Assembly: GCA_028871345.1 (NCBI GenBank)
Contig: JAGWNK010000012.1
Location: forward strand, 1-64,000
Direction of reading: 5' to 3'
DNA length: 64,000 nucleotides
DNA from: Alphaproteobacteria bacterium
Lineage (GTDB): Bacteria; Pseudomonadota; Alphaproteobacteria; Micropepsales; Micropepsaceae
Position numbers and translations under genes: made by a program
Notes under the pieces: generated by a model
Told to the model about the DNA's origin: nothing
The model's database searches: none
What the model saw: the letters and a program-made list of their open reading frames with translations, nothing else
Shown here: positions 1-64,000 of the stretch, in pieces
How the letters are laid out: each line of letters starts with the position of its first letter
Numbering within the stretch: position 1 is the first letter of the stretch

Positions 1-85
1 CCCCTTTCGCGCCCGCCTTTGCGCCCCGCGCCCCAGAAAAATTTCCGCTCCCACTTGCGACTGCGTCCAAAGCGAGATCGTTCAT
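1..85 (-). CDS. Partial hypothetical protein, N-terminus only
   Basis: An open frame runs leftwards off the window edge from an ATG at 85-83. A GAGAGGG Shine-Dalgarno lies just upstream on the minus strand. The 28 visible residues begin MNDLALDAVASGSGNFSG and are then rich in Gly, Ala and Lys. I recognise no family. It is divergent from the GTA cluster, so it may mark the cluster's left boundary. Seen: start codon, RBS and open frame. Everything about function is unknown. Confidence 0.4.
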   Translation of the reverse strand, partial: MNDLALDAVASGSGNFSGARGAKAGAKG

Positions 86-232
86 GTTGCCCTCTCGCGG
101 CTGATTGCGCCTTGAATCTCAAATCGAATTCGCTCTCGTGTCGCAGGCAAAAAATATTTTCGCCGACCCCTTGAAGCGCTCCGTTGCCATCGCCATTTCC
201 ACTACATCCCCACAATTGCATCGGTGACCCTC

Positions 233-619
233 ATGACGACGCCCGACGGCGAACTCGGCATGTCGTTCGACGTCCTCGCCGCGAAAGGCGTGACGCCGGA
301 GGATATCGACGAGAAATGGCTGGACGACATGGTGAAACGACTGTTTCGCGAACTGAAGCGCGAGCTCTCCCAGATGGAGAGCTCCAGGCCCGCCACGGGC
401 ATCGATCAGGCGCATCTGCGTGCCGCCAATGCGCGGGCGCTGGCCTCGCTCGAACGAACCCTGGAACGGCTCGCCTGCCTGGAACGGCAGCGCGTGCTCA
501 TCCGGGAAACCAAGGTGATGCTCAATCATGTCAATGCCCGCCAAGCCTTGGAGTGCCGACTGGATCAACGCCTTGCCGCCATCCGAGCGCTCCCAGCTCC
601 TGAAAGGATTGAGCGATGA
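233..619 (+). CDS. GTA gp1-like protein, putative small terminase subunit
   Basis: A small acidic, helical protein of about 128 residues with a probable coiled coil (AHLRAANARALASLERTL and onward). It sits directly upstream of, and overlaps by 92 bases, the large terminase. That is the position of g1 in R. capsulatus GTA, which acts as the small terminase (DNA recognition/packaging). The ATG at 233 is chosen; a GTG at 224 is equally possible and neither has a good Shine-Dalgarno. The assignment rests on position, size and helical character rather than a recognised motif. Confidence 0.6.
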   Translation: MTTPDGELGMSFDVLAAKGVTPEDIDEKWLDDMVKRLFRELKRELSQMESSRPATGIDQAHLRAANARALASLERTLERLACLERQRVLIRETKVMLNHVNARQALECRLDQRLAAIRALPAPERIER

Positions 620-1817
620 AGAGGCCTGGCTGCTCGGCTTCGGCTGGCCGTTCTGGTCCCGCCCGGAACAGCAGCCGCCCGCCGGTGACTGGAAGATCTG
701 GCTCTTCCTCGGCGGGCGCGGCGCGGGCAAGACGCGCGCGGGCGCCGAATGGATCGACCACGGCGTCGCCGCGGGCACCATGCATCGCATCGGTCTCGTC
801 GGCGCCACTTATGCCGACGCGCGCGCCGTGATGATCGAAGGCGAATCCGGCCTCCTGGCGGTGTCGCCCGGCGCCTCGTTCGAGCCGTCCAACCGGCGCA
901 TCCTGTGGCCGTCGGGCGCCGTCGCCACGGTGCTGACCGCGGAAGAACCCGACGGGGCGCGCGGCCATCAGTTCGACGCGGTGTGGGCCGACGAGTTCTG
1001 CAAATGGCCGCAGCCCCAGGCCATGCTCGACATGGTGCTGATGGCGCTGCGCCTGGGCAAAGACCCGCGCATGGCGGTCACCACCACGCCGCGCGCCATC
1101 GCACCGTTCAAGGCGCTGCTTGGGGCGCCCGACACGGTGGTGACGCGCTCGGCGACGCGCGACAACGCGGCCAATCTGGCGCCGACGTTCCTCGCCGGGC
1201 TCGAGCTGCGTTTCGCCGGCACGCGGCTCGGTCGCCAGGAGCTGGAAGCCGAGTTGATCGAGGACAACGACGCCGCCTTGTGGCGCCGCCCCTGGATCGA
1301 AGCGGCGCGGGTGAAGAAGGCGCCGGCGCTGGTGCGCGTCGTCGTGGCGGTCGATCCGCCGGCTTCGATCGCCGGCGACGAATGCGGCATCGTGGTGGCG
1401 GGTCTCGCCGAGAACGGCGCGGCCTATGTGCTCGCCGATTGTTCGGCGGGCGGGCTCACCGCCGCCGCCTGGGCGCGGCGCGTCGCCGAGGCCCATGACG
1501 GGTTCAAGGCTGACGCCGTGGTGGCCGAAGCCAACCAGGGCGGCGACATGCTGCGCCAGGTGCTGGTCGATGCGCTGCCTGACGCCTCGGTGCGCCTGGT
1601 GCATGCCACGCGCGACAAGCGCACGCGCGCCGCGCCGGCCGCCGCGCTCTACGAACAGGGCCGCGTCCATCATGTGGGCGCCTTCCCGGATCTGGAGGAT
1701 CAGATGTGCAACTACGACGGCGAAGGCCGCAGCCCCGACCGCATGGACGCCTTGGTATGGGCGCTCGCCCATCTCTTCCCGCCGCGGCGCGCCAAACCCA
1801 AGGTGCGCGCGGTGTGA
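528..1817 (+). CDS. GTA/phage terminase large subunit (gp2)
   Basis: The DNA-packaging motor ATPase/nuclease that loads DNA into proheads. Over 429 residues it shows Walker A GRGAGKT (63-69), Walker B with D155-E156 (AVWADEF), a TTTPR coupling motif (185-189) and a C-terminal RNase H-like nuclease domain starting at VAVDPP (first acidic residue D276), with further acidic residues near SPDRMDALVWA at the end. Size and the GGRGAGKTRAGAEW signature match GTA/HK97-type large terminases. The start at 528 lies inside g1, and MSMP allows a second in-frame ATG at 534. No integrase or cos-type features are nearby, in line with a GTA that packages host DNA. Confidence 0.95.
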   Translation: MSMPAKPWSADWINALPPSERSQLLKGLSDEEAWLLGFGWPFWSRPEQQPPAGDWKIWLFLGGRGAGKTRAGAEWIDHGVAAGTMHRIGLVGATYADARAVMIEGESGLLAVSPGASFEPSNRRILWPSGAVATVLTAEEPDGARGHQFDAVWADEFCKWPQPQAMLDMVLMALRLGKDPRMAVTTTPRAIAPFKALLGAPDTVVTRSATRDNAANLAPTFLAGLELRFAGTRLGRQELEAELIEDNDAALWRRPWIEAARVKKAPALVRVVVAVDPPASIAGDECGIVVAGLAENGAAYVLADCSAGGLTAAAWARRVAEAHDGFKADAVVAEANQGGDMLRQVLVDALPDASVRLVHATRDKRTRAAPAAALYEQGRVHHVGAFPDLEDQMCNYDGEGRSPDRMDALVWALAHLFPPRRAKPKVRAV

Positions 1818-2356
1818 GTTCCTGCCCCTGAAAGGGGAAGGGTCGATAGCGCCAGCGAATTCGACGCGAAGCAAGCGGGCGGGGTCGTGCCACGACCGTT
1901 GGCGGCTTGGTCCCTTCCGGACCGCCTGGCGGCGGTCCGACCCTCCTTTTTCAAGGGAGGCAAAGCGATCGCGCTCGCTTATTCCCGCTGCGCGCCGGAC
2001 GGCGGGGTCCTGTGCTTGGCGGCGGAAAGGCCCTCCTCTCCCGGAAGGGGGAGTGCAGGAGAGGAGGGTTCAGGTCGGCAGCGCGCCATGCGCGGCGCGC
2101 CGCTGGGCTTCCGGAGGCATCGGCCCGGTCGTGATCTTGCGGCGGTCTTCCCGATTGCCGGAACTGGCCGGCGCGCCGTTGCGGGATGGGATGTCCGTTG
2201 TCCCGCTTGCGCCTCGTTGGGTCGGTTGCCTCATGAGCACTTCTATTTTTGAACGGCTCCAGTGTAGCGCGGATTTCTTAACCAGAGGTTGTTCACCGAC
2301 CGGTAGAAGCGCCGCCCGCCGGTATTCAATGTACGCAGCAGAAACAGAGGCTTGAC
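1818..2356 (+). other. 539-bp non-coding spacer with fragments of the GTA repeat family
   Basis: No credible gene. It contains degenerate pieces of the palindromic family found elsewhere in the cluster: CCCCTGAAAGGGG (from 1828), CCCTCC-TTTTTC-AAGGGAGG (from about 1941) and a CCCTCCTCTCCCGGAAGGGGGAG stretch (about 2032-2053). Short frames across it (1887-2252, 1907-2134) have biased, repeat-derived composition. The last bases before 2357 carry an AGAGG Shine-Dalgarno for the portal gene. Confidence 0.6.
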
Positions 2357-3544
2357 ATGGAACTTCCCCGGTTCAACTTCGCACGTAAGACGCGCAATCG
2401 GGCCCCCGAGGTCAAATCGGCGCCGCCCTTGATCGCTCTGTCGCTGATGGGGGCGCCGCGCTGGAGCGGGCGCGATTTTCGCACCCTGGCCCGCGAAGGC
2501 GTGATCGGCAACGCGGTGGCCTATCGCTGCGTGCGCATGATCGCCGAAGGCGCCGCCGGCGTGCCGTGGCTGCTCTATGACGGCGACCGCGAGCTCGAGG
2601 CCCATGCGCTGCTGTCGCTGCTCGCCGCGCCCAATCCCCACGAGGAAGGCACCGCCTTGTTCGAGCGCTGGTATGCCTGGCTGCAATGCGCCGGCGACGC
2701 CTATCTCGAAGCGGTGTCGGCCTCCGGCGAGGTGCGCGAGCTTTACGCCCTGCGTCCCGACCGCGTCAGCGTGGTGGCCGACGGACGCGGCTGGCCGGCG
2801 GCTTACGACTACCGCCTCGACGGGCGCGTGACGCGCATCGCCCGCGACGCCTCGGGCTTCCTGCCGGTGCTGCACGCTTCGCTGTTCCATCCGCTCGACG
2901 ATCATTATGGCCTGTCGCCGATCCAGGCGGCGGGCAACGCTGTCGACGTGCACAACGCGGGCGCCGCCTGGACCAAGGCGCTGCTCGACAACGCGGCGCG
3001 GCCTTCCGGGGCGCTGGTCTACAAGGGTCCCGACGGCGCCCCCTCGCTCACCGACGATCAGTTCGTCCGCCTCAAGCGCGAGCTGGAGGAAGCCTATCAG
3101 GGCGCTTCGAACGCCGGCCGGCCGATGGTCCTGGAAGGCGGGCTCGACTGGCGCGCCATGAGCTATTCTCCGGCCGATCTCGATTTCTCGCGCTGCCGCG
3201 ACGTGGCCGCGCGCGAGATCGCATTGGCCTTCGGGGTGCCGCCGATGCTGCTCGGCATTCCCGGCGACAACACCTACGCCAATTATCGCGAGGCCAATCT
3301 GGTGTTCTGGCGACAGACCGTCCTGCCGCTGGTGGCGCGCACGGCACGCGCGCTGACCAAATGGCTGGCGCCGCGCTTCGGCGACACGCTGCGCCTCGGT
3401 TACGATTCCGATGCGGTGGATGCGCTGGCGCTGGAGCGCGAAGCGGTATGGGACCGTCTCTCCGCTGCAAGCTTCCTCACGCTCAACGAACGGCGCGCCG
3501 CCGCCGGCTATTCGCCGGTCGAGGGCGGGGACGCGATGGGGTGA
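2357..3544 (+). CDS. HK97-family portal protein (GTA gp3)
   Basis: Forms the dodecameric portal ring at the capsid vertex through which DNA is packaged and ejected. The 395-residue sequence has the HK97 portal pattern: VAYRCVRMIAEGAAGVPW near residue 55-72, HASLFHPLDDHYGLSPIQAA in the middle, and FGVPPMLLGIPGDNTYANYREA in the C-terminal third. Length is normal for GTA portals. The ATG follows AGAGG at a suitable distance. It lies between terminase and the small gp3.5 as in other GTA clusters. Confidence 0.95.
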   Translation: MELPRFNFARKTRNRAPEVKSAPPLIALSLMGAPRWSGRDFRTLAREGVIGNAVAYRCVRMIAEGAAGVPWLLYDGDRELEAHALLSLLAAPNPHEEGTALFERWYAWLQCAGDAYLEAVSASGEVRELYALRPDRVSVVADGRGWPAAYDYRLDGRVTRIARDASGFLPVLHASLFHPLDDHYGLSPIQAAGNAVDVHNAGAAWTKALLDNAARPSGALVYKGPDGAPSLTDDQFVRLKRELEEAYQGASNAGRPMVLEGGLDWRAMSYSPADLDFSRCRDVAAREIALAFGVPPMLLGIPGDNTYANYREANLVFWRQTVLPLVARTARALTKWLAPRFGDTLRLGYDSDAVDALALEREAVWDRLSAASFLTLNERRAAAGYSPVEGGDAMG

Positions 3545-3635
3545 GGTGCGGGCCTGACCACCATTGTCATCCCGGACGCGCCCGACTCGATGCGCAGATT
3601 GATGCCCTTTCAAGAAGACTTGCAGTGAGCCACCC

Positions 3636-3899
3636 ATGACCCTCACCGAATTCGTCCAGCCCGTGCTGGACAAGCGCATCCCGGCCGCCCTCGTGGCGGC
3701 CTTTTTGTTGCAGACGGCCGGCGCCCTGTTCTGGGCCGGCACCGCGGCGGAACGCATCTCGACGCTGGAGCGCACGCTCGCCGCCGACCAGTCGGCCATC
3801 GCCCGCGTCGCCGTGCTGGAAGACCGCATCGCCGCCATCAAGCAGAGCCTCGATCGCATCGAAGGCAAGTTGGATCGGAAACAGACTGATCGCGATTGA
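3636..3899 (+). CDS. GTA gp3.5-like small membrane protein
   Basis: 87 residues: a short N-terminal amphipathic part, one hydrophobic segment (about 17-37, IPAALVAAFLLQTAGALFW), then a coiled coil with heptads (ERISTLERTLAADQSAIARV, LEDRIAAIKQSLDRIEGKL). It occupies the slot between portal and protease where R. capsulatus GTA has ORF g3.5. Its role is not established; a membrane-anchored assembly factor is possible. Upstream at about 3564-3575 is TGTCATCCCGGA, which looks like one end of the second repeat type described at 4582. Confidence 0.7.
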   Translation: MTLTEFVQPVLDKRIPAALVAAFLLQTAGALFWAGTAAERISTLERTLAADQSAIARVAVLEDRIAAIKQSLDRIEGKLDRKQTDRD

Positions 3900-3906
3900 G
3901 ATCGGA

Positions 3907-4020
3907 CCCTCCCCTTGAGGCAGGGTCGAAACGCGAAGCGTTTCGGGGAGGCCGCGCTTGGCCGAACCCCTCACCGAAAGATCCGCCGCGCGAATTTTTC
4001 GCCTCCCCTCAAGGAGGGAG
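3907..4020 (+). repeat. GTA intergenic palindromic repeat, copy upstream of protease
   Basis: Two terminal palindromes (CCCTCCCCTTGAGGCAGGG at the left, CCTCCCCTCAAGGAGGG at the right) flank smaller hairpins, including CGAAACGCGAAGCGTTTCG. The right arm ends 17 bases before the protease ATG. Same architecture as copies at 5966, 6670, 8055, 9791, 10854 and 11422. Confidence 0.8.
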
Positions 4021-4037
4021 CGAAAAAGAAGGACACC

Positions 4038-4637
4038 ATGACCACCATCCGCACCATCCGCCGGCCGCTGGCGCATGCCAGCGCGCCCGCGCGCCTCGCT
4101 CTCGATGCCGACGAGTTCGAAGGCTACGCCTCGCTGTTCGGCGTGCCCGACGGCGCGGGCGACGTCGTGGCGCCCGGCGCCTTCGCCGCCTCGCTGCGCA
4201 AACGCCCGCCCGCCGAAGTGCGCATGCTCTACCAGCATTCGGCGCTCGAGCCGCTCGGCGTGTGGCAGACCATCCGCGAAGACGGGCGCGGCCTCTATGT
4301 CCGCGGCCGCCTGGTGCTCGACGTGCGGCGCGCCCGCGAGGTGCGCGCGCTGATCCGCGACGGGGCGCTCAACGGCCTGTCGATCGGCTTTCGCACCCGC
4401 CGCGCCGTGCGCGATGCGAAGACGGGCCTGCGCCGCCTCACCGAGATCGAGCTGTGGGAGATCTCGATCGTCACCTTCCCGCTGCTCGCCGGCTCCGCCG
4501 TCACCGCGCTCGGAGGAAAGGGCACCGCGCTTGCGGCAACGATCACGCAGGCGACGAACCAACTTCGCCAACAAAACAATCTGTCATCCCGGCCAAGCGA
4601 TTGCGAGAGCAATTGCGCGAGCCGGGACCCACCGTGA
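4038..4637 (+). CDS. HK97-family prohead protease (GTA gp4)
   Basis: Serine protease (S78 type) that matures the capsid by cleaving the capsid protein's scaffold-like N-terminus. The 199-residue protein has the family core EGYASLFGVPDGAGDVVAPGAF (28-49), catalytic H67 (MLYQHSALEPLG) and S115 (NGLSIGFRT), then LWEISIVTFPLL (139-150). The start is the ATG at 4038 behind AAGGACACC; the frame stays open upstream only through repeat DNA. The last ~18 residues (from about LSSRPSDCESNCASRDPP) are encoded by an inserted palindromic repeat that begins at 4582, so the native C-terminus has been replaced by repeat-derived sequence. Confidence 0.92.
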   Translation: MTTIRTIRRPLAHASAPARLALDADEFEGYASLFGVPDGAGDVVAPGAFAASLRKRPPAEVRMLYQHSALEPLGVWQTIREDGRGLYVRGRLVLDVRRAREVRALIRDGALNGLSIGFRTRRAVRDAKTGLRRLTEIELWEISIVTFPLLAGSAVTALGGKGTALAATITQATNQLRQQNNLSSRPSDCESNCASRDPP

Positions 4638-4686
4638 CGCGTCCTGGTGGGTCCCGGATAGCCGCTTCGCGGCTTCCGGGATGACA
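4582..4686 (+). repeat. 105-bp palindromic repeat, TGTCATCCCGG type
   Basis: Bounded by inverted ends TGTCATCCCGG (4582-4592) and CCGGGATGACA (4676-4686). Inside are further complementary pieces (GAGCCGGGACCCACC with GGTGGGTCCCGG; AGCCGCTTCGCGGCT). It is a different family from the CCCTCCC repeats. It supplies the end and stop codon of the protease gene and lies 36 bases before the capsid gene. Confidence 0.8.
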
Positions 4687-4722
4687 GGACGTAATTCGGA
4701 ATTTCCAACGGAGACATTGAAC

Positions 4723-5955
4723 ATGGAACTCGAATCCAAAGCCCTCGCGTCGCCCGACATCAAGGACGCCTTCGAGGAATTCCTGCGCGCCTTCGAGGCC
4801 TTCAAGGAGGCCAATGACAACCGCCTGGGTGAGCTGGAATCGCACTCGGCCGACGTCGTCACGGAAGAGAAGGTCGAGCGCATCAACCGCGCCCTCGACG
4901 AGCAGAAGCGCACCCTCGACGCGCTGACGCTGGAGGCCGCCCGTCCCGCCATCGCCGCCGAGCGCAAATCGGCGCCCGCCGCGCGCGAGCACAAGGCCGC
5001 CTTCGAGCGCTATGTGCGCAAGGGCGACGCCTCCGGTCTCGACGCCCTCGAGCTGAAGGCGCTGTCGGCCGGCTCCAACGCCGACGGCGGCTACACGGTG
5101 CCCCTCGAGATCGAGCAGACCATCGACCGCGTCATGGCCAAGGTGTCGCCGCTGCGCGCCATCGCTTCGGTGCGCCAGATCGGCAGCCAGGTCTACCGCA
5201 AGCCGATCGCCACGGCGGGCGCCGCCACCGGCTGGGTCGCCGAGACCGACGCGCGGCCGCAGACCGGCACGCCGACGCTGTCGGCCATCGATTATCCGAC
5301 CATGGAGCTCTACGCCATGCCGGCGGCCACCCAGACGCTGCTCGACGATTCCCAGGTCGATCTCGAACAGTGGCTGGCGGGCGAAGTGCAGAGCGTGTTC
5401 GCCGAACAGGAAGGCGCGGCCTTCATTTCGGGCAACGGCACCACCCAGCCCAAGGGCCTGCTGGCCGAGACCAAGGTCGCCGACGCCTCGTGGACATGGG
5501 GCAATCTCGGCTACATCGCCTCGGGCGCCGACGGCGCCTTCGCCTCCAGCGATCCCGCCGATGCGCTGGTCACGCTGGCCTATGCGCCCAAGCAGGGCTA
5601 TCGCGCCAACGGCGCCTGGCTGATGAACCGCAAGACCGAGAGCGTCATCCGCAGGTTCAAGGACGGCCAGAACAACTACATCTGGCAGCCCGGCGCGGCG
5701 GCGGGCCAGCCGGCCACCTTGTTCGGTTATCCGGTGGCCGAAGCCGAAGACATGCCCGACATCGCCTCGGGCGCCTACGCCATCGCCTTCGGCGATTTCG
5801 CGCGCGGCTATCTCATCGTCGACCGCATCGGCCTCAGGGTGCTGCGCGATCCCTACTCGGCCAAGCCCTACGTGCTATTCTACACCACCAAGCGCGTGGG
5901 CGGCGGCGTGCAGAACTACGAAGCCGTCAAGCTGATGAAGTTCGCGGCGAGCTAA
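4723..5955 (+). CDS. HK97-fold major capsid protein (GTA gp5)
   Basis: Builds the GTA head. 410 residues from the ATG at 4723, which follows an ACGGAG Shine-Dalgarno; the frame is open far upstream but only through the protease gene and repeat. Residues ~10-75 form a helical delta-domain (AFEEFLRAFEAFKEANDNRL), then a linker to about 110 (KSAPAAREHKAAFERYVRKG) that probably holds the protease site. The rest is the HK97 fold: GGYTVPLEIEQTIDRV, then TGWVAETDARPQTG, AFISGNGTTQPKGLL and RVGGGVQNYEAVKLMKFAAS at the end. All are typical of GTA/HK97 capsids. Confidence 0.95.
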   Translation: MELESKALASPDIKDAFEEFLRAFEAFKEANDNRLGELESHSADVVTEEKVERINRALDEQKRTLDALTLEAARPAIAAERKSAPAAREHKAAFERYVRKGDASGLDALELKALSAGSNADGGYTVPLEIEQTIDRVMAKVSPLRAIASVRQIGSQVYRKPIATAGAATGWVAETDARPQTGTPTLSAIDYPTMELYAMPAATQTLLDDSQVDLEQWLAGEVQSVFAEQEGAAFISGNGTTQPKGLLAETKVADASWTWGNLGYIASGADGAFASSDPADALVTLAYAPKQGYRANGAWLMNRKTESVIRRFKDGQNNYIWQPGAAAGQPATLFGYPVAEAEDMPDIASGAYAIAFGDFARGYLIVDRIGLRVLRDPYSAKPYVLFYTTKRVGGGVQNYEAVKLMKFAAS

Positions 5956-5965
5956 CGCGCTTTTG

Positions 5966-6093
5966 CTCCCCCCTTGAGGGGGAGCCAAAATCGCGAAGCG
6001 ATTTTGGTGGGGGGTTCGCGAGCGCAGCGTGCGCTTCGCGCACCCCTCCCCGAATTTCGCTGCGCGAAATTCGACCCTCCCTCAAGGGGAGGG
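5966..6093 (+). repeat. GTA intergenic palindromic repeat, fullest copy
   Basis: CTCCCCCCTTGAGGGGGAG at the left and CCCTCCCTCAAGGGGAGGG at the right. Between them are AAAATCGCGAAGCGATTTT, GCGCAGCGTGCGC/TTCGCG and GAATTTCGCTGCGCGAAATTC, each a self-complementary hairpin. It fills the gap between capsid gene and gp6 and ends 13 bases before the gp6 ATG. I use this copy as the reference for the family. Confidence 0.85.
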
Positions 6094-6106
6094 TGAAGGA
6101 CCCTCC

Positions 6107-6658
6107 ATGTCTCTTCAACTCGTCACGCCCGCCTCGGCCTCTCCGGTGTCGCTCGCCGAGGCCAAGGCGCATCTGAAACTCGACACCGACGACGACGATG
6201 CGCGCCTCACCGCCATGATCGCCGCCGCCGCCACGCGGGCCGAATGGCACACCGGGCGCGCCTTCCTGACCCAGGGCTGGATCCTGTGGCTCGACCAATG
6301 GCCCCATGACGGCATCGCGGAGATTCCGCTGCCGCCGCTGCAGGCGGTGAGCGAAGTGGCGTTCCACGATCCGCAGGACGAGCGCAGCGTCGCCGATCCT
6401 TCGGCTTATCGCGTGGAGAGCGCGGCGGAGCCGGGACGGCTCGTGTTCGCGGATTCGCCGCCGCGCCTGCGCCGCACCGCGGCCATCGAGATCGCCTTCA
6501 CCGCGGGCTACGGCGACGCTGCGGCGGTGCCGCAGGCCGTCAAGGAAGCGATCCTCGAGATCGTCGCCGACCTCTATGCCCACCGCGGCGACGAATACGG
6601 CCCCGTCGGCCTCGCCGGCCAGGCTCTGTTGGCGCCCTACCGGATGCTGAAGGTGTAG
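6107..6658 (+). CDS. Head-tail connector protein (GTA gp6)
   Basis: 183 residues. The N-terminus SPVSLAEAKAHLKLDTDDDDARLTAMIAAA followed by AEWHTGRAFLTQGWILWLDQWP is the signature of phage gp6/HK97 gp6-like (phiE125 gp8-type) connectors, which dock on the portal and join head to tail. The C-terminus has the family's VPQAVKEAILEIVADLYAHR helix. The ATG at 6107 is chosen because the upstream 26 codons of the open frame are repeat sequence; the GGGTGAAGGA of the repeat end serves as the ribosome binding site. Confidence 0.9.
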   Translation: MSLQLVTPASASPVSLAEAKAHLKLDTDDDDARLTAMIAAAATRAEWHTGRAFLTQGWILWLDQWPHDGIAEIPLPPLQAVSEVAFHDPQDERSVADPSAYRVESAAEPGRLVFADSPPRLRRTAAIEIAFTAGYGDAAAVPQAVKEAILEIVADLYAHRGDEYGPVGLAGQALLAPYRMLKV

Positions 6659-6669
6659 CTCGTTCATTT

Positions 6670-6857
6670 CCCTCCCTTGAAGAAGGGAGGGTCGGACCGC
6701 CAAAGGCGGTTCGTAGCGACAGCGTGCGAACGGGAGGGATCAGGCCGCCATCGTGGCATGACCCCCGCCTGTTCTCCTCCGCTTGCTCCGCAAGCTCTGC
6801 AGAGCGTCCTCCCCCTTTCAGGGCGAGGAATCACTGGACCTCCCCACAAGGGGGAGG
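6670..6857 (+). repeat. GTA intergenic repeat, composite copy upstream of gp7
   Basis: Starts with CCCTCCCTTGAAGAAGGGAGGG and ends with CTCCCCACAAGGGGGAG-GCGAAGGA. The interior holds GGACCGCCAAAGGCGGTTCG and CTCCGCTTGCTCCGCAAGC-type palindromes. Longer than the other copies, so it may be two elements nested or adjacent. It ends 15 bases before the gp7 ATG. The 214-bp gap between gp6 and gp7 contains nothing else. Confidence 0.7.
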
Positions 6858-6872
6858 CGAAGGACACACCCC

Positions 6873-7187
6873 ATGCTCGGTTCTCTCGACCAGCGCGCGG
6901 CGCTGGAAGCCTTGACGCTCACCCCGGATTGCGGCGGCGGCTACAGCGATGCCTGGCAGACCTTCGCGGTCGTCTGGGTGTCGCTCCACCCGGTCGCCGC
7001 CAACGACGCCTTCGGCCCCGACACCGCGGAATCGCGGGCGCGGTACCGCATCCTGCTGCGCCGGCGCGCCGATGTCGCGCCCGGCCAGCGCGTCGTCATC
7101 GGCGCGCGCTGCTTCGCCGTCCGCGCCATCCTCGATGAAGGCCCGCGCGCGCCGCTCATGACTCTCTTGTGCGAGGACGTGCCATGA
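6873..7187 (+). CDS. Head closure / head-tail adaptor protein (GTA gp7)
   Basis: 104 residues beginning MLGSLDQRAALEAL. The pattern of an SPP1 gp16-like head-tail joining protein is visible: a short N-terminal strand-rich section, WQTFAVVWVSLHPV, SRARYRILLRRRADVAPGQRVVIG and a closing FAVRAILDEGPRAPLMTLLCEDV. It seals the connector to the tail. The ATG at 6873 follows GGAGGCGAAGGA from the repeat end. The stop overlaps the next start (ATGA at 7184). Confidence 0.85.
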   Translation: MLGSLDQRAALEALTLTPDCGGGYSDAWQTFAVVWVSLHPVAANDAFGPDTAESRARYRILLRRRADVAPGQRVVIGARCFAVRAILDEGPRAPLMTLLCEDVP

Positions 7188-7588
7188 CCCCGGCGAGCTG
7201 GGCCTTGCAGCAGGCGGTGTTCGCTGTGCTGGCGACGAGCGCGGCGGTGCGCGCGCTCGCCGGCGAGCGCGTCTTCGATGCCGTGCCGCGCGGCGCGGCC
7301 TTTCCCTATGTCGTTCTCGGCGACGCGGTCGAGACGGCCGCCGGCACCGCGACCGACGACGCCAGCGAGCACCGCCTGGTGGTCCGCGCCTGGTCGCGCG
7401 CCGGCGGTCACAGGGAATCGAAGCTTCTCGCCCGGGCGATCTGCGAGGCGCTCGACGGCGCCGTGCTCGACCTCGACGGCCACACGCTGATCGACCTTCG
7501 CTTGCGGGAAGCCGAATACGTCCGCGAACACGACGGGGCGACCTTTCGCGCCGCGCTCACCTTCCGGGCCATCACCGAACCGAACTGA
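7184..7588 (+). CDS. DUF3168-type tail terminator/completion protein (GTA gp8)
   Basis: 134 residues with the DUF3168 layout: an N-terminal helix (LQQAVFAVLATSAAVRALAG), then RVFDAVPRGAAFPYVVLGDAVE, EHRLVVRAWSRAGG, a middle helix (KLLARAICEALDGAVLDLDGH) and a final strand (REHDGATFRAALTFRAITEP). Such proteins cap the tail tube at the head-proximal end. Translation is probably coupled to gp7 through the four-base ATGA overlap. Confidence 0.87.
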   Translation: MTPASWALQQAVFAVLATSAAVRALAGERVFDAVPRGAAFPYVVLGDAVETAAGTATDDASEHRLVVRAWSRAGGHRESKLLARAICEALDGAVLDLDGHTLIDLRLREAEYVREHDGATFRAALTFRAITEPN

Positions 7589-7599
7589 AGGAGACCACC

Positions 7600-8010
7600 A
7601 TGTCCGCACAGCGCGGCAGAGACCTGTTGATCAAGATCGGCGACGGCGCCACGCCGGAAGCCTTCACCACCGTCGCGGGCCTGCGGGCCACGACGCTCGC
7701 CTTCAACGCCACCAATGTCGACATCACCAATGCCGACTCCGCCGACCAGTGGCGCGAGCTGCTGGCCGCGGGTGTCAAGTCCGCCGCCATCTCGGGTTCC
7801 GGCGTGTTCAAGGATGCGGCAAGCGACGCGGCTCTGCGCGCCGCCTTCTTCGCCCAGGCCATATGCAACTGGCAGATCGTCATCCCCGATTTCGGCACGG
7901 TGTCGGGGCCGTTCAAGCTCGCCTCGCTGCAATACGAAGGCCCTTACGACGGCGAGGTGAAGATCGCGCTGTCGCTCGCCTCCGCCGGCGCGCTGTCGTT
8001 CGCGGCGTAG
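7600..8010 (+). CDS. TP901-1-family major tail (tube) protein (GTA gp9)
   Basis: 136 residues. RGRDLLIKIGDG near the N-terminus, TTLAFNATNVDITNADSADQW, and the closing GPFKLASLQYEGPYDGEVKIALSLASAG match the TP901-1 major tail protein family, which polymerises into the tail tube. The start has one of the best Shine-Dalgarno sequences in the cluster (AAGGAGACCACC before ATG), fitting a protein needed in many copies. Confidence 0.92.
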   Translation: MSAQRGRDLLIKIGDGATPEAFTTVAGLRATTLAFNATNVDITNADSADQWRELLAAGVKSAAISGSGVFKDAASDAALRAAFFAQAICNWQIVIPDFGTVSGPFKLASLQYEGPYDGEVKIALSLASAGALSFAA

Positions 8011-8054
8011 CGTCCGCCGATGACCCCGCCCCTGTGGAATGACAGCGGCGATGA

Positions 8055-8118
8055 CCCCTCAAGGGGAGGTACGAAAGTCCGCTGGGCGAAGTTCGACCTT
8101 CCTTCAAGGAAAGCGTGA
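8055..8118 (+). repeat. GTA intergenic repeat, short copy upstream of gp10
   Basis: CCCCTCAAGGGGAGG at the left, GTCCGCTGGGCGAAGTTCGACC in the middle and CTTCCTTCAAGGAAAG at the right. It is shorter and more degenerate than the copy at 5966. It ends 17 bases before the gp10 ATG. Confidence 0.7.
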
Positions 8119-8135
8119 AGAAATGAGGATTTCCC

Positions 8136-8483
8136 ATGTCCAATGCCATCCGCGGTGAAGTCGAGCTCCGCGCCAACGCCAAGACCTATCGCTTGCTGTT
8201 GACCCTGGGCGCCCTGGCCGAGATCCAGGCGGGGCTCGCCCTCGACAATTTCGAAGAGCTGCCCAGGCGGCTGAAGCAGAAGGGCGCGGCAGCCCTGACG
8301 CTCGTCGTGGGCGCCCTGATGCGCGGCGCCGGTGAGCCGTTGCAGCCCGACGAGGTGCTGAAGCTGGACTGCACGCTCGGCACGCTGGTCGCCGCCGTTC
8401 GCGAGGCCTTCGAGCGCGGCGGTCTTCCGTGCACGGAGGGCAGTGGCCCTTTCGCTGGGACGCCTGGCTCGCCTACGGCCTAG
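8136..8483 (+). CDS. GTA gp10 tail assembly chaperone (upstream frame)
   Basis: 115 residues. The N-terminus SNAIRGEVELRANAKTYRLL, then LGALAEIQAGLALDNFEEL, and LTLVVGALMRGAGEPL, are typical of the GTA gp10/GTA_TAM family, thought to coat or guide the tape measure during tail assembly as lambda gpG does. The frame ends at 8483 after a region (from about residue 107) with no family-like character. At residues 105-106 (CCT TTC) lies a slippery heptamer, and a -1 shift there enters the downstream chaperone frame, giving a 163-residue fusion as in lambda G/GT. Confidence 0.88.
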   Translation: MSNAIRGEVELRANAKTYRLLLTLGALAEIQAGLALDNFEELPRRLKQKGAAALTLVVGALMRGAGEPLQPDEVLKLDCTLGTLVAAVREAFERGGLPCTEGSGPFAGTPGSPTA

Positions 8484-8626
8484 GCGTGCTGCGCCTGCCG
8501 CCGGAATCCTTCTGGCGGCTGTCGCTCGTCGAATGGCGGGCGCTATTGCCGCCTCGCGCGCCGTCTCTGGCGCGCCGCGGCCTGGAAGACCTGATGCAAC
8601 GCTATCCGGATGGACGCCATGCCTGA
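8429..8626 (+). CDS. GTA gp10.1 tail assembly chaperone (downstream frame)
   Basis: About 60 residues in the -1 frame relative to gp10: FRWDAWLAYGLGVLRLPPES followed by FWRLSLVEWRALL and a basic C-terminus. This is the small TIGR02216/Phage_TAC_6-like protein that follows gp10 in GTAs. A GTG at 8429 could start it independently but has no convincing Shine-Dalgarno. Expression by -1 slippage at 8447-8453 is an alternative and would fuse it to the first 106 residues of gp10. Recognisable family content begins only after the slip site. Confidence 0.8.
   Translation: MHGGQWPFRWDAWLAYGLGVLRLPPESFWRLSLVEWRALLPPRAPSLARRGLEDLMQRYPDGRHA
8447..8453 (+). promoter_or_regulatory. Candidate programmed -1 frameshift site CCCTTTC
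   Basis: The heptamer fits X XXY YYZ exactly: in the gp10 frame it reads C CCT TTC. After a one-base slip both tRNAs can re-pair on CCC and TTT. The -1 frame then reads CGC TGG GAC GCC, which is the downstream chaperone's own frame and stays open to 8626. Seen directly; actual slippage is inferred by analogy to lambda G/GT-type tail chaperones. Confidence 0.7.
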
Positions 8627-9158
8627 TCCCATCGACAGCCTGGGCGCCGGCCTCGACGAGGCGGCCCAGGCGCTTTCCGAATTCGTCAACGGGCCCGTCG
8701 CCTCGGCCGCGCGCTCCATCGACGAGGCGGTGACGCGTTCGTTCCGCTCGGTCGAATCCACCATCGCCAGGGCCGCGCTCTCCGGCAAGGCATCGATGGA
8801 CCAGCTCGTCGATTCCATCCTGCGCGACTTCGACCGCGTCGCCACCAGCCAGTTCATCGTCAAGCCGGTGGAGAGCGTCATCAATTCGCTGGCTGGCTCG
8901 CTGCTGTCGTCGCTGGTGCCGCTGGCGGGTGCGCGCGCCTCCGGCGGTCCGGTGTCGGCGGGGGCGGCGTATCTGGTGGGCGAGGAGGGCCCCGAACTCT
9001 TCGTGCCGCAGACCGGCGGCGCCATCGCGCCGTTCGCCGCGCGCCCCTCGATCACCCTCAACGTCACGGCGCGCGACGCCCAGAGCTTCCTCAAGTCCGA
9101 GACCCAGCTCGCCGCCATGCTGTCGCGCGCCCTGGCGCGCGGGCAAAGGAACTTGTGA
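8619..9158 (+). CDS. Short tail tape measure protein (GTA gp11)
   Basis: About 179 residues; sets tail length and probably helps DNA exit. It has helical, heptad-like sequence (AAQALSEFVNGPVASAARSI, VTRSFRSVESTIARAAL), a hydrophobic centre (VINSLAGSLLSSLVPLAGA), and the lambda-family C-terminal motif ARASGGPVSAGAAYLVGEEG then PELFVPQTGG. Very short compared with phage tape measures, as in known GTAs. The ATG at 8619 overlaps the end of the chaperone frame; ATG 8610 in the same frame is an alternative. Confidence 0.85.
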   Translation: MPDPIDSLGAGLDEAAQALSEFVNGPVASAARSIDEAVTRSFRSVESTIARAALSGKASMDQLVDSILRDFDRVATSQFIVKPVESVINSLAGSLLSSLVPLAGARASGGPVSAGAAYLVGEEGPELFVPQTGGAIAPFAARPSITLNVTARDAQSFLKSETQLAAMLSRALARGQRNL

Positions 9159-9784
9159 TGAGCTTCCACGAAATCCGCTTTCCCACCGCCATCGCCTTCC
9201 ATTCGACGGGCGGTCCCGAGCGCAAGACCGAGATCGTCGTGCTCGGTTCCGGCTTCGAGGAACGCAACGGCGTCTGGGCCCAGTCGCGTCGGCGCTACGA
9301 TGTCGGCATCGGCGTGCGCTCGCTCGACGACATCGCCGCCGTCACCGCCTTCTTCGAGGCGCGCCTCGGCCGGCTCTACGGTTTTCGCTTCAAGGACTTC
9401 GCCGACTTCCGCTCCGGTGCGCCGTCGGCGCCGCCGCAGCCGACCGACCAGGCGCTGGGCACCGGCGACGGCGCGGCGACGGCCTTCCAGCTCCTCAAGA
9501 CCTATACGTCAGGTCCGGCGAGCCACATCCGCCCGATCAAGAAGCCGGTGGCGGGCAGCGTGCGCCTGGCGCTCGACGGGATGGAGCAAGCCTCGGGCTT
9601 CACTGTGGACGCCACCACCGGTCTCGTCAGCTTCGCCGTGCCGCCCGCAGCGGGGGCCGCCGTCACCGCCGGCTTCGAATTCGACGTGCCGGCGCGCTTC
9701 GACACCGATTGCCTGTCGATCAACCTGGCGCATTTCGCGGCCGGCGAAATCCCCTCCATCCCGATCGTGGAGATACGCGTGTGA
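9158..9784 (+). CDS. Distal tail protein, DUF2460/TIGR02217 (GTA gp12)
   Basis: 208 residues. FHEIRFPTAIAFHSTGGPER, then EERNGVWAQSRRRYDVGIGVR, FFEARLGRLYGFRFKDFADF and FDTDCLSINLAHF are hallmarks of the DUF2460 family, the distal-tail ring of GTAs. The ATG at 9158 overlaps the preceding stop as TGATG; AAAGGA lies 7 bases upstream. A GTG at 9155 would add one residue. Confidence 0.92.
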   Translation: MSFHEIRFPTAIAFHSTGGPERKTEIVVLGSGFEERNGVWAQSRRRYDVGIGVRSLDDIAAVTAFFEARLGRLYGFRFKDFADFRSGAPSAPPQPTDQALGTGDGAATAFQLLKTYTSGPASHIRPIKKPVAGSVRLALDGMEQASGFTVDATTGLVSFAVPPAAGAAVTAGFEFDVPARFDTDCLSINLAHFAAGEIPSIPIVEIRV

Positions 9785-9790
9785 TGTCCC

Positions 9791-9920
9791 CCTCCCTCTT
9801 GTGGGGAGGTCGAAAAGTGCGAAGCGCTTTTCGGGTGGGGGTACGCCAAATTCTTTCCCCCCCGGGAATTTCTCGCTTCGCTCAAAATTCTCCGGCCTCC
9901 TCGCAAGGGGGCGGCAAGGA
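9791..9920 (+). repeat. GTA intergenic repeat, copy upstream of gp13
   Basis: CCTCCCTCTTGTGGGGAGG (9791-9809), AAAAGTGCGAAGCGCTTTT, a GGGGGTACGCC...CCCCCC section, AGCGAAGCGAGAAATTC-like pieces, and CCTCCTCGCAAGGGGGCGGCAAGGA at the right end. The left arm is nearly identical to 10854-10872 inside gp14. It ends 8 bases before the gp13 ATG and provides its AAGGA ribosome-binding sequence. Confidence 0.8.
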
Positions 9921-9928
9921 AACAGCCC

Positions 9929-10810
9929 ATGAAATCCCTCTCTCCCGCTCTGAAGTCCCATCTCTGCTCCGGGGCGACGACCTTGTGCTGGTGCTGGAAG
10001 ATCACGCGCCGCGACGGCGCGGCACTGGGCTTCACCGATCACGACGAACCGGTCGGCTTCGACGGCCTCGCTTACGCCGCGGCCACCGGCTTCACCGCCA
10101 GCGAAGTGCAGTCCACGCTCGGTCTCGCCGTCGACAACCTGACGGTGATGGGGGCGTTGTCGTCGCAGACACTGAACGAGGCCGATCTGGCAGCCGGCCT
10201 GTTCGACAATGCCGAAGTCGAGATCTGGCGCGTCAACTGGGCTGCGCCCGATCAGCGCGTCCTGATGCGCAAGGGTTCGCTCGGCGAGGTTCGCCGCGGC
10301 AAGGCGGGCTTCACCGCCGAAGTGCGCGGCCTTGCCCATCGCCTCAACCAGCCGGTGGGGCGCGTCTTCGCCCATGGCTGCGATGCCGATCTCGGCGACG
10401 GGCGCTGCAAGGCCGCCGTCGCGCCGGTGGCCGGCACGATCGTTGCCGCAAGCGATGCGCGGCGCTTCACGGCCGCCGGTCTCGAAAGTTTTGCGGGCGG
10501 CTGGTTCAGCGCCGGCAAGCTCACCTTCACCAGCGGCTCCAATGCCGGGCGCGCCATGGAGGTGAAGCGCCATGGTATCGCCGCCGGTGTCGTTTCGCTC
10601 GAGCTGTGGCAGGCGATGAGCGAGCCGATCGTTGCCGGCGACGCCTTCAGCGTGACGCCCGGCTGCGACAAGCAGTTCGCCACCTGCAAGTCGAAGTTCG
10701 CCAACGCCGTCAATTTCCGCGGCTTTCCCTACATGCCCGGCAACGACGTCGTCCTCTCTTATCCCGCATCGTCCACCCCTCTCGACGGAGGCAGCAGATA
10801 TGGCAATTGA
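9929..10810 (+). CDS. Tail hub protein, DUF2163/TIGR02218 (GTA gp13)
   Basis: 293 residues. The N-terminal part (LKSHLCSGATTLCWCWKITR, LGFTDHDEPVGFDGLAYAAA, VDNLTVMGALSSQTLNEADL) and MRKGSLGEVRRGKAGFTAEV identify DUF2163. C151, C160, C246 and C253 (HGCDADLGDGRC and GCDKQFATCKS) form the arrangement seen in lambda gpL-like hubs that bind an Fe-S cluster; the GTA hub is reported, from memory, to do so as well. Start ATG 9929 behind GGCAAGGA. The end overlaps the gp14 start. Confidence 0.92.
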   Translation: MKSLSPALKSHLCSGATTLCWCWKITRRDGAALGFTDHDEPVGFDGLAYAAATGFTASEVQSTLGLAVDNLTVMGALSSQTLNEADLAAGLFDNAEVEIWRVNWAAPDQRVLMRKGSLGEVRRGKAGFTAEVRGLAHRLNQPVGRVFAHGCDADLGDGRCKAAVAPVAGTIVAASDARRFTAAGLESFAGGWFSAGKLTFTSGSNAGRAMEVKRHGIAAGVVSLELWQAMSEPIVAGDAFSVTPGCDKQFATCKSKFANAVNFRGFPYMPGNDVVLSYPASSTPLDGGSRYGN

Positions 10811-11414
10811 AACGACATCCTTTCCTCCACGCGAGGCCAACGCCGCTTTTCCGCCTCCCTCTTGCGGGGAGGCCGGCGAATTCGAGCCAAGCGGAAAAAC
10901 TTCCGGCTGGACGCAACCGCGCGCGCTGCTCCCCCCGCCCGAAGCGTATCGTGCTTCGCCCGCTCGCTGCTCGCACCCCGAAGGTGGCGAAGAGAAGGCT
11001 GACGCGATCGTCCGCATCGCCCGCTCCTGGATCGGCACTCCTTATATGCACCAGGCGAGCCTGAGAGGCGCCGGCTGCGATTGCCTCGGGCTGCTGCGCG
11101 GCGTCTGGCGCGAGCTCAACGGCGAAGAGCCCGAAGACGTGCCGCCCTACACCGCCGACTGGGCGGAAGCGCATGGCGAGACCTTGCGCGACGCCTTGGC
11201 GCGGCACCTCTCGCCCGTCGATCTCGTGAGCGTCCGGCCCGGCGACGTGGTGCTGTTTCGCATGGCGGCGCGCGGTGCGGCCAAGCATTGCGCCATCGTG
11301 GCCGAGCAGGACGGCGTGCGGACGCTGATCCACGCCCGCCAGGACGCGCGCGTACGCGAAGAGCGTTTCTCGGGTCCCTGGCAGCGCAAGCTCGCTTACG
11401 CGTTTCGGATTTAG
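10800..11414 (+). CDS. NlpC/P60-family tail peptidase (GTA gp14) with repeat-derived N-terminus
   Basis: 204 residues. The core from about residue 64 is a normal GTA cell-wall peptidase: ADAIVRIARSWIGTPYMHQA, then GAGCDCLGLLRGVWRE with catalytic C95, and AAKHCAIV with H163. It would open host peptidoglycan during DNA delivery. Other GTA gp14 proteins begin at or just before the VxxARxWxGTPY segment; here residues ~1-63 are extra, Pro/Ser-rich, and encoded largely by a repeat copy (from 10854). No in-frame start codon exists between 10800 and the core, so the insert should be translated. The ATG overlaps the gp13 stop by 11 bases. Confidence 0.9.
   Translation: MAIETTSFPPREANAAFPPPSCGEAGEFEPSGKTSGWTQPRALLPPPEAYRASPARCSHPEGGEEKADAIVRIARSWIGTPYMHQASLRGAGCDCLGLLRGVWRELNGEEPEDVPPYTADWAEAHGETLRDALARHLSPVDLVSVRPGDVVLFRMAARGAAKHCAIVAEQDGVRTLIHARQDARVREERFSGPWQRKLAYAFRI
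10854..10990 (+). repeat. GTA repeat copy inserted in-frame within gp14
   Basis: CCTCCCTCTTGCGGGGAGG (10854-10872) differs by one base from 9791-9809. It is followed by AGCGGAAAAACTTCC, CCCCCCGCCCGAAGCG, a run of CGCTCG/CGAGC-like pieces and CACCCCGAAGGTGGCG. The interior resembles other copies but the right terminal palindrome is degraded. It lies wholly inside the coding frame. Confidence 0.7.
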
Positions 11415-11421
11415 CTTTTTT

Positions 11422-11442
11422 ACCTCCCCACAAGGGGAAGGT
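11422..11442 (+). repeat. GTA repeat remnant (single arm) upstream of g15
   Basis: ACCTCCCCACAAGGGGAAGGT, a terminal palindrome of the family without the internal part. It fills the 51-bp gap between gp14 and g15. Confidence 0.6.
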
Positions 11443-11465
11443 GATCCTAATCCCAAGGCATCCTC

Positions 11466-14400
11466 ATGGCTTCTCTCGTTCTCGGTGTCGCCGGCACGGC
11501 GCTGGGCTCCTCGCTGTTCGGCGGCGGCCTGTCGTTCCTCGGCGTCACGCTCACCGGCGCGCAGATCGGCGGCGCCATAGGTGCGGCGATCGGCACCCAG
11601 ATCGACGCCGCTCTCATGCCCGCGGTCAAGCGAAGCGGCCCGCGCCTCGGCGACATCACGCTGCAATCCTCCACCGAAGGCGCACCGGTCGCGCGCGTCT
11701 ACGGCCGCATGCGCCTCGCCGGCCAGCTCTTGTGGGCGACGCGCTTCAAGGAAACCACGACGACCACCACCGTCGGCGGCAAGGGCGCCGCCCCTGCCGT
11801 GAAGCAGACCGACTACGCCTATTCCATCTCCTTCGCGGTCGGGCTGTGCGCCGGGCCTGTGGCGCGCATCGCCCGCGTCTGGGCCGACGGCCATCCGCTC
11901 GATCTGTCGGCCGTGACCATGCGCCTGCTGCCGGGCGACGAGACGCAGCTTCCCGATCCCCTGATCGAGGAGATCGAAGGGGCGGGCAACACGCCGGCCT
12001 ATCGCGGCGTCGCCGTCGCGGTATTCGAAGACCTGTCGCTCGCCGCCTATGGCAACCGCATCCCGCAGCTGCAGTTCGAAGTCATCCGTCCCGTGGCCTC
12101 GGATGCGCCCGACGCCCTGGAGAACCGCCTCAAGGGCGTGGCGCTGATCCCGGGCGCAGGCGAGTTCGTGCTGTCGCCCGACGTCGTCACGCGCGACAAC
12201 CTCGCCGGCGTCACGGCGCCCGAGAACGCCCACACCGCCACCGGCGCCGATGTCACCGCCTCGCTCGACGATCTGCAGGCGCTGGCGCCGCAGCTCGGGG
12301 CCATATCGCTGGTGGTGGGTTGGTTCGGCGATGATCTGCGCGCCGGTGCCTGCCGCATCCGTCCCGGCGCCGAGACGCTCGCCAAGGCGACCTATCCCGA
12401 GACCTGGAGCGTCGACGGGGTGGCGCGCGCCGATGCCCATCTGGTGAGCGCCATCGACGGGCGTCCCGCCTATGGCGGCACGCCGTCGGACGCCGGGGTC
12501 GTTGCGGCGGTCGCGGCGCTCAAGGCGCGCGGCCTGCGGGTGCTGTTCAATCCGTTCCTGTTTCTCGACGTGCCGTCCGATAACACCTTGCCGAATCCCT
12601 ATTCCGACAACGCGGCGGCGATCGGGCAGGGGGCCTATCCCTGGCGCGGGCGCATCACGGTGAGCCCCGCGCCCGGCTTTGTCGGCAGTGTGGACAGGAC
12701 GGCCGCGGCGGCGACGCAGATCGCCGCCTTCTTCGGCAACGCCACGGCGGCGGATTTCGCGGTCGACGGCACGAGCGTGCGATGGATCGGCGGCGACGAC
12801 TGGGGCTACCGCCGCTTCATTCTGCACTGCGCCTTGCTGTGCGCGGCCGCGGGCGGCGTCGATGCCTTCCTGATCGGCTCGGAACTGCGCGCCCTCACCC
12901 GCGCCCGCAGCGACGATGCCGCCTATCCCGCGGTGGCTGCGCTGAAGGCGCTGGCCGCCGATGTGCGCACCATCCTCGGCTCCGGCACGAAGATCGGCTA
13001 CGGCGCCGACTGGTCGGAGTACGGGGCGCATCAGACCGGCGACGCACCCGGCGCGGTGCGTTTTCCGCTCGACGCCTTGTGGAGCGACGACGCCATCGCC
13101 TTTGTCGGCATCGACAACTACCTGCCGCTGGCCGACTGGCGCGACGGCACCGCCCACCGCGACGCGCAGGAATTCTCCTCACTCTGCGATCCCGCCTATC
13201 TCGCGTCCAACATCCGCGGCGGCGAGGGCTACGACTGGTTCTATGCCGATGCCGCCGCCCGCGCGATGCAGGAGCGCACCGCCATCGGCGACAGTCTCGG
13301 CAAGCCGTGGGTGTGGCGCGCCAAGGATCTGTGGGGCTGGTGGTCGAACCCCCATTATGAGCGGCCCCTGGGCGTGGAAGATGCCATGCCCACCGCCTGG
13401 GTCGCGCGATCGAAGCCCATCTGGTTCACCGAGCTGGGCTGCCCCGCGGCGGACAAGGCCGCTAACCAGCCCAATGTCTTCTACGATCCCAAATCGGCCG
13501 AGAGCGCGCTGCCTTATTGGTCGAACGGTGCGCGCGACGACCTGATGCAGCGCCGCTTCCTCGAAGCCCATCTCGCCTTCTGGAGCGATGCCGCCAACAA
13601 CCCGGCGATGGTCGACGCCGCGAACCTCTATGCCTGGTGCTGGGACGCGCGGCCTTATCCGTTCTTTCCGGCGCGCGCCGACGTGTGGGGCGATGCGGCG
13701 AACTACGCGATCGGCCACTGGCTCAACGGGCGGCTCGGCGCCGTCCGCCTGGCCGATCTCGTCGCCGCCCTGTGCGCCGAAGCGGGTTTTGCGGACATCG
13801 ACGTCTCGGGCCTCGACGGCCTCGTCACCGGCTATGCCGTCACCGACACCATGAGCGTGCGCGAGGCGCTGGGGCCGCTGATGACCGCCTGCTTCTTCGA
13901 CGGCGTGGAGAGCGAAGGCGTCATCCGCTTCGTCATGCGCGGCCGCCCCGATCCGGTCGCCTGCAGCGAGGACGATCTGGTGCTCGCCGACGAAGGCGTC
14001 GCCTGCCGCTTCGACCGCGCCCAGGAGACCGATCTGCCGCTCGCCTCGCGCATCGCCTACATCGACGCTGCGGAGTATCGCCAGGCGATGGTGGAATCGC
14101 GCCGGCTGGTGGCGCTGTCGGATCGCGTCGCCACCTCGTCGCTGCCGATGGTGCTCGACCAGAGCCAGGATTCGGGCATCGGTGACCGTCTGCTGCAGGA
14201 TGCCTGGACGATGCGCGAGAGCGCGCATCTGTCGCTGCCGCCGTCGCTTCTGGCGCTCGATCCCTGCGACGAGATCATGCTGGACATGGGAGGGCGCAGC
14301 CGGCGGCTGCGCATCGTGGGCATCGACGATGCCGGCGCGCGCACCGTGGAAGGGGTCGCGACCGATCCGGCGATCTACGAGCCGCTGACCGGCGCCGCCC

Positions 14401-15383
14401 GCAGCACCGCGACGGTCGCCGCGCTGCGCCAGCCCGGCCGCGCGCTGGTGGTGTTCCTCGACTTGCCGCAGTTGCGCGAAGGGCAGGATCCGGCGCCGCC
14501 GCTTGCCGCCGCCTTTGCCGACCCCTGGCCCGGTGCGGTGCAGATCCTGAAGAGCCCGACCGGCGCCGGTTACACGCTCGATACCACGCTGACCAGGCCG
14601 GCACGGATCGGCACCACGAGCGAAGACTTCTATTCGGGGCCGTTGTGGCGCTGGGACAAGGTCAACAGCTTGTGCCTCGCGCTCGATGCGTCGCTGGCAT
14701 CGGCGAGCGATGCGGCGGTGTTCGCCGGCGCCAATGCGCTGGCCGTGCAGAACGCCGACGGCGGCTGGGAGATCGTCCAGTTCGCCGAGGCCGAACTCAC
14801 GGCGCCGGGACATTGGCGATTGTCGCGTTTGTTGCGCGGCCGGCGCGGCACCGAGGCCGCCATGCGCCATCCGCTCGCCGCCGGCGCCCGCGTCGTGGTG
14901 CTCGACGAGGCGCTGCGGCCCCTGGCGCTCGATCAGGCGACCGCGCGCCGCGCCTGCGCCTATCTGTGGGGGCCGGCGGGCAAGCCGCTTTCCGATCCGT
15001 CGTATCAGGGCGCGACGCTCTCCTTCGGGGCCGCGGGCCTCATGCCCTTCGCGCCCGCCCATGTGCGCCATGCCTGGTCGGAGAACGGCGACCTCGTCAT
15101 CTCCTGGCGGCGGCGCGACCGCGCGCCATCGGCGGAGAATCTGGTGCAGGCGGCCACGCCGCTGAGCGAGGCCGTCGAATCCTACGACCTCGAGATCATG
15201 GCGGGAGGCGCCGTGGTGCGCAGCTTCAGCGCCATCGCGCAGCATTCCCAGATCTACACCGCCGCCGAGCAGGCCGCCGATTTTCCCGCCGGGCTGCCCG
15301 ATCCCCTGGTGGTGAATGTCTATCAACGTTCGTCCGTGCTCGGTCGCGGACGCCAGAAGACGGAATCCCTCTATGTCCGATGA
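11466..15383 (+). CDS. GTA gp15 'megatron' baseplate/host-recognition protein with TIM-barrel domain
   Basis: 1305 residues, the largest GTA protein, forming the tip of the tail. The N-terminal ~50 residues are Gly/Ala-rich and hydrophobic (GGGLSFLGVTLTGAQIGGAI). Residues ~60-210 match the phage tail-hub section (LGDITLQSSTEGAPVARVYG, TDYAYSISFAVGLCAGPVAR). The central part (about 400-760) is a glycosidase-like GTA TIM barrel (LIGSELRALTRARSD, TKIGYGADWSEYG, WFTELGCPAADKAANQPN). The C-terminal third has the FN3/hub-like region ending ESYDLEIMAGGAVVRSFSAI. Start ATG 11466. The end overlaps the fibre gene by 11 bases. Confidence 0.93.
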   Translation: MASLVLGVAGTALGSSLFGGGLSFLGVTLTGAQIGGAIGAAIGTQIDAALMPAVKRSGPRLGDITLQSSTEGAPVARVYGRMRLAGQLLWATRFKETTTTTTVGGKGAAPAVKQTDYAYSISFAVGLCAGPVARIARVWADGHPLDLSAVTMRLLPGDETQLPDPLIEEIEGAGNTPAYRGVAVAVFEDLSLAAYGNRIPQLQFEVIRPVASDAPDALENRLKGVALIPGAGEFVLSPDVVTRDNLAGVTAPENAHTATGADVTASLDDLQALAPQLGAISLVVGWFGDDLRAGACRIRPGAETLAKATYPETWSVDGVARADAHLVSAIDGRPAYGGTPSDAGVVAAVAALKARGLRVLFNPFLFLDVPSDNTLPNPYSDNAAAIGQGAYPWRGRITVSPAPGFVGSVDRTAAAATQIAAFFGNATAADFAVDGTSVRWIGGDDWGYRRFILHCALLCAAAGGVDAFLIGSELRALTRARSDDAAYPAVAALKALAADVRTILGSGTKIGYGADWSEYGAHQTGDAPGAVRFPLDALWSDDAIAFVGIDNYLPLADWRDGTAHRDAQEFSSLCDPAYLASNIRGGEGYDWFYADAAARAMQERTAIGDSLGKPWVWRAKDLWGWWSNPHYERPLGVEDAMPTAWVARSKPIWFTELGCPAADKAANQPNVFYDPKSAESALPYWSNGARDDLMQRRFLEAHLAFWSDAANNPAMVDAANLYAWCWDARPYPFFPARADVWGDAANYAIGHWLNGRLGAVRLADLVAALCAEAGFADIDVSGLDGLVTGYAVTDTMSVREALGPLMTACFFDGVESEGVIRFVMRGRPDPVACSEDDLVLADEGVACRFDRAQETDLPLASRIAYIDAAEYRQAMVESRRLVALSDRVATSSLPMVLDQSQDSGIGDRLLQDAWTMRESAHLSLPPSLLALDPCDEIMLDMGGRSRRLRIVGIDDAGARTVEGVATDPAIYEPLTGAARSTATVAALRQPGRALVVFLDLPQLREGQDPAPPLAAAFADPWPGAVQILKSPTGAGYTLDTTLTRPARIGTTSEDFYSGPLWRWDKVNSLCLALDASLASASDAAVFAGANALAVQNADGGWEIVQFAEAELTAPGHWRLSRLLRGRRGTEAAMRHPLAAGARVVVLDEALRPLALDQATARRACAYLWGPAGKPLSDPSYQGATLSFGAAGLMPFAPAHVRHAWSENGDLVISWRRRDRAPSAENLVQAATPLSEAVESYDLEIMAGGAVVRSFSAIAQHSQIYTAAEQAADFPAGLPDPLVVNVYQRSSVLGRGRQKTESLYVR

Positions 15384-16476
15384 AACGCCCCGCCTCAAGC
15401 TCAGCCAGCTCGCTTCGGCGCTCGAAATGTCGTGCGAAACCTGGAACGAAGCGCTGGCGCAGCTCGACGCCATCGTCGATCTCTGCCTGCTCGGCCAGTT
15501 CGTCGACACGCCGCCCTCGGCGCCCGCCGATGGCGACGCCTGGCTCGTCGGAGGGTCGCCCACCGGCGCCTGGAGCGGCTCTGCCTACAAGATCGCCACC
15601 TGCCTCGACGGCGCCTGGCGCTTCCTCGCGCCGTTCGACGGCCTGCGCGCCTATGTGGCGCCGACGTCCGCCTTCATCGTCTACAAGGACGGCGCCTGGA
15701 CCGACTGGAATTCGCTGATCTCGGCGCACGAGGTCTCGCTCGCCTCGGCCGCCACCTGCGATCTCGGCGCGGCGGGAGCGCTGTTCGTCGAGATCACCGG
15801 CACCGCCGCCATCTCGAGCTTCGGCGGCGCCGCCAACACGCTGCGCTTCGTGCGCTTCGCCGGCGCCCTGACGCTGAACCACGACGCCGCGTCGCTGGCG
15901 CTTCTGGGCGGCGTGAGCCGTGTCACGGCGGCGGGCGACCTCGGGCTCTACACTTCCGACGCCAACGGCCATTGGCGCGAGCGCAGCTATGTGCGCGCCG
16001 CTACCGACCCGGGAAACGAATCCGCCTTCGCCGCCTATCTCAGCGCTTCGACCACCAACGACCAGACGGGGGATGGGACGTCGATCAATCCGATTATCTG
16101 TGATGGCATCGTCAGGCAGAGCGGCAGCGAATACGACGGAAGTACTGGTATCTATACAGCGCACACGAATGGCTGGCGATTGTTCGGCGGAGGAGTTCTG
16201 CTACGCAACCTAAGTTCTGCGCACACAAGTGTTGTGGCCTTCATATTGGCCTCTGGAAACTACTATCGATTTGCGCGGCTAAACCCCGGAACCGCACGCG
16301 ATTCCGGTGGCCTTCTCGGTCTCGTTTCACCGCCGATCCTCGTTTACATGACAGCGGGCCAAACAGCCCAAATGGGTACCGCGGTCTACAACGGAACAAA
16401 GACTGTCGGGATCTACGGGGGCGACTCAGGCTTCACATATTTCCACGGCTGCAAGATGCCTTGGCTCCCAGCATGA
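15373..16476 (+). CDS. Tail fibre protein, DUF2793-like with C1q/TNF-like head
   Basis: 367 residues from ATG 15373, coupled to g15. The N-terminal half has the DUF2793 pattern (RLKLSQLASALEMSCETWNE, FVDTPPSAPADGDAWLVG, GAWSGSAYKIATCLDGAWRF) found in alphaproteobacterial phage/GTA fibres and probably docks to g15. From about residue 240 (TNDQTGDGTSINPIICDG) a globular head begins. GIYTAHTNGWRLFGGGVLL, AHTSVVAFILASGNYYRF and GFTYFHGCKMP resemble C1q/TNF-like jelly rolls used for receptor binding. The DNA for this head is visibly AT-richer with different codon choice from the rest of the cluster, which suggests a swapped receptor-binding module. Confidence 0.8.
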   Translation: MSDETPRLKLSQLASALEMSCETWNEALAQLDAIVDLCLLGQFVDTPPSAPADGDAWLVGGSPTGAWSGSAYKIATCLDGAWRFLAPFDGLRAYVAPTSAFIVYKDGAWTDWNSLISAHEVSLASAATCDLGAAGALFVEITGTAAISSFGGAANTLRFVRFAGALTLNHDAASLALLGGVSRVTAAGDLGLYTSDANGHWRERSYVRAATDPGNESAFAAYLSASTTNDQTGDGTSINPIICDGIVRQSGSEYDGSTGIYTAHTNGWRLFGGGVLLRNLSSAHTSVVAFILASGNYYRFARLNPGTARDSGGLLGLVSPPILVYMTAGQTAQMGTAVYNGTKTVGIYGGDSGFTYFHGCKMPWLPA

Positions 16477-16505
16477 ATCGCCATCAATGCGTCAGATACT
16501 AAAGA

Positions 16506-16862
16506 TCAAGGTGCGATCCATTCGACTTTCTCTGCTTTCCACGAATTGCCGTTTCTAATTACGACGACTCGGTAGGTCATAACGCCCGGGAACTGACCCG
16601 ACGAGACATCACCAATAACTATGTACCTGCCTCCCTCATGAGCAGTGAACGTAGCAGAGCATGGTTCAACTTTAGATCGATAGGAACGATCGAGTGCTTC
16701 CCACGCAGCAGATCGCGCCAAATCACAGATTGCGGATGCCCCATAATCTCTCTTCAACGGCATTGAAGACGAGGCGGCGACCCAGCCGACTAGGAAGAGG
16801 GCGACGAGACCGTGTGCGTAGCGAGGCATCCGCGCCGTCGGAGTAATCCGCACAGGGATCAT
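16506..16862 (-). CDS. Small secreted hypothetical protein, antisense insert in the GTA cluster
   Basis: Up to 118 residues; the hydrophobic stretch HGLVALFLVGWVAASSS suggests an export signal or anchor, which would favour a start at the second Met (16829, MPRYAHG). The mature part (ICDLARSAAWEALDRSYRSK, CSATFTAHEGGRYIVIGDVS, VMTYRVVVIRNGNSWKAEKV) looks like a small periplasmic domain with two Cys. No family is recognised. It reads against the surrounding GTA genes and lies in the same AT-richer segment as the fibre head, like a phage moron. No good Shine-Dalgarno at either start. Confidence 0.55.
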   Translation of the reverse strand: MIPVRITPTARMPRYAHGLVALFLVGWVAASSSMPLKRDYGASAICDLARSAAWEALDRSYRSKVEPCSATFTAHEGGRYIVIGDVSSGQFPGVMTYRVVVIRNGNSWKAEKVEWIAP

Positions 16863-16994
16863 ATACGCAATAATGTCGTGCTAACGCGAATTAGGCACAA
16901 GTGCACATCGCGTCAAGCACATTTCCGCGCGCCCTTGAACAGCGCGCGCGACACACCGGGCACCCACAAGTGTCCAGTTCTTGAAGGTGTAACC

Positions 16995-17405
16995 GTGAAC
17001 AGTGGTCAATACTCCACTTGGTCCAGCGGCCGCTGGCCGCATGTCATGCCGAGCGAGCTTGCCTGCCCCTGCTGCGGCGAGGTCTGTTTCTGGCCGCCGG
17101 CGCTCGACAGCCTCGAAGCCTTGCGCAGGCGCCTGGGCGCGGCGCTGCGCATCACCTCGGGCCATCGCTGCGCGCTGCACAATGCGCGCGTCGGCGGCGC
17201 GCCGCTGTCACAGCACAAGCGGCTGGCGTTCGACATCGCGCTCGCAGGCCATGATCGCGTGCACCTCGCCGCCGCCGCCCGCGCCGCCGGCTTCACGGGC
17301 TTCGGCTTCGGCCAGACCTTTCTGCATCTCGACAGGCGCGCCCGCCCGGCGCGCTGGTTCTACGGCAACAGGAGCAAAGCGCTATGGACATCGCATCTCT
17401 CGTGA
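16995..17405 (+). CDS. M15A-type zinc D,D-carboxypeptidase, probable GTA endolysin
   Basis: 136 residues. The VanY/M15A zinc motif is complete: SGHRCALHNARVGGAPLSQH (first His ligands), KRLAFDIAL (Asp) and FLHLDRR (last His). A CPCCGEVCFWPP segment precedes it, as in peptidase M15A proteins from phages. It would cleave peptidoglycan stem peptides to release particles. The GTG at 16995 follows GAAGG with 7-base spacing; the frame upstream of it is low-complexity Arg-rich sequence and is rejected. It overlaps the holin gene by 22 bases, a lysis cassette. Confidence 0.85.
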   Translation: MNSGQYSTWSSGRWPHVMPSELACPCCGEVCFWPPALDSLEALRRRLGAALRITSGHRCALHNARVGGAPLSQHKRLAFDIALAGHDRVHLAAAARAAGFTGFGFGQTFLHLDRRARPARWFYGNRSKALWTSHLS

Positions 17406-17854
17406 GCACGGGCGCCGCCGGGGGCATCTTCGGACTCGTCGGCAACCTGGCTTCCAAGGTCCTCGGCCTGTTCGAGGCCAAGCAGACCTTCGCCCAGAAG
17501 AAGGAGGAGTGGGCGCACGAAGAGCGCCTGCTCGACATGCAGGTCAAGGCGCGCGCCGCCGAGACGGAACAGGAACTCGCCGTCACCGCCTCGTCGGGAT
17601 CGTGGGGCGGACTGGGCGACAGCCTGAAGGCGGAGACGGCGATCGGCGCCGGCTATCCCTGGGTGAACGCGGTGCGCGCCCTGGTGCGCCCGGGGCTGAC
17701 GCTGGGCCTGTCGGCATTCCTCTGTGCCGCATTCCTGGCGATGGCGCCGGACGACATCGACCGGGCCTATGTCGCGGACTCGCTGGTGTTCGCCGCGGTC
17801 ACGGCCATCGTGTGGTGGTTCGGCGACCGCGCCCCGCGCAAGAACGCGCAGTGA
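17384..17854 (+). CDS. Three-helix GTA holin (PF11351-like)
   Basis: 156 residues: a short N-terminal hydrophobic/Gly-rich part (VSTGAAGGIFGLVGNLASKV), a charged helical section (AKQTFAQKKEEWAHEERLLD), then hydrophobic segments around 105-120 (VRPGLTLGLSAFLCAAFLAM) and 133-147 (DSLVFAAVTAIVWWFGDR). This is the layout of the 'holin of 3TMs, for gene-transfer release' family, which permeabilises the inner membrane so that the murein peptidase can act. Immediately downstream of the M15 gene and the last gene of the cluster. Confidence 0.85.
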   Translation: MDIASLVSTGAAGGIFGLVGNLASKVLGLFEAKQTFAQKKEEWAHEERLLDMQVKARAAETEQELAVTASSGSWGGLGDSLKAETAIGAGYPWVNAVRALVRPGLTLGLSAFLCAAFLAMAPDDIDRAYVADSLVFAAVTAIVWWFGDRAPRKNAQ

Positions 17855-17909
17855 CTGTTCGGGAACCACGGCGAGGCCGGCGCCGCAAGACGCCGGCCCT
17901 GCCGCCCTC

Positions 17910-18299
17910 TCAGAAGCGGATCACGCCGATGAAGGCGCCCGTGTAGGGATCCATCTCGACGAACACGACGTTGCCCCAGCGGTCATAGGTCCTCACGACA
18001 TAGCGGCCCTGGAACCAGTACGGGTCGCCCGCGAACCGCCTGTAGCGGCGCCGGCGCAGCTCGCCGAAGATGCGGTCGCGATCGACATAATGGCGGTCGC
18101 GGTAGTCCGGGCGCCAATAGCGGTCATGATCGCTGTGCCAGTTGCCGTGGTCGTCGCGCCAGTCGCGATGGTTGCGGCCGCTCCAATCGTCGTGCCGCCG
18201 GCCGCGGCGGTTGTCGTGTTGGTCCCACGGCGCCGCCGTTGCGGCGGCTGCCGCGACCGCCGAGGCCGCGGCCATCAACAGAAGGGTCCGACGCTGCAT
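17910..18299 (-). CDS. Secreted basic/His-rich hypothetical protein, paralogue A
   Basis: 129 residues from the ATG at 18299, behind GGAGAG; the ten upstream codons of the open frame are dropped. Signal peptide (MQRRTLLLMAAASAVAAAAA), then a low-complexity part rich in Asp, Arg, His and Trp (RDWRDDHGNWHSDHDRYWRP), and a C-terminal strand-rich domain (QGRYVVRTYDRWGNVVFVEM, DPYTGAFIGVIRF) reminiscent of PepSY-type repeats. The same C-terminus occurs in the neighbour at 18519. Function unknown; periplasmic metal or stress binding is a guess from the His/Asp content. Confidence 0.75.
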   Translation of the reverse strand: MQRRTLLLMAAASAVAAAAATAAPWDQHDNRRGRRHDDWSGRNHRDWRDDHGNWHSDHDRYWRPDYRDRHYVDRDRIFGELRRRRYRRFAGDPYWFQGRYVVRTYDRWGNVVFVEMDPYTGAFIGVIRF

Positions 18300-18423
18300 A
18301 GTTCTCTCCACCCATTTTTCGCGCATCACTTGCGCAGCGCGAATCTAGCACTGCGACGGAGGAAGAGACGGAAATTGCACGCGCACGATGCGCATTCGCA
18401 GATATTTCGTTGAGCGGAAATGC

Positions 18424-18453
18424 CGAAGGCCCGCAGTTGCCTGCGGGCCTTCG
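18424..18453 (-). terminator. Strong hairpin after paralogue B
   Basis: Perfect 13-bp stem: CGAAGGCCCGCAG (18424-18436), loop TTGC, CTGCGGGCCTTCG (18441-18453). It lies downstream of the leftward gene at 18519. There is no clear T-run in either direction, so it may act as an mRNA-stabilising hairpin rather than an intrinsic terminator. Confidence 0.6.
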
Positions 18454-18518
18454 CTTGATCGTCGTCTGATCCTACGGGGAGGGGCTAACCGCGGACCCGA
18501 CGACTCAAGGTCGCAAAC

Positions 18519-18893
18519 TCAGAACCGGATGACGCCGACAAATCCGCCGGTGTAGGGATTGACTTCGACGAACACGACGTGGCCCCAGCGATCATAGGTC
18601 CGCACGACATAGCGGCCCTGGTACCAGTAGGGGCTGCCCTGCCAGCGATAATAGTGGTGATCGCGCAGCGTCACGTAGATGCGGTCGCGGTCGATCGTGC
18701 CGTGATAGCCCGGCCGCCAGTAGCGGTCGTTGTGTCCGCGCCAGTCGCCGCGCCAGTGGTTGTCATGCCCGCGGTCGCGGTGCATGTCGCCATAGCCGCT
18801 CCGGTTGGGTGGATCCGCCATCGCCATGCCTGCACCCGTGGTGGTCAGAAGCGCCGCCGCCACGGCCGTCATCAGAAGCTTCTGGATCCTCAT
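18519..18893 (-). CDS. Secreted basic/His-rich hypothetical protein, paralogue B
   Basis: 124 residues from the ATG at 18893, chosen for its GAAGGAGACGACA leader. Signal peptide with an AxA site (TTTGAGMAMA), a His/Arg/Asp-rich linker (DMHRDRGHDNHWRGDWRGHN), then the conserved block DRYWRPGYHGTIDRDRIYV and YWYQGRYVVRTYDRWGHVVF, ending VNPYTGGFVGVIRF. The last ~70 residues are nearly identical in pattern to paralogue A, so the two arose by tandem duplication. Each has its own RBS and there is a hairpin between them. Confidence 0.75.
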   Translation of the reverse strand: MRIQKLLMTAVAAALLTTTGAGMAMADPPNRSGYGDMHRDRGHDNHWRGDWRGHNDRYWRPGYHGTIDRDRIYVTLRDHHYYRWQGSPYWYQGRYVVRTYDRWGHVVFVEVNPYTGGFVGVIRF

Positions 18894-19045
18894 TGTCGTC
18901 TCCTTCGGGCCTTGCGGCCCCCGCTCCGGTGGCTCGAACCGAATCTCTCGCCGCCACCATGCCAAGGAGAGTAGGATGGCCGCCCTGAACGGGCTGTGGA
19001 CGCGGCATTCATGGCGCGTTCATCTCAGGGGGCGTACAGAAAACC

Positions 19046-19453
19046 ATGCGTGCGAGGCTCATTTTGGCAATATTGGCGTTCTTTGCCGCTGCGGCCCCGG
19101 CCCTGGCGCGCGGCGACGGCGACCCGCAGTCGCTCGACCGCATCCTTCCCGAAATCCGCCGCACGACGCCGGGAACCTTCTACGACGCCGAAGGACCTTT
19201 TTTCTCACCCGACGGGCAGGCGCGCTATCGCATCAAATGGATGACGCCCGACGGACGCATCATCTGGTTCGACGCCGATGCGCGCACCGGCCGGATTCTC
19301 GGCGGACAGGCGGCGCCGCCGCCGAGGCGATTCATCAATCGCCCGGATGGATTCCAGCAGCGCAACTGGCCGCCTTCGGGCTATGATGGCGACGATGGGG
19401 ACCACGACAAGGGCGACCGGCGCGGTCGCGGACGCGGTCATCCCGGCGGATAA
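19046..19453 (+). CDS. Secreted PepSY-like protein
   Basis: 135 residues. Signal peptide (RLILAILAFFAAAAPALARG) followed by LDRILPEIRRTTPGTFYDAE and the PepSY-like unit ARYRIKWMTPDGRIIWFDAD-ARTGRILG, then a Pro/Gly/Asp-rich tail. Small PepSY proteins commonly sit in front of PhoPQ-like two-component genes. Here only 7 bases separate it from the response regulator, so it is probably co-transcribed and may modulate the kinase from the periplasm. Confidence 0.75.
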   Translation: MRARLILAILAFFAAAAPALARGDGDPQSLDRILPEIRRTTPGTFYDAEGPFFSPDGQARYRIKWMTPDGRIIWFDADARTGRILGGQAAPPPRRFINRPDGFQQRNWPPSGYDGDDGDHDKGDRRGRGRGHPGG

Positions 19454-19460
19454 GGAAGCA

Positions 19461-20144
19461 ATGCGCATTCTCCTGGTCGAAGACGACGTCGATCTCCAGC
19501 GGCTGCTCAAGAAGGCCCTGGCTGATGCGGGCTATGTCGTGGACTCCGCGATGGACGGCGAGGAAGGTCATTTTCTCGGCGACACCGAGCCCTATGACGC
19601 GGTGATCCTCGATCTCGGCCTGCCCAAGATGGACGGCGTGCGGGTTCTGCAGCAGTGGCGCAAGGCGGGAAAGACGATGCCGGTGCTGATCCTGACCGCG
19701 CGCGACCGCTGGAGCGACAAGGTTGCGGGCTTCGATGCGGGCGCCGACGACTACCTCGCCAAGCCGTTCTACACCGAGGAACTCCTGGCGCGCGTGCGCG
19801 CTCTGCTGCGGCGAGCGGCCGGCTTTGCCACCTCCGAGATCGAAATCGGGCCGCTGCACATCGATACGCGGTCGAGCCGCGTCACGCTGGACGGCAATCC
19901 CGTGAAGCTGACCAGCCTCGAGTACCGCCTCCTCGCCTATCTCGCGCATCACCGCGGCCGCGTGGTCTCCCGCACCGAACTGGTGGAGCATCTTTACGAT
20001 CAGGATTTCGACCGCGATTCGAATACGATAGAAGTGTTTGTCGGCCGGCTGCGCAAGAAGCTGGAGGCCGATCTCATCCAGACGGTGCGTGGCCTTGGCT
20101 ATTGCCTCGACGATCCGGCGGCTCCTAGAAAGAGTCAGGCATAG
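19461..20144 (+). CDS. OmpR/PhoB-family response regulator (PhoP-like)
   Basis: 227 residues. Receiver domain with acidic pocket VEDDVD (6-11), phospho-acceptor D51 (AVILDLGLPKMDG), T79 and K101 (DDYLAKPF). Winged-helix output domain in the C-terminal ~100 residues (VKLTSLEYRLLAYLAHHRGR, NTIEVFVGRLRKKL). ATG 19461 follows AAGGAAGCA. Overlaps the kinase frame downstream. Pairing with a FLKTPL-type kinase suggests the PhoPQ branch. Confidence 0.93.
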   Translation: MRILLVEDDVDLQRLLKKALADAGYVVDSAMDGEEGHFLGDTEPYDAVILDLGLPKMDGVRVLQQWRKAGKTMPVLILTARDRWSDKVAGFDAGADDYLAKPFYTEELLARVRALLRRAAGFATSEIEIGPLHIDTRSSRVTLDGNPVKLTSLEYRLLAYLAHHRGRVVSRTELVEHLYDQDFDRDSNTIEVFVGRLRKKLEADLIQTVRGLGYCLDDPAAPRKSQA

Positions 20145-21501
20145 GTTCAATTCGCTCGCTGCGCGCCTGATTGTCGCCGCCGCGGTGTGGACGATGATCG
20201 GCCTGGCAGGCGGCGGTTACGTCCTTTCCGATTCCTTCCGCTCTGCCGTCGCCGACAATTTCGACACGGGCCTGCAGGTCGATCTCGACGGCATGATCGC
20301 CGCCGCCGAGCCCGATGCCAACGGCGGCGTCTCGCTGCAGGAGCGCTTCCTCAACCGGCGTTTCGCGCGCGTCTACTCCGGGCTCTACTGGGAGATCCAG
20401 CCGCTCAAGGGCGGCCAGGTGCAGATTTCGCATTCGCTGTTCGACAAGACGATCCATATTCGCGACGCACGGGAGGATCAGAACCTGATCTGGGGTTACG
20501 CCGACGGCCCCGACAACCAGCGCCTGCGCGTGCTGGCGCGCCGCGTCCTGTTTCCGGTCATCGCCACCACCGATGCCAAGGACACGGTCTCCTACACCTT
20601 CATGGTGGCCGGCGATCTCGCGTCGGTCGATGCGGAAACCGCGGAGTTCAACGGCACGCTGATCTGGTCCTTCATGCTGTTGCTGGTCGGTCTGGTCTCG
20701 GCGGTGTTCATCCAGGTCCGCGTGGGCCTGCAGCCTCTGCGTCGCGTCGGCGAAGCCTTGGCGCGCATCCGCAGCGGCGCGTCGCAGCGCCTGGAAGGTG
20801 ATTTTCCTGCCGAGGTCGCGCCTCTGGCGGTGGAGCTCAACAGCCTCATCGAACATTCGGCGGAGGTCGTCGGCCGGGCGCGCACCCATGTGTCGAACCT
20901 GGCGCACTTCCTGAAGACGCCTTTGACGGTCTTGGCCAGCGAAGCCGAGGCCAATCCCGGGGCGCTGGCCGAGGCCGTGAAGAAGCAAGTCGGCGTCATG
21001 CGCCGGCAGGTGGACCATTACTTGACGCGGGCCCGCGCCGCCGGGGCGGTCAACGTGCTGGGCAATCGCACTCCGGTGGCGCCTGTGCTCGAGGATCTGG
21101 CGCGCGTGCTGCGCCGCATCCACGCCGAGCGCGGCATCACGATCACGGTCGAGTGCGCCTCGAAGCTCCAGTTCCGCGGTGAGCGGCAGGATCTCGAAGA
21201 GATGGCGGGCAATCTGATGGACAACGCCTGCAAATGGGCGAAGACCCGGGTGAGGGCGGCGGTCGAGCGGGACGGCGGGCATGTCGTGCTGGCGGTTGAA
21301 GACGACGGCCCCGGTCTGTCGCGCGAGGACCGCGAGCGGGTCCTCAAGCGCGGCGAAAGGCTCGATGAAAGCGTGCCGGGGTCCGGCCTGGGCTTGTCCA
21401 TTGTGCGGGATATTTCAAAGCTCTACGGCGGCGCCGTGGCGCTGCAGGAAAGCCCGCAGGGCGGGCTGCGCGTGACCCTCGTTCTGCCCGCCATCGGCTG
21501 A
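20089..21501 (+). CDS. PhoQ-like sensor histidine kinase
   Basis: About 470 residues: transmembrane helix 1 (RLIVAAAVWTMIGLAGGGYV), a periplasmic sensor of ~150 residues, transmembrane helix 2 (LIWSFMLLLVGLVSAVFIQV), HAMP, and the phospho-acceptor motif NLAHFLKTPLTVL. ATPase boxes follow: NLMDNACKWAK (N), VEDDGPGLSRED (G1) and GSGLGLSIVRDI (G2). The start is uncertain: no ATG precedes the first membrane helix. GTG 20089 or TTG 20095, both inside the regulator gene, are the candidates. Confidence 0.88.
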   Translation: MALAIASTIRRLLERVRHRFNSLAARLIVAAAVWTMIGLAGGGYVLSDSFRSAVADNFDTGLQVDLDGMIAAAEPDANGGVSLQERFLNRRFARVYSGLYWEIQPLKGGQVQISHSLFDKTIHIRDAREDQNLIWGYADGPDNQRLRVLARRVLFPVIATTDAKDTVSYTFMVAGDLASVDAETAEFNGTLIWSFMLLLVGLVSAVFIQVRVGLQPLRRVGEALARIRSGASQRLEGDFPAEVAPLAVELNSLIEHSAEVVGRARTHVSNLAHFLKTPLTVLASEAEANPGALAEAVKKQVGVMRRQVDHYLTRARAAGAVNVLGNRTPVAPVLEDLARVLRRIHAERGITITVECASKLQFRGERQDLEEMAGNLMDNACKWAKTRVRAAVERDGGHVVLAVEDDGPGLSREDRERVLKRGERLDESVPGSGLGLSIVRDISKLYGGAVALQESPQGGLRVTLVLPAIG

Positions 21502-21552
21502 CGGCACGGCCACTCGCAACGTCGGAAACAACCCGTTAACGACAGGCCGCTT

Positions 21553-22986
21553 ATGCTCGCGGGCGATAACTATGTGCGGCGCCGGATGACCACGTCCGAC
21601 AAGAAGTTCGAATTGCTGCGGGCGTTCCTCGGCGGCCTGCCCGAGCACGCCGCGGTGCGCCTCGCCAGGGCGGTCGAGATCGACCGGCTGCTCGACGGCA
21701 AGGCTCTGCCGCACGATCTGATTCTGGACAGTCTGCGCCCGATGCTGTCCAAGTCGAGCATGGTGGTGCGGACGCCGACGCCGCTGCGTCTGTTCTGCCG
21801 CCCCTTCGAAGACCTTCTCTACTCGGGGCCGCACAAGGAGAAGCAGAAGGGCCGCATCATGCGCGCCAACGTCGTGCCGACGTGGAACTGGCTTTCGTCG
21901 AAGGTCATCCACGATGAGGTGCGGCTTTATGCGGACGAGGTCCGGTCGCTGGTAGTGGGCGGCCGCGCCGTCGATGCCCTCGACCGGGCTTGCCGGTTCT
22001 GGCCGGTCGCCGGCGAGGCGCTGCGCCATGCCTTGCAGATGAATCCGACGGATGCGCGCGCCGCGCTCGGCGGCGATGTCGCCGTGGCCGACGCCCACGA
22101 GATGGCGCTCATGCTGCTGGCGGGATCGTCGATGCTCGCGGTGCAGGCGCTGATGCCGCGGCGCATGCCGTCCATGTCCGAGGAGACCGTGTGGGAGCTG
22201 CGCCGGATTTACGACCAGGTGGTGGCGACGGTGGTGGACGCGGCGCCGTTCGTGCCTGTGGTGGCGATGCGGCGCCTGGCGAAGCCGTGGGAGGCGCTCA
22301 AGCTGGCGCTCAACGTTACGCGGCAGACTCAGGACACGCTGATCTCCTCCACCGACATGGGCCTAGTCGGCGACATCCTGTTCGCCGACCTCGAGGACCA
22401 CCGCGCCGCCATCATGGCCACGCGCCATCCCAATTTCGATGTCGACGCCTTCGTGCTGCAGCTCACCGGCTTCACCAACATCTCGAGTGCCATCGTCAAG
22501 GAAGTCGAGATCCTGCGCCGGGGAAAATGGGGCCAGCGGCTGCTGAGCGACCGTGCCGCCGTCGGCTCGGTGATGGACACGTTCATGGAGCGCGCGCCCA
22601 AGGAAATCGCCGCGGCCCTGCCCACGCATAGGAGCGGCTACACCGGCGGTCCGCGCGTGCCCGACTTCTCGCGCCTTCCCGATGCCGATCGCATCGACCG
22701 GGCGCGCCGCTACGGCAGGCTCCTCGCCGCCACGAAGCTGCTCGCGGTGCCGGGATCGTTCGGCGCCAAGTACCAGGACGCGGTGGACGAAGCCATGCAG
22801 GTCCTGCGCGGCTACAACGAGGACGTGATCAAGGAATTGCGCAGCGCGGACGGCGCCCGGCGGGAGATCGTGGAGCATCAGTACCAGCTCGCTCTCGAGC
22901 TGACACAATGCGTCTTCGGCGACGAAGAGGCTGAACTGTTGCGCCGTCGCGGCAAGGCCGCAGCCGCTCCCGCCGCAGCGGCGTAA
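21553..22986 (+). CDS. Conserved hypothetical cytoplasmic protein
   Basis: 477 residues without signal peptide or membrane helices. It is largely alpha-helical, starting LLRAFLGGLPEHAAVRLARA and containing HEMALMLLAGSSMLAVQALM, then LTGFTNISSAIVKEVEILRR and GRLLAATKLLAVPGSFGAKY. I recognise no family or catalytic motif. The C-terminus is an Ala/Pro tail. Start ATG 21553 or 21586 (MTTSDKKFELL); neither has a clear ribosome binding site. It follows the two-component pair by 51 bases and might be in the same transcript. Confidence 0.75.
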   Translation: MLAGDNYVRRRMTTSDKKFELLRAFLGGLPEHAAVRLARAVEIDRLLDGKALPHDLILDSLRPMLSKSSMVVRTPTPLRLFCRPFEDLLYSGPHKEKQKGRIMRANVVPTWNWLSSKVIHDEVRLYADEVRSLVVGGRAVDALDRACRFWPVAGEALRHALQMNPTDARAALGGDVAVADAHEMALMLLAGSSMLAVQALMPRRMPSMSEETVWELRRIYDQVVATVVDAAPFVPVVAMRRLAKPWEALKLALNVTRQTQDTLISSTDMGLVGDILFADLEDHRAAIMATRHPNFDVDAFVLQLTGFTNISSAIVKEVEILRRGKWGQRLLSDRAAVGSVMDTFMERAPKEIAAALPTHRSGYTGGPRVPDFSRLPDADRIDRARRYGRLLAATKLLAVPGSFGAKYQDAVDEAMQVLRGYNEDVIKELRSADGARREIVEHQYQLALELTQCVFGDEEAELLRRRGKAAAAPAAAA

Positions 22987-23201
22987 GTTCTCGCTCCACA
23001 ATCATTGCGAGAATGACGCCCCAGGGGCCCTGCGAAATCCCGATCCGCTATACGGATTTTGTGTTCCGAAGATTTTTTTCGCCGCGAGGGATGAAAGACA
23101 CGGTTCCATCCGTTCTCGCACGGGAATTCGTGACGCCTTGTTTACAAGCGCCGGCGCATCCACGATTCTCGGAGTCGAGGTATTCTTAGGGGAGTTCTTC
23201 C

Positions 23202-23969
23202 GTGAAACGAACGGTATTCTTGGCGGCCCTGCTGGCGACCACGGCGGGGGCGTACGCGCAAAGTCCGATCAACTGGCCTCAGGACATCAACTGGCAGATC
23301 GACACGGGTTTCGACTATTCGAGCGGCAAGTACGGCGGCACCGAGGCGACCGACGTCTTGAGCGTGCCGGTGGACCTGCGACTTCAGATGGACCGCTTCC
23401 GGCTGGAGGCGACCATGTCATATCTTGATGTGAAAGGTCCCGGCGTGGTGGCCGGCGGCGTCGTCGTGGGCGGCACCGGGCCGGTGACGACGCGCTCGGG
23501 TCTCGGCGATCTCAATGTCGGCGCGGCTTTCCTTCTCAACAAGGACGGCGATGCTCCGGCGATCGAACTGGAAGGCATCGTGAAGGTGCCGACGGCGGGC
23601 AGCGGGCTCGGCACGGGCCAGTATGACTACCTGGCGCAGGTCAATCTCTACCACAGCTTCACGCCGCGCTTCATGCTGTTCGGGTCGGCCGGCTACCAGT
23701 GGCTCACGAGCTTCCCGACCGTGGCGCTTGAGAGCGGGCTGATCGCCACCGGCGGTGCCAATTTCAAGACGAGCGACGATACCAGCATCGGCTTCACGGC
23801 GAGCTATCACCAGCAATACTACGCAGGTCTTGGCGATGTGTACGCCCTGTCGCCCTATGTCTTGTGGAACGTCGTTCCCAACTGGCGCGTTACAGCATAC
23901 GGGACGTTCGGCCTCAGCAAGGCAAGTCCCGATTACGGCGCTGGTCTGCGCCTCATCTTCTATCGCTGA
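23202..23969 (+). CDS. Outer-membrane beta-barrel protein (phenol MetA-deg/DUF family-like)
   Basis: 255 residues from GTG 23202 behind AGGGGAG. Signal peptide (RTVFLAALLATTAGAYAQ), then alternating strands: INWQIDTGFDYSSGKYGG, TSGLGDLNVGAAFLL-type segments (RSGLGDLNVGAAF), AIELEGIVKVPTAGSGLGTG, YDYLAQVNLYHSFTPRFMLF and the terminal aromatic YGAGLRLIFYR expected for barrel insertion. The GLGDL and KVPT-G-GLGTG-DY motifs are those of small outer-membrane transporter-like barrels. Substrate unknown. Confidence 0.7.
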   Translation: MKRTVFLAALLATTAGAYAQSPINWPQDINWQIDTGFDYSSGKYGGTEATDVLSVPVDLRLQMDRFRLEATMSYLDVKGPGVVAGGVVVGGTGPVTTRSGLGDLNVGAAFLLNKDGDAPAIELEGIVKVPTAGSGLGTGQYDYLAQVNLYHSFTPRFMLFGSAGYQWLTSFPTVALESGLIATGGANFKTSDDTSIGFTASYHQQYYAGLGDVYALSPYVLWNVVPNWRVTAYGTFGLSKASPDYGAGLRLIFYR

Positions 23970-24044
23970 AACTTTCACTGGTGCTGAGGCCCCGTGACAT
24001 TTTGCGGATGAAAAAGGGATCTTTTTGCTGAAAGGAGCAGGCAA

Positions 24045-24632
24045 ATGAAATTCATCCTCTTGGGGACGGTGGCCATCGTGGCCTTCGCGACTGTTGCCTG
24101 GGCGCATCCCGGCGGCGGCATGGGCGGCATGATGGGCGGCGGTCCGCCGGCAGGTGTGACGATGGGTCCCCCGGCCGGTGCGAACGGTCATGGCGACGTC
24201 AACGGCGACGCGATCGGCAACTCGGCCGACGTCAACGGCCAGGCGCACGCTAGTGCCGGCTCCGACTCGGCCGACGTCTCGGGCAACGCGGAGAGCGAGA
24301 GCCACGACAAGAACGCCGATACCGACACCGCCACCTCGTCGCAGATCAAGGCGGCCAACGAGCTCGGCAAGCTCAATGCGGTGCACGCCAATGCCATGGC
24401 GTTGAAACACGCTTCGTCGAAGTCGACGGTGGGCGCCATCGCGACGTACGACCAGCAGATGAAGGCGGCGCTGGCGCTGAACGATGCGACGGCGCAGGCC
24501 AATGCGATCACGGCCGCGCGCCAGCAGCTCGCCACGTCCACAGGCATGACGTTGACCGCTTCGATGGTGACGAAGATCGATGGCGATCTCGGCATCAGCG
24601 GCGCTTCGTCGAGCCTTGGGACGACGCACTAG
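24045..24632 (+). CDS. Secreted low-complexity Ala/Asp/Asn-rich protein
   Basis: 195 residues. Signal peptide (FILLGTVAIVAFATVAWA) ending before HPGGGMGGMMGGGPPAG. Next comes a repetitive acidic section (NGHGDVNGDAIGNSADVNGQ, SADVSGNAESESHDKNADTD), then a helical C-terminal half (NELGKLNAVHANAMALKHAS). No family recognised. Expression is supported by a good Shine-Dalgarno (AAAGGAGCAGGCAA) and a strong terminator downstream. Confidence 0.75.
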   Translation: MKFILLGTVAIVAFATVAWAHPGGGMGGMMGGGPPAGVTMGPPAGANGHGDVNGDAIGNSADVNGQAHASAGSDSADVSGNAESESHDKNADTDTATSSQIKAANELGKLNAVHANAMALKHASSKSTVGAIATYDQQMKAALALNDATAQANAITAARQQLATSTGMTLTASMVTKIDGDLGISGASSSLGTTH

Positions 24633-24668
24633 AATCCGCGTCGGTCTCTGACGTCTTTGTAATGCGAG

Positions 24669-24696
24669 GGGGAGGGCTTTCGGTCCCTCCCCTTTT
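24669..24696 (+). terminator. Rho-independent terminator
   Basis: Stem GGGGAGGG (24669-24676), loop CTTTCGGT, CCCTCCCC (24685-24692), followed by TTTTCGTTTT. Ends the transcript of the gene at 24045. Confidence 0.85.
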
Positions 24697-24780
24697 CGTT
24701 TTCCGCGCAAGCAGGGCTGCGCGTGTTTCTTGCGACGGCATGGCCGCGGGCCTATACCGAGGTGCCGGAGAGTGATTTGC

Positions 24781-26214
24781 ATGACGCCGCAGGCTGCGTT
24801 CGAAGACCTGAATAGAATTGCGGGTATTGCTCCTCTCGGCACGCCGTCTTTTCCGGGCCCTGAATCCGTCGTGCCGTCGCCGTTTCGCTTGGCGACGGCG
24901 TCGGCCGCGGCGCTGGGTTTTGCGGCGGCTGCGGCGGCCGAGATTTGGCGGTTCCGCGGCGGCGAACGGCAGTCGATCGAGGTCGATCTTCAGGCTGCCG
25001 CTGCTTCCCTGGCGTCATGGTCGCTGACCCGGCGCAATGGCGAATCGCTGACGCCCGGCTCGCAGGGGCCGACCACCGGGTTTTATCAATGCGCCGACGG
25101 GCGCTGGCTCTATCTCAAGGGCTGCTTCCCGCATCTTGCAGCGCGCACGCTCGATCTCTTGAACGCCCAGGACACGCGGCAGGCGGTGATGGAGGGGGTG
25201 GCCAAATGGAATGCCCAGGCCCTTGAAGACGCCCTTGCCTTCATGCAGCTCTGCGGCGCCATGGTGCGCAGTGAAAAGGACTGGCGCGGCTCGGTTCCGG
25301 CGCGCGTGGTCGGCGCGCCCATCGTCCTGCGCAAGATCGGCGCCGCTCCGCCGCTGCGCCTGCCGGACAGCCAATCGCCTCTGGAAGCGCTGCATGTTCT
25401 CGATCTGACTCGTGTCATCGCGGGACCGGCCGCGACCCGCATTCTGGCGTCGCACGGCGCCGAGGTGCTTACGCTGCGCGCCGATCGCCTGCCGACCATC
25501 GAGGCCTATGATCTCGATCTGAGCGTCGGTAAGCGCTTCTGCCAGCTCGATCTCGAGAAGCCGTCTGACGCCGAGACGTTGCGTCGCCTGGCGCGGGGCG
25601 CCGATCTGTTCATCGATTCCTATCGCCCGGGTGCGCTGGCCGGTCTCGGTTTCTCGCCGGCCGCGCTGGCCCACATCGCGCCCGGCATGATCTGCGTCTC
25701 GATCTCCGCCTATGGAAGCGAGGGGCCATGGGCCGGGCGACGCGGCTTCGAGGAGGTTGTGCAGGCGGCCACGGGGTTGGCTGCGGAACACGGTGCCTTC
25801 CGCGCGGCGCGGGCCAAGCGGCGCGACGCATTGCCCGAAGTGCTGCCGGTGCAGGTTTGCGACTACGTCACGGGCTACCTCGCCGCGGCCGGCGCCATGG
25901 CGGCGCTGATCCGGCGAATCCGGGAAGGCGGCAGCTGGCTGGTTCAGGTGTCGTTGGCGGCGACCGCCATGTGGCTGCAATCGCTGGGCCGCATTGACGC
26001 GGCCTCGGTGCCGGAACGCTGGAATCCGCGCAACGGACTCGACGCGTATCTCGGATCGTGCGAAACGAAGGTCGGCCGGTTCGAATTGCTCGGGCCGGTC
26101 GTCCGGATGTCGAAAACGCCGCCGTTGATGGGCGCGCCGCCGGACCAGGCGGACGCCCCACGCTGGGTTTCCGCGCACGAGGGGACCCATGCCGCCGAAA
26201 TCCAATCCGCTTAA
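24781..26214 (+). CDS. CaiB/BaiF-family (class III) CoA-transferase
   Basis: 477 residues. The family III signature is clear in the second half: VLDLTRVIAGPAATRILASH, GAEVLTLRAD, RGADLFIDSYRPGALAGLGF, MICVSISAYGSEGPWAGRRG and VQVCDYVTGYLAAAGAMAAL. Members move CoA between acyl-CoA and an acid through an aspartyl intermediate. The D in DLDLSVGKRFCQLDL is near the usual catalytic region, but I cannot assign the residue. The N-terminal ~180 residues form a second, weaker half of the same family. Start ATG 24781 behind GGAGAG. Substrate not predictable from context. Confidence 0.85.
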   Translation: MTPQAAFEDLNRIAGIAPLGTPSFPGPESVVPSPFRLATASAAALGFAAAAAAEIWRFRGGERQSIEVDLQAAAASLASWSLTRRNGESLTPGSQGPTTGFYQCADGRWLYLKGCFPHLAARTLDLLNAQDTRQAVMEGVAKWNAQALEDALAFMQLCGAMVRSEKDWRGSVPARVVGAPIVLRKIGAAPPLRLPDSQSPLEALHVLDLTRVIAGPAATRILASHGAEVLTLRADRLPTIEAYDLDLSVGKRFCQLDLEKPSDAETLRRLARGADLFIDSYRPGALAGLGFSPAALAHIAPGMICVSISAYGSEGPWAGRRGFEEVVQAATGLAAEHGAFRAARAKRRDALPEVLPVQVCDYVTGYLAAAGAMAALIRRIREGGSWLVQVSLAATAMWLQSLGRIDAASVPERWNPRNGLDAYLGSCETKVGRFELLGPVVRMSKTPPLMGAPPDQADAPRWVSAHEGTHAAEIQSA

Positions 26215-26530
26215 GCTCAACGCATTGCAGCTGCGCACGCTCACGCTGCTTCAGGGACTCGCGACCATTCCCGATTCCGCACAACGCGAAGCCAATGGCG
26301 AGGTCACCGTCATCCGCTTCCCACAGGCCCATGGCGACCATTTCCATCTCGGCAACGCGGTCGTGGCCGCCAAGGACGCCACGGGTCTTTACAACGAGGC
26401 GGTCTGGAATGCCTTGTCCCGCAAGGGCCTGGCGCGGGCCGACTGGCCGCATCGCATCACCTTGACCGCATCGGGACTCGGTTACGAGACGGGACTGGCC
26501 AACGAGATCTTCCATCGCTCGCCCCATTAG
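26189..26530 (+). CDS. Conserved hypothetical protein, about 113 aa
   Basis: Starts inside the end of the CoA-transferase gene (26-base overlap) behind GAGGGGACCC. Soluble, with LKLNALQLRTLTLLQGLATI, then VIRFPQAHGDHFHLGNAVVA, LYNEAVWNALSRKGLARADW and ITLTASGLGYETGLA, a compact alpha/beta look with a possible winged-helix feel at the end. No recognised family. The tight overlap suggests co-translation with the transferase. Confidence 0.7.
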   Translation: MPPKSNPLKLNALQLRTLTLLQGLATIPDSAQREANGEVTVIRFPQAHGDHFHLGNAVVAAKDATGLYNEAVWNALSRKGLARADWPHRITLTASGLGYETGLANEIFHRSPH

Positions 26531-26637
26531 CGACGGAAGCCTCAACTCTCGCCGTTAGAGAGATGTCGGATAACCGGTTTCTTCCCTGACCGGCGCTCCA
26601 GCCCCGCGCCCCCCAAGACGCGGCGTCCGGCGCATGG

Positions 26638-26665
26638 GTAGGTCCGAGCGCCCCCTCGGGCCTAC
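26638..26665 (-). terminator. Hairpin at the end of the lipoprotein gene
   Basis: GTAGGTCCGAG (26638-26648), loop CGCCCC, CTCGGGCCTAC (26655-26665), one wobble pair. It includes the TAG stop of the leftward lipoprotein gene. No T-run follows, so intrinsic termination is uncertain. Confidence 0.4.
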
Positions 26666-27246
26666 TCAACTCTCTTCAGGACCATGTAGACCTTGAACAA
26701 CTGCGCGGATTCGGGCGCCGCAAAGAAGGCGTCCAGCTCCTTCGCGTCGGCGGTGATCTTCACGTCGCCAAAATCGCCCGGCTCGACGGTGCCGGCGATT
26801 TTTCCCGACTGGATCGCCGCCTTTATCTTGTCCTCGTCAAGCATGTAGAGCGTCAGAGTGCGTCCTTTAAGCGTGTAGCGCAGCGGGAAGGACGCATCCT
26901 TCATGGTCCCATCCGCCGGCTTGTTGTCGGAATAAGTCATGACCGCATTGAGGTAGCGGTTGTTGGCCAGCTGCGAGGTCCTGACGTCGAAGGCCATCCA
27001 TCCGCCTCCCACGCCCTGCGGTGCGCCCACCATGACCGCCACGAAGGGGCCATTCTTGTCCTGGACGAAGTGCAGGTAGACGTCGCCGGTCGAATTGGAC
27101 TCCGGACCGTGGCCCTTCCACGTCCCGAACAAGGCCGGATCGGCACCCAGGCCTGTGGTGGTCCCGACCGGCGTCTTGCTCGTCACCGGCAGGCAGCCAG
27201 CCAGGAGCACGCACAGCAGGGCCGCCGCAAAGCGTTGGATTGTCAT
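26662..27246 (-). CDS. Putative lipoprotein of unknown function
   Basis: 194 residues from the ATG at 27246, preceded by GGGGGGAA. A lipobox is visible: RFAAALLCVLLAGCLPVTS, with Cys at about position 18. The mature part has GTWKGHGPESNSTGDVYLHF, FVAVMVGAPQGVGGGWMAFD and LRYTLKGRTLTLYMLDEDKI, a strand-rich single domain resembling lipocalin-like or small beta-barrel lipoproteins. No specific family. Divergent from ccmE, 65 bases apart, so the two share a promoter region. Confidence 0.8.
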   Translation of the reverse strand: MTIQRFAAALLCVLLAGCLPVTSKTPVGTTTGLGADPALFGTWKGHGPESNSTGDVYLHFVQDKNGPFVAVMVGAPQGVGGGWMAFDVRTSQLANNRYLNAVMTYSDNKPADGTMKDASFPLRYTLKGRTLTLYMLDEDKIKAAIQSGKIAGTVEPGDFGDVKITADAKELDAFFAAPESAQLFKVYMVLKRVE

Positions 27247-27311
27247 GAGATATTCCCCCCGGAAAGGCGCGCTGGACCCAGCGCTCGGGGGTACTATAGT
27301 CCTGTGCGCCC

Positions 27312-27755
27312 ATGAACGCACGGAAGCGCCGCCGCGTCCTTTTCGTGCTCGCCCTCTTGGCGGGCGGAGGCTGCGCCGCCGCCTTGGCGGTCGCCGCGCT
27401 CAAGGACAACGTACTCTATTTCTACAGCCCCACCGACATTCGCCAGAAGCATGTCGGCGCGGGCGTGGTCTTCCGGATCGGTGGGCTTGTCGAACAGCAC
27501 AGCGTGAAGAAGGGACCCGGCGCCGACCTGCGCTTTGTCGTGACCGACGGCAAGTCCGGCATTCCCGTGCTCTATCGGGGCGACGTCCCGGCGTTGTTCC
27601 GGGAGGGCCAGGGCGTGGTCGCCGCCGGTGAGCTGGATGCGGCAGGTACCTTTCAGGCCTCCCAGGTCCTGGCCAAACACGATGAGAAGTACATGCCGCC
27701 CGAAGTCGTGGCCGCCTTGAAGCGCAGCGGCCGCTGGAAGGACGGCACGCCTTGA
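27312..27755 (+). CDS. ccmE: Cytochrome c maturation heme chaperone CcmE
   Basis: 147 residues. N-terminal membrane anchor (VLFVLALLAGGGCAAALAVA), OB-fold periplasmic domain (VLYFYSPTDIRQKHVGAGVV, FRIGGLVEQHSVKKG, VPVLYRGD-like VLYRGDVPALFREGQGVVA) and the heme-binding motif VLAKHDEKYMPPEV with covalent-heme H123 and Y127. It carries heme to CcmF/H for cytochrome c assembly. Other ccm genes are not adjacent, so it is an orphan copy of the set or the rest lies elsewhere. Confidence 0.95.
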   Translation: MNARKRRRVLFVLALLAGGGCAAALAVAALKDNVLYFYSPTDIRQKHVGAGVVFRIGGLVEQHSVKKGPGADLRFVVTDGKSGIPVLYRGDVPALFREGQGVVAAGELDAAGTFQASQVLAKHDEKYMPPEVVAALKRSGRWKDGTP

Positions 27756-27922
27756 CAGCCCTTGACCCTGTTGCCATGTCCTGGGCATGGCGCGTTATAG
27801 GTTCATTATTCTTCAGGGCCTCGGCGCCGTGATTGCCTCTTCTTCATGTTCAAGAAAGAATTGAGCAATCTCGATGGCGTAAGGCTAGCGTGTCGGCTCT
27901 CCCAGTATGGAGAAGGTACATC

Positions 27923-29485
27923 ATGCGGAAAGATCAAGTCGTGGATTTCGTGAAGCGGAACAGGCGTTTGGTGGCAGCGTCGTCGGCTGCCGGTGTCATC
28001 TTGGTGAGTTTCGGCGCGTTTGCGCTGCTGCCGGAGCGGGCGCCGACGCCGATTTCAACCAGCGCCGTGCGCTATGCCGAGAACCGGTCCGACCGCGCCG
28101 AACCGCCCCGCATGGTGGAGAGCGGCTCGCCCTTCAGCTTCGCCGATCTTGTCGAGCGCGTCAGTCCGGCGGTCGTCAGCATCACGGCCGACGAGATTCA
28201 ACAGGTCAACAGCCAGATCCCGGACAATATCCCCGATCCCTTCTTCCGCCAGTTTTTCCGGCAGTTCGGCCAGCCTCAGGTGCAGCCGCAAACGCAGCGC
28301 GCCGTGTCGATGGGGTCGGGCTTCATCATCGACAAGTCCGGCTTGATCGTGACCAACAATCACGTCATCGACGGCTCCAAGAAGATCACGGTGAAGTTGC
28401 CTGACGGGCGCAGCTTCGAGGCCAAGCTGGTCGGCACCGATCCGGCGACCGACGTCGCGCTTCTCAAGGTCCATCCCGACAAACCGCTGCCGACCGTCGA
28501 GTTTGGCAATGACCGCCAGCTGCGCGTCGGCGACTGGGTGGTTGCGGTGGGCAATCCATTCGGACTGTCGAACACCGTGACCGCCGGCATTGTCTCGTCG
28601 ATCGGGCGCGACATCAACAACGACCAGCCCTATACGGACTTCATCCAGATCGACGCGCCGATCAACCGCGGCAATTCCGGCGGCCCGACCTTCGATCTGC
28701 ACGGGCAGGTCGTCGGCATGAACTCGATGATCTTCTCGCCGTCGGGCGGCAGCGTCGGCATCGGCTTCGCCATCCCGGCCTCCACCATCAAGGATGTGGT
28801 GGCGCAGCTTGAGGCGCACGGCCATGTCGCGCGCGGCTGGCTCGGCGTCCAAATCCAGAGCGTGACGCCCGAGATGGCGGCTTCGCTCGGCCTCACCCAG
28901 CCCAAGGGGGCGATCGTCGCCGGTATCGTGCCGGACAGCCCGGCGGCTCGCGCCGGCTTGCGCCAGGGTGATGTCGTCCTCGGTGTGAACGGTCACGAGA
29001 TCGAAGACTCCCGCGACATGACCCATCGCGTCGCGCAGCTTCCGGCCGGCAAGTCCGCGAACTTTGCGATCTATCGCGATGGGAAGAGGGACAATGTGGC
29101 GATCGTCATCGGCCTCAAGAAGGAGGACCAGATGGCGTCACTCGGCCAGCAGCAGGGGCCGGAGTCCCCGGCGGCAGCCGTGACCGGCAAGGCCATGGGA
29201 TTGGCACTGTCGGCCGTCACGCCCGATGTGCGTCGCGCTTACAATCTCGGCGACAGCGTCCAAGGTGTTCTGGTCACCAAGGTTGATCCCGACAGCGACG
29301 CTGCCGACAAGGGCTTGCAGCCCGGCGACATTCTCCTGTCGGTCAACAATCATGCGGTGCGTTCGCCGCAGGACGTCGAGAAGAGCGTCGCTGCGGCGCA
29401 TTCTGCCGGCCGCAAGAGCATGCTTCTATTGGTATCGAGCGACGGCACCTCGCATTTCGTCGCGGTGGACATCGGTAAGACCTGA
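27923..29485 (+). CDS. degP: DegP/HtrA-family periplasmic serine protease
   Basis: 520 residues. One N-terminal membrane/signal helix (VAASSAAGVILVSFGAFALL), trypsin-like domain with catalytic H147 (VTNNHVIDG), D177 (ATDVALLKV) and S252 (RGNSGGPTF), then two PDZ domains (about 310-405 and 430-515: GYLGV-like GWLGVQIQSVTPEMA; GVLVTKVDPDSDAADKGLQP). It degrades or refolds damaged envelope proteins. The ATG at 27923 has AGAAGG upstream; earlier in-frame codons lack a signal-like start. It heads a run with a two-component pair and glnE, a gene order I recall from other alphaproteobacteria. Confidence 0.93.
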   Translation: MRKDQVVDFVKRNRRLVAASSAAGVILVSFGAFALLPERAPTPISTSAVRYAENRSDRAEPPRMVESGSPFSFADLVERVSPAVVSITADEIQQVNSQIPDNIPDPFFRQFFRQFGQPQVQPQTQRAVSMGSGFIIDKSGLIVTNNHVIDGSKKITVKLPDGRSFEAKLVGTDPATDVALLKVHPDKPLPTVEFGNDRQLRVGDWVVAVGNPFGLSNTVTAGIVSSIGRDINNDQPYTDFIQIDAPINRGNSGGPTFDLHGQVVGMNSMIFSPSGGSVGIGFAIPASTIKDVVAQLEAHGHVARGWLGVQIQSVTPEMAASLGLTQPKGAIVAGIVPDSPAARAGLRQGDVVLGVNGHEIEDSRDMTHRVAQLPAGKSANFAIYRDGKRDNVAIVIGLKKEDQMASLGQQQGPESPAAAVTGKAMGLALSAVTPDVRRAYNLGDSVQGVLVTKVDPDSDAADKGLQPGDILLSVNNHAVRSPQDVEKSVAAAHSAGRKSMLLLVSSDGTSHFVAVDIGKT

Positions 29486-29616
29486 GTTTGTTGCGTACCG
29501 GGCCTCGTTCTTGCGTAACAGGACGGTGCCCGGCCCCCGCGCCGGTGGTGGCGGCCCCATCCCCCCGTTGCTGCCGCCGGCGCGGACCCTTTTTTCACCA
29601 ATGAGCGGAGGCGGGC

Positions 29617-30291
29617 ATGCGCATCCTCGTCGTTGAAGACGATCTCGAGGCGCAGCGCTATTTGGTCAACGGGCTGAAGGAAGCCGGGCATGTCGTCGAC
29701 GATGCCGCCGACGGCGATACCGGCCTGACGCTCGCCTTGTCGCGCCCCTACGATGTCGCGATCATCGACCGCATGCTGCCCAGGATGGACGGCCTCAACG
29801 TGGTGGCCGAGATGCGCGAGCATGGCAACACCATGCCGGTCCTGTTCCTCAGCGCCTTGTCGGAAGTTGATGACCGCGTGAAGGGGCTCAAGGCCGGCGG
29901 CGACGACTATCTGACCAAGCCTTACGCCTTCGTGGAGCTGTTGGCGCGCATCGACGCCCTGATGCGGCGGCGCTCGCCGTCGTCGGTCAAGACCAAGCTG
30001 TCGGTGGGCGATCTCGAGCTTGATCTTCTGACGCGCACGGCGACGCGGGCGGGGCGGGCCATCGATCTGCAGCCGCGCGAGTTCCGCCTGCTCGAATATC
30101 TCATGCGCCATGCCGGGCAGGTGGTGACGCGCACGATGCTGCTCGAGAGCGTGTGGGAATACCATTTCGATCCTCAGACCAACGTCATCGACGTGCATGT
30201 GTCGCGACTGCGCGCCAAGATCGACAAGGGCTTTGAGGCGCCGCTGCTCCATACCATCCGCGGCGCGGGCTACATGATCCGTGCGCGGTAG
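29617..30291 (+). CDS. OmpR-family response regulator
   Basis: 224 residues. Receiver domain with EDD (7-9), phospho-acceptor D51 (AIIDRMLPRMDGL) and K in DDYLTKPYAF; winged-helix domain with LQPREFRLLEYLMRHAGQVV and NVIDVHVSRLRAKID. Downstream of degP by 131 bases and overlapping the kinase start (GTG at 30281), so regulator and kinase are co-translated. An envelope-stress role is suggested by degP next door. Confidence 0.93.
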   Translation: MRILVVEDDLEAQRYLVNGLKEAGHVVDDAADGDTGLTLALSRPYDVAIIDRMLPRMDGLNVVAEMREHGNTMPVLFLSALSEVDDRVKGLKAGGDDYLTKPYAFVELLARIDALMRRRSPSSVKTKLSVGDLELDLLTRTATRAGRAIDLQPREFRLLEYLMRHAGQVVTRTMLLESVWEYHFDPQTNVIDVHVSRLRAKIDKGFEAPLLHTIRGAGYMIRAR

Positions 30292-31693
30292 CGACCTCCG
30301 CCACTGGGTGCCTGGCATTTTTCACACCCAGGCCTTCCGCATTGTCCTCGTCTATGTCTTCGTGTTCGCCGTGTCGGCCACGGCGCTGGTGGGCTTCACC
30401 TACTGGTATACCGAGCGGTCGCTGGACGCGCAGACGGACCAGATTGTCGATGCCGAGCTGTCGGAACTCTCCGATCGTTACCTGCGCCTCGGTCTGCTGG
30501 GGCTGATCGACGAAGTCGACAATCGCTGGATGCACGGCGGCACCAGCCTTTACATCCTTGCCGATGCCAGCGGTCAGCGCATTACGGGCAACCTTCTGCA
30601 GTGGCCGAGTGGAGTCCAGCGCACCGGCGATTTCGCCGAATTCGATTATCAGCGCACGGTTCAGGGCAACCTGGTGACGCGCCGCGCTCGCGGCGAGGCC
30701 GTCGTGCTGGCGGGCAGCTTCCGGCTTCTGGTCGCCCGCGACGTCTATGAACGGCATCTGACGCGCCGGCTGTTCACCACGACTTTGCCTTGGAGCGTCG
30801 GCTTGATGCTGCTCTTCGGCCTCGTCGGTGGCGCCCTGATGAGCCGCAATGTTCTGCGACGCCTCGACTCCATCAACCGCACGAGCGCGGAAATCGTGGC
30901 AGGCGATTTCTCGCGCCGCGTGCCGCTCACCGATGCCCACGACGAGTTCGACGCCCTTGCCGAAAATCTCAACCGCATGCTGGATCGCATCGAGCGGCTG
31001 ATGAAGGGCATGCGCGAAGTCGTGGACTCCGTGGCGCACGATCTGCGCACGCCGCTCAACCGGCTGCGCAATCGGCTCGAGGAAACGCAGCGCAAGCTTG
31101 AGGCCGACAGTCCGTTCCAGGAGGAGATCGACGCCGCCATCGCCGAGACGGATCGCCTGATCGGCACCTTCAACGCCCTGCTTCTGATCGCCGAGGCGGA
31201 TTCGGGGGCGGCGCGCGGCGCCATGACCGCGATCGATCTGCGCGCGGTCGTCGCCGATGTCGCCGAACTCTATGCTCCGCTGGCGGAGGAGAAGAACGTG
31301 GCGCTGGAAGTCCTGCCGGCCGGCGCGCTCAGCGTCGAGGGCAACCGCAGCCTGATCAGCCAGGCGTTGGCCAATCTCATCGACAACGCCATCAAGTACA
31401 CGCCGGACGGCGGACGCATTGCCGTCTCCCTCGGTGAAACGCCGTCAGGCATCGATCTGGCGGTGGCGGATACGGGACCCGGTATTCCGGCTTCGGAGCG
31501 CGCCAGGGTCTTGGAACGGTTTGTCCGGCTCGAATCGAGCCGGAACTCGCCGGGCACCGGCCTGGGCCTCAGCCTCGTGGCGGCCGTCGCCAAGCTTCAT
31601 GGCGCCCAGCTCACGTTGGGTGACGCCGAGCCCGGCCTCAAGGCCACTCTCTCCTTTCCGCGCGCGCGCAAATCGCGCGAGATCGGCGAATAA
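30281..31693 (+). CDS. HAMP-containing sensor histidine kinase
   Basis: 470 residues. Two membrane helices (VLVYVFVFAVSATALVGFTY and LPWSVGLMLLFGLVGGALM) enclose a periplasmic region of ~130 residues. Then a HAMP domain (LRRLDSINRTSAEIVAGDFS), phospho-acceptor VAHDLRTPLNRLRNRL, N-box LIDNAIKYTPDGG, G1 VADTGPGIPASE and G2 GTGLGLSLVAAVAKLHG. The GTG start lies inside the regulator's last codons. A cognate partner for 29617. Confidence 0.93.
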   Translation: MRGSDLRHWVPGIFHTQAFRIVLVYVFVFAVSATALVGFTYWYTERSLDAQTDQIVDAELSELSDRYLRLGLLGLIDEVDNRWMHGGTSLYILADASGQRITGNLLQWPSGVQRTGDFAEFDYQRTVQGNLVTRRARGEAVVLAGSFRLLVARDVYERHLTRRLFTTTLPWSVGLMLLFGLVGGALMSRNVLRRLDSINRTSAEIVAGDFSRRVPLTDAHDEFDALAENLNRMLDRIERLMKGMREVVDSVAHDLRTPLNRLRNRLEETQRKLEADSPFQEEIDAAIAETDRLIGTFNALLLIAEADSGAARGAMTAIDLRAVVADVAELYAPLAEEKNVALEVLPAGALSVEGNRSLISQALANLIDNAIKYTPDGGRIAVSLGETPSGIDLAVADTGPGIPASERARVLERFVRLESSRNSPGTGLGLSLVAAVAKLHGAQLTLGDAEPGLKATLSFPRARKSREIGE

Positions 31694-31717
31694 CAGGCAA
31701 TTGCCGCGACTCGATCT

Positions 31718-34627
31718 GTGGACCTAATATTGGACTCGATGAAGTTCGCCTTTTCCGCTGCATCGCTGCCCAAGCCCTTCGATTCTGCGCGCGCCGCTCG
31801 CACCTTCGAGCGGTTGGCGGAGCTGGGATACCGGCCGCAGGGCGATGTCGCCGCCTTGCTCGAGGGGGCCTTTGGCAACAGTCCGTTCCTCTGCCGCCTG
31901 GCGCTGCGCGAGCACGCCTTGCTGGACAAGCTGTTCGCCGATGGGCCGGCAGTCGTCGTCGAGCAGGCTATCAGCGATGCGTCTGCCGCTGCACGATGCA
32001 ACAAAGAAACCGAGGCAATGAAGTGCCTGCGCGAATCAAAGCGGCGCGCCGCCCTCGCCATTGCGCTGGCCGACATCGCTGAGGTCTGGCCGCTCAACGA
32101 GGTGACGTGTGCCTTGACCCGGTTCGCCGACGCGGCGGTGCGCGGTGCCCTGGGTTTCGCCTTGCGTGAAGCGTCTTGCGGGACCCCGCTCGAAGGCCAG
32201 GACGGCACCGCGCTTGAGGCGTCGACCGGACTCGTCGTCCTCGCCATGGGAAAATACGGCGCCTTCGAGCTCAATTATTCCAGCGACATCGATCTCATTG
32301 TCTTCTACGAGTCGGAGCGCTTCCCGTTCCAGAAGCGAGGCGATCCCCGCGGCGCCGCCGTCGATATCGTCAAGAAGCTCGTCAAATTGATCGGCGAGAT
32401 TACCGTCGACGGTTACGTGTTCCGTGTCGATTTGCGGCTGCGCCCGGACGCGGGCGCCACCCAGATCGCGATCTCGACCGAGGCGGCCGAGGCCTATTAC
32501 GAGGGCATGGGTCAGAACTGGGAGCGTGCCGCCATGATCAAGGCGCGCCCCTGCGCCGGCGATCTCGGCGCCGGCGGTCGGTTCATCGCCGCCATCGAAC
32601 CTTTCGTGTGGCGCCGCAATCTGGACTTTGCCGCGATCGAAGACATCCATTCGATCAAGCGGCAGATCCACGCCCATCGCGGCCATCATGAGATCGCGGT
32701 GGCCGGCCACAACATCAAGCTCGGCCGCGGCGGCATCCGCGAGATAGAATTTTTCGTGCAGACCCAGCAGCTGATCCTCGGCGGACGCGATCCGAGCCTC
32801 AGACGGCGCGGCACGCTTGATGCCCTCGCGGCGCTGCTGTCAAAGGACCGTGTCAGTGAAGCGGCGGCCGACGATCTTGCGGAATCGTACCGTTTCCTGC
32901 GCACGCTCGAGCATCGCCTGCAGATGGTGGAGGACGAGCAGACGCACACGGTTCCGAAGTCGGACGAGGGCGTCGCACATATTGCGGCCTTCCTGGGTTT
33001 TCGTACGACTGAAATGTTCGCGGCGGCGCTGAGGCAGGAGCTGGAGACCGTGCAGGGCCATTACGCGCGGCTGTTCGAACGCGCCGCCCCCTTGGCCGCG
33101 GACAGCGGCAGTCTGGTCTTCACCGGCGTCGAGGACGATCCAGAGACGCTGCAGACGCTAGTGCGCATGGGCTATCGCGACGCGGCCCATGTTTCGAGCG
33201 CCATCCGGGGCTGGCACCACGGTCGCATCCGCGCCATGCGCAGCTCGAGAGCCCGTGAGCTCCTGACCAAGCTGGTGCCTGCGCTGCTGGCGGCGCTTGC
33301 CGCCACGGCTGATCCCGACGCCGCCTTCGCCCAGTTCGATCGCTTCCTCACCAACTTGCCGGCCGGCGTACAGCTGTTCTCGCTGCTCTTGGCGCATTCG
33401 GAGATGCTGCGCCTGCTGGCCGAAGTGATGGGGTCTGCACCGCGGCTGGCCCAGCATCTGTCGCGCGCCCCATCGACGCTTGATGCCCTGCTCGACCCCG
33501 GGTTCCTGCACGCCTTGCCCGACCGCAAGGCGCTCGACGTCCAGTTTGACGCCCTGATCGCGCGCGCCGGCGGTTATGAAGGGGCGCTCGATGCCGCGCG
33601 CCGCTTCGCCAAGGAGCAGATATTCCGCGTCGGCGTGCAGGTGATCGAAGGTACGGCGCCTGCCGATGCGGCCGGCCCCGCCTTTGCGTCCGTCGCCGAA
33701 TGCATCACTTGCGGTCTCCTTGATCGCGTGGACGAGGAGCTGGCGGCCTCGGCAGGCATGGTGCGTGCCGGTGCGTTCGCCGTCATAGCGATGGGCAAGC
33801 TCGGTGGGCGCGAGATGACCGCCGGGAGCGACCTCGACCTGATCTTCGTCTACGACGCACCCGCCGACGTGGAGGCCTCGAACGGTCCGAAGCCGTTGGC
33901 GACGAGCCTCTATTACGGGCGGCTGGCGCAGCGGCTGATCGCGGCGCTCACCGTGCCCACCGCGGAAGGCGTGCTCTACGAGGTTGACATGCAGCTCAGG
34001 CCCACGGGCAACAAGGGACCTGTCGCCGTGAGCCTCGAATCCTTCAGGCGCTATCATGAAGCGGAGTCCTGGACCTGGGAACGCATGGCGCTGACGCGCG
34101 CGCGCCTCATCGCCGGCCCTTCCGAGTTGCGCGAGAACCTCGAGGCGATCATCCGTACCACGCTCTGCCGGCCGGTGGCGTGGTCCACGCTGCGCGGTGA
34201 TGCGCGCGAGATGCGCGCCAAGGTCGCCGCGCAGTACCGGGGTCGCAATCCCTGGGACCTCAAATACGCGCCCGGCGGGCTGATGGACATCGAGTTCACC
34301 GTGCAGACGCTGCAGCTGCGCCACGCGCCCGACGCCCCGGACCTGCTGTCGCCGAACACCCTCGACGCGCTCCACCGGCTCGAGCGGGCGGGCGCCTTGG
34401 AGGCGGATGCCGCCGCCGACTTGGCCGATGCCGCGCGGTTGCAGCACGCGCTGGCGCAGACGCTTCGCATCGCGCTCGAAGGCCCTCTGGACCCCGACGC
34501 GGCGACCCCCGGCCTCAAGATGCTGCTGGCGCGCGCCGCCGGGCTTGAAAGCTTCGAGGAAGTCCAGCGCCGCTTGGCCCATGTGCAGGCGGCCGCCCGG
34601 CGGCAGTTCGAGCGGGCGCTGGGTTAG
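31718..34627 (+). CDS. glnE: Bifunctional glutamine synthetase adenylyltransferase/adenylyl-removing enzyme
   Basis: 969 residues. Two nucleotidyltransferase domains: the N-terminal de-adenylylation domain (MGKYGAFELNYSSDIDLIVF) and the C-terminal adenylylation domain (MGKLGGREMTAGSDLDLIFV), each followed by the GlnD-UR_UTase-like helical domain (HNIKLGRGGIREIEFFVQTQ; KYAPGGLMDIEFTVQTLQL). Controls glutamine synthetase activity by AMP transfer in response to PII signals. Start GTG 31718; ATG 31739 (MKFAFSAASL) is possible. Length matches the family. Confidence 0.96.
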   Translation: MDLILDSMKFAFSAASLPKPFDSARAARTFERLAELGYRPQGDVAALLEGAFGNSPFLCRLALREHALLDKLFADGPAVVVEQAISDASAAARCNKETEAMKCLRESKRRAALAIALADIAEVWPLNEVTCALTRFADAAVRGALGFALREASCGTPLEGQDGTALEASTGLVVLAMGKYGAFELNYSSDIDLIVFYESERFPFQKRGDPRGAAVDIVKKLVKLIGEITVDGYVFRVDLRLRPDAGATQIAISTEAAEAYYEGMGQNWERAAMIKARPCAGDLGAGGRFIAAIEPFVWRRNLDFAAIEDIHSIKRQIHAHRGHHEIAVAGHNIKLGRGGIREIEFFVQTQQLILGGRDPSLRRRGTLDALAALLSKDRVSEAAADDLAESYRFLRTLEHRLQMVEDEQTHTVPKSDEGVAHIAAFLGFRTTEMFAAALRQELETVQGHYARLFERAAPLAADSGSLVFTGVEDDPETLQTLVRMGYRDAAHVSSAIRGWHHGRIRAMRSSRARELLTKLVPALLAALAATADPDAAFAQFDRFLTNLPAGVQLFSLLLAHSEMLRLLAEVMGSAPRLAQHLSRAPSTLDALLDPGFLHALPDRKALDVQFDALIARAGGYEGALDAARRFAKEQIFRVGVQVIEGTAPADAAGPAFASVAECITCGLLDRVDEELAASAGMVRAGAFAVIAMGKLGGREMTAGSDLDLIFVYDAPADVEASNGPKPLATSLYYGRLAQRLIAALTVPTAEGVLYEVDMQLRPTGNKGPVAVSLESFRRYHEAESWTWERMALTRARLIAGPSELRENLEAIIRTTLCRPVAWSTLRGDAREMRAKVAAQYRGRNPWDLKYAPGGLMDIEFTVQTLQLRHAPDAPDLLSPNTLDALHRLERAGALEADAAADLADAARLQHALAQTLRIALEGPLDPDAATPGLKMLLARAAGLESFEEVQRRLAHVQAAARRQFERALG

Positions 34628-34859
34628 ACGGAGGTGCGCGGGCGGGCGCCACCGGCTTGCCGGGAGCCGAGGATTGTCGGGTTCTCAGGCCTCGGCGGAC
34701 GGCGCACGCCCCGCCGGGGGCTGCCGCCAACATGGCCGGCCGGTTGTATCTGCCCGCCGGAATTGCCTTTGGCCTGCCGGATGAATGGCGTTGACCAAGG
34801 GTGCGCCGACGACTTGAATCCGGGCCGAGGCTGGGCCATAACCCGCCTCCCACTTGGAC

Positions 34860-34934
34860 GCGGGCGTAGCTCAGGGGTAGAGCATAACCTTGCCAAGGTT
34901 AGGGTCGGGCGTTCGATTCGCCTCGCCCGCTCCA
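34860..34934 (+). tRNA. tRNA-Gly (anticodon GCC)
   Basis: Cloverleaf read directly: acceptor GCGGGCG (34860-34866) pairs with CGCCCGC (34924-34930); D-arm GCTC-AGGGGTA-GAGC; anticodon stem TAACC/GGTTA with loop TTGCCAA, anticodon GCC at 34892-34894; T-arm GGGCG-TTCGATT-CGCCT; discriminator T and encoded CCA at 34932-34934. No truncated copy or integrase nearby, so it is not marked as an attachment site. The 232 bases before it (34628-34859) hold nothing I can identify. Confidence 0.96.
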
Positions 34935-35230
34935 AGTAGATCAAGAAAATCAAAGATTTGTCTGAGGGCGCGCCAAGCGCCCTTTTTGCTGTCCGCGCCG
35001 GGGAAGCATCGCGAGAGCGACCGGCGGGCGATCAGCTTGGCGCGAACGTGGGGCTGAAAGGAACGTCCTGCTCAGGGGCCGACAAAGCCTCTATTTCCTT
35101 CCTCGCAACGATCCCGCAGCGGATACCCCACATCGGCGATGATGCCGCAGGGCGGCGAACGCAATGGGGCTTGTCACCAGCTAAAAGAAATATCTAGTAT
35201 ATATGTTATAGGCAACGACCTCAGGCGGCG
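34935..35230 (+). promoter_or_regulatory. Intergenic region with AT-rich patch upstream of the NO module
   Basis: 296 bp without a gene. A conspicuous AT-rich stretch at about 35181-35209 (CTAAAAGAAATATCTAGTAT and then ATATGTTATA) stands out from GC-rich surroundings, 20-50 bases before the first gene of the NO module. It is a plausible promoter/operator for a Rrf2-type (NsrR) or FNR-type regulator, but I see no exact consensus palindrome. Confidence 0.35.
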
Positions 35231-36589
35231 GTGCGTCACATGTTCGGATCGGTGGTTTCCCGCTGGACCATGCTTCACTTCTGGGCGGCGTTCGGTTTGT
35301 TCGCGCTGGCCCAAGCGGCGATGGCGCTGGGATTTGCCTATCCTGACGTGCCGCTGTTCGCCCCCACGACATTGGCTGTCGTGCATCTTCTCACCATCGG
35401 CTGGATCACCGTGCTGATGTTGGGAGCCCTGCATCAGTTTCTGCCCGTCATCACGGCCCAGAGGATCGTGGCCGGCAGATCGGCGCTGATCTCGCTGGTC
35501 GCCATCCTCGGCGGCCTGTGCGGTATGGAAGCGGGCTTCCTCGCGATGGGCGGGGTGTTGCCGATGGCCTGTCTGATATGCCTTCCGGTCGGCGGCACGT
35601 TGGTGCTCGTCGGCCTGGTCACGGCGTCGGGCGTGCTCGCCCGGATTTTGTGGCGCACGCGGCCGCTTCCCTTCTCGGCGCGCTTCGTCGCCGTGGGGCT
35701 CGTCTTTCTGCTCGTCACGGCCGCGATGGGGATCGTGATGGGCCTGGTGTTCGCTTACCCGGACCTGGTGCCGTGGCCCGAGGCACTCTCGACCGGCTTC
35801 CATCTGCACCTGCTGGCCGGGCTCGTCGGCTGGTTCACTTTGACGGCCATCGGCGTCAGCTATCGGCTGCTCAGCATGTTCACGCTGGCGCCGGAGGAGC
35901 GGGGTGGGATCGGTACCGCCGTCTTCGTGCTGAGCGCCGGCGGCACAGCAGCGGCGTGGCTCATCGGCCTTGCCAATGCCGCGGGCTTGGCCGTTCCGGG
36001 CGAGACGGCTGCCCTTGGCGCGGCCGCAACGGGCGTTGCGCTCTACTTCGTCGACATGATCCGGCTCTATCGCGCGCGCCGCCGCCGCAAACTTGAGCTC
36101 AACACATCCATGGCCGTGCCGCCGCTTGCTGCATTTGCGGCCTGTCTCGTGGGAGTGTTGGCGATTGCCGCGGGAGATGATGCCTTCATTGGGCCGGTCG
36201 CTTATCTCTTCATTTTTGGCTGGCTGTCCGGTCTGGGGCTCAGTCAGCTCTACAAGATCGTCCCGTTCCTCACCTGGCTGCAGCGCTATGGCCATCTCCT
36301 CGGCAAGCAGGACGTACCACGCGTCCAGGACCTGGTCGATGAGCATCGCGACCGGCCGTGGTTCTGGCTCTATTTTGCGGCCGTTGCCTTCGGATTCCTC
36401 GCGGGCCTGGCTGGCTGGACGTTGGTCTGGCGCCTTGCCATCGCGACACACCTCGCGGCCACGCTGATGATTGCGCGGGCCCTTTGGCTCGCGCGGCGGC
36501 CTCAAGCTCCAACCTTGGGTCGGGAAAGGCCCATGGGACCGCGCCATTTCGGCATTCTTCCCTATCCGCACGGAGGTACTGTTCGATGA
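35231..36589 (+). CDS. Multi-spanning heme-copper-oxidase-like membrane protein of NO module
   Basis: 452 residues with about 12 hydrophobic helices. Conserved-looking His residues in membrane helices (AVVHLLTIGWITVLMLGALH; LSTGFHLHLLAGLVGWF) and the helix LMLGALHQFLPVITAQRIVA resemble cytochrome oxidase/NnrS-type heme-binding membrane proteins often found beside NO reductase genes. No catalytic copper-site motif is complete, so I do not call it an oxidase. GTG 35231 or ATG 35240 (MFGSVVSRW) starts it. The end overlaps the next gene (ATGA), the first link of a tightly packed operon. Confidence 0.7.
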   Translation: MRHMFGSVVSRWTMLHFWAAFGLFALAQAAMALGFAYPDVPLFAPTTLAVVHLLTIGWITVLMLGALHQFLPVITAQRIVAGRSALISLVAILGGLCGMEAGFLAMGGVLPMACLICLPVGGTLVLVGLVTASGVLARILWRTRPLPFSARFVAVGLVFLLVTAAMGIVMGLVFAYPDLVPWPEALSTGFHLHLLAGLVGWFTLTAIGVSYRLLSMFTLAPEERGGIGTAVFVLSAGGTAAAWLIGLANAAGLAVPGETAALGAAATGVALYFVDMIRLYRARRRRKLELNTSMAVPPLAAFAACLVGVLAIAAGDDAFIGPVAYLFIFGWLSGLGLSQLYKIVPFLTWLQRYGHLLGKQDVPRVQDLVDEHRDRPWFWLYFAAVAFGFLAGLAGWTLVWRLAIATHLAATLMIARALWLARRPQAPTLGRERPMGPRHFGILPYPHGGTVR

Positions 36590-36825
36590 CTGAGAATTCT
36601 CTTGTGACCGTCGACGTTCGCGAGACGTTGAAAGCAGGCGGAGAACCCTTCTCCGACATCATGAAGGCCGTGGCGGCGCTCAAACCGGGGCAGGGGGTCA
36701 AGCTGCTTGCCATCTTCAAGCCGGTGCCGCTGTTCGCGGTGATGGCCGAGAAGGGCTTCAGACACAGCGAGCGCGAAATCGGAGGCGGCGACTGGGAGGT
36801 CATCTTCACGCCGGCCGGCGCTTGA
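36586..36825 (+). CDS. DUF2249 protein (first of three)
   Basis: 79 residues from ATG 36586 behind CGGAGG. TVDVRETLKAGGEPFSDIMK, LKPGQGVKLLAIFKPVPLFA and EKGFRHSEREIGGGDWEVIF follow the DUF2249/SirA-like fold: D(V/L)R near the start, a middle 'P.PL' strand-loop and a closing W-x-(V/I) strand. Such proteins cluster with NO and iron-sulfur genes; the biochemical role is not known to me. Confidence 0.8.
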   Translation: MTENSLVTVDVRETLKAGGEPFSDIMKAVAALKPGQGVKLLAIFKPVPLFAVMAEKGFRHSEREIGGGDWEVIFTPAGA

Positions 36826-36842
36826 TCTGCCGGGTGCCGTCC

Positions 36843-37067
36843 ATGATCCGTCTCGATTTACGCGACCTCGAGCCGCCCGAGCCGATGCGGCGGGCACTCG
36901 AAGCGGTGGAGGGCCTCGGCCTCAGCGACGTCCTCGAGATCGTCACCGATCGCGAACCGATGCTGCTGCACAGAGAACTTGAGCGGCGCGGCCACCGCTA
37001 CGTAGCCAGCTGCTTAAATGGGGGCTTCACGACTACCGTTCGCCGCGCCAGGGAGACGAAGCCATGA
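36843..37067 (+). CDS. DUF2249 protein (second of three)
   Basis: 74 residues from ATG 36843: IRLDLRDLEPPEPMRRALEA, then LSDVLEIVTDREPMLLHREL and ERRGHRYVASCLNGGFTTTV. Same fold and motif order as its neighbours (LDLR start, DREP.LL loop). An upstream TTG at 36822 overlapping the previous stop is an alternative start. Overlaps the DUF59 gene by four bases. Confidence 0.78.
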   Translation: MIRLDLRDLEPPEPMRRALEAVEGLGLSDVLEIVTDREPMLLHRELERRGHRYVASCLNGGFTTTVRRARETKP

Positions 37068-37381
37068 CCACGGCCGCCGAGGTCAAAGAAGCGCTGAAAC
37101 AGGTGATCGATCCCGAACTTGGATACAACATCGTGGACCTCGGCCTCGTTTACGACGTCGACGTCGACTGCGATCTGGTCCGCATTCTGCTCACCACGAC
37201 AACCAAGGGCTGCCCTGCCACGGAATTCATCCGAAGCGGTGTCGAAGATTGCGCTGCTGGCGTCGCCGCCAAGGTCGAGGTCACCATGACCTGGGACCCA
37301 CCGTGGACTCCCGAAAAGATGAGCGATATGGCCAAGGAGCATTTCGGGGTGTCCACGGAACGCACGAGCGCGTGGCGGTGA
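37064..37381 (+). CDS. DUF59/MIP18-family metal-sulfur cluster assembly factor
   Basis: 105 residues. EVKEALKQVIDPELGYNIVD-LGLVYDV is the DUF59 signature, with TTTTKGCPATEFIRSGVEDC carrying the family's conserved Cys and VEVTMTWDPPWTPEKMSDMA the closing motif. SufT/PaaD-like proteins help mature Fe-S proteins. In an NO-exposed module repair of Fe-S clusters is a reasonable role (inference). ATGA overlap upstream and GTGA overlap downstream. Confidence 0.88.
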   Translation: MTTAAEVKEALKQVIDPELGYNIVDLGLVYDVDVDCDLVRILLTTTTKGCPATEFIRSGVEDCAAGVAAKVEVTMTWDPPWTPEKMSDMAKEHFGVSTERTSAWR

Positions 37382-37836
37382 ACATCGCTGCTCCCCGGCC
37401 AGAAACACCGTCTTTGCGGGCACTCAACCGGCTCTTCATCGAGGCGCTTCGGGCGCTGCACGCGCGCGGCGAGGGGGACTTCGCATGCCGCCTTGCCGCG
37501 AAAGCCTGGAGTGTCTCGCGCACGTCATGTCCGGCGGAGGCCGACAGGCTGACCGCGACCCTGCACGTTCTAGTTCGTCCACTAAAGAAGGAGAAGTCCA
37601 TGTCAGAACCCCAACAACTCGATGTCCGCCGGCTGCCGCCGCCGCAACGCCATGCGCTGATCTTCGAGACCTGCGGCAAGCTCGGTGCCGGCGATGCCGT
37701 CATGCTCGTCAATGACCACGATCCTAAGCCGCTCTACTACCAGTTCGAGGCAGAGCATCCTGGTCGCTTCGGCTGGGAATATGTCGAGGCGGGGCCCGAA
37801 GTGTGGAAGGTCCGCATCAGCCGCAAGGCTGCGTAG
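37378..37836 (+). CDS. Helical domain fused to DUF2249 (third of three), with internal start
   Basis: From GTG 37378, 152 residues: an N-terminal helical part (RALNRLFIEALRALHARGEG, FACRLAAKAWSVSRTSCPAE) then DUF2249 (LDVRRLPPPQRHALIFETCG, VMLVNDHDPKPLYYQFEAEH, GPEVWKVRISRKAA). In frame at 37600 is an ATG with an excellent AAGGAGAAGTCC leader that would make the 78-residue DUF2249 alone. Either the gene encodes a fusion, or both long and short products are made. The GTG overlaps the DUF59 stop as GTGA, favouring translation of the long form too. Confidence 0.75.
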   Translation: MNIAAPRPETPSLRALNRLFIEALRALHARGEGDFACRLAAKAWSVSRTSCPAEADRLTATLHVLVRPLKKEKSMSEPQQLDVRRLPPPQRHALIFETCGKLGAGDAVMLVNDHDPKPLYYQFEAEHPGRFGWEYVEAGPEVWKVRISRKAA

Positions 37837-37848
37837 AAGCCCGACGTC

Positions 37849-37907
37849 GGCACGCATTCGCAGAAGCCCGAATCCTCCTCCATGGTTGCCAATGCGAAGT
37901 GCGTGCC
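37849..37907 (+). repeat. Imperfect inverted repeat between DUF2249 gene and nsrR
   Basis: GGCACGCATTCGCA (37849-37862) and TGCGAAGTGCGTGCC (37893-37907) are complementary apart from one extra base, with a 30-base loop. It could end the upstream transcript or form part of the nsrR leader. No T-run. Confidence 0.4.
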
Positions 37908-38000
37908 GGCGGCGCGGGCCATGCCGCGGTGCATGGTGCGAGGCAAGTGACCCCATAATCGTCTTTGACGGCGGCACCGCCTCGAAAGGCCAACGAACGC

Positions 38001-38465
38001 ATGCGACTTACGCTGCAGACCGACTACGCGCTGCGGATACTTATGTTTGCTGGTATCAGGGGCGATGCTTTGTCGACGATCGACGAGATCGTGACACGTT
38101 TCGACATCTCCCGGGGTCATGCCATGAAGGTCGTCCATCGCCTCGGTCAGAAGGGCTATCTCAGGACGGTCCGCGGCAAGAACGGCGGCATGCGCCTGGC
38201 GCGGATTCCCTCGCAGATCAATGTCGGTGCCGTCGTCCGTGACATGGAGGGGGAACTGGGCGTTCTGGGCTGTTTGCAGGACGAGAAGGAATTCTGCCGC
38301 ATCCAGACCTGTTGCGTTCTGCGCGGCGCGCTGCATGAGGCGACCAAAGCCTTCCTCACCGCCCTCGACGTCCTAACCATCGCAGACCTCATCAAGCCAC
38401 ACCGGTCGATGACCAAGCTCCTCGATCTCGATCGCTCGATCGTACGATCTTCCAGACTGCGTTAG
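38001..38465 (+). CDS. nsrR: Rrf2-family NO-sensing regulator NsrR
   Basis: 154 residues from ATG 38001 (GAAAGGCC upstream). MRLTLQTDYALRILMFAGI is the Rrf2 start; then IDEIVTRFDISRGHAMKVVH, LGQKGYLRTVRGKNGGMRLA (winged helix and wing) and the cluster-ligand Cys in GCLQDEKEFCRIQTCCVLRG. NsrR holds an Fe-S cluster that NO destroys, relieving repression of NO detoxification genes. Its place directly before the NO reductase supports NsrR over IscR. Confidence 0.9.
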   Translation: MRLTLQTDYALRILMFAGIRGDALSTIDEIVTRFDISRGHAMKVVHRLGQKGYLRTVRGKNGGMRLARIPSQINVGAVVRDMEGELGVLGCLQDEKEFCRIQTCCVLRGALHEATKAFLTALDVLTIADLIKPHRSMTKLLDLDRSIVRSSRLR

Positions 38466-38599
38466 CTGAGGGAACTGCGTCGTCGATACGCTGCCCATGC
38501 GCGATGCGGACCTCCTGACGTGTTCCACTTGCCGCTGGTCGATCAGCGGATTAGCCTTTTGCAGCTTCGCAGCACTCGTTTCCTGCCAGGAGGGATGTC

Positions 38600-40918
38600 A
38601 TGGCTGTTGATATCGAGAACGTTTCGCCAGCCCCGTACGACCCCGTCAGCAACGTGCTCAAATGGATTCTGCTCGCCGTCGCTGTTCTGACCTTTGCCCT
38701 CATGGCTTGGGCGACCTGGATCACGTATCGCCTCGCGCCGCCGCAGCCGGACCGCTTCGTAACGCGCGACGGCGCGCAGCTGATGTCGGCCAGCGACATC
38801 CTTGCCGGAAAGGCCGGGTTCCAGAAGGCCGACCTGATGGACTACGGCAGCCTATATGGCATGGGCTCGTATTACGGTGAGGATTACACGGCCTCGGTAC
38901 TGGTGCGTTTGGCAACGCAAACCCAGGAACATCTCGCGCTTCACGCCACCGGACGCTCCTATGACCGCTTGACGGAGTTGGCGCGCGCGCCGCTCGATAC
39001 CGAGATGCGCGCCGAACTGCAGCACATCGATCTGACGAAACCGGTCGTGGTGCTGCCCGATGCGCTGGCAGCAGCGCTCCGAGACGAGCAGGCCGAGCTG
39101 ACCTCGGTGCTCAATACCGCGAATCCAACCCTGGGCTGGACTCCGGCCTACAGCCTCACGGGTGATGACGGCCTGCACACGGCCGACTTCCTTATCTATT
39201 CCGCGCTGACGACCGTGGCGCGCCGTCCGGGCGTGAGCTGGTCGTGGACCGAGAATTGGCCTTACGAACCGCTGGTAGGCAACACGCCGACCACCAACAC
39301 GTTCCGCTGGACCTGGATCAGCTTCTGCTTCACCTTCCTGATGTTCGGTGTGGTGCTCTTCATCTACGAGTTCTGGCTCAACAACCCCGATGAAGCGCCC
39401 ATGGATCCGGTGCTCGCGAATTTCGGGCCGCTCACCGCAAGCCAGCGTCGCATCGGCAAGTACTTCCTGATCGTGGCACTGGTGCTGCTGCTGCAGATCG
39501 TTGCCGGCACGATCATGGCGCATTCCTATTATGATCGCACCAGCTTCTACGGCATTGATATCAACCGCTGGTTCCCGTTCAATTTCCTCCGCGACGTGCA
39601 CATCCAGTCACCGATCATCTGGATCGGATTGTCGTGGATTGGCGCCGGCTTGTTCCTCGCGCCGGCGATCGCCGGCGGCCGCGAGGCCCGCGGGCAAGGC
39701 ATGCTTGTCGACTTCCTCTTCTGGGTGACGCTGATCGTGGTCGCCGGAGCGCTTCTGGGCGACTACTTCGGAATCATGGGCGGCATCCGGAAGGGTTGGT
39801 TCTGGTTCGGCAACCAGGGCCTTTCCTACATCCAGCTCGGGCGCGCCTGGCAGATCGGCTTCTTCGCCGGCCTGTTATTATGGAGCATTCTGGTGTTTCG
39901 CGCCCTTTGGCCGTCACGCGAATCCCTGGCGCTTGCGACGCGGCAGTTCTGGACCGGTCGCATCCGCCTCGAAAACCTGATCTGGGCGTCGACCATCAAC
40001 ATCGCAGTCCTCTACGCCTTCGGCATGATACCGCTGACCGGCATTGAAAAGTCCTTCACCATCACCGATTTCTGGCGTTGGTGGGTGGTGCATCTCTGGG
40101 TCGAGCAGTCGTTCGAATTTTTTGCGGCCGCAATCAGCGCCTATCTGTTGATGGCCGTCGGTCTCGTGTCGCGCAAGCTCGCCGAAAGGGCCGTCTATTT
40201 CGAGCTCATCCTGATCTTTCTGGGCGGCGTCATCGGCACCGGCCATCACATCTACTGGGCGGGAGGGCCCAGCATGTGGGTACCCATGGGCAGCATGTTT
40301 TCCTTCATCGAAGTGTTGCCGCTCGTCCTTCTCATCATCGAGGCAATCAACCATTACCGGCTCATCCGCGGACGGGCGCAGTTCCACTACGGCGTTGCCT
40401 ATACCTACATCATCGGCGCCGCGTTCTGGAATTTCGTGGGAGCCGGTGTGTTCGGCGGCGGCACGCTCAATGCGCCGCTCGTCAACTATTACGAGCACGG
40501 CACGTTCCTGACCCTCAACCACGCTCACACGGCATTGTTCGGGGCGTTTGGCCTGTTGGCGATCGGGCTGGTCTATTTCTGCCTGCGCTATGCCGCAAGC
40601 GAGCGCGGCGTCTTCACGGAGCGCAACGGCATAATTGCCTTCTGGTTGTACAACGCGGGTCTGGTGCTGTGGATCGTCCTCAACTTCTTCCCCATCGGCT
40701 GGCCGCAGCTTGATGCGGTATTCGAGCACGGTCTCGCATATGCCCGCAGTACCGACTTCTACGACAAGACTCTACTGTGGCAGTGGATGCGCCTGCCCGG
40801 CGACGTGGTGTTTGCGGCCGGCGCTCTGCTGATGGCGTGGGACTTCTTCATCAAGTTGGGTCCGCTCCTGCCCCGGTTTCTGCGATGGCGGCAGGCCGAG
40901 ACTCAGCCGGCTGAGTGA
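38600..40918 (+). CDS. norB: Quinol-dependent nitric oxide reductase (qNorB/NorZ)
   Basis: 772 residues, the length of qNOR rather than the ~450-residue cytochrome-dependent NorB. N-terminal helix and a periplasmic cytochrome-c-like but heme-free domain (about 40-250), then ~12 membrane helices. Metal-ligand His are visible in RDVHIQSPIIWIGLSWI, VVHLWVEQSFEFFAAAISAY, GTGHHIYWAGGPSMW and FLTLNHAHTALFGAFGLLA. Reduces 2 NO to N2O with quinol electrons. No norC, nir or nos genes here, so it serves detoxification. RBS CAGGAGGG before ATG 38600. Confidence 0.94.
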   Translation: MAVDIENVSPAPYDPVSNVLKWILLAVAVLTFALMAWATWITYRLAPPQPDRFVTRDGAQLMSASDILAGKAGFQKADLMDYGSLYGMGSYYGEDYTASVLVRLATQTQEHLALHATGRSYDRLTELARAPLDTEMRAELQHIDLTKPVVVLPDALAAALRDEQAELTSVLNTANPTLGWTPAYSLTGDDGLHTADFLIYSALTTVARRPGVSWSWTENWPYEPLVGNTPTTNTFRWTWISFCFTFLMFGVVLFIYEFWLNNPDEAPMDPVLANFGPLTASQRRIGKYFLIVALVLLLQIVAGTIMAHSYYDRTSFYGIDINRWFPFNFLRDVHIQSPIIWIGLSWIGAGLFLAPAIAGGREARGQGMLVDFLFWVTLIVVAGALLGDYFGIMGGIRKGWFWFGNQGLSYIQLGRAWQIGFFAGLLLWSILVFRALWPSRESLALATRQFWTGRIRLENLIWASTINIAVLYAFGMIPLTGIEKSFTITDFWRWWVVHLWVEQSFEFFAAAISAYLLMAVGLVSRKLAERAVYFELILIFLGGVIGTGHHIYWAGGPSMWVPMGSMFSFIEVLPLVLLIIEAINHYRLIRGRAQFHYGVAYTYIIGAAFWNFVGAGVFGGGTLNAPLVNYYEHGTFLTLNHAHTALFGAFGLLAIGLVYFCLRYAASERGVFTERNGIIAFWLYNAGLVLWIVLNFFPIGWPQLDAVFEHGLAYARSTDFYDKTLLWQWMRLPGDVVFAAGALLMAWDFFIKLGPLLPRFLRWRQAETQPAE

Positions 40919-40986
40919 CCGGACAAAGGCCAAGCCGTCATGCGACGGGAAATTGCATCGGCGGTCGGCGTGGGCGCTGCGCCGGC

Positions 40987-43377
40987 CTATCCCATGACGA
41001 CGACGACATCGTTGATGCTGCCCGCCGCCTGCTGAGCGACTACCGGGCCGGCCGGCAGGCCGTTCAGCGTGATCGCCGCAACGCCCCGGCACACGCCGTG
41101 TGGATTGCGAACCTCGATGCGGTAGACAGCATCCCGCCAGCGGCGCGCCACGCTGAAGCCTTGCCAATGTGGCGGGATGCACGGATCGATGATCAGCGCC
41201 GCAAAACCCGGCCGGACGCCGAGGATCCACTTGGTCACCGCCGTGTAATTCCAGCCGGCGCTGCCCGTCAGCCAGGGATGGCGCGCGCGTCCGTGGGCCT
41301 TGTGTTCTGCGCCATAGATGAACTGGCAATAGCTGTAGGGTTCGGCCTGACGGATCTCGATCTTGTCGTTCTGATCGTAGGGCAGCAGGGCGTCGTAGAA
41401 GCGTAGCGCGCGTTCGCCCTGACCGAGCTTGGCTGCCGCGATCACGGCCCAGGGATTGGGATGGCTGAAGATCGCGCCATTCTCCTTGATGCCTTTGTAG
41501 ACGCGGCCCATGAATCCGATCTCGTCGTTGGGCTTGGAGAAGCTGGGCTGCAGCAGGTGAAGGCCCCAGGGGGTGTAAAGCAGCTCATCCATCGCCGCCA
41601 CGGCGCTTTCGGCCCTCTCCGGCGCCGCAACGCCCGAGAGCACGGCCCAGGTGTTGCTCTCGATGAAGATCTTGGCTTCCTCATTGGCCTCGGTGCCGAT
41701 CTTGAGACCGGAAGCGGTGGTGCCGCGGGCATACCATTTGCCGTCCCAAAGCTCGCGCTCGCAGGCGGCGCGGACGCGGTCGGCGAGGATGCGGTATTCT
41801 TCCGCGTCGGCTCGGCGGCCCAGATGCTCTGCTGCTTCCACGAAACTGAGCAGCGCCCAGTGATGCAGGAAACTGACCATGGCGCTCTCACCGCCGCCGA
41901 GATTGAGGCAGTCGTTCCAGTCGGCGCGCAACCCGAGGCAAATGCCGGACGGCCCCACCTGCTTGGCGCTGAAGTCGAGGCCCGCCTTGATGTGTTCCCA
42001 CACGGTGGCTTCGCCCGCGTCGGCATAAGGCACGACCTCGTCGAAGAAGCCCGTGTCGCCCGTCTCCTTGACGTATTCGCAGATCGAAGGGATCAGCCAC
42101 AAGTGATCGTCGGAGCACGCGTGGTCGAGGCCGTGGATGTAGCTCGATTTAGCCGGCGCGTGCGCGATGGTTGGGCTCTTGAACGTCGGTTTCTCGCCAG
42201 GCTTGAACCAGTCCGGATTGAACAGGTGCAGGCCATAGCCGGCGCTGACTTGGCCGTGCAGGAGTTCTCCGATACGCTCCTTGACCTTGGCGGGGCTGGT
42301 GTGGGGCACCGCCATGATGTCCTGGCCAGTGTCGCGATATCCCAGCCCGGTGCGTCCGCCCACTTCGATGAAGCTGGCGAAACGGCTCCAGTGCACGCAG
42401 GTTTCGGCCTGGTACAGCGTCCAGATGTTGGCCATGGTATCGAGGCCCGGGTGCGGGGTCTTGGCTTGGAAGACCGCGCATTTCTCATCCCAGTAATGCC
42501 TCAGGTCGGCGAATGCGGCGTCGACGTTGGCGAGCTTGGAATACTTTTCCCTCTTCTGCAGGCCGACGGAGCGGTTGCCGTACCCCGTGAGGAAGATGAG
42601 GCGCCTTTCCTCGCCAGGCTGCAGCACGATCCGCTTGTGCAGGCTGGCACAATGGTTGCCCGTCAGCTCCTCGCTGCCGCTGCAGCGTCCCCGTTCTACC
42701 GCCACCGGATTGCGCTCGGTGCGATACGGCCCGACCCAGTTTTCGCGCACGCTGTCGAAGCCGTCCGGCCAGAAACTGGCCGCGTGGTAGTGGTAGGTCC
42801 ACGGCTCGTAGTGGAAATCGTATTCGATGACGCCCTCGGCATAGCTCGAGCCCGAGGCGTAGAGCGACATCTGCAGGTTCTGATTGTCGATCTCGATGTG
42901 GTGAAAACTCCACTCGAGATAGCTGAAGGCGCTGATCGTGCGGGGCCGCTCCGACGTGTTCTTGATGCGAACATCCCAGATCTCGACGTCGTCCTCGCAC
43001 GTGATGAAGATGAGTTGCTCTGCTTCAATGCCGTTGTAGGCGGCGCGATAGCGCGAATAGGAAAGGCCGTGCCGGCACTCGTACTTCGCCTTGTTCAACG
43101 GCTTTCCGATCGGCTGCCAGGAGACCGACCAGTAATCGCCTTCCTCGTCGTCGCGCAGATAGACCCAGTGTCCAGGCCAGTCCATCGGCACGCCGTTGGG
43201 GCGGAACTTGGTGATGCGCCCATGCTCGGCATCGCGATAGAAGCTGTAGCCACCGGCCACCTGGCTGAGGACGGCGCACATCTTGCTAACCCCGATGTAG
43301 TTCGTCCAGGAAACCGGCGTGTCGACATGGTCGATCACGTATTCGCGGGCCACGTCGTCGAAGTATCCGTAACGCAT
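40987..43377 (-). CDS. chbP: GH94 N,N'-diacetylchitobiose phosphorylase
   Basis: 796 residues, close to the ~800 of Vibrio ChbP, which I recall as strikingly similar throughout: YGYFDDVAREYVIDHVDTPV-SWTNYIG at the start, TGLGYRDTGQDIMAVPH (345-359), LRADWNDCLNLGGGES (483-498, with the catalytic Asp in the WND motif) and HPWLTGSAGWNY near the end. Splits chitobiose with phosphate into GlcNAc-1-phosphate and GlcNAc, saving an ATP. No signal peptide, so cytoplasmic. Cellobiose phosphorylase is the main alternative; the nag/chitinase operon argues for chitobiose. Last gene of the leftward operon, 7 bases after the fusion enzyme. Confidence 0.92.
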   Translation of the reverse strand: MRYGYFDDVAREYVIDHVDTPVSWTNYIGVSKMCAVLSQVAGGYSFYRDAEHGRITKFRPNGVPMDWPGHWVYLRDDEEGDYWSVSWQPIGKPLNKAKYECRHGLSYSRYRAAYNGIEAEQLIFITCEDDVEIWDVRIKNTSERPRTISAFSYLEWSFHHIEIDNQNLQMSLYASGSSYAEGVIEYDFHYEPWTYHYHAASFWPDGFDSVRENWVGPYRTERNPVAVERGRCSGSEELTGNHCASLHKRIVLQPGEERRLIFLTGYGNRSVGLQKREKYSKLANVDAAFADLRHYWDEKCAVFQAKTPHPGLDTMANIWTLYQAETCVHWSRFASFIEVGGRTGLGYRDTGQDIMAVPHTSPAKVKERIGELLHGQVSAGYGLHLFNPDWFKPGEKPTFKSPTIAHAPAKSSYIHGLDHACSDDHLWLIPSICEYVKETGDTGFFDEVVPYADAGEATVWEHIKAGLDFSAKQVGPSGICLGLRADWNDCLNLGGGESAMVSFLHHWALLSFVEAAEHLGRRADAEEYRILADRVRAACERELWDGKWYARGTTASGLKIGTEANEEAKIFIESNTWAVLSGVAAPERAESAVAAMDELLYTPWGLHLLQPSFSKPNDEIGFMGRVYKGIKENGAIFSHPNPWAVIAAAKLGQGERALRFYDALLPYDQNDKIEIRQAEPYSYCQFIYGAEHKAHGRARHPWLTGSAGWNYTAVTKWILGVRPGFAALIIDPCIPPHWQGFSVARRWRDAVYRIEVRNPHGVCRGVAAITLNGLPAGPVVAQQAAGSINDVVVVMG

Positions 43378-43384
43378 TCAGTCC

Positions 43385-45568
43385 TCAGTTCTTGGCGGAG
43401 ACGAACTGCTTCAGCCAACTGACGAGGGCCTGCGCCTTCTCGAGTGTGTCCGCTTCGGCCGCCAGGCGCAACACCGGCTCCGTGCCGCTGAAACGCAGCT
43501 GGGCCCAGTTGTCGTTCTCCAGATAGAGTTTGGTGCCATCGATATGGGTGACACGTTCCACTTTGTGGCCCGCGATCTCCTTGCACGGTGTCTTCTTGAG
43601 CCGTCGGGGTATGGCGATCTTCATCTCCGGAGTCGCCGGCAGCGTCTCCTCCGCGCCGTAAAGACGCCCCGTAAGCGCCCACACCTGCTCCTGCAGCTCG
43701 CTGATCTTGAGCTTGGTGCGCGCCACCATCTCGACCACGATGGCCGAGGCGAAGATGCCGTCCTTGCCAAGGATGTGGCCGCGGATGGTGAGCCCGCCGC
43801 TCGACTCACCGCCCAGCAGGGCATTGTGTTCCGTCATGCCGGCGGCGATGTGCTTGAAGCCCACAGGAGTTTCGATGCACTTCTCACCCAGAACACGGGC
43901 CAGACGGTCCAGAATGTGCGTGGTCGAGAGGTTGCGGACCACGCCGCCCTTCTCGCCGCGCACCTCGTGCAGGTACCAGTAGAGCAGCACGAGAACGTCG
44001 TTGAACGAGATGTAGCGACCCGTCTCGTCAAGGATGGCAATGCGGTCGGCGTCTCCGTCCATGGCAAGCCCCAGATCGTAGTGCGCCTGTTGCATGACGT
44101 TTATCAGATCGCGCATCGCCTCATGGTCCGGCGCCGGGCTGCGGCCCCCGAACAGCGGATTGTGGCGGTTATGTATGAAGTGCACGCGGCAGCGCGCTTC
44201 GGTCAAAACCGTCTCCAGCGTCAATTGGCCCACGCCATACATAGGGTCGACGATCAGCCTGAGGCCCGCCTTGCGGATGGCCTCCATATCGATCAGCTTC
44301 TCGACCGCGTCGACATATTGGTTGGTGAAGTCGCGGATCTGAACGACGCCCGTCTCGAGCGCCAAGTCGAGCTCCAGCTTGATCACATCCGTAGTCGCCA
44401 GCGCGTTGGTCTCCGCCGAGATCGACTTGGTCTCGTTGTCTAGCAGCAGCGACCCGTCGCCGTGGAACACCTTCAGTCCATTCCATTCCGGCGGGTTGTG
44501 GCTGGCGGTGAAGGCCAGGCCGTAGGCGCTGCCGAGGAGCGCCGTCGCATAGTTGATGAGAGGGGTCGGCGCGTCCTCGTTGCACAGGATGGCCGCGATG
44601 TTGTTGCCGGCGAAGACCTCGCAGGCAGCTTCGGCGGCCTGGCGACTGAGGAAGCGGCGGTCGTAACCCACGATCACGCCCTTCTTCTCCTCGCCGCGGC
44701 GGGTGATCTCATTGGCCAGCGCCTGGCACAGCCGGCGCACGTTGTGCATCGTGAAGCCTTCGCCGATGATGGCCCGCCAGCCGCCTGTGCCGAATGCGAC
44801 CTCGTTCTCCTCCTCCTGCCTGCGCGGGCGGAAGATGCGTTTCTGCAGGATGAAGGCGGCCTGTTCCAAATCCTGGGCGTCGTTGATGCCGCGCACCTCG
44901 TCCGGGTCGGACAGCTGATAGCTGTCGACCTTGAGGCCGGTGCGCAGGAGCTGCTGCACGCAGTCGGTGAGGCGCAGTTCGCCCTCGATGCGGCGGTTGA
45001 GGCCTTGCAGGGCCTCGAGGATTGTGGCGGCCTTCACCACATAGGCACCGACGTTCAGCTCGCGGATGGCCTTGACCTCGCTCGACGCCTCCGACTGTTC
45101 GACGATGTCCAGAATCTTGCCGGATGCGTCGCGCACCACGCGTCCGTACGGCAGGTCGTGATTCACGTTGGCAGTAAGAAGCGTCAGGTTGGCGCGCTTG
45201 AGACGATGGCGGTTGAGAAGTCCGCGCAAGGTCGCGGCGCGCAGCAGCGGCGTGTCGCCGTAGAGAATCAGAAGATCGCCGTCATAGCCAGTGAGGGCGT
45301 CGGCAGCCTGCAGCACGGCATGCCCAGTACCGAGCGGCTCCTCCTGGATGACATAGGTGGGCTCCCAACCCAGCACCTTCTGGATCGATTTCAGCGAAGC
45401 CGGCGCCGCCACCACGATGAGGTTGGTCGGCAACGCGAGCCCGCGGAGGTTCTGCGCCACGTGGCCAAGCACGGTGGATTCGCCCAGGGGCTGAAGCTCA
45501 AGCGGGCCACCTCCCGGAACCGACTTTTGTCCCGCGGCAAGGATGAGTACTTTGAGGGACGCAGGCAT
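43385..45568 (-). CDS. Fusion: GlmU-like nucleotidyltransferase domain + phosphohexose (GlcNAc-1-P) mutase
   Basis: 727 residues. Residues 1-~245 are a GlmU N-terminal-like nucleotidyltransferase: LILAAG (8-13), EEPLGTGHAVLQA (76-88), LYGDTPLL (102-109), DLPYGRVVRD (138-147), LNVGAYVV (171-178). The usual GxGTRM...PK signature after LAAG is degenerate (QKSVPGGGPLELQPLG). Residues ~255-727 are an alpha-D-phosphohexomutase: FGTGGWR (259-265), catalytic phosphoserine S356 in TASHNP, metal site DGDADR (504-509), GGESSGG (586-592), phosphate loop RFSGTEP (692-698). Position before chbP suggests it turns GlcNAc-1-P into GlcNAc-6-P for NagA; the first domain could instead make UDP-GlcNAc or be regulatory. 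Confidence 0.85.
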   Translation of the reverse strand: MPASLKVLILAAGQKSVPGGGPLELQPLGESTVLGHVAQNLRGLALPTNLIVVAAPASLKSIQKVLGWEPTYVIQEEPLGTGHAVLQAADALTGYDGDLLILYGDTPLLRAATLRGLLNRHRLKRANLTLLTANVNHDLPYGRVVRDASGKILDIVEQSEASSEVKAIRELNVGAYVVKAATILEALQGLNRRIEGELRLTDCVQQLLRTGLKVDSYQLSDPDEVRGINDAQDLEQAAFILQKRIFRPRRQEEENEVAFGTGGWRAIIGEGFTMHNVRRLCQALANEITRRGEEKKGVIVGYDRRFLSRQAAEAACEVFAGNNIAAILCNEDAPTPLINYATALLGSAYGLAFTASHNPPEWNGLKVFHGDGSLLLDNETKSISAETNALATTDVIKLELDLALETGVVQIRDFTNQYVDAVEKLIDMEAIRKAGLRLIVDPMYGVGQLTLETVLTEARCRVHFIHNRHNPLFGGRSPAPDHEAMRDLINVMQQAHYDLGLAMDGDADRIAILDETGRYISFNDVLVLLYWYLHEVRGEKGGVVRNLSTTHILDRLARVLGEKCIETPVGFKHIAAGMTEHNALLGGESSGGLTIRGHILGKDGIFASAIVVEMVARTKLKISELQEQVWALTGRLYGAEETLPATPEMKIAIPRRLKKTPCKEIAGHKVERVTHIDGTKLYLENDNWAQLRFSGTEPVLRLAAEADTLEKAQALVSWLKQFVSAKN

Positions 45569-45569
45569 G

Positions 45570-46895
45570 TCAGTGGGCTCCTGTTGGGGCTTTCTTTTCT
45601 TCCGGGATGGGGCGGAACGGCACGAGCCAGGCCACCAGGAACGACGGCAGCGTCGCCACCATCACCCAGATGAAGAAGTGCTGGTATCCCAGCCAGTCGC
45701 TCAGCATGCCGCTGATCGAGGAGGGGACCAGGAAGCCGAGGTTCATCAGCGATGTGGCGAAGGCATAGTGCGCTGTGCGGTAGGGACCGGGCGCGATCTG
45801 TTGCATCATGAAGAGCTGCAGTCCGACGAATCCGAAGCCGTAGCCGAGATATTCGAGGCTCACCATCGCGGTGATGGTCGGAAGGTTGGTCGGCTGGGCC
45901 AGCGCCAACGCCAGATAGACGACAAAGGGCACGTTGAAGGCCGCGCACAGGACGACCAGCGAACGGCGCAAGCCTCGTCCAGCCGTGAAATAGCCGGCCA
46001 CGATCGAGCCGAGGATGAAGGCTACCGGCGGGAATATCCCGTACATCAGCCCGATGTCTTCGGTGGAAAGCCCCAGACCGCCGTGGTCTCGCGCCGCGCG
46101 CATGAACAGCGGCACGATCTTGATCGCCTGGCCTTCAGCGAAGCGGTAGAGCACCAGGAACAGGATGCCCCACAGGATGTATTTCTTCTGGAAGAACGTG
46201 ACCAGCACATTGAAGAAGGTGCGGACATTGTCGCGGCCCGATACGCGCTTGGCGCGTTCTCCGGTCGGCAGGAAGCACAGATGCCAGAGGCAGAGGAGCG
46301 ACATCAAGCCGCCGAAACCCGCCATGGCAATGGTCCAGGCCGCGACGGGCCCGTAATCCTTTTCCAGCAAGCCCGCCACCCAGACGAAACCGCCTTGGCT
46401 GAGGATTTTGCCCACGTTGTAGAAAGCGCCCTGCCAGCCGACATACTGCGCCTGTTGTTTAGGGCTCAGGACGGTGACGTAGACGCCGTCGGCTGCGGTA
46501 TCATGCACCGCGGAGTTGACGGCGATCAGTCCGAAGAAGATCAGCGTCCAGGTGAACCACTGAGGCACGTGCAGGCTGAGCGCCAGAAGCCCGAAGCAGA
46601 TGCCGCCGCCCAGTTCGGTCGCCAGCACGAAGGCCTTCTTGGTACGGAACATCTCGATCAGCGGTCCCCAGATCGGCTTCATCGCCCAAGGCACCGTTAC
46701 CAGGCTGGTAAAGAACGCGATCTGCGCGTCCTTCAGGCCCAGGCTCTTGTACATGAGCACCGAGACGACATTAACCATCACGAAGGGCAGGCCTTCGGCG
46801 GTATAGAGCGTCGGCACCCAGAATGCGGGATGGAAGCGACCGGTGGTGGATACCTTCAGCGGCGCGTTGAGGGCGGCCGGAACGTCACTGGACAT
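45570..46895 (-). CDS. MFS permease, probable chitobiose/GlcNAc-oligomer importer (AmpG/SLC33-like)
   Basis: 441 residues with ~12 membrane helices. EGLPFVMVNVVSVLMYKSLG, then PWAMKPIWGPLIEMFRTKKA, HDTAADGVYVTVLSPKQQAQ and GWQGAFYNVGKILSQGGF are features of the AmpG/acetyl-CoA-transporter-like MFS branch, which carries GlcNAc-containing disaccharides. The ATG at 46895 is chosen for its GAAGG leader; it overlaps the chitinase end by 11 bases. One base separates its stop from the fusion gene. Delivering intact chitobiose to the cytoplasmic phosphorylase is the natural role (inference). Confidence 0.83.
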   Translation of the reverse strand: MSSDVPAALNAPLKVSTTGRFHPAFWVPTLYTAEGLPFVMVNVVSVLMYKSLGLKDAQIAFFTSLVTVPWAMKPIWGPLIEMFRTKKAFVLATELGGGICFGLLALSLHVPQWFTWTLIFFGLIAVNSAVHDTAADGVYVTVLSPKQQAQYVGWQGAFYNVGKILSQGGFVWVAGLLEKDYGPVAAWTIAMAGFGGLMSLLCLWHLCFLPTGERAKRVSGRDNVRTFFNVLVTFFQKKYILWGILFLVLYRFAEGQAIKIVPLFMRAARDHGGLGLSTEDIGLMYGIFPPVAFILGSIVAGYFTAGRGLRRSLVVLCAAFNVPFVVYLALALAQPTNLPTITAMVSLEYLGYGFGFVGLQLFMMQQIAPGPYRTAHYAFATSLMNLGFLVPSSISGMLSDWLGYQHFFIWVMVATLPSFLVAWLVPFRPIPEEKKAPTGAH

Positions 46896-48042
46896 GAAGA
46901 CCTTCGGGAGAGTCTCGCCGGGCCGCATCGGCAGGAGGCCTGCCGAGGAGCGCGCCGGCTCTGGTTTCGATTTCTCTTGGTGAAGCGGCCGCCGACGGCC
47001 CGCAGGCAGGCAGGTGCTGGTCCTTCAAGAGGTGCCAGAGCATCGCGCCGTCCCGCGGATTTCCGTTCGGTCGAGGCGCCAGTGGTCCCGATTCCAGCAG
47101 GCGCTCGACCGAATACGGCCGGTTGATGGTCTCGCCGAACTGGTCGGCGAGGACGATGGCGCCGCGACAGGCGGCGTCATCGTCGTTGATGACGAGGGTT
47201 GCATCCCCCCAACCCTGGGGAGCCGTCTCGAATCCGATGTTCACGACGATCCGGGACGGCACCAGATCGCGATAAAGCTTCCAGGCTGCCACGGGATCGT
47301 AGCTCTCCGTGCCGCCGTCGTACGACATGATGTTGATGATGTTGATCTTGCTCAGGACGTCGCCGTCGCGGAACAGGAGGCGTTCCCGCCCGACCGGGGT
47401 CGGCCAGATCGAGGCCCGCCCGCCGCAGCCCTCAAGACCGGTGGCTGCCGTGCAGTCGGCGCCGGTGGACCAGCCCGCGAGGCTGAGGATCTTTCCCCGG
47501 CCGGCTTGGTCGGCGGCGCGGCGCATCGCCGATATGGCGTCCGCGTATTCTCCGATCTGGTCGACGGCACCGTCGCGGGCTTCGTAATCGACATCGAGGC
47601 CGTCGAGGTCCAGATCGGAAACGACCCGCGTCAAGGCGGCCGTCACAGGGCCGGACCGACCAGCTTTCCCTTCGGCCGCCAGCGCAGCCCAGTTCACGTA
47701 TTTCTGCCCTCCTACGGCGAGAAGGACACGCATGTTCCGTCTGTGAAGTGCGTCAACGGCACGCCGAACGCCTGCGGGCGGCAGCTTAAAATCGAGGCCG
47801 GTGTCCGTCCACGACGCGCCATCCCAAGCGAAATCCGGCTTGGCGAAGGCGATGATGACGTGGCTGTAGACGGGCGAAACGCAGGCCAGCTTGCTCGCTG
47901 CATCCACGCCGCAGTCGGCCGGATTGGCCGCATCCATCCAGCTCGGATAATAGCCCACGAACATGCGCTCCCCGGCTGCCGACGGCGAGGCCGCCGCCAG
48001 GGCCAGGATCGCGATTACGCCACCCGATCGGAGAGACCTCAC
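46885..48042 (-). CDS. Secreted GH18 chitinase
   Basis: 385 residues. Signal peptide (SLRSGGVIAILALAAASPSA) then a GH18 TIM barrel: RMFVGYYPSWMDA (strand 1), YSHVIIAFAK, LLAVGGQKYVNW, the catalytic motif DGLDVDYE (D147, D150, D152, E154 proton donor) and INIINIMSYDGG. A Cys-rich loop is present (ADCGVDAASKLACVS; CTAATGLEGCGG). Hydrolyses chitin or chito-oligomers outside the cytoplasm. The GTG at 48042 overlapping the nagA stop (GTGA) is preferred; an ATG at 48075 in frame is possible but would spoil the signal peptide. Confidence 0.87.
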   Translation of the reverse strand: MRSLRSGGVIAILALAAASPSAAGERMFVGYYPSWMDAANPADCGVDAASKLACVSPVYSHVIIAFAKPDFAWDGASWTDTGLDFKLPPAGVRRAVDALHRRNMRVLLAVGGQKYVNWAALAAEGKAGRSGPVTAALTRVVSDLDLDGLDVDYEARDGAVDQIGEYADAISAMRRAADQAGRGKILSLAGWSTGADCTAATGLEGCGGRASIWPTPVGRERLLFRDGDVLSKINIINIMSYDGGTESYDPVAAWKLYRDLVPSRIVVNIGFETAPQGWGDATLVINDDDAACRGAIVLADQFGETINRPYSVERLLESGPLAPRPNGNPRDGAMLWHLLKDQHLPACGPSAAASPREIETRAGALLGRPPADAARRDSPEGLHVQ

Positions 48043-49187
48043 GACACGGGAATCTGGGGCTCGCCACCAACCCATGTCTGCCGCACCTCGAGCGCGTCGC
48101 CCAACAAGACGAAATCCGCGCGCGCACCGCGCGCGATTTCGCCGGTTTCCCTTCTCAAGCCGAGGAATGCCGCCGGGTTGGCGCTTGCCATCCGCGAAGC
48201 TCCGGCCAAGCCGATGTTCAGGAATGTCATGGCATTGCGCACGGCCGTCGCCATGCCGATGTCGGTGCCCGCCAGCGTCCCGTCGGGCGCGACGCAGACT
48301 CCGTCCTTGGCGGTGATGATTCGGCCCTGGAGCCGGAAGGTCTTCGCGGCGGAGCCAACCGGCGGCATCGCATCCGTCACCAGCATCAGTTTGTCGGGGC
48401 CCTTGGCCCGGTAGGCCATCCGCAGCACAGCGGGATGGACATGAAAGCCATCCATGATGATGCCGCACCAGCTGTCGCGATCGTCAAGGGCCGCTCCGAC
48501 GACACCCGGCTCGCGGTTTTTCAGCGGTGTCATCGCGTTGAAGACATGCGTGAAGCCGCGCAGCCCGGCGGCGAGCGCCGCTTGCGTCTCTTCGAAGGTT
48601 GCGTCGGTATGGCCGGCACAGACGGCGACGCCCGCCTTGCTCAGTGCCTCGATGACGCCCGGTTTGACGATCTCAGGCGCCAGGGTGACGAGGGTCTTGC
48701 CGCGCTTCAGAGATGAGAGCAGTGCGATCGCCCGCTCGTCGATCTCGCGGAAATTAGCCGGATCATGGATGCCGCTGCGCGACGGGCTGAGGAAAGGCCC
48801 TTCAATGTGGATACCAAGGATGCCGGGAATGCCGCCTGCGATGGCCTGGTCGACGGCCGCGATGGCTTGAGCGATGGTGTCGAGATCGGCACTCACGGTT
48901 GTGGGCAGGAAGCCCGTCGTTCCCGAAAGCGCATGGGCGCGGGCGATTGACTGCAGTCCTTCAAGCGTGGGCCGGTCGTTGAACAGCACGCCGCCGCCGC
49001 CGTTGACCTGGATGTCGATGAATCCCGGCACCAGCGTGCCGCCTTCCAGGTCCACGGCTCGCGCGTTCGTGGGAACGTCGGTCCGCGGCAGGATGCTTTC
49101 GATCCGCCCCGCCCTGGCGACTACCGCCATGCCGGTGGCAATCGTGCCGCCAACCAGGATCCTGCCGTTCACGAATGCCGTGCTCAT
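48039..49187 (-). CDS. nagA: N-acetylglucosamine-6-phosphate deacetylase
   Basis: 382 residues of the amidohydrolase fold. LVPGFIDIQVNGGGGVLFND, then GIHIEGPFLSPSRSGIHDPA with the metal-site Glu, VCAGHTDATFEETQAAL and GFTHVFNAMTPL with the metal-site His residues, and VTDAMPPVGSAAKTF with the catalytic Asp. Converts GlcNAc-6-P to glucosamine-6-P and acetate in the cytoplasm. The start ATG overlaps the nagB stop as TGATG. Central to both the PTS and phosphorolytic branches. Confidence 0.96.
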   Translation of the reverse strand: MSTAFVNGRILVGGTIATGMAVVARAGRIESILPRTDVPTNARAVDLEGGTLVPGFIDIQVNGGGGVLFNDRPTLEGLQSIARAHALSGTTGFLPTTVSADLDTIAQAIAAVDQAIAGGIPGILGIHIEGPFLSPSRSGIHDPANFREIDERAIALLSSLKRGKTLVTLAPEIVKPGVIEALSKAGVAVCAGHTDATFEETQAALAAGLRGFTHVFNAMTPLKNREPGVVGAALDDRDSWCGIIMDGFHVHPAVLRMAYRAKGPDKLMLVTDAMPPVGSAAKTFRLQGRIITAKDGVCVAPDGTLAGTDIGMATAVRNAMTFLNIGLAGASRMASANPAAFLGLRRETGEIARGARADFVLLGDALEVRQTWVGGEPQIPVS

Positions 49188-50236
49188 CAAATCGTCTCTG
49201 TAATCTTGTTCAAATGCGGCGGCTGATCGGGGTTGAGGCCGCGGGCGCGCGACAGCGATTCGGCCATGCGGTAGAAGCTTTGCAGGAAGAGGACAGGTTG
49301 CAGCGCCGGATGCGCCGGCGCCGATGGCAGATTGAGCGCGTGCGCATCCTCGTAGCCGGCGAGCAGCACCTCCGCTCGGTTCCTGTGAAGCACCTCGACG
49401 AGTTCGCAGATGCCCTGCCGCGTCTCGTCTTCCTGCGACATCACCAGCACCGGGAAACCGTTCTGCGCCAGGGCCATCGGGCCGTGGCGCACTTCGGCGG
49501 CACTGAAGGCTTCGGCATGCAGCGCACAGGTCTCCTTCAACTTGAGGGCGGCTTCCTGCGCCGCACCGAAGCCGATGCCGCGGGCGATGACATAGAGATC
49601 ACGCGCCGCGCAAAGCTTGGCGACCGCAGCGTTCCAGTCGAGGCGCCAGGAGTTCGCCAGCAGTACCGGCAAACCGTCCAGCGCATTGATCAAGGCCGTG
49701 TCGATGCACCAGGCCGAAACCAGCTGGGCCACGGCCGTACAGGTGGCGATGTAGGATTTCGTGGCGGCGACGCTGCGTTCGGCTCCGGCATGCAGCGGCA
49801 AGACTTCGTCGACCTTTTCTGCCAGCGGCGAGTCCACCGTGTTGACCAGGCCCACCGTGAAGGCGCCGGCGCGCTTGGCCGCTTCCACCGAGGCCAGGAT
49901 GTCCGGGCTGCGTCCGGATTGCGAAATCGCGAGGTACACGACGTCGTTCAGATGAGCCGGCGCGCTGTAGACGGAGCTGACGGACGGCGCCGCCGATGAG
50001 GTGAGCACGCCGAGCTTGGTTTCGATCAGATATTTCGCGTAAGTGGCGGCATTGTCGGAGCTGCCGCGAGCGGCGGTCACCACGGCGCGAGGGCTTAACG
50101 CTTGTAGCCGGCGCACGATTTTTGCCACGATATGCTGGTTGATGCGCAGCTGCTTCTCGACGACGAGCGGCGCCTCGCTGGCCTCTTCGAACATCTTCGT
50201 CGGTTGAACCACGTCATCCATCTGTCGCACGCTCAT
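49187..50236 (-). CDS. SIS-domain glucosamine-6-phosphate deaminase, NagB-II type
   Basis: 349 residues with two SIS domains: ARGSSDNAATYAKYLIETKL, YLAISQSGRSPDILASVEAA (first), and RGIGFGAAQEAALKLKETCA, AEAFSAAEVRHGPMALAQNG (second), ending HLNKITETI like the GlmS isomerase half. It lacks the glutaminase domain of GlmS, so it fits the NagB-II deaminase found with nagA in proteobacteria rather than the unrelated E. coli NagB. Yields fructose-6-P and ammonia. ATGA overlap with nagR. Confidence 0.88.
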   Translation of the reverse strand: MSVRQMDDVVQPTKMFEEASEAPLVVEKQLRINQHIVAKIVRRLQALSPRAVVTAARGSSDNAATYAKYLIETKLGVLTSSAAPSVSSVYSAPAHLNDVVYLAISQSGRSPDILASVEAAKRAGAFTVGLVNTVDSPLAEKVDEVLPLHAGAERSVAATKSYIATCTAVAQLVSAWCIDTALINALDGLPVLLANSWRLDWNAAVAKLCAARDLYVIARGIGFGAAQEAALKLKETCALHAEAFSAAEVRHGPMALAQNGFPVLVMSQEDETRQGICELVEVLHRNRAEVLLAGYEDAHALNLPSAPAHPALQPVLFLQSFYRMAESLSRARGLNPDQPPHLNKITETI

Positions 50237-50976
50237 TCCGATGCGTTCAGCTCGGCGACGAAGTCATAGGTGTCGCCGCAGTAATAAGACTGGGAGAATT
50301 CGACGACGCGCCCGTCATTCATGAAGCCGCGCCGTTCCACGAGCAGGCCCGCATCGCCCTCCTTGCCGTGCAGGAGCTCTGTCTGTTGCGCGGTCAACAG
50401 TACGGCCCGCAAGCGCTGCAGCGCGCGCTGTGGGCGGTAGCCCGATTTTTCCAGCGCCTTGTACAGCGATGTTTCGACGGCTTCGATCGACGGCAGGCAG
50501 AAGGTCGGGATGGTGCAGAATTCCAGTGACATCGGCACTTCATCGGCATAGCGCAGGCGATTGAAGCGGTAGACCGGCGTGCCGGGGCTGAGCCCCATCG
50601 TCATGGCCTCTTCGGGTGTCACCGTGCCTTGCGACTTCTTGAGCCAGATCGAGCTCGCCGTGCGGCCGCGCGCGCTCATGTCCTCGGTGAAGCTCGACAG
50701 CTTGGAGAAGCTCTTCTCGACCCGGCTTGCGACGAAGGTGCCCGAACCCTGGCGCCGCGTGAGCAGCCCTTCGTGGACAAGGCCGTCCAAGGCCTTGCGG
50801 ATGGTGATTCGGGAGACCGAGAACTGCTCTGCGAGCTCGCGTTCGGGGGGCAGGGCGTCCTCTGGCGCCAGCAACTTCATTTCAATTGCCCGCCGCAGTC
50901 CCCGTTGCAGCTGCTGGTAGAGCGGCAGGCTCTGGTCGCCGTCGAGCCCGCCAATCAGGGAAGAAAGCGAGGGCAA
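50233..50976 (-). CDS. nagR: GntR/HutC-family GlcNAc regulator NagR
   Basis: 247 residues from a TTG at 50976, preceded by a very good CGGAGGCAGAA leader; a GTG at 51021 would add 15 residues but would start within the operator region. The frame stays open further upstream only by chance. N-terminal winged helix (LPLYQQLQRGLRRAIEMKLL, LPPERELAEQFSVSRITIRK, VHEGLLTRRQGSGTFV) and C-terminal UTRA effector domain (YRFNRLRYADEVPMSLEFCT, VERRGFMNDGRVVEFSQSYY). Expected to sense GlcNAc-6-P or GlcN-6-P and repress the locus. First gene of the leftward operon. Confidence 0.88.
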   Translation of the reverse strand: MPSLSSLIGGLDGDQSLPLYQQLQRGLRRAIEMKLLAPEDALPPERELAEQFSVSRITIRKALDGLVHEGLLTRRQGSGTFVASRVEKSFSKLSSFTEDMSARGRTASSIWLKKSQGTVTPEEAMTMGLSPGTPVYRFNRLRYADEVPMSLEFCTIPTFCLPSIEAVETSLYKALEKSGYRPQRALQRLRAVLLTAQQTELLHGKEGDAGLLVERRGFMNDGRVVEFSQSYYCGDTYDFVAELNASE

Positions 50977-51025
50977 TTCTGCCTCCGAATGGTCTTGATG
51001 AACGGCATGATGCGACGCCACAATT

Positions 51026-51043
51026 AATACCAATTGAATACCA
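51026..51043 (-). promoter_or_regulatory. Putative NagR operator/promoter of the nag operon
   Basis: On the minus strand TGGTATT-CAAT-TGGTATT, a direct repeat with 11-bp period (plus strand AATACCA 51026-51032 and 51037-51043). A -35-like TTGACG lies at 51065-51060 (minus), with a 17-base spacer to GGTATT, so the operator overlaps the likely -10. A matching element occurs at 51151. Confidence 0.7.
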
Positions 51044-51150
51044 TGAACGCCCCGTGGTTCGTCAACCCAATAATTATGCAACAGGTGTTCAGAAAGGTGA
51101 GGCATCGCAGAGAAAATTGTTGGACTTGACACGAGAGCCCAATCTATAAA

Positions 51151-51168
51151 TGGTATTGCATTGGGCTT
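51151..51168 (+). promoter_or_regulatory. Putative NagR operator/promoter of the TonB-dependent receptor
   Basis: TGGTATT-GCAT-TGGGCTT, the same half-site, spacing and orientation relative to its gene as the operator at 51026, with a degenerate second half. TTGACA is present at 51126-51131 and TATAAA at 51145-51150. It is 108 bases before the receptor ATG. Confidence 0.6.
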
Positions 51169-51275
51169 TAATTGGGCGATCCCAGGGAGGGGTCCAGGAA
51201 AAAATGCCAGGCAGGGCGGCGGCGGGCAGTTCGGCGACACCTGCGGGGTCAAAACTTGAAGGAGAGGGTCAAGCC

Positions 51276-53975
51276 ATGAAGTTGCAGACAGTACTCGTGG
51301 GTTCGGCGAGCGCACTCGCGCTCTTGGCGGTCGGGATTCCGGCTGTCGCGCAGGACACACAAACGATGGAAACCGTCACCGTGACGGGCTACCGCGCATC
51401 GTTGGACCGTGCGTTGGACATCAAGCGTGATTCGGTCACGCTGGTGGATGCAGTATCCGCCGAAGATATCGGCAAGTTCCCCGACAAGAACGTCGCGGAC
51501 GCGCTCCAGCGCGTTCCGGGCATCAACACGGTGTCGGCCGGCGGCGGCGAAGGCGGCTTCGACGAGAACGACCGCGTCTCCATCCGCGGCACGAACCCGA
51601 GCTTGACCGACGTCCAGGTCGACGGGCACAAGATTTCCACCGGCGACTGGTTCATTCTCGATCAGTTCGGCACGGTCGGCCGCAGCGTCAGCTTCACGCT
51701 GCTGCCGTCGGAAATCGTCAGCAACCTGAAGGTCTACAAGAGCCAGCAGGCCGACCTCGTCGAAGGCGGCGTGGCGGGCATGGTGGACATCATCACGCGC
51801 AAGCCGCTGGATCTGAAGGACCCGCTGACGATCGAGGCGAGCGCTGAGGCCGCCTACACGACGTTGCGCGGCAAGACGACGCCGCAGTTCAACGCCCTGT
51901 TCGGCTGGCGCGACCCGTCGGACAAGTTCGGCGTGATCGTGCAGGCGTTCTATGAGCAGCGCGACATCCGCCGCGACGGCCAGGAGTTCCTGGGTTACTC
52001 GCAGGTGGGCGCAGGCAGCAATGCCGGCATCGCGCATCCGGATCTCGTCGGGGCTTACTACCCTAACCTGATCGGTTCAGCTCTGTTCATGCAGCAGCGC
52101 ACGCGCGAAGGCGGCGACGTTGCAGTCCAGTTTGCGCCGAGCGACAGCTTTGAGTTCGATGTGGAAGGCTTTTATTCGAAGCTCAAGGCCTCGAACATCA
52201 ACAACAACTTCATGTTCTGGGGTTCAAACGAGTTTGGCGGAAACGTTCCATCTGCCTACACGATCAAGAACAACACGATCGTGGCGGCGACGTTCCCATC
52301 GGCAGGCGGTACACCGATCGTGGCCGACTCGATAGCGCGTCCCGGGTCTGACTCGAGCAGCTACTATGTGAACGCGCATGGCCGCTGGGATGCGAACGAG
52401 AATCTTTCGGTCCAGGTGCAGGGCGGATTCACGCGCGGCACCGGCAACACCGATCCGCAATTGGCCTGGGAAGGCGAGGTCCAGGGTGCCACGGGCGGAA
52501 CGGCTGGCTACAGCATCACCAGCACCGGCGTTGCGACGGTCAGTGTTCCTGGCGTCGATCTTTCCAACCCGCACAACCTGATCAATGACTGGGCGTGGAC
52601 GGTCGTGGATACGTCGGTGGACCGTGAGTATTACGGTCAGATCGACGCCACGCAGAAAGTGCACCTCGGCCCGATCGATTCCATCAAGGTTGGTGCTCGC
52701 TTTGCCGATCACCGCCACACTGTTACGGTTTGGGACGGTGGCGTCTCCTATGGCGACAATGCGACGGACATCTCCAATTCGAACTATCCGTCCGATTTTG
52801 CGAGCAGCTTCCGGGTGCCGGGCTTCCTGTACAACGTGCCGCTGGGCAACACGGCCATGATGGAAGCGTTCATGTTCAATCCGGCGAACACCAGCTGGCG
52901 GCCTTATCCGCAGACGCCAGGTGCCATCTCCGATCCGGCACATCACCGGTACTATTGGCCCGGCAGCATGGATTTGGTGGAGCGTGATTCTGCCGCCTAT
53001 GTGATGGCGAATTTCGGCGGCGAGGGCTGGAAGGGTAATTTCGGCGTACGCGTTGTCGAGACGGCCGAGACAATCAATCAGAACGCCAACGCCACCACCG
53101 ACTGGGGCACGGGAACCTGCCCGAGCGGTGGTACGTACGAAGACTTCGGTTGTTTCGTGGTCAACAAGATCTCCCACCACTACTGGGACGTCCTGCCGAG
53201 CGCGAACATCAGTATCGACGTGAACGACAACAGCGTCCTGCGCTTCGCGGCCGCCGAGACAATGGCGCGCCCGGACTACAGCGCTTTGGGCGGTGCGGTG
53301 TCACTGACCGATCTGATCCTGACGGGATCAGGCGGCAACCCGAATCTGAGGCCCATCAGGTCGGCAAATTACAATGTCAGCTATGAGTGGTACTACGCGC
53401 CACAGTCTCTCCTCGCCGTCAGCGCGTTCTACATGGATCTGTCGTCCTATGTGGGCTTCGGCACACATCAGGCGGTCTATCTGAATATGCTTCTGACGGG
53501 CACGGGCTCTCCAGTCTATTCGACCTACAACATCACCTCGCCAATCAATACCAGCGGGCATTCTGAAGGCTTCGAAGCGCAGTGGGAGCAGCCGATCTAT
53601 GGCGGCTTCGGCGTCCAGACCAACTTCACCTATGCCGATGGTGTGGACAACAACGGTGGACCGTTGGTCGGCGATGCAAAGATCACGACCAACCTGACGG
53701 CCTATTACGAGAACGATTGGCTCAGCGCGCGGGTGTCCTACGGCTACCGCTCGAAGATGTTGATCGGACTTGATCGCAGTTCGCCGGAATACCAGAGCCC
53801 GGCGGACAGGATCGACGCCTCGATTCAGTACACCGTGAACGACAACATCTCTCTTACCTTCGATGCACTCAACATCACCAACCGCCTGTTGCGGTATACG
53901 CAAGGCACGTCTGAGCCCCGTGCCATCTACGACAACGGCAGACAGCTCTATGCCGGCATTAGGGTCAAGTACTGA
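51276..53975 (+). CDS. TonB-dependent receptor (Caulobacter/Xanthomonas type), probable chito-oligosaccharide transporter
   Basis: 899 residues from ATG 51276 behind GGAGAGG. Signal peptide (TVLVGSASALALLAVGIPAV), a TonB box-like METVTVTGYRASLDRALDIK, plug domain (AEDIGKFPDKNVADALQRVP; VSIRGTNPSLTDVQVDG), and a 22-strand barrel ending in the aromatic YAGIRVKY. The TIGR01782-like IKR-ID..S..DIGKFPDKN pattern is typical of carbohydrate receptors in oligotrophs. Placed divergently from the nag operon with a matching operator, it should import chitin oligomers. Confidence 0.9.
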   Translation: MKLQTVLVGSASALALLAVGIPAVAQDTQTMETVTVTGYRASLDRALDIKRDSVTLVDAVSAEDIGKFPDKNVADALQRVPGINTVSAGGGEGGFDENDRVSIRGTNPSLTDVQVDGHKISTGDWFILDQFGTVGRSVSFTLLPSEIVSNLKVYKSQQADLVEGGVAGMVDIITRKPLDLKDPLTIEASAEAAYTTLRGKTTPQFNALFGWRDPSDKFGVIVQAFYEQRDIRRDGQEFLGYSQVGAGSNAGIAHPDLVGAYYPNLIGSALFMQQRTREGGDVAVQFAPSDSFEFDVEGFYSKLKASNINNNFMFWGSNEFGGNVPSAYTIKNNTIVAATFPSAGGTPIVADSIARPGSDSSSYYVNAHGRWDANENLSVQVQGGFTRGTGNTDPQLAWEGEVQGATGGTAGYSITSTGVATVSVPGVDLSNPHNLINDWAWTVVDTSVDREYYGQIDATQKVHLGPIDSIKVGARFADHRHTVTVWDGGVSYGDNATDISNSNYPSDFASSFRVPGFLYNVPLGNTAMMEAFMFNPANTSWRPYPQTPGAISDPAHHRYYWPGSMDLVERDSAAYVMANFGGEGWKGNFGVRVVETAETINQNANATTDWGTGTCPSGGTYEDFGCFVVNKISHHYWDVLPSANISIDVNDNSVLRFAAAETMARPDYSALGGAVSLTDLILTGSGGNPNLRPIRSANYNVSYEWYYAPQSLLAVSAFYMDLSSYVGFGTHQAVYLNMLLTGTGSPVYSTYNITSPINTSGHSEGFEAQWEQPIYGGFGVQTNFTYADGVDNNGGPLVGDAKITTNLTAYYENDWLSARVSYGYRSKMLIGLDRSSPEYQSPADRIDASIQYTVNDNISLTFDALNITNRLLRYTQGTSEPRAIYDNGRQLYAGIRVKY

Positions 53976-53984
53976 TACGCTCCA

Positions 53985-54013
53985 GGACCCGGGCGCTCCC
54001 GACGCCCGGGTCC
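53985..54013 (+). terminator. Terminator after the TonB-dependent receptor
   Basis: GGACCCGGGCG (53985-53995), loop CTCCCGA, CGCCCGGGTCC (54003-54013), then CCTTCTCTCT. Perfect 11-bp stem, T-rich tail, 10 bases after the receptor stop. Confidence 0.8.
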
Positions 54014-54108
54014 CCTTCTCTCTGATGTGAAGTCTCTCTACGAACTGAATCTGGGAGCGGGGCGGCGACAGCTGCTCCGCTCATTTTTTCTTGTGACGCA
54101 GGATGGGA

Positions 54109-55776
54109 TCAGCGCAGGGCGTCTCGCAGTGGTTGGAGCCAGCTGGCATAGGCCTGCCAGCGTCCGACCGAAGTCGTGAACAGAGGCTGGCGCACCTGCA
54201 TCTCGCTGAGCGTCCGCACCGCCCGCGCCGCTTCGAAGAACCGCAGACAGCGCTCGTCCCAGCCGAGGTCGCAATACGCCACAAGACGCCGCGCCTCGCC
54301 TTCCAGATCGGCGACCAAGGACTCGTACGCCACTTCGAGCATGACGCCTTCGGGCAGTACGGCGCGCCAATGCGCCATCAGGGCCTCATAGGCCTTGTAA
54401 TACCGCCCCAGTTCCCCGAGGTCGTAGGTGTAGTTGAGGCCGCTGGCGAAAAGCTTCGAGTAGCAGGAGAGGCAGGTATCGAGCGGATCGCGGCGGACGT
54501 GGATGAACTTGGCACCGGGCAGCGCCAGATGCAGCAGCCCCAGGTGACGGAAATTGGCCGGCAGCTTGTCGACGATGCGTTCGGCCTCCGGCGCCAGCGC
54601 CTGCAAACGCGCCGCGTAACGCCCACCGAAGTCGCGCAGCGCCGCATCCGGCAGGGTAGCAAAATCGGTTGGGTAATTGCGCCCGGCATGGCCCGCGAGG
54701 ATGAGGTCCTGCGTGTACAGACGTTCCCCCGCCCCGAACACGGCGGGATGGCTCGCCAGGATCTGCTCCACCAGAGTCGTACCCGAACGCGGCATGCCGA
54801 CCACGAACACCGGCACGTCCGAAGGATGGCCCTTGCCGCGGCGCGCGGCGATCGCCTCGGCCGTGAAGATGCGCACGATCTCCCCGAAGAAAGCGAAGAC
54901 TTCGCTCTCCTCGTACGGCACCAAGCCACGGTAAATCCTGTTGCCCTGTTCCAGATGCCGGAAGGCGTCTTGGTGGCGCTTCAGGTCGTCATAGGCCTTG
55001 GCCAGTGCGAAGTGCAGCTCCGCCTTCTGCCTATCGGACAAGCGGTCCTGGTTGCGCGCCAACTGCTCGAGCGGGGCGAGCCGCGCATCGCCGTCCGTGA
55101 ACGGCGCACTTTCGGCCAGAGCCCGGTGGTAGGCCGGTTCGACCGGGGCAAGCGAAACCGCCCGGGTGTATTCATCGTGTGCCTCCTCCCCCAATCCGAA
55201 CTGCTTCAGGACGCTGCCCAGGCGCCAGTGCGCCGCTGCGTTGTTTGGATCGCGCGCCAAGAGCTGTTCATAGGCTTTGCGGGCCTCGCTCTGCCGGCCC
55301 AGATTGTCAAGGGCGTCGCCCAGGCCCATCAGCGCGGCGGCGAAGGCCGGACGTCTTTCCAGCGCCTTCGTGAACGCATCCCTGGCCTCCTCGAATCGCC
55401 CGGTCTTCAGGAAGGCCTGACCCAGCCCGATCAGCGCCTCGAACAGCCCCGGCTCGATTCGCAGGGCAGAATCGAAGGCGGCGGCAGCTTCGTCGTATCG
55501 GCCGAGTCGTGCCAAGGTGAGACCAAGGTAATTCCGCACGCCCGCATCGCCAGGCGCCGCGGCGGCTGCGCTGGCGAAGGCGTCCGCCGCCTTTTCCACA
55601 TCGCCGAGGTGGACATGGACCACCCCCAGTCCGGAGAGGATTGCCGGATGTCCGGGGCTCGCTTCGAGCGCGGCAAGATAGCGCTCACGCGCCTCGCCAA
55701 GCCGGTTCTGCCGGTGCAGCAGCACCGCCGACTGATAGAGCTGGCGCGCGGCGGGTCCGAGTTCGGCATCGGTCAT
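54109..55776 (-). CDS. TPR-containing sulfotransferase-family protein
   Basis: 555 residues. About nine TPR units in the first 290 residues (LYQSAVLLHRQNRLGEARER, AILSGLGVVHVHLGDVEKAA, GLGQAFLKTGRFEEARDAFT), then a sulfotransferase domain with the PAPS 5'-phosphate loop VGMPRSGTTLVEQILASHP and the 3'-phosphate-type segment IHVRRDPLDTCLSCY. Acceptor unknown. Such genes recur beside TonB-dependent receptors in this bacterial group. ATG 55776 is chosen; further in-frame Met codons upstream (MARTIAHTS) are possible. It lies antisense between the two rightward chitin transcripts. Confidence 0.85.
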   Translation of the reverse strand: MTDAELGPAARQLYQSAVLLHRQNRLGEARERYLAALEASPGHPAILSGLGVVHVHLGDVEKAADAFASAAAAAPGDAGVRNYLGLTLARLGRYDEAAAAFDSALRIEPGLFEALIGLGQAFLKTGRFEEARDAFTKALERRPAFAAALMGLGDALDNLGRQSEARKAYEQLLARDPNNAAAHWRLGSVLKQFGLGEEAHDEYTRAVSLAPVEPAYHRALAESAPFTDGDARLAPLEQLARNQDRLSDRQKAELHFALAKAYDDLKRHQDAFRHLEQGNRIYRGLVPYEESEVFAFFGEIVRIFTAEAIAARRGKGHPSDVPVFVVGMPRSGTTLVEQILASHPAVFGAGERLYTQDLILAGHAGRNYPTDFATLPDAALRDFGGRYAARLQALAPEAERIVDKLPANFRHLGLLHLALPGAKFIHVRRDPLDTCLSCYSKLFASGLNYTYDLGELGRYYKAYEALMAHWRAVLPEGVMLEVAYESLVADLEGEARRLVAYCDLGWDERCLRFFEAARAVRTLSEMQVRQPLFTTSVGRWQAYASWLQPLRDALR

Positions 55777-55911
55777 AACGATCTGTGCCGCGAAAGCGGA
55801 TACGACGCGGACCTTACAGGAGGTGTGCGCGATTGTCCTTGCCATCTTTTTCGCTATGCAGGGGGTGAGGTGGTCGATAGAGTGCCGCCCGCCGCCTCTT
55901 GCAATTGCCGC

Positions 55912-58179
55912 ATGACCGCAGGGTTGCGCCTTCCGGCAGTCATCCTCTTCACCGCGCCGTTGTTGTTCTCGGGCATGGCGGCCGCTCCAACCCCGCCGAC
56001 ACCATTGTCGTTGATCCCCGAACCCGTGCAGATCGTCATGGGTGAGGGCGCCTTCGCCTTGTCGGCGGACACCAGGGTCGTGTGCGTCCCCGCCGACAGG
56101 CGCTGCGACTGGAGCGCGAAATACCTCTCCAATCTGCTGCAGCGTACACGTGGCATGTCGTTGGGACGCCCGGGCCATTCATCCAAAACCGACGTCATCG
56201 TCTTCCGCCGACAACGAGGCGTACGGGATCCCGAAGGCTACCGCCTGCGTGTGCGCCCCGGCGCCGTAGTTGTCTCGGCCGCCACCAACGCGGGCCTCTT
56301 CTACGGTGCGGTAACCCTGTGGCAGCTGGCGACCCAGACCCGCGGTGCCGCGACCCGTATCGACATTCCGGCGCTGGACATCGTCGATTCACCGCGCTTC
56401 GCCTGGCGCGGCGTTCTTTTGGATTCGGCGCGGCACTATCAGTCGCCGACCTTCATCAAGTCGTTCATCGACGCCATGGCGTTGCACAAGCTGAATGTCC
56501 TGCAATGGCATCTGACGGACGATCAGGGCTGGCGTCTGCAGATCCGGCGGTATCCCCGGCTGACATCGGTTGGCGCCTGGCGCCTGGCGCCGGATGGCGC
56601 GCGGTATGGCGGCTTCTACACCCAGACCGAGGTTCGTGACATCGTTGCCTATGCCCGCGAACGGCACGTCACCATTGTCCCTGAGATCGAGATGCCGGGG
56701 CATTCGCTGGCCGCGATTGTCGCCTATCCCGGGCTCGCCTCGATACCGCATCCACCAACCAGGGTGTCCGGCGACTGGGGCATCTTTCCCTATCTCTACA
56801 AACCCGACCCGGCGACCTTCCGCTTCCTGGAAAACGTCCTCAACGAAGTGATGGCGTTGTTCCCCGGTCGCATCATCCATGTCGGCGGCGACGAGGCGGT
56901 CAAGGACCAGTGGAATGCGTCGCCGCGTGTCCAACAGCAGATGAGGCGCCTGCACATCGCGAGCGCCGACGATCTGCAAGCCTATTTTATCGACCATATC
57001 GGCAGGTATCTTGAGGCCCATGGTCGTCGTTTGGCGGGCTGGGACGAAATCCTCAACAGGCATCTGGCGAGAAATGCGATCGTGACCTCCTGGCACAGTG
57101 TCGACAGTGCGGTGGAAGGGGCGAAGCTCGGCCATGACGTCGTGCTGTCGCCGTCTCCCACGCTGTATTTCGACAATTGCCAGGCGAACGCGGCCGATGT
57201 GCCACCGTGCCGCGGCACGGTGGTCACGCTGCAGGATGTCTACGCCTTCGATCCGACGCCGCGCGCGCTCGACGCCATGCAGCAGAAGCATATCCTCGGC
57301 GTCCAGGCCAACATCTGGACGGAACACATCCGCTCGGACGATCTCGTCGGCTATGCGGCATTCCCGCGCGCCGCCGCGCTGGCCGAGATGGCATGGACGC
57401 CGCAGGCCGGTCGCGACTGGCGGGGATTCCTGGCGCGTCTGCCGGGCCAGCTCGATCGTTATCAAGATCTCGGCCTGGTCTACTCGGACAGCGCCTTGAA
57501 GGTCGCTGTGGCGGCGGAGCCGTCTGGAGGCGGCGCCAGACTATCGCTGTCAAATCAGGCCGGTTTCGGGACCATCCGCGACGCGCTGAACGGCGCAGCG
57601 CCGACCACCGGGTCTCAAGCTTATACCGGCCCGTTCGAGGTCGGGCTGCCTGCTCGCATATCCGCCGCAGCCTTTAGTGATGACCGCGCGCTCACGACGC
57701 CCACGATACAGATGATCGATGCGGCATCGATCCTGAGGCGCGACAGTCACCAGATGCGGCAGTGCACCGACGATCTTCCACTTTCCTTGCAGGTCGGCAG
57801 CGACACGGTCATGGTCAATGTCATGAACCCCTGCTGGGTCTACCGCGGGCTCGATCTTACGAGCATCGCGGGCTTCGATGCCGCCGTGGCGCAGCGGCCG
57901 TTCAACTTCCAGATCGGCAAAGATGTGGCCAAGATTCCGCTCTATCCGGACGCGGCGCCGGACGGTCAGCTCGAGATCCGCCTCGACACCTGCAAGGGAG
58001 AACTTCTGGCCATGTTGCCCTTGGCCTCGGCTATGGGCCGCGGTTCGCCAAGCGAGCTTCATGCTGCGATCTCGCCCCACGCGGGAGTCCACGACTTGTG
58101 CTTCCTCTTCGCCCGCCGCGGCATCGATCCCGTATGGCTGCTCGATTGGGTGCAACCTCTATCCGCGCGGCAGGAGTAG
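55912..58179 (+). CDS. GH20 beta-N-acetylhexosaminidase, exported
   Basis: 755 residues. Signal sequence (RLPAVILFTAPLLFSGMAAA), a GH20b N-terminal domain, then the catalytic barrel: NVLQWHLTDDQGWRLQIRRY, HVTIVPEIEMPGHSLA, and HVGGDEAV with D327-E328, the substrate-assisted catalytic pair. A C-terminal beta-sandwich extension with four Cys follows. Releases terminal GlcNAc from chito-oligomers in the periplasm. ATG 55912 has no clear RBS; GTG 55870 with GGGGGTGAG upstream is an alternative. Only 3 bases separate it from the PTS gene, so hydrolysis and uptake are coupled. Confidence 0.9.
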   Translation: MTAGLRLPAVILFTAPLLFSGMAAAPTPPTPLSLIPEPVQIVMGEGAFALSADTRVVCVPADRRCDWSAKYLSNLLQRTRGMSLGRPGHSSKTDVIVFRRQRGVRDPEGYRLRVRPGAVVVSAATNAGLFYGAVTLWQLATQTRGAATRIDIPALDIVDSPRFAWRGVLLDSARHYQSPTFIKSFIDAMALHKLNVLQWHLTDDQGWRLQIRRYPRLTSVGAWRLAPDGARYGGFYTQTEVRDIVAYARERHVTIVPEIEMPGHSLAAIVAYPGLASIPHPPTRVSGDWGIFPYLYKPDPATFRFLENVLNEVMALFPGRIIHVGGDEAVKDQWNASPRVQQQMRRLHIASADDLQAYFIDHIGRYLEAHGRRLAGWDEILNRHLARNAIVTSWHSVDSAVEGAKLGHDVVLSPSPTLYFDNCQANAADVPPCRGTVVTLQDVYAFDPTPRALDAMQQKHILGVQANIWTEHIRSDDLVGYAAFPRAAALAEMAWTPQAGRDWRGFLARLPGQLDRYQDLGLVYSDSALKVAVAAEPSGGGARLSLSNQAGFGTIRDALNGAAPTTGSQAYTGPFEVGLPARISAAAFSDDRALTTPTIQMIDAASILRRDSHQMRQCTDDLPLSLQVGSDTVMVNVMNPCWVYRGLDLTSIAGFDAAVAQRPFNFQIGKDVAKIPLYPDAAPDGQLEIRLDTCKGELLAMLPLASAMGRGSPSELHAAISPHAGVHDLCFLFARRGIDPVWLLDWVQPLSARQE

Positions 58180-58182
58180 GCG

Positions 58183-60639
58183 GTGGTCAGTCTCGTGCTT
58201 CTCGCGCCGCTGGAGGGCTGGGTCTCGCCGCTCGAGGAAGTCCCCGACCCGGTGTTCTCCGACAAGGTGATGGGAGACGGTCTCGCCATCGATCCCACAA
58301 ACACGACGGTCTTTGCACCCTGTGACGGCATCGTGGCCACTCTCGCGAAGCATGCGGTGATGATTCGAGCCGCCTGCGGCGCGGAAATCCTCATCCACGT
58401 CGGGCTCGAGACCGTGGCTCTTGCCGGCCGCGGATTCCGCCAGCGCGTGGGTGAAGGACAGGCCGTCAAGGCGGGCGATCCTCTGCTCGATTTTGATCTG
58501 GAATTCCTTGCCGCCCATGCGAAGAGCCTGATTTCCCCCGTCATTGTCGCCAATGGCGAAGCCTTTGCCATCACCAGGCGTCGTGGAGACTGCGAAGCCA
58601 AGGTCGGCGATGTTCTGATGGAGCTTGAATCCGTCGCACCTGCGGGAAAATCGTCCGGGGACGCATCGCAGCCTGCCTCTCGCCAGGTCGTCATCGCCGC
58701 GACGCACGGGCTGCACGCGCGTCCGGCTGCTTTGGTTGCGGCTTCCGCCAAGCCTTTCCAGGCGGAGATCATGGTGACCGCAGGCGCGCGACAGGCCAAT
58801 GCCAAGAGCGCGATGGCCTTGATGACGTTGGGGACGAAGCACGGCGACACGCTGACGATCGCGGCCCGGGGCGCGGACGCCGCGCAGGCTGCAGACGCAG
58901 TCGCCCTGGCCATCGCGCGGCTGCCGGACGAGCCGGTGATAGTGCCCGTTGCAAGAACGGTTGCGTCCCCCCAATCCCGATCGCAGACGATCATTCACGG
59001 CATTGGCGCCGCGCCGGGCATCGCTGTCGGTCACATCTTCCATCTGCGGGCGGCGGACGTCGCAGTCGCCGCCGAGGGCAAAGGTCTGGCACACGAGGCT
59101 GCAGAATTGCGCCGCGCGGTCTCTGCGGTCAAAGAGCGCCTCCAGAAAGCCGCGGCGGCCGGCGACCCGGCGCATCGTGGGATCGCGACCGCGCATATCG
59201 CCCTGCTCGAAGATGCCGAGTTGCAGCAGGTCGCGCTCAGGGCAATCGAAATGGGAAGCAGCGCCGCCTTCGCCTGGCGGCAGGCGGTGCGCGGCTATGT
59301 TGACATTCTGCGCGCCGCCGATGACGAACTGCTGCGCGAGCGGGCGTCCGATCTTCTCGATCTCGAACGACAGATGCTCGGTGTGCTGACCGGCGAAGGG
59401 CCACGGCCTATCCCGCCGCCGTCAGCGGTGCTGGTGGCCGACGAGATTTTTCCGTCCGATCTGCTCGGGTTCCAGTCATCGAGGCCTGCGGGCATCGCGA
59501 CGTCGCGGGGCGGCGCGACGTCTCACGCCGCAATCCTGGCGGCCGGCATGGGCATCCCCGCACTGGTCGGAGCGGGTACGGACTTGCTGCGGGCGGAAGA
59601 CGGTGCGCTGGTCGTATTGAACGCCGACGAAGGTTGGCTCGATCTCAATCCCGGCGAGGAAGCCAGGCGCGCCGCGGAAGACTCCGTCGCACGCGCCGCG
59701 AAGCGACGCGTCGAAGCGTTGGCGATGGCCGGCCAGGAATGTCACACCGCGGATGGCGTGCGCATCGAGGTCTTCGCCAATCTGGGCAAGGGCGGTGCCC
59801 GCGAAGCCGTGCAGCTCGGCGCCGAAGGGTGTGGACTGCTGCGCACCGAGTTCCTCTTTATGGATCGCACTGCGCCACCCGACGAGGACGAGCAGTACAC
59901 ACTGTACAAAGCCGCTGCGGAAGCCCTGGGCGGACGCGAGCTCGTCCTGCGCACCTTCGACATCGGTGCCGACAAGCCGGCGCCCTATCTGGCGTTTCCC
60001 CCCGAGGAGAATCCGGCGCTGGGCATCCGCGGCGTCCGCACGGCTCTTATGCGGCCGGAGCTCCTTCGCACACAGCTGCGGGCCGCGGCTCGCGTAGGCT
60101 GCAAGATCATGCTGCCGATGATCGCCTCGGTCGACGAGGTCGTATCGGTTCGCGCGATCCTCGATGAGGCATGCCGCGAGCTCGGCGTCACGCCTCCGCC
60201 ACTTGGTATCATGATCGAGACCCCCGCTTCCGCCCTGCTGGCCGACCGGCTGGCCCGTGTGGCGGACTTCTTCTCCATCGGGACGAATGATCTGACGCAA
60301 TACACCCTGGCGATGGACCGCGGCCACCGTGATCTGGCGGCGCGGCTCGACGCGCTACACCCCGCCGTGTTGCGCCTGATCGCCCAGACTGTGCAGATGG
60401 CGACAGGCAAGCCTGTCGGCGTGTGCGGCGGGCTCGCTGCGGAGATGCCGGCCGTGCCCGTGCTGCTCGGGCTCGGCATCGGCAGGCTCTCCGTTCCCGC
60501 AGGCGCGATCCCCAATCTCAAGTCCGCGATCCGGACGCTTGCCCTCGAAGATTGCCGGGCGGTCGCGGAGCAGGCCCTCACGCTCGACTCGGCGCAGACC
60601 GTCCGCGCCATGGTCCGCCAACGCTTCTCCTGGTGCTGA
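58183..60639 (+). CDS. PTS multiphosphoryl transfer protein: EIIA(Glc-type)-HPr-EI fusion
   Basis: 818 residues from GTG 58183. EIIA-Glc-like domain (1-~150) with H57 and phospho-acceptor H72 (ILIHVGLETV); HPr (168-~252) with H178 (THGLHARPAA); EI (268-818) with H448 (SRGGATSHAAILAAG), GCGLLRTEFLFM and the PEP-binding C-terminal barrel (RTFDIGADKPAPYL; FSIGTNDLTQYTLAMDRG). One polypeptide thus carries phosphate from PEP to NagE's EIIB. Stop and NagE start are 14 bases apart. Confidence 0.95.
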   Translation: MVSLVLLAPLEGWVSPLEEVPDPVFSDKVMGDGLAIDPTNTTVFAPCDGIVATLAKHAVMIRAACGAEILIHVGLETVALAGRGFRQRVGEGQAVKAGDPLLDFDLEFLAAHAKSLISPVIVANGEAFAITRRRGDCEAKVGDVLMELESVAPAGKSSGDASQPASRQVVIAATHGLHARPAALVAASAKPFQAEIMVTAGARQANAKSAMALMTLGTKHGDTLTIAARGADAAQAADAVALAIARLPDEPVIVPVARTVASPQSRSQTIIHGIGAAPGIAVGHIFHLRAADVAVAAEGKGLAHEAAELRRAVSAVKERLQKAAAAGDPAHRGIATAHIALLEDAELQQVALRAIEMGSSAAFAWRQAVRGYVDILRAADDELLRERASDLLDLERQMLGVLTGEGPRPIPPPSAVLVADEIFPSDLLGFQSSRPAGIATSRGGATSHAAILAAGMGIPALVGAGTDLLRAEDGALVVLNADEGWLDLNPGEEARRAAEDSVARAAKRRVEALAMAGQECHTADGVRIEVFANLGKGGAREAVQLGAEGCGLLRTEFLFMDRTAPPDEDEQYTLYKAAAEALGGRELVLRTFDIGADKPAPYLAFPPEENPALGIRGVRTALMRPELLRTQLRAAARVGCKIMLPMIASVDEVVSVRAILDEACRELGVTPPPLGIMIETPASALLADRLARVADFFSIGTNDLTQYTLAMDRGHRDLAARLDALHPAVLRLIAQTVQMATGKPVGVCGGLAAEMPAVPVLLGLGIGRLSVPAGAIPNLKSAIRTLALEDCRAVAEQALTLDSAQTVRAMVRQRFSWC

Positions 60640-60653
60640 AGAAAGGCCCGCCG

Positions 60654-62429
60654 ATGAAATCGACCGTCGAAATCCTGCAGCCTCTCGGTCGCGCCTTGAT
60701 GCTGCCGATCGCGGTATTGCCGGTCGCAGGCATCCTGCTGCGGCTAGGCCAACCGGACGTTTTGAACATTGCTTTCATCGCGGCGGCCGGCAACGCGATC
60801 TTCTCCAATCTCGGTCTGTTGTTTGCGGCCGGCGTCGCCGTCGGGCTTGCGCGCGAGAATCACGGAGCGGCCGGCCTGGCCGGTGTCGTCTGCTTTCTTG
60901 TGGCGACCGAAGGCGCCAAGGCCCTGATGAGCGTACCAGTCGAAGCGACTGCGGGCTACTTGGGCACCGGGACGTTGGGAACCGCGCCGCAGCTTGCCGC
61001 CGATGCGTTCAAGAGCGGCGTAATCTTCAAACTCGGTGTGCCGATCGGCATCACCTCCGGCCTGATCGCTGGTTGGCTCTACAACCGCTTCCACGACGTC
61101 CGACTTCCCGAATATCTGGCTTTCTTCGGCGGACGTCGCTTCGTGCCTATCGTCGCGGGCTTCTCGGCGCTGCTACTTGCGCTTCTGATCGGCCTGAGCT
61201 GGGCCGGCATCTCGCACGGCATGGACGCCGCCAGTCACGCGGTCCTCAAGCTCGGTGCTTTCGGCCTCTTTATATATGGCGCAGTGAACCGGCTTCTTAT
61301 CGTTACCGGCCTGCACCATATCCTGAACAACATCGCCTGGTTCATGCTTGGCGATTATCACGGTGTCACAGGCGACCTGAAGCGGTTCTTTGCGGGCGAT
61401 CCTACGGCCGGCGCCTTCATGTCGGGCTTCTTCCCGGTGATGATGTTCGGACTGCCTGGCGCTTGCCTGGCGATGTATCACTGCGCCCGTCCCGAGCGGC
61501 GCAAGGAGGTGGGCGGGCTGCTCGCCTCGATGGCACTCACGGCATTTCTTACCGGCGTCACCGAGCCAATCGAATTCAGTTTCATGTTCCTGGCACCGCC
61601 GCTCTACGCGATCCACGCGGTGCTCACCGGAGTCGCCATGGTCGTGATGAACGCGCTCGACGTTCACTTGGGTTTCGGCTTTTCGGCCGGGGTGTTCGAT
61701 TACATCATCAATTTCGGCAAAGCGACGCATCCGCTGATGCTTCTGCCGGTCGGAGCCGCATATGCGGCACTGTATTACGGCATCTTCCGACTCGCGATCC
61801 AGCATTTCGACCTCAAGACGGTGGGCCGAGAGGATGCAGACATTGTCCCCGCGCCGATCGTCGATGCGCAGGGCCGCGGGAGCGTCTACGTCGATGCGCT
61901 CGGCGGCGCCGCCAATCTGCAGAGCGTCGATGCTTGTACCACCCGGCTGCGCCTGACCGTGCGATCCTCGATGGCCATCGACGAGCCGCGCCTGCGCGCG
62001 CTTGGCGCCCGTGGCTTCGTACGGCCGTCGCCCACTTCGCTGCAGGTCGTAGTAGGTCCCGCAGCCGATCAGATCGCCGGTGAGATCCGGGCGTCGCTGC
62101 CGCAGGCCGGGGGACGGTCGGTGCCATCGCCCGCCATGTCCGCCGCCAGGCCGGCCGAGCCGGCGACCGCGGGTGTTGTAGCGGCCTCACCCGAGGCCGA
62201 GGTTCTTCTCAAAGGCCTTGGCGGCCGCGCCAACGTCCTTTCCTTGTCGGCGTCCTCCAGCCGCCTGATGGTGGAACTCTTCAACATGGCGCTGCTCGAT
62301 GAGGGCGCCTTGCGCGCCGCCGGCGCGCGTTCGGTGGTGAAGCTGAAAAGCAGCGTGCAGATCGTCATGGGTCCGCAGGCGGAAGCCTTGGCGGCCGGCC
62401 TCAGGTCGGCGCTTGATGCGACGCGTTGA
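60654..62429 (+). CDS. nagE: N-acetylglucosamine PTS permease EIIC-EIIB with extra EIIB-like domain
   Basis: 591 residues. EIIC (1-~390) with the GlcNAc/glucose-family segments LGRALMLPIAVLPVAGILLR, GLHHILNNIAWFMLGDY, FGLPGACLAMYHCARPERRK and TGVTEPIEFSFMFLAP. EIIB (~405-485) with phospho-acceptor C428 (SVDACTTRLRL). A Pro/Ala linker leads to a second EIIB-like domain (~515-590: LGGRANVLSLSASSSRL; KLKSSVQIVMGPQAEAL) in which the Cys is replaced by S534. E. coli NagE has EIIA in this position. Imports and phosphorylates GlcNAc. RBS GAAAGG before ATG 60654. Confidence 0.92.
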   Translation: MKSTVEILQPLGRALMLPIAVLPVAGILLRLGQPDVLNIAFIAAAGNAIFSNLGLLFAAGVAVGLARENHGAAGLAGVVCFLVATEGAKALMSVPVEATAGYLGTGTLGTAPQLAADAFKSGVIFKLGVPIGITSGLIAGWLYNRFHDVRLPEYLAFFGGRRFVPIVAGFSALLLALLIGLSWAGISHGMDAASHAVLKLGAFGLFIYGAVNRLLIVTGLHHILNNIAWFMLGDYHGVTGDLKRFFAGDPTAGAFMSGFFPVMMFGLPGACLAMYHCARPERRKEVGGLLASMALTAFLTGVTEPIEFSFMFLAPPLYAIHAVLTGVAMVVMNALDVHLGFGFSAGVFDYIINFGKATHPLMLLPVGAAYAALYYGIFRLAIQHFDLKTVGREDADIVPAPIVDAQGRGSVYVDALGGAANLQSVDACTTRLRLTVRSSMAIDEPRLRALGARGFVRPSPTSLQVVVGPAADQIAGEIRASLPQAGGRSVPSPAMSAARPAEPATAGVVAASPEAEVLLKGLGGRANVLSLSASSSRLMVELFNMALLDEGALRAAGARSVVKLKSSVQIVMGPQAEALAAGLRSALDATR

Positions 62430-62528
62430 GCAATCCGCGGGTACCGTGCGTTCGTTGCCTGTCTCAGCCGTGAAGATGGCAATGGAGCCCGCCGCGAGAC
62501 CGGCCCCAAAGCATCCGGCGTCCGGGTG

Positions 62529-63758
<1,230 letters not shown>

Positions 63759-63766
63759 GCGAACCT

Positions 63767-63795
63767 GCCCGGGCGCGTTGTTGGCGCGCCCGGGC
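63767..63795 (-). promoter_or_regulatory. Hairpin between Shine-Dalgarno and start codon of rtcB
   Basis: Perfect 11-bp stem GCCCGGGCGCG/CGCGCCCGGGC with a 7-base loop. On the mRNA strand a strong AGAGGAG(G) ends at the foot of the stem (63802-63795) and the ATG comes 8 bases after the other foot. If folded, the hairpin would bring the distant Shine-Dalgarno to normal distance; a weak AGG near the ATG remains. Confidence 0.65.
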
Positions 63796-63823
63796 CTCCT
63801 CTTGCGTTTGTTGATGGAACGCT

Positions 63824-64000
63824 TCAGTGCGGCGTCGTTTCCTGCGCCGCGATCCAGGCGATGATGGCCTCCGAAAAACCGTCGACGCGCTGCCACGCTC
63901 CGCTGCCGACGCCATGCTGGTAGGAGGCGACGTTGACCATCGTCGCCTTGCCCTTCGGCGCCGGAACGCGGTCATGCGCCTGCTCGTCGGTGAAGACGAT
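63824..64000 (-). CDS. C-terminal end of Ro60/TROVE-domain RNA-binding protein (partial)
   Basis: The frame enters from the right edge and ends at TGA 63826-63824, 58 residues: IVFTDEQAHDRVPAPKGKAT, then MVNVASYQHGVGSGAWQRVD and GFSEAIIAWIAAQETTPH. FTDEQ is the last metal-site (MIDAS) motif of the von Willebrand-A half, and NVASYQ.GVG...W..(I/V)DGFSE is the Ro60/Rsr C-terminal signature. Ro proteins bind misfolded and Y RNAs and work with exoribonucleases. Too short to judge the rest. Upstream of rtcB in the same direction. Confidence 0.88.
   Translation of the reverse strand: MVFTDEQAHDRVPAPKGKATMVNVASYQHGVGSGAWQRVDGFSEAIIAWIAAQETTPH

Follow-up and report, generated by a model that had tools for sequence, protein, structure and literature searches.

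Among the closest described systems to the locus studied here is the G/GT pair of tail assembly chaperones of phage lambda, the mechanism of which has been reviewed (PMC5009743), and a paper on R. capsulatus phages notes the frameshift that is usual in phage chaperones (PMC8601537). For the gene transfer agent (GTA) RcGTA, g10 and the small gene that follows it (g10.1, there written g10.5) were described as tail chaperones 1 and 2 with no mention of a frameshift (PMC11409702), and the cryo-EM paper mentions neither gene (PMC7296036). A frameshift in RcGTA-type elements was likewise unreported in the open-access papers that we searched. Within that scope, the literature agrees with the earlier note on this DNA, which had taken the arrangement proposed below to be undescribed for GTA gp10/gp10.1.

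We analysed a stretch of 64,000 nucleotides (the window), in which a collinear series of terminase, portal, protease, capsid, connector, tail and GTA_TIM genes, all with Pfam matches, forms a head-tail cluster of the RcGTA type. Matches in the cluster include GTA_TIM (E 5.4e-136) and Rcc01698_C (E 3.5e-29), and DUF2460, hub and NlpC/P60 proteins are also encoded. Two open reading frames, gp10 and gp10.1, lie between the tail tube (g9) and tape measure genes, which is the order of a lambda-type cassette, and the gene order around them is presumably that of RcGTA. As judged from its genes alone, the cluster would thus specify an RcGTA-type gene transfer agent, with gp10 and gp10.1 as its putative two-part tail assembly chaperone. 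The features of the junction are as follows.

7600..8010, forward strand: tail tube protein (g9) gene, upstream of gp10 (PF06199, E 1.3e-43)
8136..8483, forward strand: gp10, RcGTA g10-type tail assembly chaperone 1, zero-frame product of 115 aa (PF11836, Phage_TAC_11, E 7.6e-9)
8429..8431, forward strand: GTG, first possible gp10.1 start, non-conserved, 18 nt before the heptamer
8435..8440, forward strand: GGAGGG, Shine-Dalgarno-like stretch and probable stimulator, seen in the sequence 6 nt before the heptamer
8447..8453, forward strand: slippery heptamer C CCT TTC, seen in the sequence and kept in 65 loci
8447..8626, forward strand: gp10.1 frame from slip to stop (PF09550, Phage_TAC_6, E 2.3e-16; TIGR02216, the rcc01693 family, E 6.5e-14, just below the model cut-off)
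8610..9158, forward strand: tape measure protein gene, next in order and overlapping gp10.1 (PF09718, E 1.6e-9; NF058675 RcGTA_tape, E 6.5e-11, below the cut-off)

The tape measure protein is short, with 182 aa. The AlphaFold model of gp10, a confident one (pLDDT 84), consists of two strands and several helices and appears to resemble viral models, several of them named tail assembly chaperone, the best match (E 9.7e-4) being to an unnamed one; a PDB search with the same model gave no significant match. An interspersed repeat may be present in the intergenic gaps at 8011-8135 and 9785-9928 of the window, which have in common GGGGAGGT as well as stretches resembling CGAAA.

We then examined the two reading frames at the junction. 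The gp10 frame runs from the ATG at 8136 to the stop codon at 8481-8483 and reads GGC CCT TTC at CCCTTTC, so that the heptamer stands in phase as X XXY YYZ, as the earlier note had stated. The -1 frame reads CCC TTT CGC TGG and is that of gp10.1, which stays open to its stop codon at 8624-8626; the proposed product, gp10(1-106) plus 57 residues, would be 163 aa long, as computed. Indeed, the PF09550 match in gp10.1 begins at residue 8, exactly where the slip falls, which bears out the claim that family-like sequence starts right after it. Taken together with the comparative evidence below, we consider it highly probable (roughly 0.88) that gp10 and gp10.1 are joined by a conserved programmed -1 frameshift at C CCT TTC, giving the predicted 163-residue fusion. 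In-phase X_XXY_YYZ heptamers occur 7 times in the 4,657 codon positions of 15 cluster genes, CCCTTTN only once, at 8447, and about 0.03 heptamers of any type are expected by chance in the gp10/gp10.1 overlap. A comparison across relatives is a stronger test than such a count.

Homologues were gathered via gp10.1 (PF09550) or the downstream DUF2460 gene, and the heptamer was never a selection criterion. The main set comprised 143 dereplicated genomic loci, 43 of which carry CCCTTTN where the conserved gp10.1 domain begins, and the wider set reached 65 heptamer loci once phage and viral contigs (IMG/VR) were added; the loci are related, and these counts do not equal independent events. PF09550 also matched in Corynebacterium glutamicum, outside the alphaproteobacteria, among the control genomes. 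At two loci (L138 and L142, the latter from Parvibaculum sedimenti), the DUF2460 gene is present, the gp10.1 profile gave no match and the upstream genes look different. No single fused gp10-gp10.1 reading frame turned up in a general reading-frame scan of the loci, which was not designed for fusions.

In the window's genus, CCCTTTN was found in 27/27 genomes with a match, and in the other genera of its family in none of seven matches. Two more families in the genome sample also carry it. Further carriers were Chthonobacter rhizosphaerae (Hyphomicrobiales, Pleomorphomonadaceae), a Hyphomicrobiaceae MAG, about 20 IMG/VR contigs and one phage record, MW202613. When CCCTTTN was mapped as a label on a poorly resolved tree, it required about seven changes and was strongly clustered. 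In the phage record (ctOK67, MW202613.1), CCCTTTA stands at the junction, and the annotation lets the second chaperone begin at a start codon that overlaps the stop of the first one, omitting the start of the conserved domain.

We next compared the heptamer with the presence of a gp10.1 start within 45 nt. Among the 143 loci, 42 have the heptamer only, 92 the start only, 8 neither and just one, the window, both (Fisher p 7e-27, with related loci counted as independent); in this set, the heptamer and a nearby gp10.1 start are almost mutually exclusive. Forty-five of the 65 heptamer loci have no ATG, GTG or TTG anywhere upstream in the open gp10.1 frame, 63/65 have no start codon within 60 nt upstream, and CTG within 60 nt upstream of the heptamer was found in 0/65. 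Furthermore, in 18/65 the gp10.1 frame is closed by a stop codon no more than 30 nt before the heptamer, with just one or two codons between the two at several loci (L012, L024, L046 and L084), and in 43/43 gp10 terminates only after the heptamer. A conserved heptamer in the overlap and a second frame with no start of its own, the GTG at 8429 in the window aside, are what a lambda-type cassette calls for, and the lambda G/GT-like organisation put forward in the earlier note is supported by this conservation and start-codon exclusion. The check that it set, whether the heptamer is kept at the same point in other GTA clusters, came out in favour of the slip in the genus and in the 65 loci, although the heptamer is not universal in GTAs. 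By the note, homologous clusters with no heptamer, or with a well-supported independent gp10.1 start and RBS, and no fusion peptide, would refute the slip; the heptamer loci nearly all lack such a start, and the non-heptamer lineages do have one.

The codons at the slip were also constrained, as judged against controls from the same ORFs. In the gp10.1 frame, the slip reads CCC TTT in 43/43 heptamer loci, even though these average ~64% GC. This uniformity is partly true by definition, the group having been chosen by its heptamer. As controls within this ORF, an invariant Pro is encoded by CCC in 13/39 and an invariant Phe by TTT in 6/39 cases (Fisher 5e-12 and 4e-17). Pro-Phe occupies the slip position in just 2/141 loci without the heptamer, indicating that the protein family does not demand it. 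The informative facts are the recurrence of the heptamer in many loci and the rarity of Pro-Phe without it. The gp10 frame has CCT at the slip, a codon that encodes 8/114 prolines elsewhere in gp10. The last base of the heptamer is C in 33, T in 22, G in 9 and A in 1 of the 65 loci; C or T would let tRNA-Phe re-pair on UUU, and G or A would not.

These observations also bear on other routes to gp10.1. The protein might be made separately, either with the GTG at 8429 as its start or through translational coupling, with the heptamer incidental, as the presence of this GTG, which the earlier note had not mentioned, in the gp10.1 frame of the window and the ATG or GTG overlapping the gp10 stop at most Rhodobacterales loci would allow. 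However, the GTG is the sole possible start within 45 nt upstream among the 43 dereplicated genomic heptamer loci, GGAGGG is placed after it rather than before it, and neither the general lack of upstream starts noted above nor the fixed codon choice of the heptamer fits such a route. The GTG is thus probably not the main route to gp10.1, and we regard separate synthesis as improbable. Slightly less probable still is termination-reinitiation, in which ribosomes ending gp10 would restart at an overlapping start to yield an N-truncated gp10.1. In 16/65 heptamer loci, a start codon that overlaps the gp10 stop falls at residue 6-7 counted from the slip, and re-initiation of a shortened gp10.1 could occur there, but most heptamer loci, the window included, have no such start, and its use would delete the conserved P-F-x-W start and leave the fixed CCC TTT unexplained. 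A mixed mRNA pool, produced by slippage of the RNA polymerase on the run of C or T, is conceivable as a general possibility but very improbable here, since runs of three C or three T are short for this process and the strict in-frame phase and the Shine-Dalgarno-like stretch fit ribosomal slipping.

For the programmed -1 frameshift, we then looked for stimulatory elements. Frameshift sites of the dnaX type are stimulated by an internal Shine-Dalgarno sequence. A five-base Shine-Dalgarno match starting 9-24 nt before the heptamer was found in 25/43 loci (41/65 overall), compared with a mean of 2.4/43 for stretches of equal size in the rest of gp10; loci without the heptamer have such a match at this position in 13/100 cases. 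As for a downstream stem or pseudoknot, folding of 33-90 nt downstream of the heptamer yielded no stronger structure than in non-heptamer loci. The upstream stretch is therefore the likely helper, better supported than a downstream structure, and RBS-like frameshift stimulators have been described (PMC10885494).

The sequences show where the site lies and in which frame, that relatives keep it and that they lack an alternative start. From this we infer that the slip occurs, how often it does so, what GGAGGG contributes and how the chaperones act, as follows. The majority of ribosomes would complete gp10, and a minority would move one base backwards on C CCT TTC, with tRNA-Pro moving from CCU to CCC and tRNA-Phe from UUC to UUU, presumably aided by the upstream GGAGGG. 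The slipped ribosomes would make the 163-residue gp10-gp10.1 fusion. If this fusion works as lambda gpG/gpGT does, its gp10 part may bind the tape measure protein, and recruitment of the tail tube protein may fall to its gp10.1 part.

The heptamer site is not universal in GTAs. Rhodobacterales mostly have a gp10.1 ATG or GTG overlapping the gp10 stop (ATGA or GTGA) and no heptamer. One other family carries GGGAAAG, the lambda heptamer, in 3/3 genomes; relative to the conserved domain, it stands at -24 nt (with further copies), at -18 nt and at -27 nt. GGGAAAG occurs in phase near the gp10 end as a Pro-Gly-Lys motif at five loci (L048, L257, L258, L040 and L173); in two further lineages it stands by the gp10 stop, directly before it in L040 and one codon before it in L173. 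At two other loci, AAACCCT in gp10 phase lies one codon before the gp10 stop (L045) or directly before it (L176), possibly as a third heptamer type, and at another (L035), a CTG overlapping the gp10 stop (CTGA) is the sole candidate start found near the gp10.1 domain upstream. It seems likely that one domesticated GTA family has two exchangeable modes for the same cassette, a gpG/gpGT-like -1 frameshift (CCCTTTN or GGGAAAG) in some lineages versus a separate gene with an overlapping start in Rhodobacterales, so that domestication could bring gain or loss of the fusion.

With this finding, the regulated ribosomal slip of infectious phages would enter host-maintained gene transfer agents, which are domesticated phage particles, and in many alphaproteobacteria the second chaperone is probably overlooked or cut short by automated annotation. 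The fused and separate chaperones also offer a natural comparison for asking why both G and GT are, as a rule, required to build a tail.

Finally, we compared the locus with the known systems. It resembles the bacterial dnaX-type site in the internal Shine-Dalgarno-like stretch upstream of the heptamer, but no downstream hairpin signal was found here, and the slip would yield a longer rather than a shorter product. The tail chaperone pair of RcGTA, g10 and its small neighbour, has the same gene order and the same families PF11836 and PF09550, although the two are described there as separate genes. The likeness to lambda G/GT extends to a pair of frames that overlap and are flanked by the tail tube and tape measure genes, to an X XXY YYZ heptamer late in the first frame with a -1 fusion (predicted here), and to GGGAAAG itself in some GTA relatives. 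In contrast to lambda, the heptamer here is CCCTTTN instead of GGGAAAG, the second part (57 aa) and the tape measure protein (182 aa) are very short, a Shine-Dalgarno-like element lies upstream, and the cassette belongs to a GTA cluster rather than to an infectious phage. The known kind would thus be the lambda G/GT cassette, and what appears to be new, within the open-access papers searched, is such a cassette in the gp10/gp10.1 pair of an RcGTA-type gene transfer agent.
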